A stretch of 55,542 bases of DNA. It comes from Anaerolineae bacterium. GTDB taxonomy: Bacteria; Chloroflexota; Anaerolineae; Aggregatilineales; Phototrophicaceae. Shown here piece after piece: positions 1-55,542 of the stretch (position 1 is its first letter; every line of letters begins with the position of its first letter). The stretch spans positions 1 to 55,542 of the forward strand of contig JALHQT010000012.1 in the NCBI GenBank assembly GCA_022841825.1, read 5' to 3'. The notes beneath the pieces are model-generated. The model did no database searches and was not told the DNA's origin. It saw nothing but the letters and a program-made list of their open reading frames with translations. A program made the position numbers and the translations under genes.

Positions 1-48
<48 letters not shown>

Positions 49-90
49 TTTTCCAGGCTCTTCTTACTTGGTTCCTTCTCACGCTGCTGT

Positions 91-101
91 TGTTAAGGTG
101 C
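91..101 (-). promoter_or_regulatory. boxA-like antitermination site in the rRNA leader
   Basis: On the minus strand this reads GCACCTTAACA, 9 of 11 matches to the bacterial rRNA boxA consensus GCTCTTTAACA. It sits between the predicted transcription start (about 141) and the 16S 5' end, where NusB/NusE-dependent rRNA antitermination sites are found. Motif and placement are seen; function is inferred. Confidence 0.5.
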
Positions 102-147
102 AAAACGCGCGGCTTGTCTCTTCACAATTCCCGCGCGCGATGTCGTT

Positions 148-176
148 AGGTTATCAGAGGGAATTTAACGTGTCAA
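148..176 (-). promoter_or_regulatory. sigma-70-type promoter of the rRNA operon
   Basis: On the minus strand a perfect -35 TTGACA (171-176) is followed by a 17-nt spacer and a -10 TAACCT (148-153). Transcription would start near 141 and give a leader of about 90 nt before 16S rRNA. The AI-2E family gene ends 17 bp upstream of the -35 box, so this promoter lies in the short gap between the two genes. Confidence 0.7.
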
Positions 177-192
177 TGCCAAAACTGGGGAT

Positions 193-1347
193 TTACCCGA
201 CGAAATTTGAATTGCCCTCAAACTGTTTTCTATCCCGCCCGTGCTCAGGCAGCGACTCGGTGCGAACAGTGCCTTCGATGACCAAAGGTTTATCCCCAAG
301 GACATCCTTTATATAGATCTCCTGGACAAGCACCATAATAATCGCCGTGATTGGCACCGCGAGCATGATGCCCAGGAAGCCCAGGAACGCACCCGCGACG
401 ATCTGTCCGAGCAATATCAGCACTGCGGGCAAATTGATGCTGTCGGCAACCAGCATCGGCGCGACGATCTGGCTCTGTATAAACGACACCCCATAGATGA
501 TGAGCACAATCCACAGAACATTATCCGGTGTTTGGACAATCGCCGCTGCAATCGACGGGATAAGCGCGATAATCGGACCGAAGTTCGGAACGAACGACAA
601 CAAGCCTGCGATAACCCCCAATGCCGCCGCCTGCTCGATCCCCATCACCCCAAGCAGAATGCCAGTTGCCACGCCCACAAATAACATGGACGCCAAGGTC
701 GCTCGCAACCAACCGCGCAGCGTGCTATCCATCCGTGTCACGATGAAGCGCATCCGGTCGCGATACCACAGCGGAAAGAGCCGGATCATCCCCTCCTGAT
801 GCATCGAGGGATCAGCCAGAAAATACAGACTCATGAAGACGATGATCAGGAAGCTGAGAATAGTGCTCGCGACACCTCCGATGACAGGCAGCACCGATGC
901 GCCTAACTGTCCAATCGCCGTCGTAATCTGGTCACTTGCGGAGGCGATAGCCTGCCCCACATCGATCTGCTGTAAGAACGGGAACTGCTGCTGGATTGTC
1001 CCCTCCTCCCAACGCTGCGTCAGCTCACGTATACCCGCTGGGATGGTATCGGTCGCCAGAGTCGTGAATTGATCCACCAACGAATTCACGGACACCGCAA
1101 AAAGCAGCATGATCACCGCAACGATCAGAACAAGTGAAACCAGAATTGCGGCGTTACGTTTCAGTCCCCAACGAATCAACCAGCGGGCTGGCATTGTGAA
1201 GAGAATGACCAGGATGATCGATGCAAGTGTCAGCATCAAAATGCCACGAACATACCACAATGCTGCCAGCACAATACCAACCGTGATCGCGACGAGTACC
1301 CAGCGCGTGGCAGTCCCATAGGGGGACGCGGCAAATGATGGTTGCAT
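193..1347 (-). CDS. AI-2E family transporter (PerM/YdiK-type membrane protein)
   Basis: A polytopic inner-membrane protein of about 384 residues, the usual length for the family. It has two N-terminal hydrophobic helices, a hydrophilic central segment (about residues 90-150), and a C-terminal bundle with the family-typical VPNFGPIIA loop and a helix ending in IMLAVPITAI. Members export autoinducer-2 or act in Na+/H+ exchange, so the substrate cannot be assigned from sequence. I chose ATG at 1347 because AGGAG lies 6 nt upstream; a TTG two codons earlier is possible. It is transcribed alone, toward the rRNA promoter. Confidence 0.85.
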   Translation of the reverse strand: MQPSFAASPYGTATRWVLVAITVGIVLAALWYVRGILMLTLASIILVILFTMPARWLIRWGLKRNAAILVSLVLIVAVIMLLFAVSVNSLVDQFTTLATDTIPAGIRELTQRWEEGTIQQQFPFLQQIDVGQAIASASDQITTAIGQLGASVLPVIGGVASTILSFLIIVFMSLYFLADPSMHQEGMIRLFPLWYRDRMRFIVTRMDSTLRGWLRATLASMLFVGVATGILLGVMGIEQAAALGVIAGLLSFVPNFGPIIALIPSIAAAIVQTPDNVLWIVLIIYGVSFIQSQIVAPMLVADSINLPAVLILLGQIVAGAFLGFLGIMLAVPITAIIMVLVQEIYIKDVLGDKPLVIEGTVRTESLPEHGRDRKQFEGNSNFVG

Positions 1348-1543
1348 GAACAACTCCTGTGTAAATCACCGAACCAGCCTGACCGATGATGTCTATCGAT
1401 CATTCTAACACGCCGACAAGCCAGAGGTGGCGCGCTATACTTATCTTACTTGCGCTAAAGACGAGCGCTACAGAGTGTTGGGTAGTCATGCATATACCTC
1501 CGGCACTTGCGATGCATAACCTCGTGCAGGAAAGTAATCCTCG

Positions 1544-2566
1544 ATGAAATTTGATGTCACCTTGCTCTCGAATGACCTGAATGCGATTGGACAGATCGCC
1601 CAGCAGGTTGAGTCGTACGGATTCGATGCGTTGTGGACAGCAGAAGCCGCGCACAACCCGTTCCTCCCCCTCACCCATGTCGCCGCACATACCCGCCGCC
1701 TCCTCCTCGGCACCGCCATCGCCGTTGCCTTCCCACGCAGCCCGATGGTGACCGCACAGGTCGCCTGGGATCTCGCCGCACAGTCAAAAGGGCGTTTCTT
1801 ACTGGGCTTAGGGACTCAAATCAAGACTCACATCACCAAACGTTTCAGCAGCGAATGGAGCGCTCCCGTTCCCCGCCTGCGCGAATATGTCGAAAGCATG
1901 CGCGCAATCTGGAACACCTGGCAGAATGACGCCCCGCTGCGCTACGTTGGCGAGCACTACAGATTCACGCTCATGACGCCGTTCTTCTCGCCGGGACCCA
2001 TCGAGCATCCCTACATTCCGATCTATCTTTCTGGTGTCGGCGACGGTTTGGCAAGACTGGCGGGCGAAATCGCTCAGGGCTTCCATGTGCACCCTTTTCA
2101 TACCGTGGCGTATCTCAAGCAAACCACCCTCCCGGCAATCGCGGCGGGTGCCGAGAAAGCCGGGCGCACACGAGCCGCCGTCAAGCTGGCGTGCGCCATC
2201 TTCGTCGTCACGGGGCGAAACGCAGACGAAATGACCGAGCACAAGAACGACGTCAAGCGTCAGATCGCCTTCTACGCCAGTACGCCGAGCTATAAACCGG
2301 TGCTCGATGCACACGGCATAGGCGATCTCCAGGAGCGCCTGAGTGGTCTCGCCCGCAAGGGAGACTGGCAAGGCATGGGCGACGCCATTCCAGATGATCT
2401 GCTGGAACAGATTGCGGTCGTCGCACCGATGGATGAGCTGGCGCACGCAGTCAAGGCGCGTTACGATGGCATCTTAGATCGTGTCGGTTACTACTTGCCG
2501 TTTTCGGTCGAACAAGGGGACAAAGCACCCCTTTGGCGCAGCGCAGCGGACGTTTTTACATCCTAA
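1544..2566 (+). CDS. LLM class (F420-dependent-type) oxidoreductase
   Basis: A 340-residue luciferase-like monooxygenase (TIM barrel). It begins with the family start MKFDVTLLSNDL, then YGFDALWTAEAAHNPF and the LAAQSKGRFLLGLGTQ segment that contacts the flavin/deazaflavin phosphate. The overall pattern resembles the F420-dependent subfamily with a conserved PFFSPGPI stretch. These enzymes move hydride between F420H2 or FMNH2 and varied organic substrates; the substrate here is unknown. An M20 peptidase starts 19 bp downstream on the same strand, so they are probably co-transcribed. A second, distinct LLM gene is at 24747. Confidence 0.85.
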   Translation: MKFDVTLLSNDLNAIGQIAQQVESYGFDALWTAEAAHNPFLPLTHVAAHTRRLLLGTAIAVAFPRSPMVTAQVAWDLAAQSKGRFLLGLGTQIKTHITKRFSSEWSAPVPRLREYVESMRAIWNTWQNDAPLRYVGEHYRFTLMTPFFSPGPIEHPYIPIYLSGVGDGLARLAGEIAQGFHVHPFHTVAYLKQTTLPAIAAGAEKAGRTRAAVKLACAIFVVTGRNADEMTEHKNDVKRQIAFYASTPSYKPVLDAHGIGDLQERLSGLARKGDWQGMGDAIPDDLLEQIAVVAPMDELAHAVKARYDGILDRVGYYLPFSVEQGDKAPLWRSAADVFTS

Positions 2567-2585
2567 TTTCTAGACGAGGACGACC

Positions 2586-3953
2586 ATGACAACTCCTTAT
2601 GAATACGCGCAGACTCATAAAGCGCGGTTTGAAGACGAACTGGCAGCGCTCGTGCGCATCCCCAGCGTCAGCACCGATCCCGACCGCGTCGCAGACGTGA
2701 TGGCGGCGGCGCAGTGGCTGGCAGACCATATGCGCCACGTTGGGATTGAGAATGTCGAAGTCATGCCGACGGGAGGGCACCCGGTCGTCTACGGCGATTG
2801 GCTTCATGCGGGTGCAGATGCGCCCACCCTGCTGATCTACGGGCACTACGATGTGCAGCCTGCCGCCATGAGCGATGGCTGGACGAGCGACCCGTTCATC
2901 CCGGTCGTGCGCGATGGCAAGATGTACGCGCGCGGCTCATCGGACGACAAGGGGCAAATGTTCGCCCATCTGAAAGCATTTGAGTCCGTGATGCAGACCG
3001 AGGGCAAGCTGCCCATCAACATCAAGTATCTGATCGAAGGCGAAGAGGAAATCGGCTCGGAACATCTCTACGCATTCGTGGCTGCTCACAAAGAAAAGTT
3101 CAAAGCCGACCTGTGCGCGCTCTCGGATGGTGGTTTCCGCACCAAGGATGAGCCTGCCATCACCTATTCCACACGTGGCATGTCTTACATGCAGTTTGAC
3201 GTCCAAGGACCCGCGCGCGACTTGCACAGCGGTGCCTACGGCGGCGTCGTGCATAACCCCGCGTTGGCGCTGGCGCAGATCATCAGCAAGCTGCACAACG
3301 CAGACAGCAGTGTTGCTGTCCCAGGCTTCTATGACGATGTCATCCAGATGACAACCGAAGAACGCGCCGATCTGGCGAAGCTCGACATGGACGAAGCCGG
3401 GCTGCGCGCGGAGATCGGCATCCCGCAAAGCTGGGGTGAGGAAGGTTACACGCTCTACGAGCGCGTGGGTGCGCGCCCGACGCTGGAAGTCAACGGCTTC
3501 GTCAGCGGCTTCTATGGCGAGGGCAGTAAGACAGTCCTCCCCGCCAAAGCGATGGCGAAGATTAGCTGTCGCCTGGTCGCTAACCAGACTCCCCAGCGCA
3601 TCTACGAGCTGGTCAAAGCGTATGTCGCCAGCATCACGCCCCCTGGCGTGACCTGCGAAGTCAGACTGCTCAACATTGGCGACCCCGCTTACATTGACCG
3701 AAGCCGCGACGAGGTGAAAGCCGCCGAACGCGCCTACGAAAAAGGCTGGGGCAAGCCGCCGATCTTCATGCGCACGGGTGGCACGCTGCCGATTCTCGCC
3801 ACCTTCCGCCGCGAGCTGGGGATCGACTCACTCATGCTGGACTACGGTTTGATCACGGATGGCGCGCATGGACCCGATGAGCACTACGACCTGGAGATGT
3901 TCCACAAGGGGATAGCGACCACCATTGCCTACCTGCACGAGTTCGGCAAGTAG
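2586..3953 (+). CDS. M20 family dipeptidase / amidohydrolase (CNDP-like)
   Basis: A cytosolic zinc peptidase of 455 residues. Metal-binding motif 1 is GHYDVQP (His87, Asp89) with a following SSDDKG (Asp120/121). The catalytic and metal glutamates are in EGEEEIGSEH (about 151-160). A dimerisation ('lid') domain spans about 200-360, and the last metal ligand is in HGPDEHYD near the C-terminus. The architecture matches the carnosinase-like long M20 dipeptidases rather than the shorter ArgE/DapE types. It is followed by a strong hairpin and convergent with the gene at 4036. Confidence 0.9.
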   Translation: MTTPYEYAQTHKARFEDELAALVRIPSVSTDPDRVADVMAAAQWLADHMRHVGIENVEVMPTGGHPVVYGDWLHAGADAPTLLIYGHYDVQPAAMSDGWTSDPFIPVVRDGKMYARGSSDDKGQMFAHLKAFESVMQTEGKLPINIKYLIEGEEEIGSEHLYAFVAAHKEKFKADLCALSDGGFRTKDEPAITYSTRGMSYMQFDVQGPARDLHSGAYGGVVHNPALALAQIISKLHNADSSVAVPGFYDDVIQMTTEERADLAKLDMDEAGLRAEIGIPQSWGEEGYTLYERVGARPTLEVNGFVSGFYGEGSKTVLPAKAMAKISCRLVANQTPQRIYELVKAYVASITPPGVTCEVRLLNIGDPAYIDRSRDEVKAAERAYEKGWGKPPIFMRTGGTLPILATFRRELGIDSLMLDYGLITDGAHGPDEHYDLEMFHKGIATTIAYLHEFGK

Positions 3954-3973
3954 CACTTTAGGTTCAAGAATAC

Positions 3974-4008
3974 ACGGACGAGGCATGCCTGTGGCATGCC
4001 TCGTCCGT
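3974..4008. terminator. Perfect 16-bp hairpin between convergent genes
   Basis: ACGGACGAGGCATGCC is followed by a 3-nt loop and its exact reverse complement (3993-4008). It lies 20 bp after the M20 stop codon and 27 bp from the stop of the convergent gene ending at 4036, so it probably ends transcripts from both sides. There is no strong U-tract on either strand, so it may also act as an mRNA 3' stabiliser. Confidence 0.7.
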
Positions 4009-4035
4009 CAAGATACGAAAACCTACTTCAGTCGC

Positions 4036-5205
4036 TCACCGCAGCCAGGTGGACTCGAACTGACGCCATTCTTCTTCATCAGTCGTGTAATCCGCGTAGA
4101 TGCCTGCCCCACGCACGAACGTCGCCAGTTCGCCCACGTCCTGCATCGCCTGACGCATCCCCGCCGCAGCCGAGGCAATATTCTCCACCGCAGGGTCATG
4201 CCCACGCGGGTCGGCATCCAACGTCGGCATGGCAACGATCAAGGTCGTGGGCATATCCGCGCCCAAAGCTTCAATTGCCGCGATATAGGCATTAACCTGG
4301 TATGCAGTCCACACGCTGTAGTCGCTTGCTTCCGTCAGGCTGCTGTAAAAAGCCATGATCGCGATCTGATCCAAGAGCAGAACGACGCTCTGCTTGAACT
4401 CCAGCGTCCACTCGGTCCCTGGCGCAATCTGCGGTGACGCAGGCACGCTTTCGTCCGACGGATGCAGGTCAGGCAGCACAGCGGCAGCCAGGATGTCGGT
4501 TTCGCCTATCGAGGCACGGACACGGCGCAAGAGCGCGAGGAAGTTGTCGTCATCCGTCAGGATAGGCACGTCAAGAAAGATGCCATCAAATCCATAGTCC
4601 TGAACCGCCGAGCTTGACAACTGTGCGACCTGGGTCTGCACATCCGGGCTGTCGATGCGATAGCCCTGCCCCGCATCCAGCGGGACAGCGATCCAGGCGA
4701 GAAGCTGCACGCCGGGATACGCTGCTTTGAGCTGCGCGGAAAAGGCACGCACACGATCAAAACGATCGGCGTTATTCCACGTCAGGTCTGCCTGCAGCCA
4801 GCTCATCCAGGCATAAACGGTGCCAATCTGCCGACTGCGCAGGCGTTCTGCCAGCGCAGCAACATCTTCGTCAGTGTGCGTCTCCTGAGTCCAGTTTTCG
4901 CCAATCCACAGGGCATTCGGCAGGAGTTCCGGCGCATCATTGCGCACGCGCCCCAACACGAAGACGACAACCGCAATGAACAAGACCGCGCCCACAATCG
5001 AAAACGGCAGGAGCTGGCTGCGAGTCACGGTGAACTTCGGAAGCTTCACCCCACCCGTCGGTGCCAGCTGGGTCGCTGCACGCTTACGGCGAGATTCACG
5101 CGCAACCGGCGTCTGCCCCCGCTCCTGGCGACGCTGCTGAATGCGCTGACGCGCTCGCCCCGGCTCGCGCGGCGGCGGAGGTGGCGGTGAAGACTCAAAA
5201 TCCAT
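4036..5205 (-). CDS. Membrane-anchored TIM-barrel-like protein (possible glycoside hydrolase-like)
   Basis: 389 residues. The N-terminus is cytoplasmic and Pro/Arg-rich (1-60), followed by one transmembrane helix (about 65-86) and an extracytoplasmic domain of about 300 residues. That domain has alternating beta/alpha patterns: VYAWMSWLQ, QLLAWIAVPLD, YGFDGIFLDVPIL, IAIMAFYS. The FDGIFLDV strand-4 pattern resembles GH18-like and related putative glycosidase barrels, but a clear catalytic DxE is not visible, so activity is uncertain. The ATG at 5205 has AAGGAC upstream. It is the last gene of a long operon, 16 bp after dgkA. Confidence 0.6.
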   Translation of the reverse strand: MDFESSPPPPPPREPGRARQRIQQRRQERGQTPVARESRRKRAATQLAPTGGVKLPKFTVTRSQLLPFSIVGAVLFIAVVVFVLGRVRNDAPELLPNALWIGENWTQETHTDEDVAALAERLRSRQIGTVYAWMSWLQADLTWNNADRFDRVRAFSAQLKAAYPGVQLLAWIAVPLDAGQGYRIDSPDVQTQVAQLSSSAVQDYGFDGIFLDVPILTDDDNFLALLRRVRASIGETDILAAAVLPDLHPSDESVPASPQIAPGTEWTLEFKQSVVLLLDQIAIMAFYSSLTEASDYSVWTAYQVNAYIAAIEALGADMPTTLIVAMPTLDADPRGHDPAVENIASAAAGMRQAMQDVGELATFVRGAGIYADYTTDEEEWRQFESTWLR

Positions 5206-5221
5206 CGGATTGTCCTTAAAC

Positions 5222-5671
5222 TCAGCTCGTTAAACCCAGGCGCAGCATCAAAGGCGGACCCAGGACAAGCAGCCCAACCAGCACTGCCGCGACCACGCCT
5301 AACAGCACTGCTGCCGCAGCGACATCTTTGGCGACTTTCGCCATCGGGTGCCAATCGTCTGTCGCCAGGTTGACGACTGCCTCGACCGCCGCATTCATGA
5401 ACTCCGCCATCCATACGACGGTGATGATCACGACAATCACCGCGAGGCTGACGGCATCCACTTGCAGCCACAGAGAAACCACCACTGCCAGAACACTTGC
5501 GAGGATGAGAATACGGACATTCTTCTGCCATCGCAGCATGTACAACCAGCCAGCCAGCGCATAGCCAAGGCTCTTGAGTCGGCTGGTGCTCGTCTTCATG
5601 CTGTAGTCGTCGGGATTGATGCGCGCTGTGCTGGTCAGAGCATCCACAATATGCTTATTCTTGTTCATCAT
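5222..5671 (-). CDS. dgkA: Diacylglycerol/undecaprenol kinase family protein
   Basis: A small integral-membrane lipid kinase of 149 residues. It has three hydrophobic helices and the family signatures: an N-terminal amphipathic helix, then EFMNAAVEAVVNLA (catalytic Glu region) and AKDVAAAAVLL (Asp/Lys pocket). Gram-positive-type members phosphorylate undecaprenol and so feed the lipid carrier of cell-wall synthesis. The N-terminus is 20-25 residues longer than usual. It overlaps the 3' end of ybeY by 17 bp. The ybeY-dgkA order after a PgpH-type gene is also known in Firmicutes. Confidence 0.88.
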   Translation of the reverse strand: MMNKNKHIVDALTSTARINPDDYSMKTSTSRLKSLGYALAGWLYMLRWQKNVRILILASVLAVVVSLWLQVDAVSLAVIVVIITVVWMAEFMNAAVEAVVNLATDDWHPMAKVAKDVAAAAVLLGVVAAVLVGLLVLGPPLMLRLGLTS

Positions 5672-6158
5672 GATGATCCGGATGCTGCTCCAAAGCTGGC
5701 ACGATGTCGGTTGGTATTCCCAATGCCTTCAATGCCTCATCCTGCGCCGCCCACATCTCCGCGCGATTTTCCGGCGTGTCATGATCATAGCCTAACAAAT
5801 GCAATGTGCCATGAATCACCAGCAGCGCCAGGCTGTCCCCCAGGCGGTGCCTCTCGCGTGCCGCCTGTGCCGACGCATAGGGATAGGCGATGATCAGGTC
5901 GCCCAGATACGGCGGTTCATCAGGAATCTCGACAGGCGGCGTATCCGCAGGAAACGACAAAACATCGGTCGGCGCGTCCACACCGCGAAACTGGCGGTTA
6001 TATGCCGCGATGGCAGCGTCATCCACGAAGACAACCGTAAGACCGCTTTCCCGATTGACCTCGTGCTGGTCGAGCACAGTCGAGGCAGCGAGAACCAAAG
6101 CGGCTGAGTCAACGGCATAACCCGCCTCATTCCGAACATCAATCGCGTATGCCGTCAC
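5655..6158 (-). CDS. ybeY: Endoribonuclease / rRNA maturation factor YbeY
   Basis: A 167-residue metalloprotein involved in 16S rRNA 3'-end maturation and ribosome quality control. The zinc motif is HGTLHLLGYDHD (His116, His120, His126), and the conserved TDVLSFP is at about 64-70. I chose GTG at 6158 because GGAG lies 8-9 nt upstream and homology begins there; the open frame upstream of it is a shadow of the preceding gene. It overlaps the end of the PgpH-type gene by 20 bp and the start of dgkA by 17 bp, so translation is probably coupled. Confidence 0.93.
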   Translation of the reverse strand: MTAYAIDVRNEAGYAVDSAALVLAASTVLDQHEVNRESGLTVVFVDDAAIAAYNRQFRGVDAPTDVLSFPADTPPVEIPDEPPYLGDLIIAYPYASAQAARERHRLGDSLALLVIHGTLHLLGYDHDTPENRAEMWAAQDEALKALGIPTDIVPALEQHPDHHDEQE

Positions 6159-8511
6159 CGTCTTTCTCCTCTGATGAACTTTGATCCTGCGCTCCGCCGT
6201 TCGCAGGCGTTGACCGCGTCCCACGCCGCAGCGGCGGAACCTCCAGCAGTGGGACGTCCGCCGGTGCCTCAAACGAAGGCGGGGTCGCGCTGACCGCACT
6301 GCCCTTGGCGCGCGCGCTTGACTCGCGGATCGAACTCGCGGATGACTCATCGACTGCGCCAGACTGGGCGTCGGGCAGCGGGTTTGCTTCTTTGCGAAGC
6401 GGCGGCAGCGACGGATAGTTGATGCGTGGATGGTAGACCGCTTGCAGCATTTCGATGAAGGTTGTGCGGATGACCTTAATGTCTCGCATCGTCAAGGCAG
6501 AGTCATCAAACTGACCTTCGCGCAGGCGTTGGTCAATCATCTCATCCACAATCGCTGTGATGTCGGCGCGGTTCGTCGGCTTGCGCGCCCGCACGGTGCT
6601 CTCGCATGTATCCGCCAGCATCAACAGCGCGGTCTCACGACTGCGCGGACGCGGTCCTGGGTAGCGGAACTGCGAAATATCGACCGACTCTGGATCTTCC
6701 GCCTGGTCATACGCCTGACGATAGAAGTAGCTGACGAGCGTGGTACCGTGATGCTCCAGGATGAAGTCGCGGATACGCCCAGGCAGATTGTACTGCCGCG
6801 CGAGTTTATCGCCGTCGATCACATGGCGAATGATAATGTCCGCACTGCGATACGGATCATTCAACTGATCATGCGGGTTGACGCCCTGAACCTGGTTTTC
6901 GACGAAGAACGCTGGATTGAGCATCTTGCCAATGTCATGATACAACGCAGCCACGCGCACGAGCTGCGCGTTCGCGCCGATGGCGTTCGCCGCCTGCTCG
7001 CTCAAGTTCGCAACCTGGAGCGAGTGCTGATAAGTACCCGGTGCCTCACGCAGCATCCGTTGCAGCAGGGGTTGGTTCGGTTGACTCAGATCGACCAGCT
7101 TGAAGCTCGTCGGCAGATTGAACAGCAGAGTCACGATATACATGCCCGCCAGAGCGCTGGCGGCAGCGAACAAGCCGTTGATCAGGCTGTAGACGAACAG
7201 AGCAATGATGCGCGCGCTCTCTCCGGCAGCAATTGCATTCAGGTTAAAAATGGTCAGGACGACCAGGTTAACCAGCCCGACCATCAGCCCGGCGACGAAA
7301 TAGGTGTTGACACGTTCTGTTCGCCTGAGCGAAGAAATGCCGATCAGGCTGCCCATCGCCGCCAGCGTCGCCGCTTCCAGCGACCCCCCCGTCAGCACAC
7401 CAAACACGACCGCCAGCGCAATTCCGGAAACCAGTGCGATTTCCGGGCGCGCCAACGAGACCAGCAGCAGTGTCAAACCTGCCGCCGGGTAGAGATAGAA
7501 CTCGCCTTCTGTCGTGAAGACCTGCGCACCTAACACAGCGATCAGGAAAAGCGCCGCGAACAGCCCAACCGAAAGCGGCTGGTGCACCAAGTCCGCCTGG
7601 AAGCGGATCAGATACAGCGCGACGCCGACCATGATCGACACGCTGATGAGAAGCGCGCGTGCCAGCGTCTGCCAGCGGGTGTCCTCACCGCGCAGCATAT
7701 CCAGTTGCTGGAGAGTCTCGAAATCCAGTGCACTCAGGCGCGTCCCCGCGCCGACAATGAGCTGCCCTTGCACGAAACTGCGCGTTTGCGCTTCGACTGC
7801 ATTGCTGGCTTCGAGTCGAAGCTGCGCGGTACGTTCGGGGTTTTCAAACTGATTGGGGCGGATTAAGGCGCTGATGACGGCAACCACAGCTCTCGCGGAT
7901 GTTTCCGAGAGGCGCAGGCTCACCTGAGTTGGAAGCTGTTCGACGGTGAATGCCAGGTTGTCCTGGCGTATCGACTCCCTCATGACGCGCTCAAGCACAG
8001 CATTAATCTCCGCGTCCATTGCGCGCCACTCTGCGTCGTCCGCGTCCAACAAGGTCGCGCTGACCGATTCATCCAGCGTAAACGCCGCAATTGCATTCAG
8101 GTCGGAAATCTTCTGCGCCCGTGTCCCATACGGATCAAGGCGAACATTCGCCACATAAGCGAGGATTTCTTGCGCGAGATTCAGTTGCACGCGCGCAATA
8201 CTGGGGTCAGGCGGGTCGTAATGCGGTTCGACTGCGCTGATAGCGGTCTGCTGGGCGCGCACGGTCAGGGCATCACTTTCGTACGTGATATCGCGCGTCG
8301 AATAGATGTCTTCTTCTACCAGGCTGCCCACCTGTAGATCCCGCAGTCCGCGAGAGCCAGGCAGCAGGGCATCAAACGACAGGATCAACGTGAGCAGCAC
8401 GACAAACAGCAGCGCAATAATCAGAGTGCTCGTCTGCCGCACTCCACTCTGAGAATCCCACAGCTCGGGGTCGCTCATGCGCTGCCGAAGACTGGCAAGC
8501 GACTCGATCAT
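6139..8511 (-). CDS. 7TM-HD family phosphohydrolase (PgpH-like, probable c-di-AMP phosphodiesterase)
   Basis: 790 residues. An N-terminal helix is followed by a large extracytoplasmic 7TMR-HDED-type region (about 55-280), a seven-helix membrane block (about 285-480) and a cytoplasmic HD domain. The HD motif is YHDIGKM (His525, Asp526), with later RHVIDGD, EHHGT and MLADTCES metal or phosphate ligands. Listeria and Bacillus PgpH hydrolyse c-di-AMP. The C-terminal ~80 residues are polar and low-complexity, rich in Ser, Pro and Glu. It starts 3 bp after yqeY and overlaps ybeY. Function is inferred from architecture. Confidence 0.88.
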   Translation of the reverse strand: MIESLASLRQRMSDPELWDSQSGVRQTSTLIIALLFVVLLTLILSFDALLPGSRGLRDLQVGSLVEEDIYSTRDITYESDALTVRAQQTAISAVEPHYDPPDPSIARVQLNLAQEILAYVANVRLDPYGTRAQKISDLNAIAAFTLDESVSATLLDADDAEWRAMDAEINAVLERVMRESIRQDNLAFTVEQLPTQVSLRLSETSARAVVAVISALIRPNQFENPERTAQLRLEASNAVEAQTRSFVQGQLIVGAGTRLSALDFETLQQLDMLRGEDTRWQTLARALLISVSIMVGVALYLIRFQADLVHQPLSVGLFAALFLIAVLGAQVFTTEGEFYLYPAAGLTLLLVSLARPEIALVSGIALAVVFGVLTGGSLEAATLAAMGSLIGISSLRRTERVNTYFVAGLMVGLVNLVVLTIFNLNAIAAGESARIIALFVYSLINGLFAAASALAGMYIVTLLFNLPTSFKLVDLSQPNQPLLQRMLREAPGTYQHSLQVANLSEQAANAIGANAQLVRVAALYHDIGKMLNPAFFVENQVQGVNPHDQLNDPYRSADIIIRHVIDGDKLARQYNLPGRIRDFILEHHGTTLVSYFYRQAYDQAEDPESVDISQFRYPGPRPRSRETALLMLADTCESTVRARKPTNRADITAIVDEMIDQRLREGQFDDSALTMRDIKVIRTTFIEMLQAVYHPRINYPSLPPLRKEANPLPDAQSGAVDESSASSIRESSARAKGSAVSATPPSFEAPADVPLLEVPPLRRGTRSTPANGGAQDQSSSEEKDGDGIRD

Positions 8512-8514
8512 GCT

Positions 8515-8964
8515 TTAGGAACCGAGCAGCTCGCGCACCACTTCGTTGACCAGTTTGCCATCCGCCTTACCCTTCACCTTAGGCATCAGGACGCCCATCA
8601 CTTTGCCCATCTCCTTGGCATTGGTCGCGCCGCTCTGGGCAATCGCATCTTTGACCAGAACAGTGATTTCATCCCGCGAGAGCTGTTCCGGGAGAAACGT
8701 CTCCAGAATGCCGATTTCAGCCCTGGTGGCATCAGCAATATCGGCGCGCCCGGCTTTCGCGGCTTCATCGACGCTTTCACGGCGCTTCTTGACTTCGCGC
8801 TGGAGTACCGTGAGCACATCATCCGCGTTAATCGTCCTGCGCTCGTCAACCTCCACCTGCTTGATCTCGCTCAGGATCATACGGATAACATCGCGCCGAA
8901 GTACGTTCTTCTCAACCATCGCCTGTTTCAGCGCTTCATTCAATCCCGCTTTAGGGTCACTCAT
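8515..8964 (-). CDS. yqeY: GatB/YqeY domain protein
   Basis: A 149-residue helical protein homologous to the C-terminal tRNA-binding tail of GatB. The family pattern is clear: LNEALKQAMVEKN near the start, then KRRESVDEAAKAGR, LPEQLSRDEI and the C-terminal KVMGVLMPKVKGKADG. Its exact role is unsettled; tRNA or amidotransferase-related binding is assumed. ATG at 8964 is preferred over the GTG at 8967 because AAGGAC sits just upstream. Its first base overlaps the mtaB stop codon. Confidence 0.92.
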   Translation of the reverse strand: MSDPKAGLNEALKQAMVEKNVLRRDVIRMILSEIKQVEVDERRTINADDVLTVLQREVKKRRESVDEAAKAGRADIADATRAEIGILETFLPEQLSRDEITVLVKDAIAQSGATNAKEMGKVMGVLMPKVKGKADGKLVNEVVRELLGS

Positions 8965-10262
8965 CACACGTCCTTATCGACTATAGGCTGACAAAACATC
9001 TGTCGCCCCAGAGGGTCATAACATTGCAACTGAGCAGGCAGCAGCAGATTGGTTAGGGCGCGGGGATGAACACCTCGCACCTGAATATAGTTATCAGTAT
9101 ACCCGACGTTGACGAAGCCTCTATCCGTGACGCCCGCAACCTGCTCCCACAGCACGAACCGTGCCTGCCCAACGAAGCGCTCGGCATAGCTGCGCTCCTG
9201 AGCCTCAGAGTACGCCATCATGCGCTGGCTTCGCGCGTGCTTCACCTCGTCAGCAACATGACCGCGCATCCGTGCAGCAGGCGTACCAGGGCGCTTGCTG
9301 TAGCGGAACACATGCAGTCCTGCGAAATCCATCGATTGAATGAACTGCAAACTGTCTGCGAATTCCTCATCGCTCTCGCCAGGAAAGCCCACGATCACAT
9401 CACTCGTGATCGCCATCTCCGGCACGCAGGCGCGGACAGCGCGAACAAGCTCGCCAAACTGCGCCTGCGTCGTCCGGCGCGCCATCCGGCGCAGCGTGCT
9501 GTCGCTACCGCTTTGCAGGGGCAGATGAATATGTCGGCAAAGGCGGGGGTGCCGCCACAGGTCGAAGAATTCCGGGGTCAGATCCCAGGGTTCCAACGAA
9601 GACAAGCGCAGGCGCGGCACATCCGTTTGCGCGAGGATTGACAGGACAAGATTGTACAGATCGGTGGAATCGCCAAGGTCACGACCGTAGCTGCCCAGAT
9701 GTACACCCGTCAGCACAATTTCCTGATAGCCTGTCGCCAGCAGCGTCCGGATTTCTGCCACGACATCCGCCGTGCTGCGGCTCCTGCCTACACCCCGCGC
9801 AATCGTGGTCACACAAAATGTGCAGGCATTATCACAGCCATCCTGCACCTTGACGAAGGCGCGGGTGCGCCCGGCACGCAGGCTGTCGGGTGTGCGTTCC
9901 AACGGCTCGGCGTCAAACGGCGCGGGTGACTGCCCGGTTAATGTATCGACAAGGCGATCTTTTTCGATGTTATCGATCACACGCGCCACGCCGGGCAGCA
10001 CTCGGATGGTCTGCGGTTCGATCTGCGCGTAGCAGCCCGTCACGGTAATGGCAGCCTCGCTGTTCGCGCGGTGCAACTGGCGCACAATCTGGCGACTGCT
10101 GTGCGACGCATCCTGCGTGACGGCGCAGGTATTGACGACGATCTGCTCCGCCTGTGCGGGATCAGCAACGACTTCGTGCCCAAGCGTCCGGAACTGGCGC
10201 GCCATCGCATCAATTTCCGCCTGGTTCAGGCGGCAGCCCAGCGTGCGCAAATGGACTCTCAT
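8964..10262 (-). CDS. mtaB: tRNA t6A37 methylthiotransferase MtaB
   Basis: A 432-residue radical-SAM enzyme that converts t6A37 to ms2t6A37 in ANN-decoding tRNAs. The N-terminal MTTase domain carries three cluster cysteines (LGCRLNQAE, VNTCAV, TGCYAQI). The radical-SAM motif is DGCDNACTFC (CX3CX2C), followed by LTGVHLGSYG and IHLPLQSGS. A C-terminal TRAM-like segment is present. Overlaps of 4 bp with the upstream gene and 3 bp with the downstream gene place it in the middle of the operon. Both iron-sulfur ligand sets are intact, in contrast to the enzymes at 31085 and 37951. Confidence 0.95.
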   Translation of the reverse strand: MRVHLRTLGCRLNQAEIDAMARQFRTLGHEVVADPAQAEQIVVNTCAVTQDASHSSRQIVRQLHRANSEAAITVTGCYAQIEPQTIRVLPGVARVIDNIEKDRLVDTLTGQSPAPFDAEPLERTPDSLRAGRTRAFVKVQDGCDNACTFCVTTIARGVGRSRSTADVVAEIRTLLATGYQEIVLTGVHLGSYGRDLGDSTDLYNLVLSILAQTDVPRLRLSSLEPWDLTPEFFDLWRHPRLCRHIHLPLQSGSDSTLRRMARRTTQAQFGELVRAVRACVPEMAITSDVIVGFPGESDEEFADSLQFIQSMDFAGLHVFRYSKRPGTPAARMRGHVADEVKHARSQRMMAYSEAQERSYAERFVGQARFVLWEQVAGVTDRGFVNVGYTDNYIQVRGVHPRALTNLLLPAQLQCYDPLGRQMFCQPIVDKDV

Positions 10263-10996
10263 CCGGGGGTCTCCGGACTGTAAATGACGACATCGTCAAA
10301 CTGCGCGACAACATCCGGCTCGCCGAATGTAAGCGCAACGGCACCGGACTGTCCGCTCGTCAGCGACGAATCCTCCAGCGCATCAAGCATCGCGCCCTCA
10401 ACACACGTCCCCACGACATAGGTGCTTTCTGCATCCGGATCGTTCGGGATGCACACCTGCACCGGCTGATCGTTGATCGCAAAGCGAAACTGATCGCCAA
10501 CCGCGACAACACGCAGGCGATTTTCTGCCCCAATCCCCTGATCGATCAGCGGCGTATCGATCCAGTTACTCAACCAGCGCTGGTCGCCGCCCAGCGCGCG
10601 GACGACGCTGTAAAAGCCATCACTGCTGATGAGAAAGGCATAAAAGTTCTGAGGATTCTGATAGCGGAAAACGACGCCATAGCCATTATTGAGCGGACCC
10701 GCCGCACCAACGGCGCGCGCGCGCAGATCCATATCCGCATAGCGAGGGGCAGCAACAGAAAATGCGTAACTCTCGCTCTGACCATTTTCGAGGCGCAGCA
10801 CACCCGCCTCAATCGAAGCATCCAGACGCCCGCTGTACGTCTCCCAGTCCGCCTGCCCTTCATCAAATGAAGCGGCATAAAGCAGCGTCCCTGGTGCGCC
10901 TGTGACGACGTAATGCCAATTTTCTGCTGTACGCGCCAGCAAGACCACTATTGTGAGCGCAGCGCCGAGCGCCGCCACCGTGAGCAATCGACGCAA
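10259..10996 (-). CDS. Secreted/anchored LamG-like (concanavalin-fold) protein of unknown function
   Basis: 245 residues. One N-terminal hydrophobic segment (about 5-22) serves as signal or anchor; there is no lipobox. The rest is a beta-rich domain with the pattern of laminin-G/DUF1080-like jelly rolls: SFDEGQADWETYSG, a GYGVVFRYQNPQNFYAFLIS strand pair, and a C-terminal AQFDDVVIYSP. Such domains usually bind glycans or ligands; no catalytic residues can be named. The start is TTG at 10996 with AAGGGG 7 nt upstream. It overlaps mtaB by 4 bp, and a 69-bp gap separates it from the gene before. Confidence 0.6.
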   Translation of the reverse strand: MRRLLTVAALGAALTIVVLLARTAENWHYVVTGAPGTLLYAASFDEGQADWETYSGRLDASIEAGVLRLENGQSESYAFSVAAPRYADMDLRARAVGAAGPLNNGYGVVFRYQNPQNFYAFLISSDGFYSVVRALGGDQRWLSNWIDTPLIDQGIGAENRLRVVAVGDQFRFAINDQPVQVCIPNDPDAESTYVVGTCVEGAMLDALEDSSLTSGQSGAVALTFGEPDVVAQFDDVVIYSPETPG

Positions 10997-11065
10997 TGGA
11001 ATGCCCCTTGAATCCTCTGCTATCTTATGGCGATTCTAGCATGGAGCCTCGACAGGGTAAACGCC

Positions 11066-11944
11066 TCACTCGGCTCGCTTGAGACAGCGCAGCGCCGCGC
11101 GCAGACACCAGCGCTCGAGGAGGTGGTAGAAGCCGTAGATGGCGCTGGCGAGCAGAACCAAGAAAAACATGTTAAACCACAGCCCGAACAGCAGCGAACC
11201 ATCCAGCGAAGAATAGCCCACGTTCGACAGCAGAAGGCTAGCCATCAAGCCCAAACCAAAGCTTGCCACACCCACGATCATCAAACTCAGCACCCACACG
11301 ACGCCCATGCTGAAGCCCGCTGTCAGAAGCAGGGAGAGGCTTGAGCGATTGAGGGCGGCAACATAGATGCCCAACGACGTGATCATTTCATTCCGCCAGA
11401 AAGGTTCCAGCACGAAGACCAGGAAGATCAGCGCGACTAAGCCCAGTTGCAATCCGGCGGACAGCAATTGCCCAACGCCCAACAGTGTGGCATCAGACAT
11501 CACCGCAGCAGCCAGAACGCCAACCCGCGCGCCGACCAGCACGAGGGTCAGGCGGCGAGTACGAACCAGGCTGAGGGCATGTTTGGCGGCGATTATGCCA
11601 GCTTCGTGCAGGGGTGTGAGCCGCAGCAAGTCCATCTTGACCTGCGCAAAGTCGCGACTCACGGAGTTCACCGACGACAAAAGCGACGCCACATCGAGGT
11701 ACGCACCAAACAGGAATACGCCTGCAAGCATGAATTGCACCAGTCCCGAAAATGTGCGCCAATCGCGCATCAGAAGCAGGCTGACGCCAACGATCACGAC
11801 GATGGGCAGTACAAGCCATAACAATGACCACAAGGCGTATCGTCTCGGCGGCTTTCGCCGGGTCTGCCGCATCTCCGCAACAAACACCGGGTGCCCGGCA
11901 ATCGGCAGCGTGAACGGATTCACCGTCGGCAGGATGCTCGTCAT
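11066..11944 (-). CDS. Multi-pass membrane protein (ABC-2-permease-like, unknown function)
   Basis: 292 residues with about six predicted transmembrane helices and a short cytoplasmic N-terminus. The segment NPFTLPIAGHPVFVAEMRQTRR precedes the first helix, which resembles the amphipathic entry of ABC-2-type permeases, but no ATPase is encoded nearby in the operon. I do not recognise a specific family. The 4-bp overlap with the TPR lipoprotein gene upstream suggests coupled expression. Confidence 0.5.
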   Translation of the reverse strand: MTSILPTVNPFTLPIAGHPVFVAEMRQTRRKPPRRYALWSLLWLVLPIVVIVGVSLLLMRDWRTFSGLVQFMLAGVFLFGAYLDVASLLSSVNSVSRDFAQVKMDLLRLTPLHEAGIIAAKHALSLVRTRRLTLVLVGARVGVLAAAVMSDATLLGVGQLLSAGLQLGLVALIFLVFVLEPFWRNEMITSLGIYVAALNRSSLSLLLTAGFSMGVVWVLSLMIVGVASFGLGLMASLLLSNVGYSSLDGSLLFGLWFNMFFLVLLASAIYGFYHLLERWCLRAALRCLKRAE

Positions 11945-13221
11945 CCATCCAGTCCTTCCAGAAGTGCCGCCGCCCGCGCTGCAAATGAGGAGTTCCCACC
12001 CGCAACCCGCAGCAGCAGCACGCGCGCATCCGCGTTTTCACCCATATCGATCAGAATGCGCGCCTGATAGTAGAGTGCACGCGGGTTATCCGGCTCGACA
12101 ATGAGCGCCCGCGCGATCAAATCGCTTCCCAGTGTTGGGTCGCCTGCCAGGTACATCGCCCATCCATAGCCCGCCTGCGCGTCGACCGAGGGTGGTAACG
12201 CGCCCAGCAAGCCTTCGAGCGCGCCGACGCCGCTGGTCGTCAGGTTTTCAGCCTCGTCGGCATAAAACAGCGCCAGCGCCTCGCGGTAGCGCACATCTCC
12301 GCCGGAGACATCGACCGCCATCAGCAACCAGCGTTCCGCCGCTTCAAGATCACGCAGGACACGAAATGTCTGCGCAACTTCGACATACAACGCTGGATTA
12401 TCCGGCTCAAGCGCAATCGCCAGCGCCAGCGCATCGACCGCACCTGCCGAGTCCCCGACTGCGCGGGCAGCGACTGCCTGGAAATAACGGACTTGCGCAT
12501 CGTTCGGCGCAAGCGCTGCCGCCGTCAGTATTTCGGATGAACCCTCTTTGCCCTGCATCACACGGGCGAAACCGAGAGCAGCCAGGGCTTCCGGAAATGG
12601 CGCTTCCAGCGCGGCAGCCTGGGCGAAGCTCACCTCAGCATATGCCCACTCCTGCTGTTCCACAAACAGCAGCCCCAGACGCATCATACGCAGCACGGCA
12701 TCCACACTGCCATCGGCATCGAAGACGGCAAGGATGGCATCCGCCTGGTCTCGGTAAAGGGGAACGCGCGCTGCAATTCCCGCCGCGGAACGGGCGCGCG
12801 TCACATCATGAGGTGCAAGCAGGATTGCAAGCTGAAGCGAAGCCCAGGCGTCATCCGGCGACACCTCGACCAATTGAAGCAGCGTTTCGCGCGCCTCCGC
12901 CCAATGCTCCAGCGCAATCTGCGCGCGGGAAATCTCACGCAGACGAGTCTCATCAGGCTGCGCGATACGCAGCCAAAATGCCAGCGCACCCTCCAGATCA
13001 CCCAGAGCCGCGCGGAGAGAGCCAGCGACGAATGCCAGGTCGTCCGACCAGCCATCGCGCCGTGCCAGGGCTTCCACGCCATACAACGCCTGAACAGGAC
13101 GTCCAAGACGGCGGTTTTCGTCGATTTGCTCTCGCAGGAATTGTGAATCGTTGGGGGATGCCGCGCAACCCAGCAGGGCAGCACTCAACAAGGCTGCCCA
13201 AAGATATAAAAGCCGCTTCAT
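11941..13221 (-). CDS. TPR-repeat lipoprotein
   Basis: 426 residues. A lipoprotein signal peptide with an LLGC lipobox (Cys about 19) should anchor it to the outer face of the membrane. The mature part is alpha-helical with about seven to eight TPR-like repeats, e.g. ALEHWAEARETLLQLVEVSPDDAWASL and repeated 'ALxPDNP' turns. TPR arrays serve as protein-interaction scaffolds; partners are unknown. It overlaps both neighbours by 4 bp, tying it to the response regulator upstream and the membrane protein downstream. Confidence 0.75.
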   Translation of the reverse strand: MKRLLYLWAALLSAALLGCAASPNDSQFLREQIDENRRLGRPVQALYGVEALARRDGWSDDLAFVAGSLRAALGDLEGALAFWLRIAQPDETRLREISRAQIALEHWAEARETLLQLVEVSPDDAWASLQLAILLAPHDVTRARSAAGIAARVPLYRDQADAILAVFDADGSVDAVLRMMRLGLLFVEQQEWAYAEVSFAQAAALEAPFPEALAALGFARVMQGKEGSSEILTAAALAPNDAQVRYFQAVAARAVGDSAGAVDALALAIALEPDNPALYVEVAQTFRVLRDLEAAERWLLMAVDVSGGDVRYREALALFYADEAENLTTSGVGALEGLLGALPPSVDAQAGYGWAMYLAGDPTLGSDLIARALIVEPDNPRALYYQARILIDMGENADARVLLLRVAGGNSSFAARAAALLEGLDG

Positions 13222-13865
13222 TCGCCCCGTGTGGCAAGCGCTTTCGTGACCACGCGCTCGACTTCAGCCGCAGTGAACGGTTTGATCAGGTAGTCATGAA
13301 CCCCTTGGAACTTGCCCACCAGACGGTTCGCTGGGTCGCCAAACGCTGTGATGACGATGACGGGCGGCAGAAGCTTTCCCGCCAGCTTCTGGCGCTCCTT
13401 GAGACCTTCCAGAAACTGCCAGCCGGATATATCCGGCAGCCCGATATCGAGCAGGATGAGGTCGGGTTTATGTTCCTCAAAGTGGGAAAGCGCCTTGCCG
13501 CCGTGAAGTTCGTGAACTGTCTTCAGATTGGCGCGCGCAAGGGCAGCCTGGATCACTTCGGCAATCTCGACGGTATCCTCGACAATCAGCACCGTCGGTT
13601 TCACGCCAACAACCAGAGACGCCTGCGCCTCGCCGACCGCGCGCGGTGCGTCCTGAACACGGTCGTCCTCGCCGCCTTCGCTGCCATTCAAAACCGCGTT
13701 CGCAAGTCCGGTTTCAGACTTGGGCGCACTGATGCTATCATTCGTCAGCGCAACAGGCTGCATGTTGGCTTGGGTAATGCGTTCCGGTTCCAACAAGCGC
13801 TGATCATCGACCGAGTCGACGGCATCCGCTCCTGGTTTGACTACGCGCTGGGATTGATTCGTCAT
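13218..13865 (-). CDS. Single-domain response regulator with a long N-terminal extension
   Basis: 215 residues. The first ~88 are polar, low-complexity and unassigned. A CheY-like receiver follows: acidic pocket Glu96/Asp97 (LIVEDTVE), phospho-acceptor Asp140 (LILLDIGLP), switch Thr173 (VITAF) and Lys195 (YLIKPF). There is no DNA-binding or enzymatic output domain, and no histidine kinase is adjacent. It is the first gene of the ~9.8-kb operon ending at 4036. A TATACT -10-like box (13926-13931, minus) lies upstream. It probably acts through protein contacts. Confidence 0.85.
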   Translation of the reverse strand: MTNQSQRVVKPGADAVDSVDDQRLLEPERITQANMQPVALTNDSISAPKSETGLANAVLNGSEGGEDDRVQDAPRAVGEAQASLVVGVKPTVLIVEDTVEIAEVIQAALARANLKTVHELHGGKALSHFEEHKPDLILLDIGLPDISGWQFLEGLKERQKLAGKLLPPVIVITAFGDPANRLVGKFQGVHDYLIKPFTAAEVERVVTKALATRGE

Positions 13866-13977
13866 TCGCTCTGCCTCGTGGTCGCGTTGAATCGTCAGTT
13901 GGCATACAGTAATCCGTTAGAATGCAGTATAGCACGTAGACAATAACGCAAACCTTAACTTTCCAGCGCGGAATTGT

Positions 13978-14739
13978 ATGAATCAGCCGACAATGCCCAC
14001 TTTCGTGAAATCTCTCCCGCTGCCCTTTGTTGGAGATTGCTCACTTCTCGGTGCTGCGCCCGATCTGGAAGTCGTCTACGTGGAAATGTACGGGGCTAAT
14101 CACGAGTCGTTTGAGCAAATCGGCGTCACGCTGGCTGGCGACATCGTCGTGCGGGGGGATGAGACCACGCCGCTGGAGCCAACACCGGGTCTCGTCCGCC
14201 CACGCAGCGCCTGGATGACGATGGCGCTCAACTTCGCCGGAGCGCGACATCGCGGCATCCGGGCGGAAGAACGGATAGACGACCTGGCGCATCCGCTGAC
14301 TGTGCCGGAAAAAATGCAGATAGCGACGCTGCTCAGATTAAGCGTTCCAGCGCCCATGATCCTTGGCTGGATCGAGAGCTATGCGCTCGCGGAGGCGCAG
14401 TTGAGCCGGGGCGTCTATTGCGTCTGTCGCCGCCTGCGCATCGCATACGCGCTTTCGCAGCCCGGTCGCGATCACGAAGGTTCGCCTATCGACTATGACA
14501 GCGCAGTCCTGTACATCGCGCACATTTACCAGCCGCACGAACCCGACAATCCGCATTTGAGCGACCTGCTGCGCCAGTTCGGCGACGCACCGCTGCGACG
14601 CCCGACGGACTGCATGGTCGCTGGACGGCATCTGCTAATCGTGGACAGCGGCGATGACGACCAACCCGCCCACCTGCATCTGTGGGCACTCACACCCGAT
14701 GACGCCGACGCACGCGAGCAGCGAAAGTTATACACATGA
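13978..14739 (+). CDS. Hypothetical protein
   Basis: 253 residues, no signal peptide or membrane segment. I do not recognise a family. It looks like a globular cytosolic alpha/beta protein; the N-terminal half has VYVEMYGANHESFEQIGVTL and the C-terminal part is acidic (SGDDDQ, PDDADA). The stop codon overlaps an upstream ATG of the next gene by 4 bp, so the two are probably co-translated. The gene diverges from the response-regulator operon. Coding is supported by a tight ATGA junction and by codon use like its neighbours. Confidence 0.6.
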   Translation: MNQPTMPTFVKSLPLPFVGDCSLLGAAPDLEVVYVEMYGANHESFEQIGVTLAGDIVVRGDETTPLEPTPGLVRPRSAWMTMALNFAGARHRGIRAEERIDDLAHPLTVPEKMQIATLLRLSVPAPMILGWIESYALAEAQLSRGVYCVCRRLRIAYALSQPGRDHEGSPIDYDSAVLYIAHIYQPHEPDNPHLSDLLRQFGDAPLRRPTDCMVAGRHLLIVDSGDDDQPAHLHLWALTPDDADAREQRKLYT

Positions 14740-14756
14740 TCAGTGTCAGGAGATTC

Positions 14757-15902
14757 ATGCGCATCTTCCCCTTCTCTGTCGCCACCCTTGCCGCTGTCAT
14801 GCTGCTCTCGCTCACTGCGTACGCCCAGGCACAGGTCGGCATCCGCAACGTCTGTCCGCCCGTCGAGATTGAGACGCGCGGTCGCGAGTACACCCCAGGC
14901 GGCATCATCCTGACAAGCTTCGACCGCAGCGCGCTCTGGGTCTACGACATCGATCGAGACCGCCGCTACCCGCTTCCAGAGACGTTCCCCTGCCCGACCA
15001 ACTGCCGCCTGTCGCCGGATGCGCGCACGTTCGTCTATTTCAACGATCTGACCAACGCTTTCAATCGAATGCGCGTGGATGGCACTGGGCGCACACTGGT
15101 GACCGATAACGCGGCGCAGGTCGAGTTCTGGTCGGCGGATACATGGTTGGTGTGGACGCCAGGACGCAGCGCTTATCTGCTGCGTGACGGCACGGGCGAG
15201 CGTGAATCGCTTGACGTACGCGGCATCGTCTCCGTGCAGCCGGGCGGGCGCTGGGGGCTGCTCATCGAGCCGCTCGATGATGCGCAGGGCTTCCGTCGCG
15301 CCCTCGTTAATTTGCAGGATCGCGGGCAGCAAATTGACCTGGGCGTCGATCTCACCTATTACGACGACACGGCATGGTCGCCCGATGGCTCGCGGCTGGC
15401 ATTCGCCGCGCCGACTTACAATGGTGCCGAAACCCCCGCCGGGGTGGAACTCTACCTTGTCGCGCCGGGCGACCTTGCACCGGTACAGGTCACGCGCCTG
15501 ATCGATGTCTATGGCGAGGCGCGCATCAACGGGCTGGCAGCGAGTGCGTTAAGCTGGTCGCCGGATGGGACGCGCATCGCATTCTGGGTGGTCGATATGG
15601 GCGGGACAAATCCTGCGACCGACGGCTTGATCGGCGAGCTTCACGTCCTCGACATGACCACGCGCGCGACAACGAAGTTCTGCCGCACGGAGATTGACAC
15701 ACATACGCCCAACCCGCCGCGCCTCGCCTGGTCGCCCGACGGCACTCACATCGCCTATGGCACCGACCTCGCCGACGACACAAAGCCGGCGCTGCTGCTC
15801 GCGCTCGACACGACGACGGGGGTCGTCACGATCCTGAGTGAGGGGCTGTATCCCGTCCTGGGCGCGCCGGATGTCAGCGCGTGGGGACGCCAGAATCCAT
15901 AG
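14757..15902 (+). CDS. Secreted WD40/TolB-like beta-propeller (PD40 repeat) protein
   Basis: About 381 residues. A cleavable signal peptide (hydrophobic core [15 protein letters not shown]) is followed by repeated propeller blades with the TolB/PD40 signature, seen as [25 protein letters not shown] and [12 protein letters not shown]. These domains bind proteins or glycans outside the cell; there is no enzymatic motif. I prefer ATG at 14757, 4 nt after AGGAG, over the ATG at 14736 that lacks a ribosome site. LipA follows 55 bp downstream. Confidence 0.75.
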
Positions 15903-15957
15903 ACTCCACCCCGACTTCCCCGCTATAATGATCGCAACAATTGGATGGAGTCCCCTC

Positions 15958-16926
15958 GTGACTGACCTGATCAACCCCGATGCAATCCCTGTCAGCCCCG
16001 CCAACGATGCGGGCTGGCAGCCCGACCCGCAGCATCCCCGCCGCCGTCCGCCCTGGATCAAGGTGCGCGCGCCCGGCGGTGAAGAGTATGAGCGTGTGCG
16101 CGGTCTCATGCGCAGCAAAACGCTCAACACCGTCTGCGAAGAAGCGCAGTGTCCCAATATCGGCGAATGCTGGGGACGCGGCACGGCGACATTCCTGATG
16201 ATGGGCGATACCTGCACGCGCTCGTGCGGCTTCTGCGATATCAAGACGGGTCGCCCTAACCCGCTCGACTGGGCGGAGCCGAACCGCGTCGCCGAAAGCG
16301 TCCGCGCGCTGGGCTTGCGCCATGTCGTCATCACCAGCGTCAACCGCGATGACCGCGCAGATGGCGGCGCGCCAATCTTTGCGATGGTCATCAAGCGCAT
16401 CCGCCAGCTCCAGCCGGGATGCAGCATCGAAGTGCTGATCCCCGACTTCAAAGGCAGCACCGCCGCCCTCAAGATCGTCATGGATGCGCAGCCGGAAATC
16501 CTCAACCACAACGTCGAAACCGTGCCGCGCCTCTTCAAGAAGGTGCAGCCGCAGGATCGCTACGATTGGGCGCTGGCGACGCTCGAACACGCCAAGCAGA
16601 TGGACCCGCTCGTCCTGACCAAGAGCGGCATCATGGTCGGCTTGGGCGAGACATTCGACGAAGTCGTCGGCGTCATGCGCGATCTGGCGTCGGTCGGTGT
16701 GGACATCCTGACGGTCGGTCAGTACTTGCAGCCCAGCAAGGGGCATCTCGCCGTCGAACGCTTCTACCTGCCGGAAGAATTCGACCGCATTATCACGATT
16801 GGCAAGGAATTGGGCTTCAAATGGGTGGAAAGCGGACCGCTGGTGCGCAGTTCCTACCGCGCCGACCAGCAGGTGCGCGCGCTCTCACAGCTCAACTTCA
16901 TCCGCACCTTCGAGCCTGCGGAATAA
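15958..16926 (+). CDS. lipA: Lipoyl synthase
   Basis: A 322-residue radical-SAM enzyme that inserts two sulfurs into octanoyl groups on E2/H proteins. The auxiliary cluster motif is [12 protein letters not shown] (CX4CX5C), the radical-SAM motif is CTRSCGFC (CX3CX2C), and the C-terminal RSSY serine that ligates the auxiliary cluster is present. The start is GTG at 15958 with GGAG 7 nt upstream; the longer open frame from 15838 is not supported. A TATAAT box (15924-15929) suggests its own promoter, though I see no good -35. A terminator follows immediately. Confidence 0.97.
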
Positions 16927-16957
16927 CAAAAGAGGGTGGCGTGCCACCCTCTTTTGT
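16926..16957. terminator. Bidirectional intrinsic terminator
   Basis: The arm ACAAAAGAGGGTGGC (16926-16940) and its exact reverse complement (16943-16957) form a strong stem. The A/T-rich outer parts give a T-run on both strands. It is shared by lipA (plus) and the DnaB-C-like gene (minus), and its arms overlap the last bases of both stop codons. Confidence 0.88.
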
Positions 16958-18123
16958 TAGCTCTCGATCACCTTGTCGTCGATGAGCTGCTGCTGTACCT
17001 TCTGCCCACGCGGGTCGAAGGCGAAGTGCTGCCCGTGCAGTTGGAACTCCATGTCCTGCATCGCGCGCCCGGCGCGGTTCTTCTCAATCGTCCACACCAC
17101 ATAATCGCGAAACTGCTTCGCCGTATACGGATTGAAGTTGATGTGATCCTTGGACATGATCTGGTACTTGTTGTTCATGATGATGGCGATGTCGGACTCG
17201 TAATCGAGCGCGCTGCTGCCCCGTAGATGGAACAAGTGGATGCGCTTGCTCTTGAGTCCTTCGCGGTCAGCCGCCACGATGGACCAGACTGGCACGTCCA
17301 GCGTCATGGCGATGTCCTTCAAGCCCTCGACGATCATCGTCACCTTGTCGTTCTCGTCACGCGGGCGTTCGGGATGGACGGCGACCTTCTGCAGATAATC
17401 GACAAACAGCGCTACATTGCTGCCCGTCGCATCGCACAGGCGCGCGGTCATCTCCTTGATCGCCCGGAGGGTCGTCACCGCTGGGCTAGCCTTGACAAGG
17501 ATCATGCGGTCCGCATAACGCGCCATCCGCGCCAGTGCGGGCGAAGTCTTGGGGTTTTCGCGCAGGATGCCCTGGAGCGAGTCTAAGCCATTTTCCTTGC
17601 CCATGAACTCTTTCGCCCGCTGCGCGACAATGATCTGATACAAATCGCGCAGCTTAATCCCACGGTTGATGTCGATCTCCGGCGGATTCACGCTTTCCAG
17701 GCACAGCAAGCGGTGCATCAGGTGCGTTTCGGTATGTTCGTACGAAAGGTAGAAGACGTACTGGTCGGGACGCATGGCGATGTTACGCGCAATTTGCAGC
17801 GTCGCGATGGTCTTGCCGATGCCCTGCGCGCCGCCCAGCAAAACCAGTTCCGTCTTCCGCAGCCCGCCACCGATGAAACCATCGAGCGGATCAAACCCAG
17901 TCGGCATGGGCACGTAATCGACCAGATCGCCACGCACAACTTTGTCGTTCGCTTCATTCAACACTTGCGTCAGGGTGCGCGGAAGGTGCGCGCCACTGCC
18001 AGCGCCGCGCTGCTTGCCAGCACCTTGTGGAGATCGGGCAGCCAATGGTGAAGAATTGTCATCGCGTTCAATGGGCGCGGGTTCAAAATCAGGTAGATCG
18101 TCCGTAAAACGCCGTGTGCTCAT
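16957..18123 (-). CDS. Stand-alone DnaB-C-type RecA-fold ATPase
   Basis: 388 residues. A polar N-terminal tail (1-50) is followed by a hexameric-helicase core. Walker A is GGAQGIGKT (97-105), a Glu-containing FYLSYEH is at 124-130, Walker B is LFVDYLQKV (239-247, the DnaB 'VDYLQ' form), the sensor-like RGSSALDYESD is at 301-311, and KNRAGR at 348-353 matches the DnaB KNRxG finger. The DnaB N-terminal primase-binding collar is absent. It may load on DNA or RNA by itself or pair with another subunit; its role is unknown. It diverges from sigA. Confidence 0.75.
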   Translation of the reverse strand: MSTRRFTDDLPDFEPAPIERDDNSSPLAARSPQGAGKQRGAGSGAHLPRTLTQVLNEANDKVVRGDLVDYVPMPTGFDPLDGFIGGGLRKTELVLLGGAQGIGKTIATLQIARNIAMRPDQYVFYLSYEHTETHLMHRLLCLESVNPPEIDINRGIKLRDLYQIIVAQRAKEFMGKENGLDSLQGILRENPKTSPALARMARYADRMILVKASPAVTTLRAIKEMTARLCDATGSNVALFVDYLQKVAVHPERPRDENDKVTMIVEGLKDIAMTLDVPVWSIVAADREGLKSKRIHLFHLRGSSALDYESDIAIIMNNKYQIMSKDHINFNPYTAKQFRDYVVWTIEKNRAGRAMQDMEFQLHGQHFAFDPRGQKVQQQLIDDKVIES

Positions 18124-18299
18124 GCTTATTCCCGATATTGATGGCGGAAGTGAGTCTGCCTTACGTGATCTTAAAGGCGTCTCGCATTTTGCGCAACCAG
18201 GCGCAAAGGGCGCAAGTCTTGAGGTTTTCTAATCAAGCCTTTATTTTTGCACATGTGTGCATTACGCAGGCAAATTTGCAAACATAACGTTAAGTGTAA

Positions 18300-18329
18300 T
18301 TCACAAAGTAAGGATTATGGTGCTACAAT
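18300..18329 (+). promoter_or_regulatory. Promoter of sigA
   Basis: TTCACA (18300-18305) and TACAAT (18324-18329) are separated by 18 nt, giving a start near 18336 and a leader of about 70 nt. It lies in the 281-bp AT-rich gap between the divergent ATPase and sigA genes; nothing else coding is visible there. Confidence 0.55.
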
Positions 18330-18346
18330 GACGACAGAAATAGCGG

Positions 18347-18368
18347 GTTTGTAAAAAATTTTACAAAC
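18347..18368. promoter_or_regulatory. Perfect 10-2-10 inverted repeat in the sigA leader (possible operator)
   Basis: GTTTGTAAAA-AA-TTTTACAAAC lies about 10-32 nt after the predicted sigA start site. The symmetry and AT-rich centre suit a dimeric repressor site. As RNA it would be a weak hairpin with a 2-nt centre, so a DNA operator is more likely. The regulator is unknown. Confidence 0.5.
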
Positions 18369-18404
18369 GTGGCCTGGATAACCCAATAGGAGGCAGGAGC
18401 CATC

Positions 18405-19577
18405 GTGATACAGGAACTCATCAACCGCGCAAACCAGCAGGGGTTCGTCACACTGGAAGACGTACTGGAAGCGTTGGATGAAGATGGCGACGACATCACA
18501 GCGATTGACAGTATTTTGTACGAACTAGATGAGCTAGGGATAGAACTACGACAGGAGAACGAAACCGTAGAGCGAATGCTGCTCCCGGAAGAGATTGAGT
18601 TCGAGTTTGAGCCGGAAGAGATCCTCCACGACCCCGGCATTGGCGATATTAACGCCGTCTCCGCAGATGACCCCGTTGGACTGTACTTTCGCCAGATGGC
18701 ACAGGAACCCCTCCTGAACGCCCAGGAAGAAATCGAACTCGCCCGCCGCATCGAAATTGGAAAACACGCCCGCGAAGCCCTCCGCCGACCGAACGCCCGT
18801 GAACTCTACAGCGAATTGTGGATAGCCCACATGGAAAAGCTCGTCTTTGACGGGCAGAACGCACGGGAACACCTCGGCAGGGCGAACACCCGCCTTGTGG
18901 TGAGCATCGCCAAGCGCTACATGGGGCAGGGGCTGCCGTTTCCCGATTTGATCCAGGAAGGCAATGTCGGATTGATGCGCGCCGTCGATAAGTACGACTA
19001 CAAGCGCGGCAACCGCTTCAGCACCTACGCCACCTGGTGGATACGTCAGGCAATCACCCGCGCCCTGGCGCAGAAGACCCGCACTATTCGCATCCCGCTC
19101 CACATGACCGAGCGCATTCGCCAGATGTATCGCACTGCCCAGCACCTCGAGCAGAGCCTCGGTCGCCGCCCATCTCCCGAAGAGATCGCGGGCGAGATGG
19201 AAATGAGCGCCGACCACATTCGCAGCATGATGGATGCCAGTCAGCACGCCATCGCGCTGGAACGTCCGGTGGGCGATGACGGTGATAGTGAATTTGGCGA
19301 CTTCATCGAAGATCAGGACTCACCCAGCCCTGTCGAATCGGCGACGCAGCACCTCCTTCAGGAGACCATCGAGAATGTCCTCGGCGAACTCACCCCTCGC
19401 CAGAGCCACATCCTGCGCCTACGTTTCGGTCTCGGCGGCGGTGAACCGCATACGCTTGAAGAAATCGCCAACAAGTTTGGTCTCAGCCGCGAACGCATTC
19501 GGCAGCTCGAAAAAGAAGCGCTGCGCCGCCTGCGTCATCCGCGCCTCGCACACAATCTGCGCGACTACCTGGGCTAA
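18405..19577 (+). CDS. sigA: Primary sigma-70 factor (RpoD/SigA)
   Basis: 390 residues. Region 1.1-like helices are at 1-80 (acidic) and region 1.2 contains DPVGLYFRQMAQEPLL. Regions 2.1-2.4 are complete, including NTRLVVSIAKRYMGQGLPF, YDYKRGNRFSTYATWWIRQAI and TRTIRIP; region 3 follows. Region 4.2 has EEIANKFGLSRERIRQLEKEALRRLRHP, so this is the housekeeping type. The start is GTG at 18405 with CAGGAG 5 nt before it. A promoter and an inverted repeat lie upstream, and a terminator lies 36 bp after the stop. Confidence 0.95.
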   Translation: MIQELINRANQQGFVTLEDVLEALDEDGDDITAIDSILYELDELGIELRQENETVERMLLPEEIEFEFEPEEILHDPGIGDINAVSADDPVGLYFRQMAQEPLLNAQEEIELARRIEIGKHAREALRRPNARELYSELWIAHMEKLVFDGQNAREHLGRANTRLVVSIAKRYMGQGLPFPDLIQEGNVGLMRAVDKYDYKRGNRFSTYATWWIRQAITRALAQKTRTIRIPLHMTERIRQMYRTAQHLEQSLGRRPSPEEIAGEMEMSADHIRSMMDASQHAIALERPVGDDGDSEFGDFIEDQDSPSPVESATQHLLQETIENVLGELTPRQSHILRLRFGLGGGEPHTLEEIANKFGLSRERIRQLEKEALRRLRHPRLAHNLRDYLG

Positions 19578-19613
19578 CCACCCCGTCGCGTATCCCACAA
19601 CTCTATAGTCCCA

Positions 19614-19650
19614 ACACAATGAGACCGGCATCGCCCGGTCTTGTGTTTTT
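19614..19650 (+). terminator. Intrinsic terminator of sigA
   Basis: ACACAA-TG-AGACCGG and CCGGTCT-TGTGT form a stem with a 2-nt internal bulge around a short CATCGC loop. A run of five to six T follows directly (19645-19650). Confidence 0.88.
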
Positions 19651-20165
19651 CAGACGCGGGCACGCAGTGTGGGAGCAGCATCCTGTGATCGCAGGGGTTG
19701 CGCGACCAACCCACCGCCGCGAACCGTCGAGCCGACGACGAATGCCGCGCTGATCAGGACAAGATTCTTGACAATGTACTGCCCCTCAAGGGTCAATCCA
19801 AATGGAAATGCCGTAAATACGAGATCAGGACGCAGGAAAACCGGCGAAATCGTCCCAGGCATTTGCAGGAACAGCAGCAGGATCGTCAGGCGCATGAATT
19901 TGCCCGTGATGAACCCCAACCCGATCAGCATCTCCCACACTGCCAGGATAGGCATAAAGACAGAGAGCGGCACAAACGTGATCGTCTCACGGATCAGTCC
20001 CTCCGCCGGGCTGAGTCCCGGGACGAGCTTGACAGCACCGAACCAGAAGAACACAACGCCCAGCGAAATCCGCAAGAGCGCCACCCCGTGGCGTGCCATC
20101 CATTGTGTGAGAAACCGATCAACCGCCTCAAATACCCAAGTGTACAACCGGGCAATCCGACTCAT
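19650..20165 (-). CDS. DoxX family membrane protein
   Basis: A 171-residue four-helix integral membrane protein. After an N-terminal amphipathic stretch, the helix [21 protein letters not shown] with a conserved Arg/Lys is typical of DoxX/Dox[19 protein letters not shown] follows. Relatives include the DoxD subunit of thiosulfate:quinone oxidoreductase and other redox-stress membrane partners. I start at ATG 20165 because GGAG lies 8 nt upstream; longer frames are unsupported. Two CRP/FNR-type sites lie directly upstream. The sulfur locus next door suggests a role in sulfur redox, but this is inference. Confidence 0.8.
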
Positions 20166-20183
20166 GTTACAGCTCCGACTACT

Positions 20184-20199
20184 TGTGAATAGTTTCACA
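20184..20199. promoter_or_regulatory. CRP/FNR-family operator, perfect TGTGA-N6-TCACA
   Basis: TGTGAATAGTTTCACA matches the enterobacterial CRP consensus TGTGA-N6-TCACA exactly and is a perfect inverted repeat (TGTGAA-TAGT-TTCACA). It sits 18-34 bp upstream of the DoxX-family start codon, so binding here could repress or position polymerase. Confidence 0.7.
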
Positions 20200-20235
20200 G
20201 TATAGTCGTCGATATGTCGTATTGCATGAGGTCTT

Positions 20236-20251
20236 TGTGAAAAACTACACA
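20236..20251. promoter_or_regulatory. Second, weaker CRP/FNR-type site
   Basis: TGTGAAAAACTACACA has one perfect half (TGTGA) and a degenerate ACACA half. Its centre is 52 bp from the centre of the first site, five helical turns, so both would lie on the same face of the DNA. Confidence 0.5.
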
Positions 20252-20263
20252 ATACCCCTAATC

Positions 20264-21169
20264 TCAAGGGGGTAACAGATTCCTTTGCTTCAGCCGCTGA
20301 GAAAAGCCGTCTGCCAGTGCGGAAAGGGGAGTGCTCATATCGCGAACAAGCTTGAGCGTGCGCAGCAGTGGGCGTCCCAGTATGGCGACACACTGCAAAA
20401 TCCCCATCCGCTCTTCCTGCTCGACCACATAACGGGGAAGCACTGATACGCAGGTCCCCGCCGCAACCGCTCGCTTGATCGACTCGACATTATCAAACTC
20501 TGCACTGATGTTCGGGCGTATCCCATGATTGACCAGCACACGATCCAGCCAGGTTCGGGTATGGCTATCACGTGGACGCATGATAAACACCTGGTCGGCA
20601 AGGTCCGAAATCGCAATTTCCTGCCGCCCCCACCAGCCATGCCTGGAGCCGACAATGACATACTGCTCGACCTCCGCCAATGCGACCACTTCAAAACGTT
20701 CGACTTCCGAGACCTCCAGTTCGCCTTCGATCAAGCCCAATTCCATCCGACGCGCACGCAGCTCATCCAGAATAAACGACGTCACACCCGTTTGAAGCTG
20801 AATGGTCGCCGCCGGATACTGGACGCGAAACGCCTGGATGATCTCCGGCAGGAGATAAACACTTGCGCCCGGCGTCGCGCCAATGACCAACTGACCTTCC
20901 ATGACGGACGAGTGACTCGTCAGGGCGCTTTCCGCTTCTGCCGCCAGCGCTAGCAGCCGCCGCGCGTAACCGTAGAGTGTACGTCCGCCATCCGTCAGCG
21001 TTACACCTCGGCGTCCGCGCACGAAGAGAGCAACGCCAAGTCCAGCTTCCAGCTCACGCATCTGCTGACTGACAGCGGATTGGCTGACGTAGAGGCGGTT
21101 CGCCCCCGCGCTGAAGCTGCCTTCATCGGCAACGGTCGCAAAAATATGGAGTTTGTGCAGGTCTAGCAT
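20264..21169 (-). CDS. LysR family transcriptional regulator
   Basis: 301 residues from the ATG at 21169, which has GGAG 6 nt upstream (two ATGs are adjacent). The N-terminal winged HTH is [20 protein letters not shown] followed by [20 protein letters not shown]-terminal periplasmic-binding-like co-inducer domain starts near [16 protein letters not shown] and contains an ELGLIEGEL strand. The helix-turn-helix region resembles CysB/CbbR-type members, but the ligand is unknown. It diverges from the rhodanese/persulfide operon, with a LysR-type palindrome between them. Confidence 0.9.
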
Positions 21170-21187
21170 CATGTGCTCCGCTTTTCC

Positions 21188-21202
21188 ATAAGTAATACTT
21201 AT
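21188..21202. promoter_or_regulatory. LysR-type (T-N11-A) palindrome
   Basis: ATAAGTA-A-TACTTAT, 7-bp arms around one central base, contains the T-N11-A framework of LysR boxes. It lies 19 bp upstream of the lysR start codon and about 95 bp from the divergent rhodanese start. A further ATAAGT half-site is at 21210-21215. Probably the autoregulatory and co-inducer-responsive site. Confidence 0.6.
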
Positions 21203-21295
21203 AGCACCGATAAGTGACTGATCGCTATACGCCGCGTCCAATCCATCCTATGCTTATCTGCATGTTCAATCAGTGAATAGCAGGTACGGATTCGA

Positions 21296-21724
21296 ATGAA
21301 TCGCAAATCGCTCCCCATCATGGCAATTGTGATCACCGTCGCAGCCATTGCGCTGTTTCTCTTTGGGCTGCTGCGTGCAGATTTCGGCTCTGGCACCGCC
21401 ACCGCAGCCGTTGGCAGCCTGACACCTGACAGCTATGTTACACAGTACAGCCAGCCAGGCACTCCCCATCTTCTGCTGGATGTCCGCACGCCAGAAGAAT
21501 ACGCCGAGGGGCACATCGCCAATTCCCTCAATATCTCCTTGCAGACGCTTTCATCCCGCCTGAGCGAAATTCCGACCGATACCCCGGTGGTCATTTACTG
21601 CCGCAGCGGTAACCGCAGCGCGCAGGCGGCGCAGCTTCTCAGCGAGGCGGGTTACACCCAACTCTACGACCTGGGCGGCATCATCGACTGGCAGTCGCAG
21701 GGATATCCGGTCAGCAACGAGTGA
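21296..21724 (+). CDS. Membrane-anchored single-domain rhodanese
   Basis: 142 residues. One N-terminal membrane or signal helix (about 8-26) is followed by an exported rhodanese domain. The active-site loop is YCRSGNRS with Cys102, and the domain begins with LLLDVRTPEEYAEGHI. It would carry sulfane sulfur as a cysteine persulfide outside the cytoplasm. It is the first gene of the plus-strand sulfur operon, 67 bp before the persulfide-dioxygenase fusion, and divergent from lysR. Confidence 0.88.
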   Translation: MNRKSLPIMAIVITVAAIALFLFGLLRADFGSGTATAAVGSLTPDSYVTQYSQPGTPHLLLDVRTPEEYAEGHIANSLNISLQTLSSRLSEIPTDTPVVIYCRSGNRSAQAAQLLSEAGYTQLYDLGGIIDWQSQGYPVSNE

Positions 21725-21791
21725 CAAAGGGTGACCCAGCACCACACCAGTCGCCAATTCTCAACGAACGCCTCAAGGAGGGCATCTCTAG

Positions 21792-23198
21792 ATGATTCTC
21801 AAGTACTTCTACGACAAGCGCCTGGCGCAAGCCTCCTATCTGCTCGGCTGCGCCAAGACGGGTGAAGCAATCGTCATCGACCCCATGCGCAGTATCCAGG
21901 ACTACCTGGATGTGGCGAGTGCCGAAGGGCTGCGCATCACCCACATTGGCGAGACGCACATCCACGCCGATTTTGTCAGCGGGGCGCGCGAACTCGCCGA
22001 CGCAACCGGTGCCATGATGTACCTGAGCGACATGGGCGACGCCGACTGGAAGTACGGCTATGGCAACCAGTCCAACGTCATCCTGGTGCGCGATGGCGAT
22101 CGCTTCAAGGTCGGCAACATCGAACTTCAAGTGATGTGGACGCCAGGTCACACCCTCGAACACATCGCCTTCCTGGTGACCGACACCGCCGCGTCCAACG
22201 AGCCGATTGGCGTCTTCACGGGCGACTTCATCTTTGTCGGCGATGTTGGACGCCCCGACCTGCTCGAAGAAGCGGCGGGCTTCGTCGGCACGAAAATCCC
22301 TGGCGCACGGATGCAGTTCGAAAGCATCCAGAAATTCAAGTCGCTGCCGGATTACCTCCAGCTCTGGCCCGCGCATGGCGCAGGCAGCGCCTGTGGCAAA
22401 GCGCTCGGCGGTGTGCCATCAACCACCCTGGGTTACGAAAAGCGCGTCAGCCCCGCCTTCCAGTTCACCGAGCGCGACGCCTTCGTCGATTGGCTGCTCG
22501 ACGGACAGCCCGAAGCGCCGCGCTATTTCGCCCAGATGAAAAAAGTCAACAAGCTTGGACCTGCTCTGAACCACGAGCTGCCCACACCCAGGCATCTTGA
22601 CGCAAACGCGCTTGCAGCACTCCTGCGCGATGGCGAGCTGGTCATCGACCTGCGCCCGGCTGCCGATTTCACGCGCGCCCATGCGCGCGGCACATTGAGC
22701 ATCCCTGCCACTGCCACCATGTTCTCAACTTACGTCGGCTGGTTCGTCGATTTCGCGCAGTCGACCTACCTGCTGCTGTCTTCGCCGGACCAACTTGCCG
22801 ATGTCCTTGGCGATCTGCGCGCAATTGGCGTGGACAATATCCCCGGCTACTTCACGCCGGAAGTCATCGCCGCACACAGCGAAACGCTGCCCGTCATCTC
22901 GGCGGACGAGCTGCGTCAGCGGGACAACGGTGGATATGCCATCCTGGATGTACGGGGCAAGAGCGAATACTGCGAAGGGCATATTGTCGGCGCGCGAAAT
23001 CTGTTCGTCGGCTACCTGCCGCAGCAGATGGAGAATGTGCCAAAAGACATGCCCATCATCACGCAGTGCGCCAGCGGCTACCGTTCGCACATCGCCGCGA
23101 GCTGGCTGCAGGCGCACGGCTACGCCGTCACTAACCTGACGGACGCCCAGGCGATCTGGTCCAATACGCTGATCACGGAGACATGCAGTCCATCATGA
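21792..23198 (+). CDS. Persulfide dioxygenase-rhodanese fusion (CstB-like)
   Basis: 468 residues in three parts. 1) A metallo-beta-lactamase domain (1-250) of the ETHE1/persulfide-dioxygenase type: metal motif THIHADF (His56, His58, Asp60), PGHTLEH (His120), and a GDVGRPDL loop. 2) A rhodanese-homology domain (about 268-345) without a catalytic Cys (LLLSSPDQ at the loop). 3) A C-terminal active rhodanese with QCASGYRS (Cys426). This matches the CstB layout, which oxidises persulfide to thiosulfate/sulfite. AGGAGGG lies 9 nt upstream. It overlaps the TauE-family gene by 16 bp. Confidence 0.9.
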   Translation: MILKYFYDKRLAQASYLLGCAKTGEAIVIDPMRSIQDYLDVASAEGLRITHIGETHIHADFVSGARELADATGAMMYLSDMGDADWKYGYGNQSNVILVRDGDRFKVGNIELQVMWTPGHTLEHIAFLVTDTAASNEPIGVFTGDFIFVGDVGRPDLLEEAAGFVGTKIPGARMQFESIQKFKSLPDYLQLWPAHGAGSACGKALGGVPSTTLGYEKRVSPAFQFTERDAFVDWLLDGQPEAPRYFAQMKKVNKLGPALNHELPTPRHLDANALAALLRDGELVIDLRPAADFTRAHARGTLSIPATATMFSTYVGWFVDFAQSTYLLLSSPDQLADVLGDLRAIGVDNIPGYFTPEVIAAHSETLPVISADELRQRDNGGYAILDVRGKSEYCEGHIVGARNLFVGYLPQQMENVPKDMPIITQCASGYRSHIAASWLQAHGYAVTNLTDAQAIWSNTLITETCSPS

Positions 23199-23962
23199 CC
23201 CCGGCGGCGCTGCTCCTCACGGAGGTTGTCCTCGGCTTCGGCATTGGACTGGTACTCGGCTTACTGGGCGGTGGCGGGTCTATCCTGACCGTCCCCGCTC
23301 TGGTCTACGTCGTCGGACTCAGCCCTCGCGCTGCCGTCTCCGCCTCGCTCGTCATCGTTGGGCTGAACGGCATCACCGGGGCGCTCTTCCAGCGCACGCA
23401 CGGAACACTCAACTGGCATGTGGCGCTGCTGTTTGGCGGCGTTGGAATGGCAGCATCGTATCTTGCAGCAGGTGTCTCCAAACAGTTTTCGCCAACCGTG
23501 CTCATGATCGCGTTCGCCATCCTGATGCTCCTCATCGGCAGCCTGATGATCTGGCGCAAGCACAATGACAAACCCCAACGCCAACGCGCCAGCCTGACGA
23601 TCATCATCCTCAGCGGAATCGGCGTGGGATTGCTGACCGGCTTTCTGGGCGTGGGCGGCGGCTTCCTGATCGTTCCCGCGCTCGTCCTGCTGGTCGGGCT
23701 GCCCATGAAGCAGGCAGTCGGCACCTCGCTGATCGTCATCGCCATGAACAGCCTGGCAGGGTTTTTGGGGCATCTTTCGGATTTCTCGGTTGATGTCGCG
23801 CTTCTCGCCATCTTTATCCTCGCGGGCATCGTCGGCACGTATCTAGGGACAAAGCTGGCACGGCGCGCTGACCCACGCGCACTCCGCCAATTGTTCGCTG
23901 TTTTCGTCATCGGGTTAGGCGCATTCCTACTCGTCGACAACGTTTCTAAACTGCTCGCATAA
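23183..23962 (+). CDS. TauE/SafE family sulfite/sulfonate exporter
   Basis: A 259-residue membrane protein with two homologous halves of about four helices each, seen in the repeated GGGGSILTVPALVYVVGLSP and GVGGGFLIVPALVLLVGLPM segments. The family exports sulfite, thiosulfate or organosulfonates, and other members import them. Its 16-bp overlap with the persulfide dioxygenase gene suggests that it removes that enzyme's product. The start at 23183 is preceded by GGAG with a short 3-nt gap; an ATG at 23195 is the alternative. Confidence 0.85.
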   Translation: MQSIMTPAALLLTEVVLGFGIGLVLGLLGGGGSILTVPALVYVVGLSPRAAVSASLVIVGLNGITGALFQRTHGTLNWHVALLFGGVGMAASYLAAGVSKQFSPTVLMIAFAILMLLIGSLMIWRKHNDKPQRQRASLTIIILSGIGVGLLTGFLGVGGGFLIVPALVLLVGLPMKQAVGTSLIVIAMNSLAGFLGHLSDFSVDVALLAIFILAGIVGTYLGTKLARRADPRALRQLFAVFVIGLGAFLLVDNVSKLLA

Positions 23963-24000
23963 CACGACCATCTCATTTACACAAACCAAGGACTGATCCC

Positions 24001-24348
24001 ATGAACATGCTCAAGTCACTCTTCAACGCGCCCAATTTCCGCAATGTTGATGTCGCCGAGGCAAACCAGATGCTCTCCAGCAGCAAACCGCCCTTCCTGC
24101 TCGATGTGCGCACCAGCGCCGAATTTAAGGAGATGCACATCCAGGGCGCAAAGCTTATCCCGCTGGATAACCTGATGCAGCGGATGGGTGATCTGCCAAA
24201 AGAACGCGCTATACTGGTCGTCTGCCGTTCCGGCGGTCGCAGCAGCACAGCCGCACGCGAACTGGCGGCGGTAGGTTACGACGTGATCAACATGCGCGGC
24301 GGCATGATCCAATGGCAAGGCGCAGGGTTGCCCATCCGCAAAGGCTAA
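24001..24348 (+). CDS. Cytoplasmic rhodanese domain protein
   Basis: A 115-residue single-domain rhodanese with VCRSGGRS (Cys75) and the leading LLDVRTSAEFKEMHI. There is no signal peptide. It probably relays sulfane sulfur to or from the CstB-like enzyme. RidA starts 3 bp downstream, so the two are one transcript. Third rhodanese of this locus, counting the fusion protein. Confidence 0.9.
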   Translation: MNMLKSLFNAPNFRNVDVAEANQMLSSSKPPFLLDVRTSAEFKEMHIQGAKLIPLDNLMQRMGDLPKERAILVVCRSGGRSSTAARELAAVGYDVINMRGGMIQWQGAGLPIRKG

Positions 24349-24351
24349 GAA

Positions 24352-24750
24352 ATGCCCAATCGCACACGCATCGACACCGGTACACCCTGGGAAAAGATCG
24401 TCGGCTATTCACGCGCGGTTCGCGTCGGCGAGCATGTCTACGTCTCCGGCACGACCGCCAGCGACGAACAAGGCAAGGTCATCGGCATCGGTGACCCCGC
24501 CGCGCAGACGGAGTACATCATCCGCAAGGTCGAGCGCGCGCTGGTCGCCTGTGGCGCAGCGCTCGCCGATGTCGTACGTGTGCGCATGTACGTGACGGAT
24601 ATTGCGCAGTGGGAGGCTGTCGGGCGCAAGCACGGCGAATTCTTCGGCGAGATTCGTCCGGTGACGACGATGGTCGAAGTCAGCAAACTGATCGATCCTG
24701 ACCATCTCGTTGAAATCGAGGTCGAGGCAATTGTCGGATCGGGCGTATGA
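24352..24750 (+). CDS. RidA (YjgF/YER057c/UK114) family enamine/imine deaminase
   Basis: A 132-residue chorismate-mutase-like trimer subunit. The catalytic Arg is in VVRVRMYVTD, with the Glu/Thr pocket residues in PVTTMVEVSKL and a C-terminal EIEVEAIVG. RidA proteins hydrolyse reactive 2-aminoacrylate and related imines. It ends in a 4-bp ATGA overlap with the LLM oxidoreductase. An LLM flavin enzyme paired with a RidA relative also occurs in the Rut pyrimidine pathway, which may hint at a shared substrate. Confidence 0.88.
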   Translation: MPNRTRIDTGTPWEKIVGYSRAVRVGEHVYVSGTTASDEQGKVIGIGDPAAQTEYIIRKVERALVACGAALADVVRVRMYVTDIAQWEAVGRKHGEFFGEIRPVTTMVEVSKLIDPDHLVEIEVEAIVGSGV

Positions 24751-25742
24751 AGTTCAGCCTGCGCTTCAACAACGATCTGCCCGCGCGAGACTACATCGCG
24801 CTTGCGCGGCTTGCCGAGGACATGGGGTTTGATCAGTTCTGGATCAGCGATGATCTGTTTCTGCGCAGCGCGCCTGTGCTGCTGACGGCGGTGGCGGGCG
24901 CGACCACGCGAATCCAGATAGGGACCTGCATTGTCAACCCCTATACGCTCCATCCCGCCGAAATGGCGATGATGGCTGCGACGCTCGACGAACTGAGCGG
25001 CGGGCGATTCCTGCTCGGCGTGGCATCGGGCGCGAGCGAATTCCTCAAGTGGGTCGGCATCCCGGCAGAAAAGCCGCTCACGGCAGTTGTTGAGACGATG
25101 CAGGTTCTGAAGCGTCTTTTCGCGGGCGAGCGCGCACCCTTTGTGGGCAGCTTCGTCCAATGGACGGACGAGGCATACCTGCGCTTTCCTTCACGCCCTG
25201 TCCCGATCTACCTGGGCGCGCTTTCGCCGAAGATGCTCGAAGCACTGGGCGAACACGCCGACGGCGGCTTGCCACTCCTCCTCCCCCCGGAGCACTACAC
25301 GACCGTGCTGCCCTATATCCAGGCGGGCGCTGCGCGCGCCGGACGCTCGCTCGACCAGATTGACCTGGCGGCGTGCATCTGGTGTTCGCTCTCGGACGAC
25401 CGCGACGCGGCGCAAGCTGCGCTTGCCGACAAGATCGCCTACTACGGGCACGCCATGAGCGCGCTGATCTGGGAGCGGCTGGGGCTGACTCAGGACGACT
25501 TTCGCCCCATCGAAAATGCTGTGATGCGCGCGCGCGATTTGGCAAAAGCGCGCGCGCTGGTCACCCCGCAAATGCTGCGCATCGGCGTCGTCGGCACGCC
25601 GTTCGATCTGATCGAGCGCCTGGAACCGCTGGTCGCGCAAGGGGTGCGCCATCTCAGCTTTGGTCCGCCGCTCGGTCCCGATCCCGCCCATGCCATCCGC
25701 CTCATCGGGCAGCACATTATCCCGCACTTCAAGAGAAGTTAA
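24747..25742 (+). CDS. LLM class flavin/F420-dependent oxidoreductase
   Basis: A 331-residue TIM-barrel enzyme: LRFNNDLPARDYIALARLAEDMGFDQFWISDDL, then TTRIQIGTCIVNPYTLHP and LSGGRFLLGVASG for the cofactor phosphate. This is a different subtype from the gene at 1544, closer to the methylene-H4MPT-reductase/F420 group. The ATG overlaps the RidA stop codon. The substrate is unknown. Downstream, about 150 bp without a gene precede the HAD phosphatase. Confidence 0.85.
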   Translation: MKFSLRFNNDLPARDYIALARLAEDMGFDQFWISDDLFLRSAPVLLTAVAGATTRIQIGTCIVNPYTLHPAEMAMMAATLDELSGGRFLLGVASGASEFLKWVGIPAEKPLTAVVETMQVLKRLFAGERAPFVGSFVQWTDEAYLRFPSRPVPIYLGALSPKMLEALGEHADGGLPLLLPPEHYTTVLPYIQAGAARAGRSLDQIDLAACIWCSLSDDRDAAQAALADKIAYYGHAMSALIWERLGLTQDDFRPIENAVMRARDLAKARALVTPQMLRIGVVGTPFDLIERLEPLVAQGVRHLSFGPPLGPDPAHAIRLIGQHIIPHFKRS

Positions 25743-25824
25743 GTCCAGTACGCAGTTTCACGAGGAAGGATTACCGCACTTGGAATCCTCGGTAAACCTT
25801 CTCATCGTCGGGTTTAGTGCGCAG

Positions 25825-25852
25825 TTGGCGATGCCTGCGCCTGCGTTATACT
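25825..25852 (+). promoter_or_regulatory. Promoter of the HAD-IIA / G1P dehydrogenase operon
   Basis: TTGGCG (25825-25830), a 16-nt spacer, and TATACT (25847-25852). The predicted start near 25859 leaves a leader of about 30 nt before the TTG start at 25891. Confidence 0.55.
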
Positions 25853-25890
25853 CCGTACATCATTAACCCTCCCAGGCAGGAGCTTTTCAC

Positions 25891-26709
25891 TTGTCTCCGA
25901 TTGATGGACTCGTCTTCGACCTCGACGGAACGGTTTATCTCGGCGAAGCGGCGCTTCCCGGCGCGGTCGAAGCACTGACGGAGCTGCGCCGCCAGAACAA
26001 GCAGATGCTGTTCGTCAGCAACAAGCCGCTCGAACCGCGCGAGGCTTACGCCGCCAAGTTGACACGCCTGGGCATCCCCACGCTTCCGGACGACGTGATC
26101 ACGTCCGCCTACGTCCTCGGTTACCATCTGGCGCGTCATCATGCTGACCTGGCGTTGTACGTCGTTGGCGAGCCTAATTTGCTGGATGAGCTGCGCGGAC
26201 ACGGGTTGAAGATCCTGAACGAGTTCCTCGACCAGGATGACAAAGAGGTGATCGAGCCGCAGGGTGTCGATGCAGTCGTCATCGCCTTCGACCGCACGCT
26301 GACATATCGCAAGCTCAACACCGCCTATCAGGCGCTGGTACGAGGTGCACGCTTCTTCGCCACCAACGCCGATAAAGCATGCCCGATGCCCGGCGGCGGC
26401 ATCCCGGATGCGGGCGGCACGATTGCCGCACTCGAACACATGACCGGGCGAAAGCTGGAGCTGCTGGCGGGCAAACCGTCGCACCTGATCATGAATGTCG
26501 CGCTCGACCGCCTGGGGCTGCCCGCCGAGCGCGTCATGATGGTGGGCGACCGCCTGGAGACCGATATCCTCATGGGGCATCAGGCAGGGATGCAGACCGC
26601 CTGCACGCTCACGGGCGCATCCACCCGCGCCGATGCGCTGGCTGCCTCCCCCGCCCCACATCACATCATCGAAACGCTTATCGACCTACTGCCCCTGGCG
26701 CAGAATTGA
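25891..26709 (+). CDS. HAD-IIA (NagD-type) sugar/glycerol phosphatase
   Basis: 272 residues. Motif I is VFDLDGTVYLG (nucleophile Asp, residues 9-17), motif II is FVSNK, a C2a cap follows, motif III is the Lys of ELLAGKPS, and motif IV is MVGDRLETDI. The NagD/PGP subgroup dephosphorylates small phosphates such as phosphoglycolate and glycerol phosphate. The start is TTG at 25891 with AGGAG 9 nt upstream. It lies 12 bp before the G1P dehydrogenase, which makes glycerol-phosphate a likely shared metabolite (inference). Confidence 0.85.
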   Translation: MSPIDGLVFDLDGTVYLGEAALPGAVEALTELRRQNKQMLFVSNKPLEPREAYAAKLTRLGIPTLPDDVITSAYVLGYHLARHHADLALYVVGEPNLLDELRGHGLKILNEFLDQDDKEVIEPQGVDAVVIAFDRTLTYRKLNTAYQALVRGARFFATNADKACPMPGGGIPDAGGTIAALEHMTGRKLELLAGKPSHLIMNVALDRLGLPAERVMMVGDRLETDILMGHQAGMQTACTLTGASTRADALAASPAPHHIIETLIDLLPLAQN

Positions 26710-26721
26710 CGGAGAGCGACC

Positions 26722-27972
26722 ATGCGAAGTATCGATCCGATCTACATCGGCAAGGACGCCACTGCGGTACTCCTGAACTACCTGAAAAACGACAGGCAAA
26801 GCCGCTTCGCCCTGGTCGCCGATAAGAATACCTATCGCGCACTCGGCGACCGTGTCGAACGCGCGCTGAAAAGTGCGGGGTACGACGTGAAGACAGTCAT
26901 GCTGGATGGCGATCATGTTCATACCGACGAACATCAGATCACCCACACGCTGATCCATGCGCCGCGCGGGGACTGCACATTCATTGCAGTCGGCAGCGGC
27001 ACGGTCACGGACATCACGCGCTTCGTCAGCTTCCACACCAACCGCCCCTTCATCGGGATGCCCACCGCGCCATCCGTCGATGGTTTCACCTCGATTGGCG
27101 CACCGACGGTGCTGGCAGGGGTCAAAAAGACCGTCTACTGCCAGCCGCCCATCGCCATTTTCGCGGATATCGACGTTCTCAGCAGCGCGCCCCACGATCT
27201 CGTCGGCGCGGGCTATGGAGACATGATCGGAAAGATGACTTCAGTCGCCGATTGGACGCTCGGCAGCATCCTCTGGAACGAGCCGTTCGACCCTGCCATC
27301 GCCGAGCGCTCCAAAAAGGCGGTTGCGGAAGTCCTGAAGCACACGGACGCCATTGGCGAGCAAAAGACCGACGGCATCCGCGCGCTGATGGACGGGCTGA
27401 TCGAGAGCGGCTTTCTCATGCTCGAATTCGGGGCATCCCGCCCCGCATCAGGCACCGAACACCACATCTCACACTACTGGGAGATGATGTACATTCGCGA
27501 AGGGCGTGCGACGCAGTTACATGGCGCGCAGGTCGCCGTTGGCATGGTCATCGCCGCCAGGCAGTACGCCAGACTGCGCAAGGTCAGCCGAGAGGAAATG
27601 CTGGAACGCCTCGAAGGCGCACAGCTCCCCCTCCGCAGCGCGGAGATCGCGGCGATCCAGCAAGGTTATCCCAGCATGTCGGCGGAAATCATTCGCGACA
27701 ATCTGCCATTTCTGGACATGACCGAAAATGACTTCGACATGCTCAAACGGCGCATCGTCGAGCGATGGGAAGATATTCAGGCGGTGGCAGCGCAGGTCGC
27801 GGACGCCGAGACTATTCAGGAGTGGCTGCGGCGGGCAGGGGCACCCAGCACGGCAACGGAGCTTGGCTTGAGCGAGGCAGAATTGTCGGCGGGCATCCGC
27901 TATGGACACTTCCTGCGTGAGCGCTTCACCGTTATGAAGTTGAGCCGCATCCTGGGACTCGCGCTGGAATGA
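26722..27972 (+). CDS. sn-glycerol-1-phosphate dehydrogenase (AraM/EgsA family)
   Basis: A 416-residue NAD(P)- and metal-dependent group III alcohol-dehydrogenase-fold enzyme that reduces DHAP to sn-glycerol-1-phosphate. Nucleotide-binding loop: GSGTVTDITRF. Substrate loop: PTAPSVDGFTS. Metal ligands: GYGDMIGK and SGTEHHISHYWEM. Similar enzymes occur in archaea (ether lipid backbone) and in Bacillus (AraM, which feeds PcrB). The last ~60 residues are a short helical extension. It is co-transcribed with the HAD phosphatase. Confidence 0.9.
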   Translation: MRSIDPIYIGKDATAVLLNYLKNDRQSRFALVADKNTYRALGDRVERALKSAGYDVKTVMLDGDHVHTDEHQITHTLIHAPRGDCTFIAVGSGTVTDITRFVSFHTNRPFIGMPTAPSVDGFTSIGAPTVLAGVKKTVYCQPPIAIFADIDVLSSAPHDLVGAGYGDMIGKMTSVADWTLGSILWNEPFDPAIAERSKKAVAEVLKHTDAIGEQKTDGIRALMDGLIESGFLMLEFGASRPASGTEHHISHYWEMMYIREGRATQLHGAQVAVGMVIAARQYARLRKVSREEMLERLEGAQLPLRSAEIAAIQQGYPSMSAEIIRDNLPFLDMTENDFDMLKRRIVERWEDIQAVAAQVADAETIQEWLRRAGAPSTATELGLSEAELSAGIRYGHFLRERFTVMKLSRILGLALE

Positions 27973-27993
27973 AAAACGCGACCGAAGTCGCGT
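27971..27993 (-). terminator. UUCG-tetraloop terminator of tRNA-Val
   Basis: On the minus strand, ACGCGAC-TTCG-GTCGCGT forms a 7-bp stem closed by a C(UUCG)G tetraloop and followed by five T. It lies 5 bp downstream of the tRNA 3' end and overlaps the G1P dehydrogenase stop codon. Confidence 0.9.
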
Positions 27994-27997
27994 CGTG

Positions 27998-28071
<74 letters not shown>

Positions 28072-28091
28072 GCCTGAACTGTGTATAATGC

Positions 28092-28119
28092 AGTATAGCA
28101 AGGTCGCATCGGCGGTCAA
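28092..28119 (-). promoter_or_regulatory. Promoter of tRNA-Val
   Basis: On the minus strand TTGACC (28114-28119), a 16-nt spacer, and TATACT (28092-28097). The start near 28085 leaves a 5' leader of about 14 nt. The same TGCTATACTGCATT core recurs upstream of the response-regulator operon (13922-13935). Confidence 0.75.
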
Positions 28120-28179
28120 GCCCGAAGTCGTCGCATAGCGGGCAAAGGCTGGGCGCGTCGAATTCCGAAAGGTTGTCTA

Positions 28180-29061
28180 TTGCAGCAGGTACCGAATACG
28201 AACGCCAGCACACGCCCCTATGTGCTTTCACGCCAATCACTGACCTGGACAAGCTCGAAGTTTCGCAGCCGCTTTCTGCGCAGGCTGCGCCCCATCACCC
28301 TGATGACCCTTTTCTCCCTGCTCGCCGGATGCTTCAACACCACCCTCGGTATCCAGCCCGCTCCGCCCACCGCAATCCCGGTGAGTGATGGATGGGAGCT
28401 GCTCGCCCCCGGCTTTGAACGCCGCATCTATACGCCGCCAAACAATGGCTTGGGGGCACTGGTCGTCCTCCGCATCGACCCGGCGCTCTACACCTTTCGT
28501 GCGCACTACCGCCCCGGCGCTCCCCTCCTGCTGGCAGACTGGGCGGCGAATCTTCCCGGCGCGGTCGCATTTATCAACGCCAACTATTTTGATCCGCAGT
28601 TCAATGCACTGGGCTTGGTCGTGGCGGATGGCGTCACCTACGGTCAATCGTTCGTCAATATGGGCGGGCTGCTGCAAGTACAAAATGGTGCCGTCCGCGT
28701 GCGCTCGACCATCCTTGAACCGTACCTTGGCGAGCCGCTTGAACAGGCAGTACAGGCGTTTCCCATGCTCGTGAGCAACGGCGCTGCCTCTTTCGACAAT
28801 CGCCAGCGTGACCGGGTCTCACGCCGTACCGTCGCCGCGCAGGACGCGCAGGGACGCATCCTGCTGATGGGCACACCGCTGCTCGGCATCTCCCTGGTCG
28901 ATCTCTCGAACTTCCTGGCAGCGACCGACTTACAGATCATCAATGCCGTCAATCTCGACGGGGGCGGCTCGACGATGATGTCGGTCGCTTATGGCACGCC
29001 GCCCTATGCGCTCGCCTCGTTTGACGGTGTGCCAACAGTGCTGGCAGTCTATCCCAGGTAA
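28180..29061 (+). CDS. Phosphodiester glycosidase (NAGPA-domain) lipoprotein
   Basis: 293 residues. A hydrophobic signal with an LLAGC lipobox (Cys about residue 51) is followed by a phosphodiester glycosidase (DUF2233) domain: GAVAFINANYFD, LQVQNGAVRV, and the typical C-terminal NLDGGGSTMM. NAGPA relatives remove N-acetylglucosamine from phosphodiester-linked glycans; in bacteria they act on cell-surface or exopolymer phosphodiesters. The TTG start at 28180 is weakly supported; an ATG at 28303 would be too short. A hairpin follows the stop. Confidence 0.8.
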   Translation: MQQVPNTNASTRPYVLSRQSLTWTSSKFRSRFLRRLRPITLMTLFSLLAGCFNTTLGIQPAPPTAIPVSDGWELLAPGFERRIYTPPNNGLGALVVLRIDPALYTFRAHYRPGAPLLLADWAANLPGAVAFINANYFDPQFNALGLVVADGVTYGQSFVNMGGLLQVQNGAVRVRSTILEPYLGEPLEQAVQAFPMLVSNGAASFDNRQRDRVSRRTVAAQDAQGRILLMGTPLLGISLVDLSNFLAATDLQIINAVNLDGGGSTMMSVAYGTPPYALASFDGVPTVLAVYPR

Positions 29062-29071
29062 GTGACGCAAA

Positions 29072-29096
29072 GAGAGGCGGTAGACTACCGCCTCTC
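29072..29096. terminator. 12-bp hairpin between convergent genes
   Basis: GAGAGGCGGTAG and its reverse complement (29085-29096) are separated by one base; in practice the inner pairs open into a small loop. It lies between the phosphodiester glycosidase and the sugar transferase stops. It has only short T or A runs on each side, so it is a moderate bidirectional terminator. Confidence 0.65.
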
Positions 29097-29128
29097 CAAA
29101 ACTCAGTGCAAGGGAAAATTTACGTTTG

Positions 29129-29989
29129 TTATGCCGCGCCCTTGCTCTTGAGGACGGCAATCGGGGTCAGCAGGATGATGCGAAGGTCGAGCCATATGGA
29201 CTTCTGCTTGATGTACTGCAAATCCATGTCGATCATCTGGTCAAACTCGACCTGGCTGCGACCATAAACCTGCCACCACCCCGTGATGCCCGGCTTGGCA
29301 TCAAGACGACCCAGGTATTCCGGCTTGTACATCGCCACTTCGTAAGGCAGCGCGGGGCGGGGACCCACCAGGCTCATCGTGCCATTCAGGACGTTGAAGA
29401 TTTGAGGCAGCTCGTCCAGGCTCGACTTGCGGAGGAAAGCACCGACACGGGTGATGCGTGGGTCGCGCGTCATCTTGTACTTGTTCTTGCTATCCAGCGA
29501 GCCACCGTTCAATTTCGCCATCGCTGCTTCGTCTTTTTTCATCATCGCTTCGACAAACTGGCGATGTGCTTCCGGCGAGTTGTTGATGTACATCGTGCGA
29601 AACTTGAAAACGGTGAAGTTCTTGGTCGACCATCGCCCATTGACGCCAGAAGGCTTATCCGCACCCACACGTTCCTGCGAGAAGATAACGGGACCTTCAG
29701 AGTCAAGCTTGATGGCAATTGCGCAGATGACCAAGATAGGCAGCGCAAGGAATAACATTGCGGAAGCGATCACGATGTCCAGGGCGCGCTTCAGCATGTA
29801 ATAGCGATCGGGATCAGCAACTGGACGACTGGACGGCACCGGAGGATTGAGCAGTGACTGATTGAAGTTTGCGACATCCTGCCGAAACCGTGCGATTCGC
29901 GCAGACACAAGCGCGGGCAGTTCTGAGAAGAGTGTGTCACTCGGCGGCGAGTAGAGTGAAAACGGATACAACTTGATTGGCTCATGCAT
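29129..29989 (-). CDS. Bacterial sugar transferase (polyprenyl-phosphate phosphoglycosyltransferase)
   Basis: A 286-residue monotopic phosphoglycosyltransferase of the WcaJ/PglC type. The N-terminal re-entrant helix DIVIASAMLFLALPILVI is followed by EGPVIFSQERVG, FKFRTM, LRKSSLDELPQIFNVL (the Asp-Glu catalytic pair) and GPRPALP, then GITGWWQV. It links the first sugar phosphate to undecaprenyl phosphate. Its ~70-residue cytosolic N-terminal tail is atypical. The polysaccharide genes lie 20 kb away (50.4-55.4 kb). Confidence 0.9.
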   Translation of the reverse strand: MHEPIKLYPFSLYSPPSDTLFSELPALVSARIARFRQDVANFNQSLLNPPVPSSRPVADPDRYYMLKRALDIVIASAMLFLALPILVICAIAIKLDSEGPVIFSQERVGADKPSGVNGRWSTKNFTVFKFRTMYINNSPEAHRQFVEAMMKKDEAAMAKLNGGSLDSKNKYKMTRDPRITRVGAFLRKSSLDELPQIFNVLNGTMSLVGPRPALPYEVAMYKPEYLGRLDAKPGITGWWQVYGRSQVEFDQMIDMDLQYIKQKSIWLDLRIILLTPIAVLKSKGAA

Positions 29990-30234
29990 GACAGATTCAC
30001 CCTTTTAATGACGCCGAACGCACAGACACACCAGCAATGAAGGCGTGTTTGAATATGGTTGTTAGTCTAGGTGCGCTGCCTTACAGCGAAATAAATGATG
30101 TGAGGATTTTTGCCGCCCACCTTACAAATTTCCGTTCATCTTTATTTTTCCCGCCTAACAAGCAGCCGTTCCGTGCAGAACCTGTAGCCGCAGTGATACA
30201 ATTGTCCCAGTCACGCAATTCCCATGAGGCGATC

Positions 30235-31080
30235 ATGACAAATCCGAAGACTTACCATCGCCCGACCACCCTCCCGGAAGCGGCTCAACTGCTCATGCGC
30301 GCGGATGCTGTTGCAATTTCAGGTGGGGCGCTGCTCCTGAGTGGCATCGACCTGCCTTACGCCCAGGTGATCGACCTGCAGGCACTAACAGAACTTCGCG
30401 GAATCGATCACGTGGAGACCGGTTTCCGCATTGGCGGCGGGGTCACCCTGAGCGAAATCGCCGCGCTGCCCGGGCTGCATCCGGTCTTCCGCCGCGCGCT
30501 GACACGCTGCATCCCGCTCAACATTCGCAATGGCACCAGCCTGCATGACAGCCTGATGCTGCCCGACAGTGCAATGCTGGCAGAATGGTGGGCGGCACTT
30601 GCCGCCCTCGATGCACAGACACATTGGTACACGTACAACAATCAGCGTGTCAGTTTTGGTATCGGCGAGCTGCTGTCCCATTGGGAAGAAGGCGGCGGAA
30701 CGCCAGGCGTCCTGATGCAGATCGACCTGATGATGGCGAAAGGCTACCGCCACGCACTCGGCGCAACCTACGTCGCGCGCACGCCCGCCGACGAACCCAT
30801 CGTCAACGCCGCCATATACCTTCGTCTGGATGCCGAATCGACGATTGACCAGCTCTTCGCTGCGGTGTGCGGCGCATCCAGCGCCCCGATCACGCTGGTT
30901 ACGCTGCCCGTCGATCCCTTTCAGCACATCTCCAAAGTCGATCTCTCCACCCTCGCGGCATCTCTGCCAGCGCAGCTCGAACCCGTTGGCGATTGGCGTG
31001 CCAGCGCGGACTACCGCCGCGAGATGGCGGTCGTCTGCGTCCGCCGCGCGCTGGAAGAATGCATGGAACAAGTAGGATAA
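30235..31080 (+). CDS. CoxM/XdhB-like FAD-subunit homologue with eroded FAD motif
   Basis: 281 residues with the shape of the FAD-binding medium subunit of molybdenum hydroxylases. It keeps TYHRPTTLPEAAQLL, GFRIGGGVTLSEIAALPGLHPV and IRN. However, the pyrophosphate loop that normally reads TxGGN is S-L-H-D-S (Ser102-Ser106), and the N-terminal AGGTDL loop is SGGALL. FAD binding is therefore doubtful. The start is ATG at 30235 with GAGG upstream; the longer frame from 30037 is unsupported. The Mo subunit starts 4 bp after its stop codon, so they are one operon. Confidence 0.75.
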   Translation: MTNPKTYHRPTTLPEAAQLLMRADAVAISGGALLLSGIDLPYAQVIDLQALTELRGIDHVETGFRIGGGVTLSEIAALPGLHPVFRRALTRCIPLNIRNGTSLHDSLMLPDSAMLAEWWAALAALDAQTHWYTYNNQRVSFGIGELLSHWEEGGGTPGVLMQIDLMMAKGYRHALGATYVARTPADEPIVNAAIYLRLDAESTIDQLFAAVCGASSAPITLVTLPVDPFQHISKVDLSTLAASLPAQLEPVGDWRASADYRREMAVVCVRRALEECMEQVG

Positions 31081-31084
31081 AGTC

Positions 31085-34030
31085 ATGCACATCACCATCA
31101 CACTCAACCACGAAAAGCAGACATTCGAGACTGACCCACACGAGCGACTGCTGCGGCTGCTGCGGCGCGCGGGCTGCTGGAGCGTCAAGTTTGGCGATGA
31201 ACATGGCTTGACAGGCGCGGACACCGTGCTGATGGACGGAAAGCCTGTCAACAGCGGCGTCATGCTGGCGGCACAGGCGGACGGGCACGAACTCCTCACG
31301 CTCGAAGGCATCGGCTCGTCTCGCAACCTGCACCCGCTCCAGCAGGCATTCATCGACACAGGTGCCATCCAAAGCGGCTACAACACCCCCGCGCAAATCC
31401 TGTGCGCCTACGCGCTTCTCCAGCACAACCCCAACCCGACCGAAGCCGAAGTCCGCGAGGCGCTGAATGGCGTCCTTGACCGCGAAACAGGCTACACAAA
31501 AGTCGTCGAAGCAGTCCTCCGCGCGGCGGCGGTACTGCGCGGCGAAGCGGTCGAGCCTTATGAGCCGCTTCAGCGCGCTATCCCTGCCCCACCGGGCTTA
31601 TTCGGCGGCGTCTGGGATGTCAGCGATCTCTTCAACGGCGGCGGAAGTTACGGCGGAGATACGGGCGGTACGCGCACCAAACTTGCGCCGCCCCTGGTCG
31701 TCACGCCGCCAGAAGTCGCCGCGCTCAAGACCGTCGGTAAGCCAGAGCCTAAGGTCGATGCCGTCAAGCTGGCGGCGGGCAAACCCGTCTATACCGACGA
31801 CATCGAAATGCGTGGCATGCTGCACGCCGCGCTGCTGACCAGCCCGCACGCCCACGCTCGTATTCGCTCAATCGATACACGCGCTGCGAAAGCGCTGCCC
31901 GGCGTCCATGCAGTACTGACGCATCACGACATTCCTCGCGTGTTGTATGCCAGCGGCGGACAAAGCTACCCCAATCCCAAGCCTTACGATCAGGTCTCAC
32001 TCGATCATGTCGTCCGCCACGTCGGAGACCGCGTTGCCGTCGTCGCGGCAGAGACGCCAGAGATCGCGCGCGAGGCACTGAAGCTGATCGAGGTCGATTA
32101 TGAAGTGCTGCCCGCCGTCTTCGATCCCATCGAGGCGATGCAGCCCGGCGCACCTATCATCCACGCCGACCCCGCCGTCGAAGGCATTCACGACCGCGAG
32201 CGTAACATCGTCCATCACATCCATGCGGAGGCAGGCGACCGTGATGGACAGTGGGCGAAAGCCGTCCACATCTTCGAGGGCGAGTACCGCGTGCATCAGG
32301 TGCAGCAGGCGAGCATCGAGCCGCATGTCGTCGTTACCTGGTGGGATGAAGACGACCGACTAAACATCCGCACCAGCACACAGGTGCCTTTCCATGTCCG
32401 CCGCATGGTCGCGCCGCTGCTCGGCTTGCCTGTCAAGCGCATTCGTGTCATCAAACCGCGCATCGGCGGCGGCTTTGGTGGCAAGCAGGAAATGCTGATT
32501 GAAGACCTGTGCGCGCATCTGACGATGGCGACAGGGCGTCCCGTCCGCTTCGAGTACACTCGCGAGCAGGAATTCACCAGTGCGCGCAGCCGCCACCCGC
32601 AAATCCTGCACTTCAAGACGGGTGTTGATGCGGATGGCAAGGTCGTCGCCGCCGAGCTGTACATCATCGGCAACACAGGCGCATACGGCACGCACGGGCT
32701 GACCGTGCAGATGGTCAGCGGCTTTCGCGGGCTGACGACCTACAACGCGCCCTACAGCAAATTTACCTGCGATGTCGTCTATACCAATATCCCGACGCCA
32801 GGCGCATATCGCGGTTACGGTGCGCCGCAGTCGCTGTTTGCGCTCGAAGTTCACATGGAAGAGATCGCGCACGCGCTCGGCATCGACGTGATCGAGTTCA
32901 AGCGCAGGAACTGGATCAAGCAGGGTGACCCGCTGATCATGGCGGTCGCGCTGGGCGAAGGGCGCGAGGGCAAGCCGCAGATCGTGACGACCAGCGCGCT
33001 GGCGGAGTGCGTCGATATTGGCGCGCGGGCGATAGGGTGGTACGAAAAGCGCGGCATCTCGCGCACGGTCGAAGGCAAGCCACATCTCAAGCGCGGCATC
33101 GGGATGGCGGTCGCCATGCATGGCACTGGCATCGCCGGGCTGGACATGGGCGCGGCGTCGATCAAGCTGAACGACGATGGCTCGTTCAACCTGCTCTTTG
33201 GGGCGACTGACCTGGGCACTGGCGCGGACACCGTGCTGGCGCAGATCGCCGCTGAGACGCTCGGCGTGCCGCTCAACGACATCATCGTTTACGCCGCCGA
33301 TACCGATTTCACGCCCTTCGATACGGGTGCCTACGCCAGCAGCACGACCTACATCAGCGGCGGCGCGGTATTAAAGGCGGCGGAAGACGTGCGTGCGCAA
33401 ATCCTCAAACACGCCGCCGAGCGAATGCTGCACTGCTCGCCCGACGATCTGGAACTGGACGACAAGAAGGTCGTCCACCGCGATGGGCGCTCGGTCACGC
33501 TGGAAGCGGTCGCATTGCACAGCCTGCATCAGGAAAACCAGCATCAGATCATGGCGACCGCCAGCCATATGAGCGAGGTCAGCCCGCCGCCGTTCGCTGC
33601 CCAGTTTGCCGAGGTGGTCGTCGATACCGAAACCGGGCAGGTCACGGTCGAGCGGCTGCTGATGGCGGTCGATTGCGGCGTGGCGATCAACCCGATCACA
33701 GCTTCCGGGCAGGTCGAAGGCGGCATGGTGCAGGCGCTTGGCTACGCCCACTGCGAAGAACTGGCTTACGACGAACGCGGCGTACCGCAATCAACCGACT
33801 TCCATACCTATCACATCTACCGCGCCAGCGAGACGCCCAAGCTGGAATGCATCTTCGTCGAAACCTATGAAGAGACGGGTCCGTATGGCGCGAAAGCAGT
33901 GGCGGAAATCCCGAAGGATGGGGTTGCTCCAGCGCTGGCATCCGCCATTTACGACGCGACAGGCGTCATAATCCGCGCCATCCCGTACACGCCAGAACGG
34001 GTATGGAGCGCTTTGCGCGATAAGCGCTAG
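31085..34030 (+). CDS. Xanthine-dehydrogenase-family Mo-subunit fused to a cysteine-less [2Fe-2S] domain
   Basis: 981 residues: an XDH-type ferredoxin plus [2Fe-2S]-binding region (1-165) joined to the Moco catalytic domain (about 205-980). The catalytic part is intact: PRIGGGFGGKQEM, AYRGYGAPQSL, GATDLGTGADTVLAQ, and the Moco-site glutamate Glu941 in AKAVAEIPKDG. In the N-terminal part none of the eight cluster cysteines remains: their positions are Asp38, Thr43, Asp46, Gly58, Ser97, Asn100, Asp132 and Glu134, while flanking motifs (TVLMDGKPVNS, HPLQQAF, TGYTKVVEAV) are well kept. The two Cys present (31, 107) are at non-ligand positions. Substrate unknown. Confidence 0.9.
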   Translation: MHITITLNHEKQTFETDPHERLLRLLRRAGCWSVKFGDEHGLTGADTVLMDGKPVNSGVMLAAQADGHELLTLEGIGSSRNLHPLQQAFIDTGAIQSGYNTPAQILCAYALLQHNPNPTEAEVREALNGVLDRETGYTKVVEAVLRAAAVLRGEAVEPYEPLQRAIPAPPGLFGGVWDVSDLFNGGGSYGGDTGGTRTKLAPPLVVTPPEVAALKTVGKPEPKVDAVKLAAGKPVYTDDIEMRGMLHAALLTSPHAHARIRSIDTRAAKALPGVHAVLTHHDIPRVLYASGGQSYPNPKPYDQVSLDHVVRHVGDRVAVVAAETPEIAREALKLIEVDYEVLPAVFDPIEAMQPGAPIIHADPAVEGIHDRERNIVHHIHAEAGDRDGQWAKAVHIFEGEYRVHQVQQASIEPHVVVTWWDEDDRLNIRTSTQVPFHVRRMVAPLLGLPVKRIRVIKPRIGGGFGGKQEMLIEDLCAHLTMATGRPVRFEYTREQEFTSARSRHPQILHFKTGVDADGKVVAAELYIIGNTGAYGTHGLTVQMVSGFRGLTTYNAPYSKFTCDVVYTNIPTPGAYRGYGAPQSLFALEVHMEEIAHALGIDVIEFKRRNWIKQGDPLIMAVALGEGREGKPQIVTTSALAECVDIGARAIGWYEKRGISRTVEGKPHLKRGIGMAVAMHGTGIAGLDMGAASIKLNDDGSFNLLFGATDLGTGADTVLAQIAAETLGVPLNDIIVYAADTDFTPFDTGAYASSTTYISGGAVLKAAEDVRAQILKHAAERMLHCSPDDLELDDKKVVHRDGRSVTLEAVALHSLHQENQHQIMATASHMSEVSPPPFAAQFAEVVVDTETGQVTVERLLMAVDCGVAINPITASGQVEGGMVQALGYAHCEELAYDERGVPQSTDFHTYHIYRASETPKLECIFVETYEETGPYGAKAVAEIPKDGVAPALASAIYDATGVIIRAIPYTPERVWSALRDKR

Positions 34031-34058
34031 TTCGTCAATCCAGCAGTGTCTCGACCCT

Positions 34059-34080
34059 GGGGCAGACCACTCTGCCCCTT
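34059..34080 (+). terminator. Hairpin after the molybdenum-enzyme operon
   Basis: GGGGCAGA-CCAC-TCTGCCCC, 8-bp perfect stem with a 4-nt loop, 28 bp after the stop codon, followed by TTA. The short T-run makes it a weak intrinsic terminator. Confidence 0.55.
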
Positions 34081-34119
34081 AGGGTGTATTCCACCGTCCT
34101 TGCCAGAGAAAGCAACTTG

Positions 34120-36225
34120 ATGACCTTACGCTGGTCGCCCTCTCACACAATTCCGCTCATAGGTCTTCTGTCTGCTTTCATCATCCTCGCTGCAATCTAT
34201 GCCTGGGCGACGCCGCCTCTGGAAGCATCAGACGAACTGTGGCACTTCGGCATGGTAATGCAGCTTGCGCAGACCGGCGATCTCCCGGTGCAGGATGCGA
34301 ATGTCGAAACAATCTGGCAGCAGGAAGGCAGCCAGCCGCCGCTTTACTATGCGGTTATCGCAGTTGTCATTCGGCTGACGGGCATACCCGCCGACTTTGA
34401 TGCTGCCATCCAACCCAACCCCCACGCACAGGCGGGACAGCCAGCCAATGTTGGCAACAAGAACCTCGTTCTGCACCCAACACCGCCGGAGACCACCCGT
34501 GCAGTCCTGCTTGGGCGCATGACCAGCATTCTGTTCAGCACCATCACCCTCATTGCGGTGTATCTGACCACGCGAGTGCTCGCTCCGCACCGGATCGCCT
34601 TACTTGCCGCTGCACTTACGGCATTCAACCCAATGTTCATCTTCATCAGTGCATCGGTCAATAATGACAACCTCGTCACAGCACTGAACAGCCTCGTCAT
34701 CTGGCAGATGTTCGTCTTCATGCGAGATGGCTTCAGCACGCGGCGCAGCCTTCTCATCGCCATACTTGTCGCTTGTGCGAGCCTCACCAAACTCAGCGGG
34801 CTGGTGATCGTCCCGGTCATCGCGCTGGCGGCGCTCTTGACAGCCTATCGCCGACGTGACACGAAAGGGATTTTCATCCTGGGAGCCGCGATGCTGGTCG
34901 CGTGGCTCGGCATCGCCGGATGGTGGTTTCTACGCAACGTCCAGCTTTATGGTGAGTTATTCGGCACCCGAACGATGGCAGCAGTAGCCGGTGAACGTCT
35001 TGGCGGGTTTGACCTGGCGACACTCCTGAGCGAGTTCGAGGGGTTCCGCATCGCCTTCTGGGGTTGGTTTGGGGCAGTCAATATCATCATCAGCCCGATC
35101 TTCTACGTCACGATGGATGTCGTGACTCTGATCGCCGTCATCGGCGCCCTCGTCTACTGGCAGCAGCAGCCCACACAGCGCGTCCGGCTTAGCCTGCTGT
35201 TGCTGACAGTCATGCTCGCCGCGGGTGCCGTCATTGCCTGGACAGCCCAGACGTATGCATCGCAGGGGCGCCTGCTCTTCCCATACCTTGCGGCGATCAG
35301 CCCACTACTCGCGTTAGGGTTAAGTGCGCTTCTGAGGCGCGCGGCACTGGCGGTGCCAACGGTGATGCTGGTCGTCGCCGCCCTTGTCCCTTTCGCAGTC
35401 CTCCAGCCCGCCTATGCGTCCCCAATCCCCTTAGGGGCGCTGCCAACATCCGCGTCACCGATCTATGCGCGCTATGGCGACGTTGAACTCGTCGGTTATG
35501 AACTTTCGCCACGCCGTTTTGGTCCCGGCGATACCATCCCGGTCACCGTCTACTGGCGTGTGTTGCAACCGACTGAACAGGATCTGAGTCTCTGGCTGCA
35601 CGCCGTCGCGGAAAGTGAGATCGGCAAAGTAGATAGCTACCCCGGCGGCGGCACCCTGCGCACCTCGACCTGGGAGCCTGGACTGTATGCCGACACATAC
35701 GCTATCCCGATAGACGGCGACAGCCCCCGCAGCAATCTGCGCATTCAGGTGGGCTGGCAGGATAACGTAACCCAAACACTCGTTACGCCCACGGACGAAG
35801 ATGGCAATCCGTTGAGCAGCGTCATGCTGGACGCGGGCGCGTTTGGAGCAGCGGAGACGCCAGGTCTCCCCAACGACGTACGGGCTGTCGATGATGTCCT
35901 CTTTGGGGAAGCGATTGCACTACGAGGCTACCAGGTTGAAGGCGACCGCCTGAGCTTATGGTGGGATGCCCTGTCACCCCTGCCCCAGGATTACACGGTA
36001 TTTGTGCAGATTCTCGACGCTGCCAACACCGTGATATCGCAAGGCGATGCCCCGCCGACTCTGCCAACAAGCTTCTGGCTCGCCGGCGAGCGTTTTGTCA
36101 CCCATCACACTATTGTGCGCTCAATCGGAGATCGCCTGATCATCGGCTGGTACAACCCAACCGACTCCGCCCGCCTACAGACCAACCATCCGGATAACGC
36201 CTACGTGCTGGACGCGAGCGATTGA
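34120..36225 (+). CDS. GT39-like multi-pass glycosyltransferase
   Basis: About 701 residues: a membrane-embedded half with 10-12 helices, then an extracytoplasmic C-terminal half with beta-sandwich-like patterns (ISPIY..., VYWRVLQPTEQDLSLWLH). The first extracytoplasmic loop keeps LEASDELWHF and SQPPLYYAVIA, the ArnT/PMT_2 type Asp/Glu signature. These enzymes use polyprenyl-phosphate sugars to glycosylate lipids or proteins outside. The start is chosen at ATG 34120; a GTG at 34084 lacks a ribosome site. Its last 25 bp overlap the convergent hydrolase gene. Confidence 0.8.
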   Translation: MTLRWSPSHTIPLIGLLSAFIILAAIYAWATPPLEASDELWHFGMVMQLAQTGDLPVQDANVETIWQQEGSQPPLYYAVIAVVIRLTGIPADFDAAIQPNPHAQAGQPANVGNKNLVLHPTPPETTRAVLLGRMTSILFSTITLIAVYLTTRVLAPHRIALLAAALTAFNPMFIFISASVNNDNLVTALNSLVIWQMFVFMRDGFSTRRSLLIAILVACASLTKLSGLVIVPVIALAALLTAYRRRDTKGIFILGAAMLVAWLGIAGWWFLRNVQLYGELFGTRTMAAVAGERLGGFDLATLLSEFEGFRIAFWGWFGAVNIIISPIFYVTMDVVTLIAVIGALVYWQQQPTQRVRLSLLLLTVMLAAGAVIAWTAQTYASQGRLLFPYLAAISPLLALGLSALLRRAALAVPTVMLVVAALVPFAVLQPAYASPIPLGALPTSASPIYARYGDVELVGYELSPRRFGPGDTIPVTVYWRVLQPTEQDLSLWLHAVAESEIGKVDSYPGGGTLRTSTWEPGLYADTYAIPIDGDSPRSNLRIQVGWQDNVTQTLVTPTDEDGNPLSSVMLDAGAFGAAETPGLPNDVRAVDDVLFGEAIALRGYQVEGDRLSLWWDALSPLPQDYTVFVQILDAANTVISQGDAPPTLPTSFWLAGERFVTHHTIVRSIGDRLIIGWYNPTDSARLQTNHPDNAYVLDASD

Positions 36226-37196
36226 GCAGACTCTTCGCTGCGCAAGTACCGCTCGAGGATCTCGACGTATTCGGCGATGAACTGCGCGCCCGTCGCCCAA
36301 TGCCCGTAGTCGATCTCGACGTAATGCTTGTCCCCGGACAAGCGCTCATAATTGCGTCGCGTCACCGCTGGCGAGACCATCTTGTCTCGCGTCTGGTTGA
36401 CGACCAACACACGCATTCGGTTCTGCTCGTAGGGAATAGCAGGCGGCGTGGCAAACGTACTCGCCATGTAGCGCAGGCTGATGTTCTTGATGGGCAGCGG
36501 GTCTTCGCGCCAGATGTTGAAGAAATCCGGATCACGCTCATCGACCATCGACTCGAACTTACCGAGCAGCATGAAAGGCAGCTTGAGCGACGGTAACAGG
36601 GACGCCATCATGCGTGTCGAGGCGGCGAAGATGTCCGGCAGCAGCGGCAGATCGCTGGCGAAGGCAAAGCGCGAGACCGAGAGCGCATCGCGTGCGCTGC
36701 CAAAGTCGTACAGGTTGTGACAGATGATGGCATCGACCGGTGCGCCAGCGGCGGCGGCTTTGTAGGTCAGTCCGCCGCCGACACTGCCGCCCGCCATAAA
36801 CAGCTTGCCCGCATAACGTTGCCGTGCCCACTGCGCCGCATCGACGATGTTCTGCACACACTGAGCGAGTGTGAAATCGCCGCGGTCGCCATCGCTGTAG
36901 CCCTGCCCACGCTGATCCGGCAGCACGACGGTGTAGCCGCGTGCGTGCATCGCCAATGCCAGCGGCGCAAAAATGCGCGAGTAGCCGCCGCCGCCATGAT
37001 TGAACATCAGCACCGGCGCGCGCTTGTCCGGTTGCTCGTACACATCCATGTGAATGCGCACGCCTGTGGACATGATATACATGTCCTGTTTGATGCGCTC
37101 GACCTGAGCGACAACGTCCGGCGTAAAGTAGCGCTTCCAGTAACTGATTGCCGTCTCCATCATCGCATCATCCAATCGAATTTCAGTTTTGCTCAT
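36201..37196 (-). CDS. Alpha/beta hydrolase
   Basis: 331 residues. Canonical fold: FNHGGGGYSRIFAPLA (oxyanion loop), VVLPDQRGQGYSDGD, the nucleophile elbow GGSVGGG with Ser, and a late GHWATGAQF His loop; the acid is probably Asp in VVNQTRDKMVS. Substrate unknown. It diverges from a TetR-type gene 89 bp away, with an operator at 37266-37280, so it is probably regulated by that protein. It overlaps the convergent GT39-like gene by 25 bp. Confidence 0.85.
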   Translation of the reverse strand: MSKTEIRLDDAMMETAISYWKRYFTPDVVAQVERIKQDMYIMSTGVRIHMDVYEQPDKRAPVLMFNHGGGGYSRIFAPLALAMHARGYTVVLPDQRGQGYSDGDRGDFTLAQCVQNIVDAAQWARQRYAGKLFMAGGSVGGGLTYKAAAAGAPVDAIICHNLYDFGSARDALSVSRFAFASDLPLLPDIFAASTRMMASLLPSLKLPFMLLGKFESMVDERDPDFFNIWREDPLPIKNISLRYMASTFATPPAIPYEQNRMRVLVVNQTRDKMVSPAVTRRNYERLSGDKHYVEIDYGHWATGAQFIAEYVEILERYLRSEESAQSLASST

Positions 37197-37265
37197 CTTT
37201 CTCTTCTCACACCACCGCTGCTGAAATGCCTTATATCTTGTAGAGTACAGAAAGACGATTCTCTG

Positions 37266-37280
37266 AACACCCCAGGTGTT
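37266..37280. promoter_or_regulatory. Probable TetR operator
   Basis: AACACC-CCA-GGTGTT, a perfect 6-3-6 inverted repeat ending 5 bp before the TetR start codon and within the divergent hydrolase promoter region. The position fits autorepression. Confidence 0.55.
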
Positions 37281-37285
37281 ACTTT

Positions 37286-37888
37286 ATGGATTCGAGTAGA
37301 CCAATAAAGATCGATGACCGCCGCACCCTCAGGACGCGCGCGGCATTGGAGAACGCATTGTTGGCATTATTGGAAGAGAAGAACTACGAGGCAATCACCA
37401 TACAGGAGCTGTGCAACCGCGCCGATGTCGCCCGCAAGACCTTCTATGAGCACTACGACGACAAGCACGCCTTGATGTGGGCATACAGCGAGCGCGTGTA
37501 TGATGCGCTCAGGGCGACCGTCGCTGAAATTGACATTGATACGCTTCTGGCGAACAACAAACCGCTGACGTACCCTATCTTCAAACATGTCCACGAATAC
37601 ACCAGCTTCTATCGAGCCATGTTGGGCGAACACAGCACATCGGCTTTTGTGACACGCCTGCTCGACTACATGGCGCAGGTCTCATACGAACGCCACGCGC
37701 CGCTGCGTGCCACCGCACCCCAAATCACTCTGCCCCCAGAGTTCATCGCGCATTATCTGGCAGGGGCAGTGATTGGCGTCCTATGCTGGTGGCTCAAAGA
37801 AGGATTACAAACATCGCCAGAGTCGATGGCGTACCAGTTCAGCCAGCTTGCTGTGCCGGGCGTGATGGAAGTAATGGGTTTATCCTGA
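37286..37888 (+). CDS. TetR/AcrR family regulator
   Basis: 200 residues. N-terminal HTH: TRAALENALLALLEEKNYEAITIQELCNRADVARKTFYEHYDDK, the classic TetR sequence. The C-terminal domain has the TetR_C_7-like layout with a buried hydrophobic pocket (YLAGAVIGVLCWWLKEG). It is divergent from the alpha/beta hydrolase, its probable target, and has a palindrome at its start. The TIR-UDG gene lies 62 bp downstream on the same strand. Confidence 0.9.
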   Translation: MDSSRPIKIDDRRTLRTRAALENALLALLEEKNYEAITIQELCNRADVARKTFYEHYDDKHALMWAYSERVYDALRATVAEIDIDTLLANNKPLTYPIFKHVHEYTSFYRAMLGEHSTSAFVTRLLDYMAQVSYERHAPLRATAPQITLPPEFIAHYLAGAVIGVLCWWLKEGLQTSPESMAYQFSQLAVPGVMEVMGLS

Positions 37889-37950
37889 TGTCGCTGAATA
37901 GCGGCTACAATCAGGAAAGTCGTTCTGTCTACGGATAAGATGGTTCCACC

Positions 37951-39048
37951 ATGAGCCGGATCTTCATCAACTACCGCCGCCAGGATAGCGAAGGCTATGT
38001 CGGGCGCCTGTACGACCGCCTGTGCGATCACTTCGACAGCAAAGACATCTTCATGGACATCACGGCGATTCGACCGGGTGAAGACTTCGTGAAGACTCTG
38101 GAGGATGCAGTCGCGGAGTGCGATGTCCTGCTCGCCGTCATTGGACCGCAGTGGTTGAGCGTCAGCGACGACCAGGGCAGCAGGCGTATCGACGACGAAC
38201 ATGATTTCGTCCGCATCGAGCTAGCCAGTGCCATCAAGCACAAAAAGGCGATCATTCCGGTGCTGGTCGGCGGCGCGAAAATGCCACTCACCCACGAACT
38301 GCCGGACGATATCGCAGCGCTCACGCGCCGCAACGCCCTGGAACTCAGCCATCAGCGCTTCGCCTATGATGTCGAACAGCTTGCGCCTGCCATCAAGACT
38401 GCCATCGTCCCAGCTAAACCCACAGGCAAGGCGAGCGCGGATAAGGGCGTGCTTCGTGGCAAAATGAAGGCGCTGAAAGCGTTGAAAGACGAACTCTACG
38501 CCGCTGCCGACTCGCCCCTCTATGAGTATCGCAAGGCGAACAACTACTCGCCGGTGCTGGGAGATGGCAACCCGGATGCCAACATCCTGTTCATCGGGCA
38601 GGCACCCGGTGAATATGAAGCGATCCAGGGGCGGGTGTTCATCGGCGCATCAGGCGACATCCTCGACGAGATGCTGGACACCATCGGCATGAAGCGCGAG
38701 GACATCTACATCACCAATCTCGTCCTCGACCGACCGCCGGATAACCGCGACCCCCTGCCGACCGAGATCGAGTATTACGCCAGCTATGTTGATCGCATAA
38801 TCGAAATCATCCGCCCCGGCGTAATCGTGACCCTGGGTCGCTTCGCCATGTTCAACATTCTCAAGAAGTACGATCTGCAGGAGCGCAAGCTCAAGATCAG
38901 CCAGCTTCATGGCAAGCTGCTGACGACGACTGTTGGCGGGGCATCGCTCTACATCCTGCCCCTGTATCATCCAGCCGTCGTCCTCTACAGCACCAGCGAA
39001 CGGGCGACCCTGCGGGCTGATTTTCAGCAGCTCAAGCCCTTCGTTTAG
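37951..39048 (+). CDS. TIR domain fused to a family-4-like uracil-DNA glycosylase
   Basis: 365 residues. 1-155: a bacterial TIR domain with IFINYRRQDSEGYVGRLYDRL, DIFMDITAI, VLLAVIGPQWL, and a conserved Glu90 in FVRIELASAI, where TIR NAD glycohydrolases have the catalytic Glu. 175-365: UDG domain with IGQAPGEYEAIQGRVFIGASG (motif A, Glu to Gln at 217), ITNLV, RPPDNRDPLP and LYHPAVVLY (His340). The four FeS-cluster cysteines of family 4 are replaced by Ala185, Ser188, Asp260 and Tyr276. It ends with a 4-bp overlap with the aspartate kinase gene on the other strand. Confidence 0.9.
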   Translation: MSRIFINYRRQDSEGYVGRLYDRLCDHFDSKDIFMDITAIRPGEDFVKTLEDAVAECDVLLAVIGPQWLSVSDDQGSRRIDDEHDFVRIELASAIKHKKAIIPVLVGGAKMPLTHELPDDIAALTRRNALELSHQRFAYDVEQLAPAIKTAIVPAKPTGKASADKGVLRGKMKALKALKDELYAAADSPLYEYRKANNYSPVLGDGNPDANILFIGQAPGEYEAIQGRVFIGASGDILDEMLDTIGMKREDIYITNLVLDRPPDNRDPLPTEIEYYASYVDRIIEIIRPGVIVTLGRFAMFNILKKYDLQERKLKISQLHGKLLTTTVGGASLYILPLYHPAVVLYSTSERATLRADFQQLKPFV

Positions 39049-40460
39049 GAGGGGACGACCTCCAAGGCGAGTTCGTGCAATGCGACGACGGCGTTCTGCA
39101 AGTCTGCCTCGTTGATGACAAACGAAATGCTGCATTCCGACGAACCCTGAGCAATGGCGATCACATTCACACGCCGTTCGCCCATCGCCGTGAAGACACG
39201 CCCCGCGACGCCCGGCGTCCCCTGCATTGCCGCGCCGACGACTGTCACTATCGCCACGCTGGGGCGTATGTTCACCGTATCGACATTTTGCTGCGCAATC
39301 TCCGCCTTGAGTTCGCTCTCGATCTCGCGTTTGGAATGCCCGGCGTGACTGTCCGAAACGACAAAGCAGAAGCTCTGTTCGGAAGACGCCTGCATAATCA
39401 TCAGGATATTGCCGCCTGCCCGCGCCGTCGCCAGAAATGTCCGCCCGGCGATGCCCGGCACGCCAATCATGCCTTTGCCGCTCACGGTCAGCAAGCTGAC
39501 ACTCTTAACGCACGTCACCGCTTTGATCACCGACTCGCTGGGACGCATTTCCGCGCCGATCAGCGTACCTTCAAATGCAGGATTGAACGTATTACAGACG
39601 CGCATCGGGATGCCCTTGCCGACAATCGGCTGGACAGTCTTGGGATGCAGGACTTTCGCGCCGTAAAAAGCCAATTCCCCTACCTCGGTATAAGAGATGT
39701 AGGGCAGCACCCGCGCGCGCGGATCAAGGCGTGGGTCGGTGGTCATCACCCCATCCACATCCGTCCAGATGATCAGCTCATCGCTGTCCGTCGCCGCCGC
39801 AAATATCGCGCCGCTGAAGTCGCTGCCGCCGCGCCCCAGCGTCGTGATATGTCCGTCGCGTGTTTGCCCAATGAAGCCCGTGATAATCGGCACAACCCCT
39901 TCAGCGAGCGCTGGCTTCAGTCTGGCGTCAATGTTCGCCTGCGTCTCCTCCCAAAGGGGATTGGCACTCGTATAGTTTTCGTCGGTGACCAGGAACGTGC
40001 CCGCATCATAAGCACGCGCCTTTACGCCGTGATCGCGCAGCACCGCCGCAATCATGCGTGCACTCAGCCGCTCACCAAACGCCACCACAGCATCCAGAAT
40101 ACGCGGCGTGGATTCGCCCAGCACATTGACCGCCTGACAGAGTTCGCCATGCTGCACCACCAATGCCGCCAGTTCCTGAACGACCGTCTCGCGGTTCTTG
40201 CCCGGCTTCGTCAACTGGTTGATGATGACCTCGTGGCGGTCGCGAATCTTTTGCCCCGTCGAGATGTATCCCCATTTGTTGCCGACTGCCGCATCCTGAA
40301 CCGAAGCGATCAACTGGTCGGTCACGCCCGACATCGCAGACACGACGACAATCGGATGATTACCCGCAGCCAGTGAGTCACGAACGATCTTTATCACGTT
40401 GGTGATCGCTTCCAGGCTGCCTACCGAGGTTCCGCCAAACTTCATCGAGATGAGTGCCAT
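39045..40460 (-). CDS. lysC: Aspartate kinase
   Basis: 471 residues. Kinase domain with ISMKFGGTSVG at the N-terminus, FIGQTRDGHITTLGRGGSDFSG and IWTDVDGVMTTDPR; two C-terminal ACT domains follow (e.g. LLTVSGKGMIGVPG, IVTVVGAAMQGTPG). It commits aspartate to Lys/Thr/Met synthesis and is usually feedback-inhibited by Lys and/or Thr. The start is ATG at 40460 with AAGGAC upstream; 17 further upstream codons belong to the leader RNA. A Thr/Met-rich leader peptide and a terminator precede it, so attenuation is likely. Confidence 0.95.
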   Translation of the reverse strand: MALISMKFGGTSVGSLEAITNVIKIVRDSLAAGNHPIVVVSAMSGVTDQLIASVQDAAVGNKWGYISTGQKIRDRHEVIINQLTKPGKNRETVVQELAALVVQHGELCQAVNVLGESTPRILDAVVAFGERLSARMIAAVLRDHGVKARAYDAGTFLVTDENYTSANPLWEETQANIDARLKPALAEGVVPIITGFIGQTRDGHITTLGRGGSDFSGAIFAAATDSDELIIWTDVDGVMTTDPRLDPRARVLPYISYTEVGELAFYGAKVLHPKTVQPIVGKGIPMRVCNTFNPAFEGTLIGAEMRPSESVIKAVTCVKSVSLLTVSGKGMIGVPGIAGRTFLATARAGGNILMIMQASSEQSFCFVVSDSHAGHSKREIESELKAEIAQQNVDTVNIRPSVAIVTVVGAAMQGTPGVAGRVFTAMGERRVNVIAIAQGSSECSISFVINEADLQNAVVALHELALEVVPS

Positions 40461-40482
40461 CAGCCTTGTCCTTTGCGAAGAT

Positions 40483-40516
40483 AAAAAAGAGCGCGTGGAG
40501 GATTTCCACACGCTCT
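40483..40516 (-). terminator. Attenuator terminator 23 bp upstream of lysC
   Basis: On the minus strand, AGAGCGTGTGGA (40505-40516) pairs with TCCACGCGCTCT (40488-40499) around a 5-nt loop, with one G-U pair, followed by six T (40483-40488). Its position after a leader peptide and before the gene is that of an attenuator, not of a gene-end terminator. Confidence 0.9.
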
Positions 40517-40543
40517 TTGCTAACCAGTCAGGTCGCCAGCGAA

Positions 40544-40633
40544 CTATGCCATGCGGAAATCACCTCTATGTGCGCACATGCACATAGTTGTGGTCATGGT
40601 AGTAGTCATCGTGCAGCGACAAATGCGAAACAT
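40544..40633 (-). CDS. Thr/Met/Cys-rich leader peptide of aspartate kinase (attenuator)
   Basis: A 29-codon ORF on the minus strand (ATG 40631-40633, TAG 40544-40546). It contains 7 Thr, 6 Met and 4 Cys codons, with the core MTTTMTTTMCMC at residues 9-20. AAAGGCG lies 6 nt upstream. It starts about 20 nt after the predicted transcription start and ends 28 nt before the terminator stem. The Met/Cys codons fall in a hairpin (CTATGTG...CACATAG). GATTTCC (40555-40561) can pair with GGAAATC (40501-40507) in the terminator stem and loop, giving the antiterminator. It has the layout of thrL-type leaders. It has no similarity to a folded protein. Confidence 0.85.
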   Translation of the reverse strand: MFRICRCTMTTTMTTTMCMCAHRGDFRMA

Positions 40634-40657
40634 CAGATTCGCCTTTCAATACCGCAT

Positions 40658-40686
40658 AGACTAGCGCGTGGACGCCTCTTCGTCAA
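40658..40686 (-). promoter_or_regulatory. Promoter of the lysC leader
   Basis: On the minus strand TTGACG (40681-40686), a 17-nt spacer, and TAGTCT (40658-40663). Transcription starting near 40652 gives a leader of about 190 nt that contains the leader peptide and the terminator. Confidence 0.65.
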
Positions 40687-40746
40687 GCACTTTGGATCAC
40701 CCCACACTCATCAGGATGTGGTAGATCTTGATCAGGAGAAACCGCT

Positions 40747-41886
40747 ATGGAATTGAAGACACGCATCCTCATTCTGGTCGCCGATCTGGGCTTCGGGCAC
40801 CGGGCAGCCGCGCGCGCCGTCGGCGCTGCCATCCAGGAGAAGTATGGCGAAGATGCGATCGTGGAAACCGCCAACCCGATGAGCAGCGAACTCGCGCCCA
40901 GCTTCCTGCGCGATACCCCGGACGATTACGACCGGTTCGTCCGCGAGCTGCCCGAACTCTACCAGCTTACCTACCAGGTCAGCGGTACGGCGATGGTCTC
41001 GTCAATCTACGAAAGCGCCTTCGTACTCATGCTGCTGCCCGCGATGATCGCTGAAATCGACCGCTTCAAGCCGGATGTCATCGTCGTCACGCAGGAAAAC
41101 TTCCTCGCACCGCTCAACGCGCTGATGGCATTGCGCAGCCAACGTATTCCCATCATCACCATCATCACCGACCTGACGAGCCTGCATCGTATGTGGTTCA
41201 GCGAAGTCTCGACCCTGACCATCGTCCCGACGCAGATCGCATATGACCTGGCGCTGCTGAATGGCTTACAGAAGCAGAAGGTCAAGATAGTGGGTATCCC
41301 GGTCAACACAGCGCTGGCGAATGAAGAGCGGTCGCCAGCAGAATTGCGCGCGCTGCTCGGTTGGCAACCCGACATCACGACGCTGCTGTTTGTCGGCAGC
41401 AAGCGCACGCGACAATTCCCCGACGTACTGCGCGCACTCAACCACAGCGGGCTACCCATTCAGCTCTGTATTGTCGCGGGTGGCGACGAAGAGACCTACC
41501 CGCTGCTCAAAGCAACAGAATGGCATGTCCCCGCGCACGTCTACAACTTTGTCGAGAACATGCCGATGATGCTCCATGCAGCCGACGCCATCGTCTGCAA
41601 AGCAGGCGGACTGATCGTGTCCGAAGCGCTTGCGTGTGGGCTGCCCATCCTGCTCACCGATGTGATCGAGGGCCAGGAGACTGGCAACGCGGATTTTGTC
41701 GTACAGAACGGCGCAGGCATCCGCGCCAACGACCCGGTCGAAGCGCTCGAAACGGTCTACCATTGGCTGGCAGACGACCGCCAGCGTCTACTCGACCATG
41801 CGAAACACTCGCGCAAAATCGGGCGCCCGCGCGCCGCCTACGAAATCGCCAACCTGATTTGGAAAGCCGCACAACAAGGAGCCTGA
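40747..41886 (+). CDS. MGDG-synthase/UgtP-like glycosyltransferase (GT28)
   Basis: 379 residues. An N-terminal MGDG-synthase-type domain (ILILVADLGFGHRAAARAVGAAI) accepts the lipid; the C-terminal GT28 domain binds the UDP-sugar (LLFVGSKRTRQFP, YNFVENMPMMLHAADAIVCKAGG with the Glu/Gly-rich nucleotide loop). These enzymes glycosylate diacylglycerol to membrane glycolipids. AGGAG lies 7 nt upstream. It diverges from lysC and is followed, after 2 bp, by a class IV aminotransferase. Confidence 0.88.
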   Translation: MELKTRILILVADLGFGHRAAARAVGAAIQEKYGEDAIVETANPMSSELAPSFLRDTPDDYDRFVRELPELYQLTYQVSGTAMVSSIYESAFVLMLLPAMIAEIDRFKPDVIVVTQENFLAPLNALMALRSQRIPIITIITDLTSLHRMWFSEVSTLTIVPTQIAYDLALLNGLQKQKVKIVGIPVNTALANEERSPAELRALLGWQPDITTLLFVGSKRTRQFPDVLRALNHSGLPIQLCIVAGGDEETYPLLKATEWHVPAHVYNFVENMPMMLHAADAIVCKAGGLIVSEALACGLPILLTDVIEGQETGNADFVVQNGAGIRANDPVEALETVYHWLADDRQRLLDHAKHSRKIGRPRAAYEIANLIWKAAQQGA

Positions 41887-41888
41887 TC

Positions 41889-42719
41889 GTGCCCGCTCAA
41901 GTCCGCATCCTCACCCCAGACGGCGTTCAGACGGCAGGCTATTCGGCAGAGTCGCTTGCTGACGCCGCACGCTACGAGCCGCATGACGGCATTTACACGG
42001 TGACGAACACCATCGAAAGGACAAAGGCGCTAAAACTCGACGCGCATTTGGATCGTCTGGAAGATTCGGCACGCCGCGCGCAGATCCCATTAACGCTTGA
42101 CCGCCCGCGTCTGCGCGCTGCACTCCGCCAACTCATTCTGGATGCGGGCTATGCAGACAGCCGATTCCGCATCACCGTCCCCCAGAATGAACCGGATCGT
42201 TTCATCTTGACGGTCGAGCCCTACACCCCACCGTCTGATGCATTGGTAGCTTCAGGAGTCGCGGTGATCACCGTAGCGAACAGTGCGCGCCACAACGCCG
42301 AGGCGAAAACAACCGATTGGCTGCATGACCGCACGGCGATTGAATCGACGCTGCCCCCAGGAGTCTACACGGCACTCCTGTGCGATACCGAGGGTTTCAT
42401 TCTTGAAGGGGTGAGCAGCAACTTCTATGCGATCCGTAAAGGGGAACTGCGCACTGCGGGTTCTGGCGTGCTGCATGGTATCGCGCAGCAGATTGTATTC
42501 GCAGTCGCGTCGGATATCCTGCCGTTGCGCCTCGATGCTATCCATCTCGACGAAGTCGGCACCATTGACGAGGCATTCATCACCAGCAGCAGTCGCGGCA
42601 TCCTGCCGGTCGTCCGCATCGACGATGTGAACATCGGCACCGGCAGCCCAGGGGTGCGAACGATGCGGCTGCGCGCCGCTTATCAGGCATGGGCAGCCGA
42701 GCATCTGGAGGAGATTTAG
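41889..42719 (+). CDS. Class IV PLP aminotransferase (BCAT/D-AAT/ADC lyase family)
   Basis: 276 residues. It shows HLDRLEDSARR, the PLP-Lys region AEAKTTDWLHDR, and EGVSSNFYAIRKGELRTAG plus GVLHGIAQQ, which bind the cofactor phosphate. The subfamily (branched-chain transaminase, D-amino-acid transaminase or aminodeoxychorismate lyase) cannot be fixed. The start is GTG at 41889 with AAGGAG 7 nt before; the longer reading frame from 41361 runs through the upstream gene and is not used. It ends with a 4-bp overlap with the convergent methyltransferase gene. Confidence 0.85.
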   Translation: MPAQVRILTPDGVQTAGYSAESLADAARYEPHDGIYTVTNTIERTKALKLDAHLDRLEDSARRAQIPLTLDRPRLRAALRQLILDAGYADSRFRITVPQNEPDRFILTVEPYTPPSDALVASGVAVITVANSARHNAEAKTTDWLHDRTAIESTLPPGVYTALLCDTEGFILEGVSSNFYAIRKGELRTAGSGVLHGIAQQIVFAVASDILPLRLDAIHLDEVGTIDEAFITSSSRGILPVVRIDDVNIGTGSPGVRTMRLRAAYQAWAAEHLEEI

Positions 42720-43612
42720 TCCAGCGCTGCCTTGAAGTCATAGATTCCATCGCGGATCGCCCAACGCTGCCCTGCGCCTGGGCTGTACAGCGTATCCCCC
42801 TCACGGATCAGCTCGCCGCCAGTTTCCGGACAGGCGAAGATGGTGCTGGCGTCGAGCGCCGACGCCCCATCGCCCGCCGCCTTACACAGCATGAAGATGC
42901 TCGGCGAATACAGCAAGCCGCTGCCCTGGAGGGCGGTATCGAGCTTGACCAACACATCGGCGGAGACACGCTCCTTCAGAGCATCCAGCCGGAAGTATGA
43001 GACCGCCAACCGCTCACCGATTGTAAATCCCACGCCATCCAGCACCTCGCGGATATACTGAGGATGAAAGTCGAAATTCAACTCGACGAACTCGACAGGC
43101 TCCAGCGTGTAAGGGCTCCAGGGCTGTTTGCCCAGGGCGTAACGAAGCATCGCTTTGAGATTGCGTTTGTTGGCGTGTTCGAGAACAAACGACGCGCCTG
43201 GGGAAAGAACACGGCGAATCTGCCCCAACACAGCCGGGACATCCGCAAAATGATGCAAGACACGGATCATGGTCGCGCCATCAAACACGCCTGCGCGAAA
43301 CGGCAGATGATAGGCATCCGCCGCAACATAGACATACCGTGGGTCACGCCCAAGCTGTTCCTGGGCGTACTGAAGCTGCGAAAGCGAGTAATCCAACAGG
43401 ATAACCTGGTCATACCCCTCGTATTCGTTCGTTAGCCGCCCGAAACCAGCCCCGACCTCCAGCAACCGGCGTCCATGCCCAGGCAGCAGGCGGCGCAGCG
43501 CGATACGTTCGACACGATCTTCGTAATCGCGCCCTTTGCCTTCCCAGAAGCGCTGGCGATAATCCGAGCCTTCATAGTCACAGATATTCGGGCGCTGCGC
43601 CTGCTTGGTCAT
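42716..43612 (-). CDS. SAM-dependent methyltransferase with C-terminal Trm112-like tail
   Basis: 298 residues. Class I methyltransferase motifs: LLEVGAGFGRLTNEY (SAM loop), VILLDYSLSQL, FDGATMIRVLHHFADVP, and VFVLEHANKR-type post-motif. The last ~50 residues (FACPETGGELI...GIYDFK) resemble a Trm112/zinc-ribbon module, though with a single visible cysteine. Substrate unknown. It is convergent with the aminotransferase gene. Confidence 0.75.
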   Translation of the reverse strand: MTKQAQRPNICDYEGSDYRQRFWEGKGRDYEDRVERIALRRLLPGHGRRLLEVGAGFGRLTNEYEGYDQVILLDYSLSQLQYAQEQLGRDPRYVYVAADAYHLPFRAGVFDGATMIRVLHHFADVPAVLGQIRRVLSPGASFVLEHANKRNLKAMLRYALGKQPWSPYTLEPVEFVELNFDFHPQYIREVLDGVGFTIGERLAVSYFRLDALKERVSADVLVKLDTALQGSGLLYSPSIFMLCKAAGDGASALDASTIFACPETGGELIREGDTLYSPGAGQRWAIRDGIYDFKAALD

Positions 43613-43791
43613 AAACGCACACTCTCCAATGCCATCTGCCCGTGAGGGTAACCTATTCTAACAGCACAGGACAAATACGGAAAAGCACAGTGCGCGATAC
43701 GCGCTGAGACATACGACCTGTAATTGCTTATCATGTATCAGCATGGTAGTGTAGTGCGCTTGTGAGGTCGATGCGGCGGGGAAGGATTCCT

Positions 43792-45648
43792 ATGGCAGCA
43801 GCGCGCACGCCAATCTGGCGTGATTGGATCTTGTTTGCGGCACGTTGGGTGGTGTTGATCGGATTTGCGGCGCTCGTTTATCAGGCAACGGGCGACTTTT
43901 CGCTGACCGGCGATACACGCAATGCCCTCCTGATCGCGGCGGGTGCAAACATCATCTTTGCGCTCATCCTGATTTCACAGGTACGCATCCTCATCCTGCC
44001 AACACTCCTCCTGACCGATTGGCTGATGCTGGGCGCACTGGGCTGGCTGAGCCGCGATTATGTCGTCCTCCTCGTCCCGCTCGTCCTTTGCTTCCAGATC
44101 CTGACGCTCTTCCGCCCTGCAACGCTCTATACCCTTGTGCACAGCCTGGGTGCGCTCCTGATCACTGCCATCCTCGTTTCTATGGACGGGCAGATCGTTA
44201 GCGCAAGCCAGTTCCTGAGCGGGGAACTACGTCTTCCAACCTTCATCCTCGGTTTAGCGGTGCTGGTTTCATGCCTGTCCGCTTACTCGCTGGAGCAGCA
44301 GACTTCCGAGCAGCAGCGAATCTTCGCCCGTATCGCCGAACACAAATCGCAGCAGCTTGACGAACTCCGCGAACGTACGCGCGCCATCTACGAAATGATG
44401 ATGATCTTCAGCGAGACGCAGCACTTTGAACGCATCGTCAATGGCGCGCTCGACGCAGGTCAGCTTGGACTGCGCGGTCGCATGGGGCGAGAATTGACTG
44501 CAGCCGTACTGCTCTTCGAATCAGACCAGCCGGGTCTGCGAGTTATCGCGGCTCGCAAATTCACCCGCGTCGATTTCACCCAGCTTGTCCCTGGAAAACA
44601 AGGCTTGATTGGCACCTCGCTGCGCGAGGGTGTCCCGGTCATTGGCACACGGGGCAAGGACGATCCCGAACTGGTGTATTTTGCCGGATTCGAGCGCACA
44701 CGTTCGACCTTGTGCGTGCCCCTTCGCGCGGGGTACGACAATTTTGGCGTGCTGATCTACGGCAGCGAAATCTCCAACGCATTCACCGACGAACATATGG
44801 AACTCCTGACCGCGATTGGCGTTCAGGCAACCGTTGCCCTTCAGAATTATGTGCTGTATCAGACCCTGCTGACCGAAAAAGACCGTATCGCGCGCGTCGC
44901 GGAAGACGAGCGTAAGCAGCTTGCACGACAGCTTCACGACGGACCGACACAAAAAGTGTCTGCGCTGGCGATGATGACCAACATCATTCACAAGATGCTG
45001 GAAAAAGCACCCGATCAGGTTCCAGGCGAACTGGCAAAAATGGAAGAAATCGCGCGCAGCACTACCAAAGAGATGCGCCACATGCTCTTTACGCTGCGCC
45101 CACTCGTGCTAGAAAGCCAGGGTCTGAAGCCCGCGCTTGAGCAGCTTGCCGAGAAGAACCGGGAAACCCATGGGCAAAGCGTCCAGGTCACAGTCGGACC
45201 AGATGTCGCGGCGTTCCTGGATACCCAGCAGCAGACCACTGTCTTCTACCTGGTCGAGGAAGCCATCAACAACGCTCGCAAACATGCCCATGCCGACATG
45301 GTTCGTGTCTCGGTCGAACGCTTCGGACGCGAATTAGTCGTCGAAATCGTGGACAATGGTGTCGGATTCGACATCGAAAAAGTCAATCATGGTTACAATC
45401 GACGCGGCAGCCTGGGCATGGTCAACATGCGTGAACGTGCCGCCCTCCTCAATGGCAATCTTCACCTGGAAAGTAAGCCGGGCAAAGGCACAAAAGTCAC
45501 AATCGTGGCACCGCTTTATTCGCTGGAACGCGCGGGCAGCGATGAAGAAGGAGACTCGATTGCAGACTTCCCGATAGAGAAGCTCAAGGTCGCCGCATCG
45601 CGTATGCATGGGCGCAACGGGCGGGAAGCGAGCCGGACGGGCGGATGA
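43792..45648 (+). CDS. NarL-type sensor histidine kinase with N-terminal membrane domain and GAF
   Basis: About 618 residues. Five to six N-terminal helices (1-155) form a membrane sensor, followed by a coiled coil and a GAF domain (about 205-355). Phospho-acceptor box: RQLHDGPTQKVSAL, His382. ATPase domain: N-box EEAINNARKHA, G1 DNGVGFD, G2 SLGMVNMRERA. The HisKA_3 class normally works with a NarL/LuxR regulator, but none is adjacent. I start at ATG 43792, with AAGGA 5 nt before. The stop overlaps the next methyltransferase by 4 bp. Confidence 0.9.
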   Translation: MAAARTPIWRDWILFAARWVVLIGFAALVYQATGDFSLTGDTRNALLIAAGANIIFALILISQVRILILPTLLLTDWLMLGALGWLSRDYVVLLVPLVLCFQILTLFRPATLYTLVHSLGALLITAILVSMDGQIVSASQFLSGELRLPTFILGLAVLVSCLSAYSLEQQTSEQQRIFARIAEHKSQQLDELRERTRAIYEMMMIFSETQHFERIVNGALDAGQLGLRGRMGRELTAAVLLFESDQPGLRVIAARKFTRVDFTQLVPGKQGLIGTSLREGVPVIGTRGKDDPELVYFAGFERTRSTLCVPLRAGYDNFGVLIYGSEISNAFTDEHMELLTAIGVQATVALQNYVLYQTLLTEKDRIARVAEDERKQLARQLHDGPTQKVSALAMMTNIIHKMLEKAPDQVPGELAKMEEIARSTTKEMRHMLFTLRPLVLESQGLKPALEQLAEKNRETHGQSVQVTVGPDVAAFLDTQQQTTVFYLVEEAINNARKHAHADMVRVSVERFGRELVVEIVDNGVGFDIEKVNHGYNRRGSLGMVNMRERAALLNGNLHLESKPGKGTKVTIVAPLYSLERAGSDEEGDSIADFPIEKLKVAASRMHGRNGREASRTGG

Positions 45649-46379
45649 CACACGAAGGAGACCTGGCGGCGCTTCGCGGCATGCCCAGCATGGTCTGGCG
45701 TGCCGGGCAGGAACGTCGTCTCCAGATGATCGCACGCTGGGCGAAACTGGAAAACGCGCACGTTTTCATCGACGGGGCGGGCGTGGGCATGTACGCGCAG
45801 AGCATCCGCGAACGCTACACCCCCCATGTCGTCGCCATCGACATTGAATTCGAGCGCGTTCAGGAAGCTGTCGTGCATACGCCGCAGACGGTCGTCGCGG
45901 CGGCGGAGGCGCTCCCCTACCCCGATAACAGCTTCGACACTTTGCTCTCGCACGAAGTCATCGAACACGTCAACGACGACCATCTCTCCGCGCACGAGAT
46001 GGTGCGCGTGCTGAGACCCGGCGGTCGCGCGGTCATCTTCGCGCCCAATCGCTGGTATCCGTTCGAGACTCATGGACACTACTGGCGCGGGAAGTATCAC
46101 TTCGGCAATACGCCGCTCATCAACTACCTGCCAGACGCGCTGCGTAACCGCCTGGCACCCCATGTGCGCGCGTACACCGCGCATGGCTTGCGGGCACTTT
46201 TCAACGGCACCCCAAGCCGCGTCGTCGCGCACCAGCGCATTTTTGGCGGATATGACAATATCATCGCGCGGTTAGGCAGCAACGGCAGATGGATACGCGA
46301 TACCCTTTATCGGCTTGAGGGAACCCCCCTCGACACCTTGGGCTTATCACACCTGCTTGTGATTGAAAAAACTGAATGA
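45645..46379 (+). CDS. SAM-dependent methyltransferase (class I)
   Basis: 244 residues. Motif I HVFIDGAGVGMYAQ (a less typical GxGxG), DIEFERVQEAV (acidic end of beta-2), AEALPYPDNSFDTLLSHEVIEHV (motif IV) and RVLRPGGRAVIFAPN fit the UbiE/Methyltransf_11 group. The ATG is in ATGA overlap with the histidine kinase. Substrate unknown; the tandem position suggests a shared operon rather than a shared pathway. Confidence 0.85.
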   Translation: MTHEGDLAALRGMPSMVWRAGQERRLQMIARWAKLENAHVFIDGAGVGMYAQSIRERYTPHVVAIDIEFERVQEAVVHTPQTVVAAAEALPYPDNSFDTLLSHEVIEHVNDDHLSAHEMVRVLRPGGRAVIFAPNRWYPFETHGHYWRGKYHFGNTPLINYLPDALRNRLAPHVRAYTAHGLRALFNGTPSRVVAHQRIFGGYDNIIARLGSNGRWIRDTLYRLEGTPLDTLGLSHLLVIEKTE

Positions 46380-46395
46380 ATCGCGCCGCCGAAGG

Positions 46396-46956
46396 TCACT
46401 CGCTGTCCACGAAGATGGGCAGATGACCGAGAGCAATGATATTCTCCCACTTCGCGCGATCACCTTCCGTGAAGATCGCGGCTTCCGCCACAACCTTCGC
46501 TCCCGCTTTGTCCATGACCAGACGCAGTCCTTGCAGCGTACTGCCCGTCGAAATCACATCGTCCAACAGGATAACGCGCTTGCCCTTGACGACCTCACGA
46601 TCCTTTTCGTCCAGATAGAGGGTTTGCGGTTCGCCTGTCGTGATGCTGAGAGTCTCGGACTTCAGGGCAAATCCCATGTAAGGCTTAAATGACTTGCGCA
46701 GCACAACATAGGGAATGCCCATCTGAATGCTCAGTGAATGCGCAAGCGGGATGGCTTTTGCCTCTGGCGTGACCAGAAAGTCAGGGTGATGATGTGCGAT
46801 CAATGGGGCAAGCGCCCGCGCCGCTGCTTCCACCAGTTCGGTATCACCCAGAATGTTCAGTATGGCGATGCGCAGACCAGGCTTGATGGTGAAAAGCCGA
46901 AGGTCACGTTTGACGCCAGCAACCTCTATCGCATAGGTATCGTATCGGGTAGGCAC
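46396..46956 (-). CDS. Purine-type phosphoribosyltransferase
   Basis: 186 residues, PRTase type I fold. PRPP motif: KRVILLDDVISTGSTL (Asp-Asp and Thr/Ser phosphate loop); flexible loop KSFKPYMG. It resembles the adenine/xanthine phosphoribosyltransferase group but carries a ~35-residue N-terminal extension (YAIEVAGVKRDL). I start at GTG 46956, 6 nt after AGGAG; an ATG just upstream sits directly on that site. It follows the ABC ATPase gene by 10 bp, so they are probably co-transcribed. Confidence 0.8.
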   Translation of the reverse strand: MPTRYDTYAIEVAGVKRDLRLFTIKPGLRIAILNILGDTELVEAAARALAPLIAHHHPDFLVTPEAKAIPLAHSLSIQMGIPYVVLRKSFKPYMGFALKSETLSITTGEPQTLYLDEKDREVVKGKRVILLDDVISTGSTLQGLRLVMDKAGAKVVAEAAIFTEGDRAKWENIIALGHLPIFVDSE

Positions 46957-46966
46957 ACACATCTCC

Positions 46967-47683
46967 TCATGGGCGGGTAACAGGTTGAGCGACCGTTTCG
47001 GTAGCGAGCCGTCCATCGACCAGCGTCAGGACGCGGTCGGTGCGTTTGGCGATATCGGGGTCATGAGTCACGATGACTACGGTTGTCCCCGTCTCTCGGC
47101 GCACGTTTTCCAGCGTCCTGAGGACGATCTCGCCTGACTCGGTATCGAGATTACCTGTCGGTTCGTCTGCCAGCAAGAGCGGCGGATTATTTGCCAGTGC
47201 GCGCGCAATTGCCACACGCTGCTGCTGTCCGCCTGAGAGTTCAGATGGGCGATGATGCATTCTGTCCTCCAGCTTCAGCATCGAGAGCAGTTCCTTGGCG
47301 CGCTTGTCGCTGGAAAACTTCGCCTTGCGCGCAAACTGCACAGGCAGCGCAACGTTTTCCAGCGCCGTCAACGTGGGAATGAGGTTGAAGAACTGGAAAA
47401 TGAAGCCGATCTTTTCGTTACGAATCTCGGTCAGCCGGTCTTCGCTCATACGGCTGATGTCCACGCCATCAATTTCGATGGTGCCTTTCGTCGGCTTATC
47501 CAAACCTCCGATTAACCCCAAAAGCGTGCTCTTCCCGCTGCCGGATGGTCCGACAATGCCGACGATTTCGCCCGCGTAGATGTCCAGATCGACGCCACGC
47601 AGCGCATGGACGACGACTTTGCCCAATGGCAGATTCTTGACCAGGTTGCGCGTGCGGATGACGGTGCGTTGCCCATTGACCAT
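46967..47683 (-). CDS. LolD/MacB-type ABC transporter ATP-binding protein
   Basis: 238 residues. Walker [11 protein letters not shown]-loop [10 protein letters not shown], signature [15 protein letters not shown], Walker [14 protein letters not shown]-loop VIVTHD: all intact. This subtype normally partners an FtsX/MacB-like permease, but no permease is encoded nearby; the preceding gene is a single-pass protein. The start is ATG at 47683 with AGGA upstream. Confidence 0.93.
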
Positions 47684-47749
47684 GTTTCGGTTCCTTGTGT
47701 GAGTTCTCAATCCTGTTTACGCAGCGCCGCGATCCTGGTTGCAAGAGAT

Positions 47750-48679
47750 CTAGCCGGACGGGGCAGGCGTCGCGTCAGGGATTGGCTGTGCTTCCGGAGG
47801 AGGCGCCGAAGTGGGGACGCCGTCCCCATTGTACGACCAATCCGGCACCCCCTGCTGTGTTAGCCCCGCCTGTGCCTGTGCATTGACATTCAGGGGACCG
47901 CCCGCGTACCATATCTCAGGGCGGATGAGCTGATCGATCAGTGGGATACCCCCCAGCGGAACAAGCCCAGTCTCAAACGGGAGGTTTGCGGGCGGCACAG
48001 GCACATCGCCCAGCGAATAGCCAATCCCTGCCGTCCGCGAGAAGCCGACCCACGGGTCCAGACTGTACTCGTTGGGCGCGAGCAGGTTGATGCCATCGCT
48101 GTCGAGTACATCTCCGACAAAACCTGGAACTTCGTTGAACCCGTCGGGCAGATTGTGAAGCCCAACCGCGAGTGGTTCAAACATCAGGCGCAGATTTTCG
48201 AATGGGTCCTGAAGCTGGGTCTGGTTAAGTGGAATGACCGCACGTACATCAAGATTAACCGGAAGCTGCTGATCGAGAGGGAGCGTAAAGTTCAGGCTGA
48301 CCGGAAGCTGTAAGCCAGCCGGCAGACTCAGATTGACCGTAGCATTATTCAATTCACCCACGCCCGGCAGCGTGATATTGGCGCTGACCGTCAGGGGCAC
48401 GGCGTCCGTCAATACAACAACCGTATCCAACGCGACAGGCACATCCAACCGCACGGGCACCTGGGCACGCACGGGGATCGTCCAATCAATCGTCGCCTCA
48501 TTTAAGCCTACGAAACTGCTGTGCAGCCCGGAGATCAAGGGTGTTGCGACCTGGTTCTTGATCTCGAAGATGAGCAGCCCCAGAACGATCAGAACGATCA
48601 CCAGGATCAGATTGACGATGAAGGAGAACAGGATCATGAAGTTCTTGATCGAACCGCCGATTGCACTCAGCGCGCGCAT
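47750..48679 (-). CDS. Single-pass membrane protein with a beta-rich exported domain
   Basis: About 309 residues from the ATG at 48679, which has GAGG 5 nt upstream (an ATG 12 codons earlier is possible). A strong hydrophobic helix (MILFSFIVNLILVIVLIVLG) is followed by about 270 exported residues with repeated valine-rich strands (VPVRLDVPVALD, LPVSLNFTLPLDQQLPVNL) and a Pro/Ala-rich tail. I do not recognise the family. It precedes the ABC ATPase by 66 bp. Confidence 0.6.
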   Translation of the reverse strand: MRALSAIGGSIKNFMILFSFIVNLILVIVLIVLGLLIFEIKNQVATPLISGLHSSFVGLNEATIDWTIPVRAQVPVRLDVPVALDTVVVLTDAVPLTVSANITLPGVGELNNATVNLSLPAGLQLPVSLNFTLPLDQQLPVNLDVRAVIPLNQTQLQDPFENLRLMFEPLAVGLHNLPDGFNEVPGFVGDVLDSDGINLLAPNEYSLDPWVGFSRTAGIGYSLGDVPVPPANLPFETGLVPLGGIPLIDQLIRPEIWYAGGPLNVNAQAQAGLTQQGVPDWSYNGDGVPTSAPPPEAQPIPDATPAPSG

Positions 48680-48817
48680 AGCCGCCTCTTCCGCTGGTTG
48701 GATTTTCCACACCATCTCACTATAGCGCGGTTAGGAAGATGTCGATAGTTGATAAAAGCGTGAGAGCCGACAGCGTGGTCGGCACTCACAGGAATTCAGA
48801 TGCAGGGAAACGTTATG

Positions 48818-50053
48818 CTACAGACCTGCGTCACGTCGCAGCGCCTCAGCCTTATCCGTGCGTTCCCAGGGTACATCGACATCCTCGCGCCCAAAGTGAC
48901 CATAGGCAGCAACCTGCTTGTAAATCGGGCGGCGCAGGTTCAGATCGCGGATGATGGCGGCGGGGCGCATATCGAAATGCTTGCGGATGAGCTGCTCGAT
49001 GACCACATCCGAAACGATCCCTGTTCCGAAGGTCTCGACTGCCAGCGAAGTAGGCTGTGCGACGCCGATGGCATACGACACCTGGACTTCAAAGCGCCTC
49101 GCCAAGCCTGCCGCGACTACATTTTTGGCGACATAACGCGCCATGTATGCGGCGCTGCGGTCTACCTTTGTCGGGTCTTTCCCGCTAAAGGCACCACCCC
49201 CATGTCGCGCCACGCCGCCATAGGTATCGACAATGATCTTGCGCCCGGTCAGACCTGCGTCGCCGAGAGGACCCCCGGTGACGAAGCGCCCGGTCGGGTT
49301 GACGAAGATACGGGTATTGGCGTCCAGCATGTCTGCGGGGATGACGTGCTTGATAATCTTCTCAATGACCGTCGCTCGGATTTCGTCTTGCCCGACTTCC
49401 GGCGCGTGTTGGGTAGAAATAACGACCGTATCGACCCGTTTCGGCTTGCCATAGGCATATTCAATCGTCACCTGGCTTTTGGCGTCCGGGCGCAGCCAGG
49501 CGATCTCACCGCTCTTCCGCGCCTGCGCAAGCCGATGCGTCAGCTTATGCGCCAGCGAGATGGTCGCGGGCATCAGTTCCGGGGTTTCGTCGCACGCAAA
49601 GCCGATCATCATGCCCTGATCGCCAGCACCCGTCGCTTCGATTTCGGCATCAGACATCTTGCCCTCTTTTGCCTCCAGCGCCTGGTCTACGCCCATCGCA
49701 ATGTCCGCCGACTGCTCCTTGATCGAAACGATCACGCCTGCCGTATCCGCATCAAAGCCATATTTTCCGCGCGTGTAGCCGATCTCACGAACGGTATCGC
49801 GCACCAGCTTCTCAATATCGACGTAGGTATTGGTCGTGATTTCGCCGATCACCACGACCAGCCCGGTGGTCGTCGCCACTTCGCAGGCGACACGAGCATT
49901 CGGATCGACGGTGAGGATCGCGTCCAGCACCGCGTCCGAGATCTGGTCACACATTTTGTCCGGATGACCTTCCGACACTGACTCGGAAGTAAAGAAATAG
50001 CTGGGCGACGACATAAACGTCGAATTGGAAGACTGCGCCTGAACCTGTGTCAC
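48818..50053 (-). CDS. metK: S-adenosylmethionine synthetase
   Basis: 411 residues, the usual length. [24 protein letters not shown] at the N-terminus, [10 protein letters not shown] (ATP/phosphate loop), and [23 protein letters not shown], the metal and triphosphate site. It makes SAM from Met and ATP. The start is GTG at 50053, 5 nt after AGGAGG; the longer frame reads into the terminator. The SAM-I riboswitch upstream makes it feedback-regulated. Confidence 0.97.
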
Positions 50054-50069
50054 TGAAACCTCCTCATAG

Positions 50070-50106
50070 AAACACAAACGCCTCTCAAACAGGGGATGAG
50101 AGGCGT
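50070..50106 (-). terminator. Riboswitch expression-platform terminator
   Basis: On the minus strand ACGCCTCTCA (50097-50106) and TGAGAGGCGT (50078-50087) form a 10-bp stem around a 9-nt loop, followed by TTGTGTTT. The loop and stem contain CTCATC, which is complementary to the GATGAG 3' strand of riboswitch P1 (50125-50130). The two are therefore mutually exclusive, giving a classic antiterminator. Confidence 0.88.
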
Positions 50107-50124
50107 CTACATTGAAATCCACCG

Positions 50125-50227
50125 CTCATCGTGCGAAGCCAGTTGCTTCGCCGGATTTGGCACCTTTCCGGGACTCCGGGGGTTGCCGCGACATCGTGGG
50201 GCCGTTCCCTCCGCCGCTCTTGATGAG
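50125..50227 (-). promoter_or_regulatory. SAM-I (S-box) riboswitch
   Basis: On the minus strand the aptamer begins CTCATCAAGAGCGG and contains the family core GGAGGGAACGGCCC, CGGCAACC, GGTGCCAAATCC and the closing GATGAG. The P1 stem pairs CTCATC (50222-50227) with GATGAG (50125-50130). It controls metK 72 nt downstream. SAM binding should stabilise P1 and release the terminator. Nothing coding is visible between 50228 and 50431. Confidence 0.95.
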
Positions 50228-50431
50228 TGCATATTGCACTACTCAATTGTGTTCAACGTTTTGTCGAGTTGACACTCCGTTGTCTCAAAAACTCTACCAT
50301 ACTTCATACTGCTCGCAAGGGACAAGGTCAATCGTAAAGCACGTTTTCCCTACGCCACAAATACCCCCTCATCACCGGACGATGCTGTGCGGTACAATCA
50401 AACTTTGTTATGCCAAAGACGAGGAGGACGA

Positions 50432-51088
50432 ATGAACCTGGTCGAATATGGCAGTATCTTGCTGCGGCGCGGCTGGATCATGATCTTGTTGGCGATTATT
50501 GCTGCCGCGAGCGCTTTTTTCCTTAGTCGCCTGCAAACGCCCATCTATCGCGCGACACAGACCGTACTCATCCAACCCGCTCGCGCTGACCTGGGCTTGA
50601 CCGAATCCGCCACTCGCTTAGTGCGCTCCTACGGGGTCTGGTTGGATAGCGACCAGGTCGCCGAAGATGTCATCGATACGCTCCAACTCGATATGACGCC
50701 GGGGCAGCTCAACGGCGCAACCGTGGTCAACCCGGATTCGCTGCGCCTGACAGTGCAGATCGAAGTCGAGCTGGGCGACCAGCAGATCGCACGCGATGTG
50801 GCGCAGGCATACGGGCAGCAGCTTGTGCGCTTCCGCTTTGAAGAGAATCAGAAGAACCGCCTCGAAGACCGTATCGATGCGCTGATGCAGGATGTCGCCC
50901 GTGTTGAACTCGATAGCCCACGACCTCCGCTGAATGCTATCGCCGGGGGTGTGCTCGGTCTGATCGTCGGAGCACTGGTGGTCTTCGTACTTGAATATTT
51001 GGAGAGCGCCATTATTCGCCGCCGTGAAGACGTCGAACGTACCGTCGCGCTCCCCGTTCTGGCGACTATCCCCGAACTGGATCGATAA
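50432..51088 (+). CDS. Wzz/CapA-type polysaccharide chain-length determinant
   Basis: 218 residues. One helix near the N-terminus (GWIMILLAIIAAASAFFLS), a periplasmic region of about 130 residues with a coiled-coil-like stretch (QNKNRLEDRIDALMQDV), and a second helix near residue 180 (GGVLGLIVGALVVFVLEYL). It has the activator-subunit shape of Gram-positive BY-kinase systems, because the kinase is a separate gene starting 10 bp downstream. The start is ATG at 50432 after GAGGAGG. Confidence 0.85.
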   Translation: MNLVEYGSILLRRGWIMILLAIIAAASAFFLSRLQTPIYRATQTVLIQPARADLGLTESATRLVRSYGVWLDSDQVAEDVIDTLQLDMTPGQLNGATVVNPDSLRLTVQIEVELGDQQIARDVAQAYGQQLVRFRFEENQKNRLEDRIDALMQDVARVELDSPRPPLNAIAGGVLGLIVGALVVFVLEYLESAIIRRREDVERTVALPVLATIPELDR

Positions 51089-51098
51089 GGAGAGCATC

Positions 51099-51755
51099 TT
51101 GGCAAATACAAAACTGACAACCCTCACCGATCCACGCTCCGCCGCTGCCGAGGCGTATCGCAGCCTGCGTACCAACCTGATGTTCATGAGCGTCGAACGC
51201 CCTGTCTCGACAGTGCTTGTGACTTCAGTCGTAGACAGCGAAGACAAGAGCGTTGTCGCGGCAAACCTGGGGATCGCATTTGCTCAGGCAGGCAACAATA
51301 CGATCATCGTCGATGCCGACCTGCGCCGCCCCAGCCAACATCACCTGTGGGGAATCAGCAATGAACGCGGATTGACATCACTGCTCGCTCAGGACAGCAA
51401 TCTATCAAGCCCCCCACTGCAAAGCACCGAAGTGCCCAATCTGATGATCCTGCCCAGTGGACCGCTGCCTGCTGTCCCCGCAGACCTCCTGAGTCACCAT
51501 CGGCTTACCGAGGTGATCGGCGTGCTCAAAGCGCGCGCCACGTACATCATCTTCGACAGCCCCCCCGCCCTGGTGGCGACCGACGCCGCCCTGCTCGGTG
51601 TCAAGCTGGACGGCGCGCTGCTGGTGGTGCAGGCGGGCAGCACACGCCGTGATCAAACGCAGCGCGCACATCAGGCGCTTGATCGGGTGCATATCCGTAT
51701 GCTTGGTGTTGTCCTCACCAACGCCCCGCGCGAAAACATGGGCAGCTACGCATGA
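51099..51755 (+). CDS. CapB/CpsD-like BY-kinase with a degenerate Walker A
   Basis: 218 residues. MinD-like fold: EAYRSLRTNL entry helix, Walker A' IIVDADLRRP (69-78) and Walker B IIFDSPPAL. The P-loop, usually PGEGKS, reads DSEDKS (Asp46-Ser51), so one or two glycines are lost though Lys50 stays. Only one tyrosine is near the C-terminus, so a phosphorylation cluster is absent. The start is TTG at 51099 with GGAG 6 nt upstream. It overlaps the esterase by 4 bp. Confidence 0.8.
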   Translation: MANTKLTTLTDPRSAAAEAYRSLRTNLMFMSVERPVSTVLVTSVVDSEDKSVVAANLGIAFAQAGNNTIIVDADLRRPSQHHLWGISNERGLTSLLAQDSNLSSPPLQSTEVPNLMILPSGPLPAVPADLLSHHRLTEVIGVLKARATYIIFDSPPALVATDAALLGVKLDGALLVVQAGSTRRDQTQRAHQALDRVHIRMLGVVLTNAPRENMGSYA

Positions 51756-52411
51756 ACCAGAAAGTACAATACTACCTTCATGGCGGCGAGCGTATTGGCT
51801 ATCTGCTCCATGTCCCCCAAAGCAGCCCTGATGAAACGCGGCGTAAACTGCCCGTCATTCTTTTTTTGCACGGAGCGGGCGAACGCGGGAACGACCCCAC
51901 CCGGTTGACCCTCTACGGCTTGACCAAAGTCCTGGAACAGACGGGAACGCCTCGACCATTCATTGTGGTCTCACCGCAATGTCCGGAAGACCAGTGGTGG
52001 GTTGCAGACCCGCCCTCGATTATGGGACTGCTCGATCATGTCATCGCACATCACTTCGGTGACGACGGGCGCGTCTACCTGACGGGCGCGAGCATGGGCG
52101 GCTACGGCGCCTGGATGCTTGGCGCTCTCCACCCCGAACGATTCGCCGCTGTCGTCCCTGTCTGCGGGGTCGCGCTCCAGGATGCAGCGCAGGTTTGTGG
52201 CTTGCGCGATACACCCGTCTGGGCGCTGCATGGGACTGCCGATGACATCGTACCCGCCGCGCAGACCGAACTCATGGTCGATACCCTGCGCGCCTGCGGC
52301 GGAAATCCACAGGTCACCTACATTGAAGGCGCGGCGCATGAACTGGGGACAACCGCCTACCAGGACCCCGCGCTCTTCACCTGGTTATTACAACACCGCA
52401 GAAAGGCGTAA
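51752..52411 (+). CDS. Phospholipase/carboxylesterase-type alpha/beta hydrolase
   Basis: 219 residues. ILFLHGAGERG (oxyanion), nucleophile elbow GASMGGYG, acid in GTADDIV, and His in GAAHE: a complete triad. The family hydrolyses short acyl esters or peptides. Co-translation with the BY-kinase-like gene suggests removal of acyl groups from the polysaccharide or an intermediate (inference). Confidence 0.85.
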   Translation: MNQKVQYYLHGGERIGYLLHVPQSSPDETRRKLPVILFLHGAGERGNDPTRLTLYGLTKVLEQTGTPRPFIVVSPQCPEDQWWVADPPSIMGLLDHVIAHHFGDDGRVYLTGASMGGYGAWMLGALHPERFAAVVPVCGVALQDAAQVCGLRDTPVWALHGTADDIVPAAQTELMVDTLRACGGNPQVTYIEGAAHELGTTAYQDPALFTWLLQHRRKA

Positions 52412-52413
52412 CG

Positions 52414-53484
52414 ATGAAGGGCTTAATCCTGAGCGGCGGCAAAGGCACCCGCCTTTACCCGCTCACCTATACACGCGCCAAGCAGCTCATACCGGTCGCC
52501 AACAAACCTGTCCTGATCCGTGTGATCGAGACGATCCGAGAGGCAGGCGTGACCGAGATTGGCATCGTCATTGGGCAGACGGGTCCGGAGATCCGCGAGA
52601 CTGTTGGGGATGGCTCGCGCTATGGGGTACACATCGAGTACATCGAGCAAAACAGCCCGGATGGTCTGGCACATGCGGTCAAGATCTCGCGCGAGTTCCT
52701 GGGCGATGACTCATTCGTCATGTTTTTGGGTGATAACGTCATTCAGGGTGGGATCAGCAAGCTGATCGCGGACTTTGCCGCCAGCGATTGGAACAGCCAG
52801 ATCGTCCTGAAAGTGGTCGAGAATCCGTCGGCATTCGGTGTTGCCAAACTGCGCGACGACAACAGCATCGAATATCTGATCGAAAAGCCGAAGAACCCGC
52901 CCAGCAATCTGGCACTGGTGGGTATTTACATGTTCGATCACCATGTCTTTGAGGCGGTCGATGCCATTCAGCCGTCTCAGCGCGGCGAACTGGAGATCAC
53001 CGATGCCATTCAATGGCTGGTCGATCATGGCTATCGTGTGATGCCGCATGTGCACCAGGGCTGGTGGATCGATACGGGGAAGCCCATCGACATGCTGGAG
53101 GCGAATAGCTGCGTTCTGGACGAAATCACCCCCAGCATCGCGCCGGATGCCATCATCGAAAACTCGGAGGTTGACCGTCGTGTGACCATCGAGGCGGGAG
53201 CGCGCATCATCAATAGCATCGTGCGGGGACCCACTATCATCGGCGAGGGGGTACTGATCGAAAACAGCTATGTGGGACCGTACACCAGCATCTATCATCA
53301 TGTGGCGGTGCAGCAGTGTGAAATCGAGCGCAGCATTGTGCTGGAAAACAGCCGATTGAGCGACATCGATGTACGGCTTCACGACAGCCTGATTGGGCGT
53401 AACACCAGTGTCCAGCGTAAGCAGACGAAACCGCGCTCAATCACCCTCAACCTGGGCGATTACAGCAATGTGTGGATGACTTAA
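52414..53484 (+). CDS. rmlA: Glucose-1-phosphate thymidylyltransferase (long, RmlA-type)
   Basis: 356 residues. N-terminal nucleotidyltransferase: LSGGKGTRLYPLTYTRAKQLIPV, MFLGDNV, VGIYMFD, and the C-terminal left-handed beta-helix of the long subfamily (VDRRVTIEAGARI, VRGPTIIGEGVLIENSYVGP). It makes dTDP-glucose, the substrate of RmlB (54373). It begins 2 bp after the esterase. Confidence 0.9.
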   Translation: MKGLILSGGKGTRLYPLTYTRAKQLIPVANKPVLIRVIETIREAGVTEIGIVIGQTGPEIRETVGDGSRYGVHIEYIEQNSPDGLAHAVKISREFLGDDSFVMFLGDNVIQGGISKLIADFAASDWNSQIVLKVVENPSAFGVAKLRDDNSIEYLIEKPKNPPSNLALVGIYMFDHHVFEAVDAIQPSQRGELEITDAIQWLVDHGYRVMPHVHQGWWIDTGKPIDMLEANSCVLDEITPSIAPDAIIENSEVDRRVTIEAGARIINSIVRGPTIIGEGVLIENSYVGPYTSIYHHVAVQQCEIERSIVLENSRLSDIDVRLHDSLIGRNTSVQRKQTKPRSITLNLGDYSNVWMT

Positions 53485-53509
53485 AACGAGAGTGAGCAAA
53501 CAGAGCACT

Positions 53510-54376
53510 ATGAGCGAAACACAAAAGCCGACTGTTCAACTGATCGTCAGCGACATCGACGGCACGCTGCTGAACAGCGACCACAACCTGAGCGAGCGCA
53601 GCATCAAGGCACTGAGAGCCGCTCACGCGCAGGGTGTCAAGATCGCCTTGGCGACAGGCAAGGCGGCGATGGCGGGCAAGACCATCATCGAACAGGTCGG
53701 CATCCCGATGTACGGCATCTACGTGCAGGGGCTGCTGCTGATGAATGAGGATGGCAGGGTCTTTGGGCAGCAGTCGCTGCATCCCGACATTGCACGTCAG
53801 GTCATCACGTATGCCGACGAGCGCGGCTTTGCGATCATCGCCTACGGCAGCGACCGCCTCTATGCGCGGAGCATCACACCCCAGGTGCGCGATTACACCG
53901 TCCCGTATCACGAAATGCTGCCGGAAGCTGTGGGCGCACTTCAGAATATCCTCTGGAACACCGCCATCCACAAGCTGTCGATTATCGGTGAGGCACGCGC
54001 GATCACAGGGCTGCGCTGGCAGTTGAACGCGCAGCTCAATGGCAAAGTTCGCCTGATGCAGGCAGGACTGCCAGAAATGCTCGAAGTGCTGCCAACAGGC
54101 GGCGGCAAAGGCGCGGCACTCAAGACGCTGCTGAAGGAACTGAGCATTAAGCCGGAGCATGTGCTGGCAATCGGCGATGCCGAAAACGACATCGAGATGA
54201 TCCAGATGGCAGGCGTCGGCGTGGCGGTAGGCAACGCGGACGACAAGACCAAAGCAGCGGCAAAGCATATCGTAGCGAGCAATGATCTGGACGGCTTTGC
54301 CGAGGCAGTCGAACGCTTCGTCCTGCCGGAACCAGCACCTATCGTCACCTCTCCGCAGGAGGAAACGCCATCATGA
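53510..54376 (+). CDS. Cof-type HAD-IIB phosphatase
   Basis: About 288 residues. Motif I: VSDIDGTLLNSD; motif II: LATGKA; motif III: Lys in GGGKGAALKTLL; motif IV: AIGDAENDIEM. Cof phosphatases act on small sugar phosphates or cofactors. ATG at 53510 is taken; a GTG at 53492 is possible. It sits in the rml gene cluster and overlaps rmlB by 4 bp. Confidence 0.82.
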   Translation: MSETQKPTVQLIVSDIDGTLLNSDHNLSERSIKALRAAHAQGVKIALATGKAAMAGKTIIEQVGIPMYGIYVQGLLLMNEDGRVFGQQSLHPDIARQVITYADERGFAIIAYGSDRLYARSITPQVRDYTVPYHEMLPEAVGALQNILWNTAIHKLSIIGEARAITGLRWQLNAQLNGKVRLMQAGLPEMLEVLPTGGGKGAALKTLLKELSIKPEHVLAIGDAENDIEMIQMAGVGVAVGNADDKTKAAAKHIVASNDLDGFAEAVERFVLPEPAPIVTSPQEETPS

Positions 54377-55395
54377 AGAACGTCCTCGTCACGGGGGGTG
54401 CGGGCTTTATCGGCAGCGATTTCGTGCGCTGCTTTGTCGAACGCTATCCCGCTTACACCCTGGTCGTCTATGACAAGCTGACCTACGCAGGCAACCAGGA
54501 CAATCTGCGCTCCGTCAGCGAGCGCCCGAACTATCGTTTCGTGCAGGGTGACATCGCCAATCACGAGCAGGTGCGGGCGGCGCTGGATGCCCATGAGATC
54601 GACACTATCGTCAACTTCGCCGCCGAAAGCCATGTCGATAGGAGCATCCTGGACGCCGACGCCTTCGTCATGTCGAATACTGTCGGCGTCCATGTCCTGC
54701 TGGACGAGGCGCGCAAGCATGGGGTCGAACGTTTTCTGCACGTCTCGACCGACGAAGTTTATGGCGATGTCGAGAACGGCTACTCGGTCGAAAGCGACCC
54801 CTTCGAGCCGCGCAGCCCGTATGCCGCCAGCAAAGCAGGCGGCGAGCTGCTGGTGAATGCCTACCATGTCACGCATGGTATGAACACCATCATCACACGC
54901 GGTAGCAACACCTACGGACCGTATCAATATCCAGAGAAGATCCTGCCCTTCTTCATCAGCGAAGCGATGGACGACCGTCCGCTGCCCGTGTACGGCGATG
55001 GCAGGCAGATCCGCGACTGGCTGTATGTGCGCGACCATGTCAACGGGATCGACATCGCGCTGCACCAAGGCGAGGCGGGCGAGGCTTACAACATCGCAGG
55101 TGAAGATCAGCGCATCAATATCGACGTGACGCACGATTTACTGACGCGCCTGGGCAAGCCGACCACCCTGATCAAGCATGTCCCCGACCGCGAAGGGCAC
55201 GACCGCCGTTACGCCATGAACTGCGACAAGCTGCGCGCGCTCGGCTGGCAGCGGCAGTACGATTTTGACCGTGGGCTGGCGGAGACGGTCGCCTGGTATC
55301 GTGACAACGAGTGGTGGTGGCGTAAGATCAAGACGGGCGAATACCTCGAATACTACAATCGGCAGTACGCCGCACGGTTGGCTGCCGCGACGTGA
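54373..55395 (+). CDS. rmlB: dTDP-glucose 4,6-dehydratase
   Basis: A 340-residue extended SDR: VTGGAGFIGSDFV (NAD loop), the STDEVYGDV segment, and catalytic YAASKAG. It produces dTDP-4-keto-6-deoxyglucose, the precursor of rhamnose and other deoxysugars. rmlC and rmlD are not in the window, so the final sugar is unknown. ATGA overlap with the HAD gene. Confidence 0.95.
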   Translation: MKNVLVTGGAGFIGSDFVRCFVERYPAYTLVVYDKLTYAGNQDNLRSVSERPNYRFVQGDIANHEQVRAALDAHEIDTIVNFAAESHVDRSILDADAFVMSNTVGVHVLLDEARKHGVERFLHVSTDEVYGDVENGYSVESDPFEPRSPYAASKAGGELLVNAYHVTHGMNTIITRGSNTYGPYQYPEKILPFFISEAMDDRPLPVYGDGRQIRDWLYVRDHVNGIDIALHQGEAGEAYNIAGEDQRINIDVTHDLLTRLGKPTTLIKHVPDREGHDRRYAMNCDKLRALGWQRQYDFDRGLAETVAWYRDNEWWWRKIKTGEYLEYYNRQYAARLAAAT

Positions 55396-55542
55396 GCACC
55401 TCACCCCCAACCCCCTCTGCGTCAGCCCTCACCCTAAATAGGCTTGTCCGATACTAAAGGATGAGAGTAGCAAAAGCATGAGAAGGGCGCTCCAGCAAAT
55501 GATTGAGCCAAAGACCAAAGTTGAAGGCAGCGCATTTGGCGG
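55396..55542 (+). other. Intergenic tail with a possible truncated ORF (from about 55478)
   Basis: The CCTCACCCCCAACCCCC stretch is a low-complexity type often found between genes in this phylum. An ATG at 55478 opens a frame, reading MRRALQQMIEPKTKVEGSAF, that leaves the window after 21 codons. It might be the start of a gene or of a mobile element; there is too little sequence to decide. Confidence 0.3.

Follow-up and report, generated by a model that had tools for sequence, protein, structure and literature searches.

An XdhD-like molybdenum hydroxylase from Anaerolineae in which the [2Fe-2S] ligand cysteines have been replaced

The 55,542-nucleotide stretch of Anaerolineae DNA analysed here (the window) encodes a fused protein of the xanthine oxidase family in which all eight [2Fe-2S] ligand positions are occupied by residues other than cysteine (Table 1). 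With the adjacent FAD-type gene it probably forms (at a probability of roughly 0.55) a functional purine dehydroxylase of the XdhD branch with the molybdenum cofactor (Moco) only, its Mo regaining electrons at the active site from a small reductant or a second substrate. The repeated, ligand-precise loss of the cysteines next to an unchanged Mo site implies that the FAD-FeS-FeS-Mo chain, a textbook feature of this family, is dispensable, and the usual account of electron supply to such enzymes fails for the cysteine-free members. The same lesion is present in E. coli XdhD, an enzyme at the entry to urate breakdown by gut bacteria, a process relevant to gout.

Fer2_2, Ald_Xan_dh_C, MoCoBD_1 and MoCoBD_2 were recognised above the Pfam cut-offs in the 981-aa protein. 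The last three domains and the Mo-site motifs (GGGFGG and the catalytic Glu, the codon of Glu941 being 33905–33907) place it in the xanthine oxidase family, of which the eight cysteines for two [2Fe-2S] clusters are missing. The N-terminal ferredoxin domain gave no Pfam match at E values up to 10; the aldehyde oxidoreductase of Desulfovibrio gigas (1sij) could be aligned with the protein from residue 4 onward. An AlphaFold2 model (mean pLDDT 82.8) had its best structural match in the Desulfovibrio aldehyde oxidoreductases (1sij, 1dgj), with 1sij matching residues 1–979 (Z 36.9, rmsd 2.6, 865 aligned). These enzymes have the identical fused FeS-FeS-Mo fold, but both of their [2Fe-2S] cysteine sets are present. 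In the predicted structure, the fold is retained despite the cysteine loss. The top PDB sequence match of the Mo domain was 4-hydroxybenzoyl-CoA reductase (1rm6), an enzyme of the same family that catalyses a reductive dehydroxylation and differs in having a separate FeS subunit chain (1rm6_C). Inverted electron flow through its clusters has been described. The start of the upstream FAD-type subunit was taken as Met67 of the listed ORF 30037–31080.

Table 1. Features of the XdhD-like gene pair in the window.
Feature	Coordinates	Strand	Evidence
FAD-type subunit (CO dehydrogenase medium-chain fold), 281 aa; second FAD loop lost	30235..31080	+	FAD_binding_5, CO_deh_flav_C, motif table, model matching 1ffv_C
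Degenerate second FAD loop NIRNGTSLHDSL replacing the usual TxGG[NT] loop	30520..30555	+	Motif table, codons
XdhD-like fused protein, 981 aa: two cysteine-free FeS domains and Mo domain	31085..34030	+	ORF, Pfam, AlphaFold2 model, structural match
N-terminal (distal) ferredoxin domain, residues 1–72; ligand positions D38, T43, D46, G58	31085..31300	+	1sij alignment, codons, family table
Helical (proximal) [2Fe-2S] domain, residues 73–160; ligand positions S97, N100, D132, E134	31301..31564	+	Fer2_2 at residues 72–144, codons
Molybdenum domains, residues 215–977; Q433, GGGFGGKQ 461–468, E625, Q876, E941	31727..34015	+	Ald_Xan_dh_C, MoCoBD_1, MoCoBD_2; pocket table

An earlier reading made from the sequence alone had named the eight non-cysteine positions and described the Mo-site motifs, including Glu941, as intact. 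The same eight residues were recovered from the codons and the alignment, the pairing with 1sij confirmed them as ligand positions, and the motif and pocket tables agreed on the Mo site. Homologues with the same loss, which that reading had proposed to look for, are numerous. The loss goes beyond what chance would produce: among 83 distinct homologous rows (the window included; identical copies, rows of 50% identity or less and rows that fail to span the FeS domain dropped), 39 have no ligand cysteine at all, 10 have one, eight have four and 26 have eight. Relatives were found to have lost the distal or the proximal set alone, or both. As a control, the remaining FeS-domain genes of these loci were inspected: 26 stretches, two of them the same gene of the window's genome, gave 25 genes, of which 24 have eight cysteines and the remaining one (Haloarcula) seven; 12 further low-cysteine rows, being XdhD-type copies, were left out of this set. 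FeS domains near some relatives, considered as a replacement subunit, belong to a separate XDH, and no replacement FeS subunit was recognised adjoining the gene. The conclusion is supported that known ligation modes give the window protein no FeS route for electrons. The sequence-only reading of a Moco protein that bypasses FeS transfer is to that extent upheld, and the recurrence of the loss and the unchanged pocket add to it.

That reading had also argued against random decay, and had named sequencing error as the alternative. For close cysteine-free pairs, dN/dS in the FeS domains was 0–0.19, well under 1; the iron-sulfur domain is under purifying selection, which excludes decay and rules out a pseudogene. 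The frame is open and the loss recurs in many assemblies, so that a sequencing or frameshift artefact was rejected as well. On the Mo-domain tree, at least nine state changes of the distal cysteine set and at least four of the proximal set were counted. The N-domain tree (76 columns, 10 starred branches of 115) needs only two changes, and the N-domain of the four-cysteine Anaerolineae group is slightly more similar to that of lineage A, the window's lineage, than is that of their eight-cysteine kin (identity 0.549 versus 0.479). Judged from these sequence comparisons, some of the nine distal changes may reflect the transfer of a single N-terminal domain that had already lost its cysteines rather than independent losses.

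The residues of the Mo pocket are common to cysteine-free and eight-cysteine rows. Over positions 1–977 of the window protein, only positions 97 and 134, both ligand positions, were more than 85% fixed in each group and yet different between the cysteine-free or one-cysteine rows and the eight-cysteine rows. The outermost eight-cysteine group (13 rows, 44–60% identical) deviates at several pocket positions (E625 in 3/13, R576 in 6/13), so the agreement in the pocket is closest for groups nearer to the window. At R576, E. coli XdhD carries Gln.

The FAD-type subunit of the window is present with its fold, and its second FAD loop is lost, as in 17/17 rows of lineage A. The glycines of this loop are retained in 19 of the 22 lineage B rows and in E. 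coli YgfM. A profile grown from the window's subunit recovered YgfM at 5.9e-42, which identifies a YgfM-type adjacent subunit; TIGR03312 was not listed for it at E values up to 1. Nine one-cysteine loci yielded no FAD-type gene, although at one of them the sequence extends just 0.6 kb upstream. A FAD subunit is not universal in the xanthine oxidase family, the Desulfovibrio aldehyde oxidoreductase being without one. A DHOD-like gene preceding four one-cysteine genes was considered as a UacX-type reductase, which found no support; NCBIfam names the copy at locus L051 a dihydroorotate dehydrogenase-like protein. Neither the degenerate FAD-type subunit upstream nor the same cysteine loss in E. 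coli XdhD had been brought up in the sequence-only reading.

In E. coli K-12 XdhD, which is about 39% identical to the window protein over 923 residues, none of the eight ligand positions is a cysteine. The XdhD-YgfM pair resembles the window's pair in its fused FeS-Mo protein, its adjacent FAD-type subunit and the loss of all eight ligand cysteines. The window's pair differs in lying outside a purine cluster, in its lost second FAD loop, of which YgfM keeps the glycines, and in falling below the TIGR03313 cut-off (703.3 bits versus 1101.9), this still being its best-scoring NCBIfam model. According to the main text of a 2025 report, XdhD-YgfM converts urate into 2,8-dioxopurine (yanthine), and purified XdhD formed yanthine from urate and NADH without added xanthine (PMC12507026). 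The earlier remark that no characterised example was known is consequently out of date: a urate-reducing, cysteine-free XdhD is already known. In the text of that report FAD was modelled in YgfM, and its delivery of electrons from NADH was assumed (PMC12507026). The E. coli enzyme is still modelled as NADH-fed through FAD and labelled as Fe-S-binding despite its lesion; the RefSeq label 'Mo/Fe-S-binding subunit' stands on XdhD in the five rows listed. No mention of the missing ligands was found in the freely accessible main text searched, PMC12507026 included. A commentary lists among the unanswered questions which physiological donor supplies electrons to the clostridial counterpart. The gene is no odd strain feature, since the xdhD region is present at 90% identity or more in 5130/5426 E. 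coli genomes, a figure for the region and not for the cysteines genome by genome.

No purine genes were found beside the window gene. A uricolytic gene neighbourhood is present beside some lineage B genes; at one such locus (L093), YgeY, YqeB, YqeC, dihydropyrimidinase and UbiD genes passed the cut-offs, and genes of the SsnA, XdhC and LLM types fell short of them. The genome carries YqeB/YqeC/MocA-type maturation genes, the marker used for selenium-dependent molybdenum hydroxylases. The Mo-cofactor maturation protein YqeB was found in 22/25 genomes with an XdhD-like gene versus 1/16 without; SsnA, tried as a genome marker, showed no association (19/25 versus 12/16). In genome G003 a uricolytic-type cluster is present and a close XdhD-like gene is absent.

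In the preferred reading, the window's enzyme would bind Moco and, by analogy with E. coli XdhD acting on urate, would strip oxygen from an oxidised purine; we infer both its substrate and its donor. Electrons would return to Mo from a second substrate or a small reductant that reaches the Mo site, and the internal FAD-FeS-FeS-Mo chain would not be used. The FeS domain may have been kept for its packing against the pterin and the Mo domain; in bovine XDH a ligand cysteine touches the pterin at the site that Glu134 occupies here. The Moco-only reading is favoured by the recurrent loss, the purifying selection, the kept fold and pocket, the FAD-loop loss in lineage A, the activity of E. coli XdhD on urate without ligand cysteines, the YqeB association and the gene set at L093. 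The sub-cut-off TIGR03313 score, the lack of purine neighbours, SsnA not tracking the gene and the G003 cluster argue against it, as do the NADH in the E. coli assay and the FAD-loop glycines kept in lineage B and E. coli, where FAD may still matter.

A tentative alternative, possible though unlikely, is that the branch, E. coli XdhD included, consists of purine hydroxyl transferases. One Mo site would oxidise one purine and reduce another without electrons ever leaving the site. With xanthine and urate as the pair, for example, the products would be urate and yanthine, so that urate acts as the carrier and xanthine is, on balance, isomerised. Separate lineages would have dismantled the clusters and the flavin site and, last of all, the flavin subunit. 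This accounts for all three losses with the pocket kept. Oxygen insertion and abstraction in one cycle have been argued for the Mo of the xanthine oxidase family, and pyrogallol:phloroglucinol transhydroxylase, a member of the DMSO reductase family, is the precedent for a Mo site that transfers hydroxyl groups with no net flow of electrons (PMC10420851). No DMSO reductase family Mo domain was found in the window protein, its Pfam matches at E values up to 10 holding only Mo domains of the xanthine oxidase family. In LB with urate, delta-xdhA E. coli built up yanthine, which is in favour of a transferase but which the authors read more simply as more XdhD flux. The yanthine that purified XdhD formed from urate and NADH with no xanthine added speaks against a transferase, though the main text describes no NADH-free run for this enzyme (PMC12507026).

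A conventional NADH-driven reductase, in which the YgfM-type FAD reduces Mo directly or by an unusual route, is rather improbable. It would agree with the NADH assay and the FAD modelled in YgfM (main text of PMC12507026) and with the retained glycines, but not with the FAD-loop loss in lineage A or the nine one-cysteine loci. In Kdh, a normal relative, Moco, the two clusters and FAD are reported at spacings of 13.5, 13.8 and 10.8 Å, the usual limit being <14 Å (PMC8305194), so the gap left without clusters would be very large.

A protein that has abandoned catalysis for a structural or regulatory role, or for the handling of Moco, would fit the loss of all electron-transfer sites in lineage A; with Glu941 and the pocket conserved as in eight-cysteine rows, and E. 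coli XdhD reported active with the same lesion, such a role is doubtful indeed. That the replacing Asp, Glu, Ser and Thr residues bind another metal or an unusual cluster is very improbable: after loss of the distal set, the first three positions read D-[ST]-D in 8/8 four-cysteine rows, and position 134 is acidic in the cysteine-free rows, but the replacements are not the same in every lineage, Ala, Gly, Gln and Asn being among them, and we know of no [2Fe-2S] cluster that lacks both Cys and His ligands. A decaying gene or assembly artefact, for which nothing was found to speak except the missing ligands themselves, is practically negligible given the open frame, the low dN/dS and the identical state in many assemblies.

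An XdhD homologue of Cetobacterium somerae (L164), 45% identical to E. coli XdhD and accompanied by genes for a FAD subunit, SsnA, dihydropyrimidinase, YgeY and diaminopropionate lyase, differs in that all eight cysteines are present.

The XdhD-like gene encodes a 981-residue product with an N-terminal ferredoxin (distal) domain, a helical (proximal) [2Fe-2S] domain and a two-part molybdenum domain, the same fused architecture as Desulfovibrio aldehyde oxidoreductase. Reading of the codons confirmed what the sequence-only reading had claimed, with the same numbering: all eight cysteine positions hold other residues (D38, T43, D46 and G58 distal; S97, N100, D132 and E134 proximal), and the molybdenum-site motifs are present (Glu941, GGGFGGKQ at 461–468, Q433 and Q876) and conserved across the family. 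The ligands of the standard internal electron relay are thus absent. An AlphaFold2 model (mean pLDDT 82.8) superposed over residues 1–979 on the Desulfovibrio gigas enzyme (1sij; Z 36.9, rmsd 2.6, 865 residues aligned), a match from which normal folding of the FeS domains is predicted.

The change at the cysteine positions is real, recurrent and selected. Some homologue match was found in all 41 related genomes, more than 55% identical in 25 of them, and 80 of the 89 loci confirmed in a genome-contig scan were kept. Among 83 distinct rows (more than 50% identical, FeS domain covered, window included), 39 had no ligand cysteine, 10 had one, eight had four and 26 had all eight. The four-cysteine rows all missed the distal set and carried Asp, Ser/Thr and Asp at its first three positions (8/8). 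As a control, all eight cysteines were retained by 24 of 25 other FeS-domain genes of the same loci. A phylum-wide draw of 301 genomes (29 new loci kept) yielded further rows of every cysteine class and one reverse case, L118, a single row with the distal CCCC kept and the proximal set, on the Moco side, replaced by SDSE. On Haloarcula marismortui pNG700 (L166), an XdhD-like pair has its FeS subunit separate and with one ligand cysteine replaced (CCSCCCCC); it adjoins YqeB, YqeC and SelD genes.

A maximum-likelihood tree (quick search) was made from the molybdenum domain alone with 130 rows, of which 122 were scored: both cysteine sets were complete in 49, neither in 51, the proximal only in 21 and the distal only in one. 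At least nine state changes were needed for the distal set and four for the proximal set, a count which transfer of N-terminal domains between lineages, if it occurred, would reduce. Parsimony is blind to loss versus gain; the eight-cysteine outgroups and other family members suggest that the changes were losses. Rows without either set occupy three places: lineage A, which includes the window protein; lineage B, which is made up of Anaerolineae and Acidimicrobiia and encloses the one-cysteine rows; and E. coli XdhD. Of the eight-cysteine rows, the nearest (L017, L018 and L034; 67–69% identical) cluster with lineage A, not B (support 90 and 98 in two trees).

For five pairs of closely related cysteine-free rows (synonymous distance below 1), dN/dS was 0–0.19 for the distal, 0.01–0.07 for the proximal and 0.015–0.09 for the molybdenum domain, against 0.07–0.17, 0.03–0.18 and 0.01–0.18 in five eight-cysteine pairs. 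When 53 cysteine-free or one-cysteine rows were compared with 47 eight-cysteine rows over window positions 1–977, only positions 97 and 134, both cluster ligands, were more than 85% fixed within each group yet different between them. The molybdenum pocket is thus alike with or without the capacity to hold clusters, except in the more varied outermost eight-cysteine group (13 rows).

The FAD-type subunit encoded upstream has the fold of a CO-dehydrogenase flavoprotein in its model (pLDDT 93.2), which matches 1ffv_C best (TM 0.78). It is under looser selection, with dN/dS of 0.14–0.29 in seven pairs, two of which have saturated synonymous distance, and 0.40 between the window and L033 (synonymous distance 1.2). 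Of the 39 cysteine-free loci, 35 yielded a homologue; the remaining four have less than 1.5 kb upstream. The second FAD loop is missing in 17/17 lineage A rows; its glycines are kept in 19/22 rows of lineage B and in 19/19 of the eight-cysteine group, one of them (L067) a truncated separate XDH. At nine one-cysteine (STAxSSCE) loci, the upstream sequence, just 0.6 kb long in one case, yielded no FAD-type gene. A separate FAD-type gene is present in the outer eight-cysteine rows and near one (L098) of the 26 eight-cysteine loci of the cysteine table. Because most eight-cysteine loci also have no separate one nearby, losing the clusters and losing the flavin subunit are not coupled, and any order of events would have to be inferred. 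A dihydroorotate dehydrogenase-like gene immediately precedes the XdhD-like gene at four of the nine one-cysteine loci, in the slot of the FAD-type subunit in other lineages.

Coordinates of the genes and regions discussed
Feature	Sequence	Position	Strand
XdhD-like gene	window	31085-34030	+
FAD-type subunit gene	window	30235-31080	+
Luciferase-like (PF00296) oxidoreductase	window	24747-25742	
TIR (PF13676)/uracil-DNA glycosylase (PF03167) ORF	window	37951-39048	
Dihydroorotate dehydrogenase-like (PF01180)	L051	6846-7916	
Dihydroorotate dehydrogenase-like (PF01180)	L053	6841-7917	
Dihydroorotate dehydrogenase-like (PF01180)	L057	4344-5540	
Dihydroorotate dehydrogenase-like (PF01180)	L094	1061-2110	
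Main ORF, reverse case	L118 (G232:C133)	1477-4533	-
Separate FeS subunit	L166	11968-12546	
Uricolytic-type cluster	L148, L149 (G003:C9)	100000-136000	
XDH, YqeB-, YqeC-, MocA-like genes	window's genome, C1	about 1.086-1.095 Mb	

The top NCBIfam model for the window protein was that of E. coli XdhD (TIGR03313; 703 bits, cut-off 1101.9). XdhD of E. coli K-12 (NC_000913.3), about 39% identical over 923 aligned residues, has none of the eight ligand cysteines (DADSSNSD), and 5130 of the 5426 E. coli genomes contain the xdhD region. A Cetobacterium homologue in a uricolytic-type cluster, 45% identical to XdhD, differs in having all eight. The sequence-only reading knew of no characterised example, which needs correction: E. 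coli XdhD, purified with a protein taken as YgfM, produced 2,8-dioxopurine (yanthine) from urate in the presence of NADH (Li et al. 2025, PMC12507026). Li et al. modelled the FAD of YgfM as the electron entry point; their Fe-S reconstitution concerns YgfK, and the word 'cysteine' is absent from their main text. Their assay methods describe no XdhD run without NADH, and a general control remark mentions enzyme and substrate. A commentary (PMC12990295) treats the clostridial enzyme's physiological donor as open. In the literature searched, no description of E. coli XdhD as cluster-free was found.

Kdh, a normal relative, has spacings of 13.5, 13.8 and 10.8 Å along the series of Moco, two clusters and FAD, less than 14 Å being given as usual (PMC8305194); the gap left when the clusters are absent is far wider than this. 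The window protein may be a Moco-only enzyme abstracting oxygen from an oxidised purine. With no internal relay, the reductant would have to reach molybdenum at the active site, as a small reductant or as a second purine via hydroxyl transfer. Oxygen insertion and abstraction within one cycle has been argued for XO-family molybdenum (PMC10420851), and hydroxyl transfer between two purines agrees with the loss of the other redox sites; the NADH assay of E. coli XdhD nevertheless argues against it, unless NADH proves unnecessary.

At lineage B locus L093, neighbours exceeded NCBIfam cut-offs for YgeY, YqeB, YqeC, dihydropyrimidinase and UbiD, with SsnA-, XdhC- and F420-LLM-type genes below them, a set close to the Chloroflexota arrangement described by Li et al. 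(PMC12507026). Eight-cysteine operons such as L063 have genes exceeding the cut-offs for CofC, CofD, CofE and an F420 reductase, with an LLM gene upstream and a separate XDH downstream. The window gene's neighbours are phosphodiester glycosidase, sugar transferase (by our own reading of the ORF) and mannosyltransferase-type genes; elsewhere in its genome lies an XDH/YqeB group on C1, with SsnA and F420 genes about 88 kb beyond. Among the 41 genomes, YqeB tracks the XdhD-like gene (22/25 with versus 1/16 without; Fisher p 1.8e-7, uncorrected for kinship) and SsnA does not (19/25 versus 12/16). With these surroundings and associations, it is homology, the shared pocket and YqeB that point to a purine role of the window copy. 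A uricolytic-type cluster with XDH, LLM and F420 genes and SsnA-, YgeW-, YgeY- and YqeA-like genes occurs in genome G003, in which neither a YqeB match nor a close XdhD-like gene was found. A luciferase-like oxidoreductase about 5 kb before the window pair shares 31% identity with the LLM encoded in the L063 operon. A further ORF in the window fuses a TIR domain to a uracil-DNA glycosylase domain, an unusual pairing that is perhaps, at a guess, defence-related.
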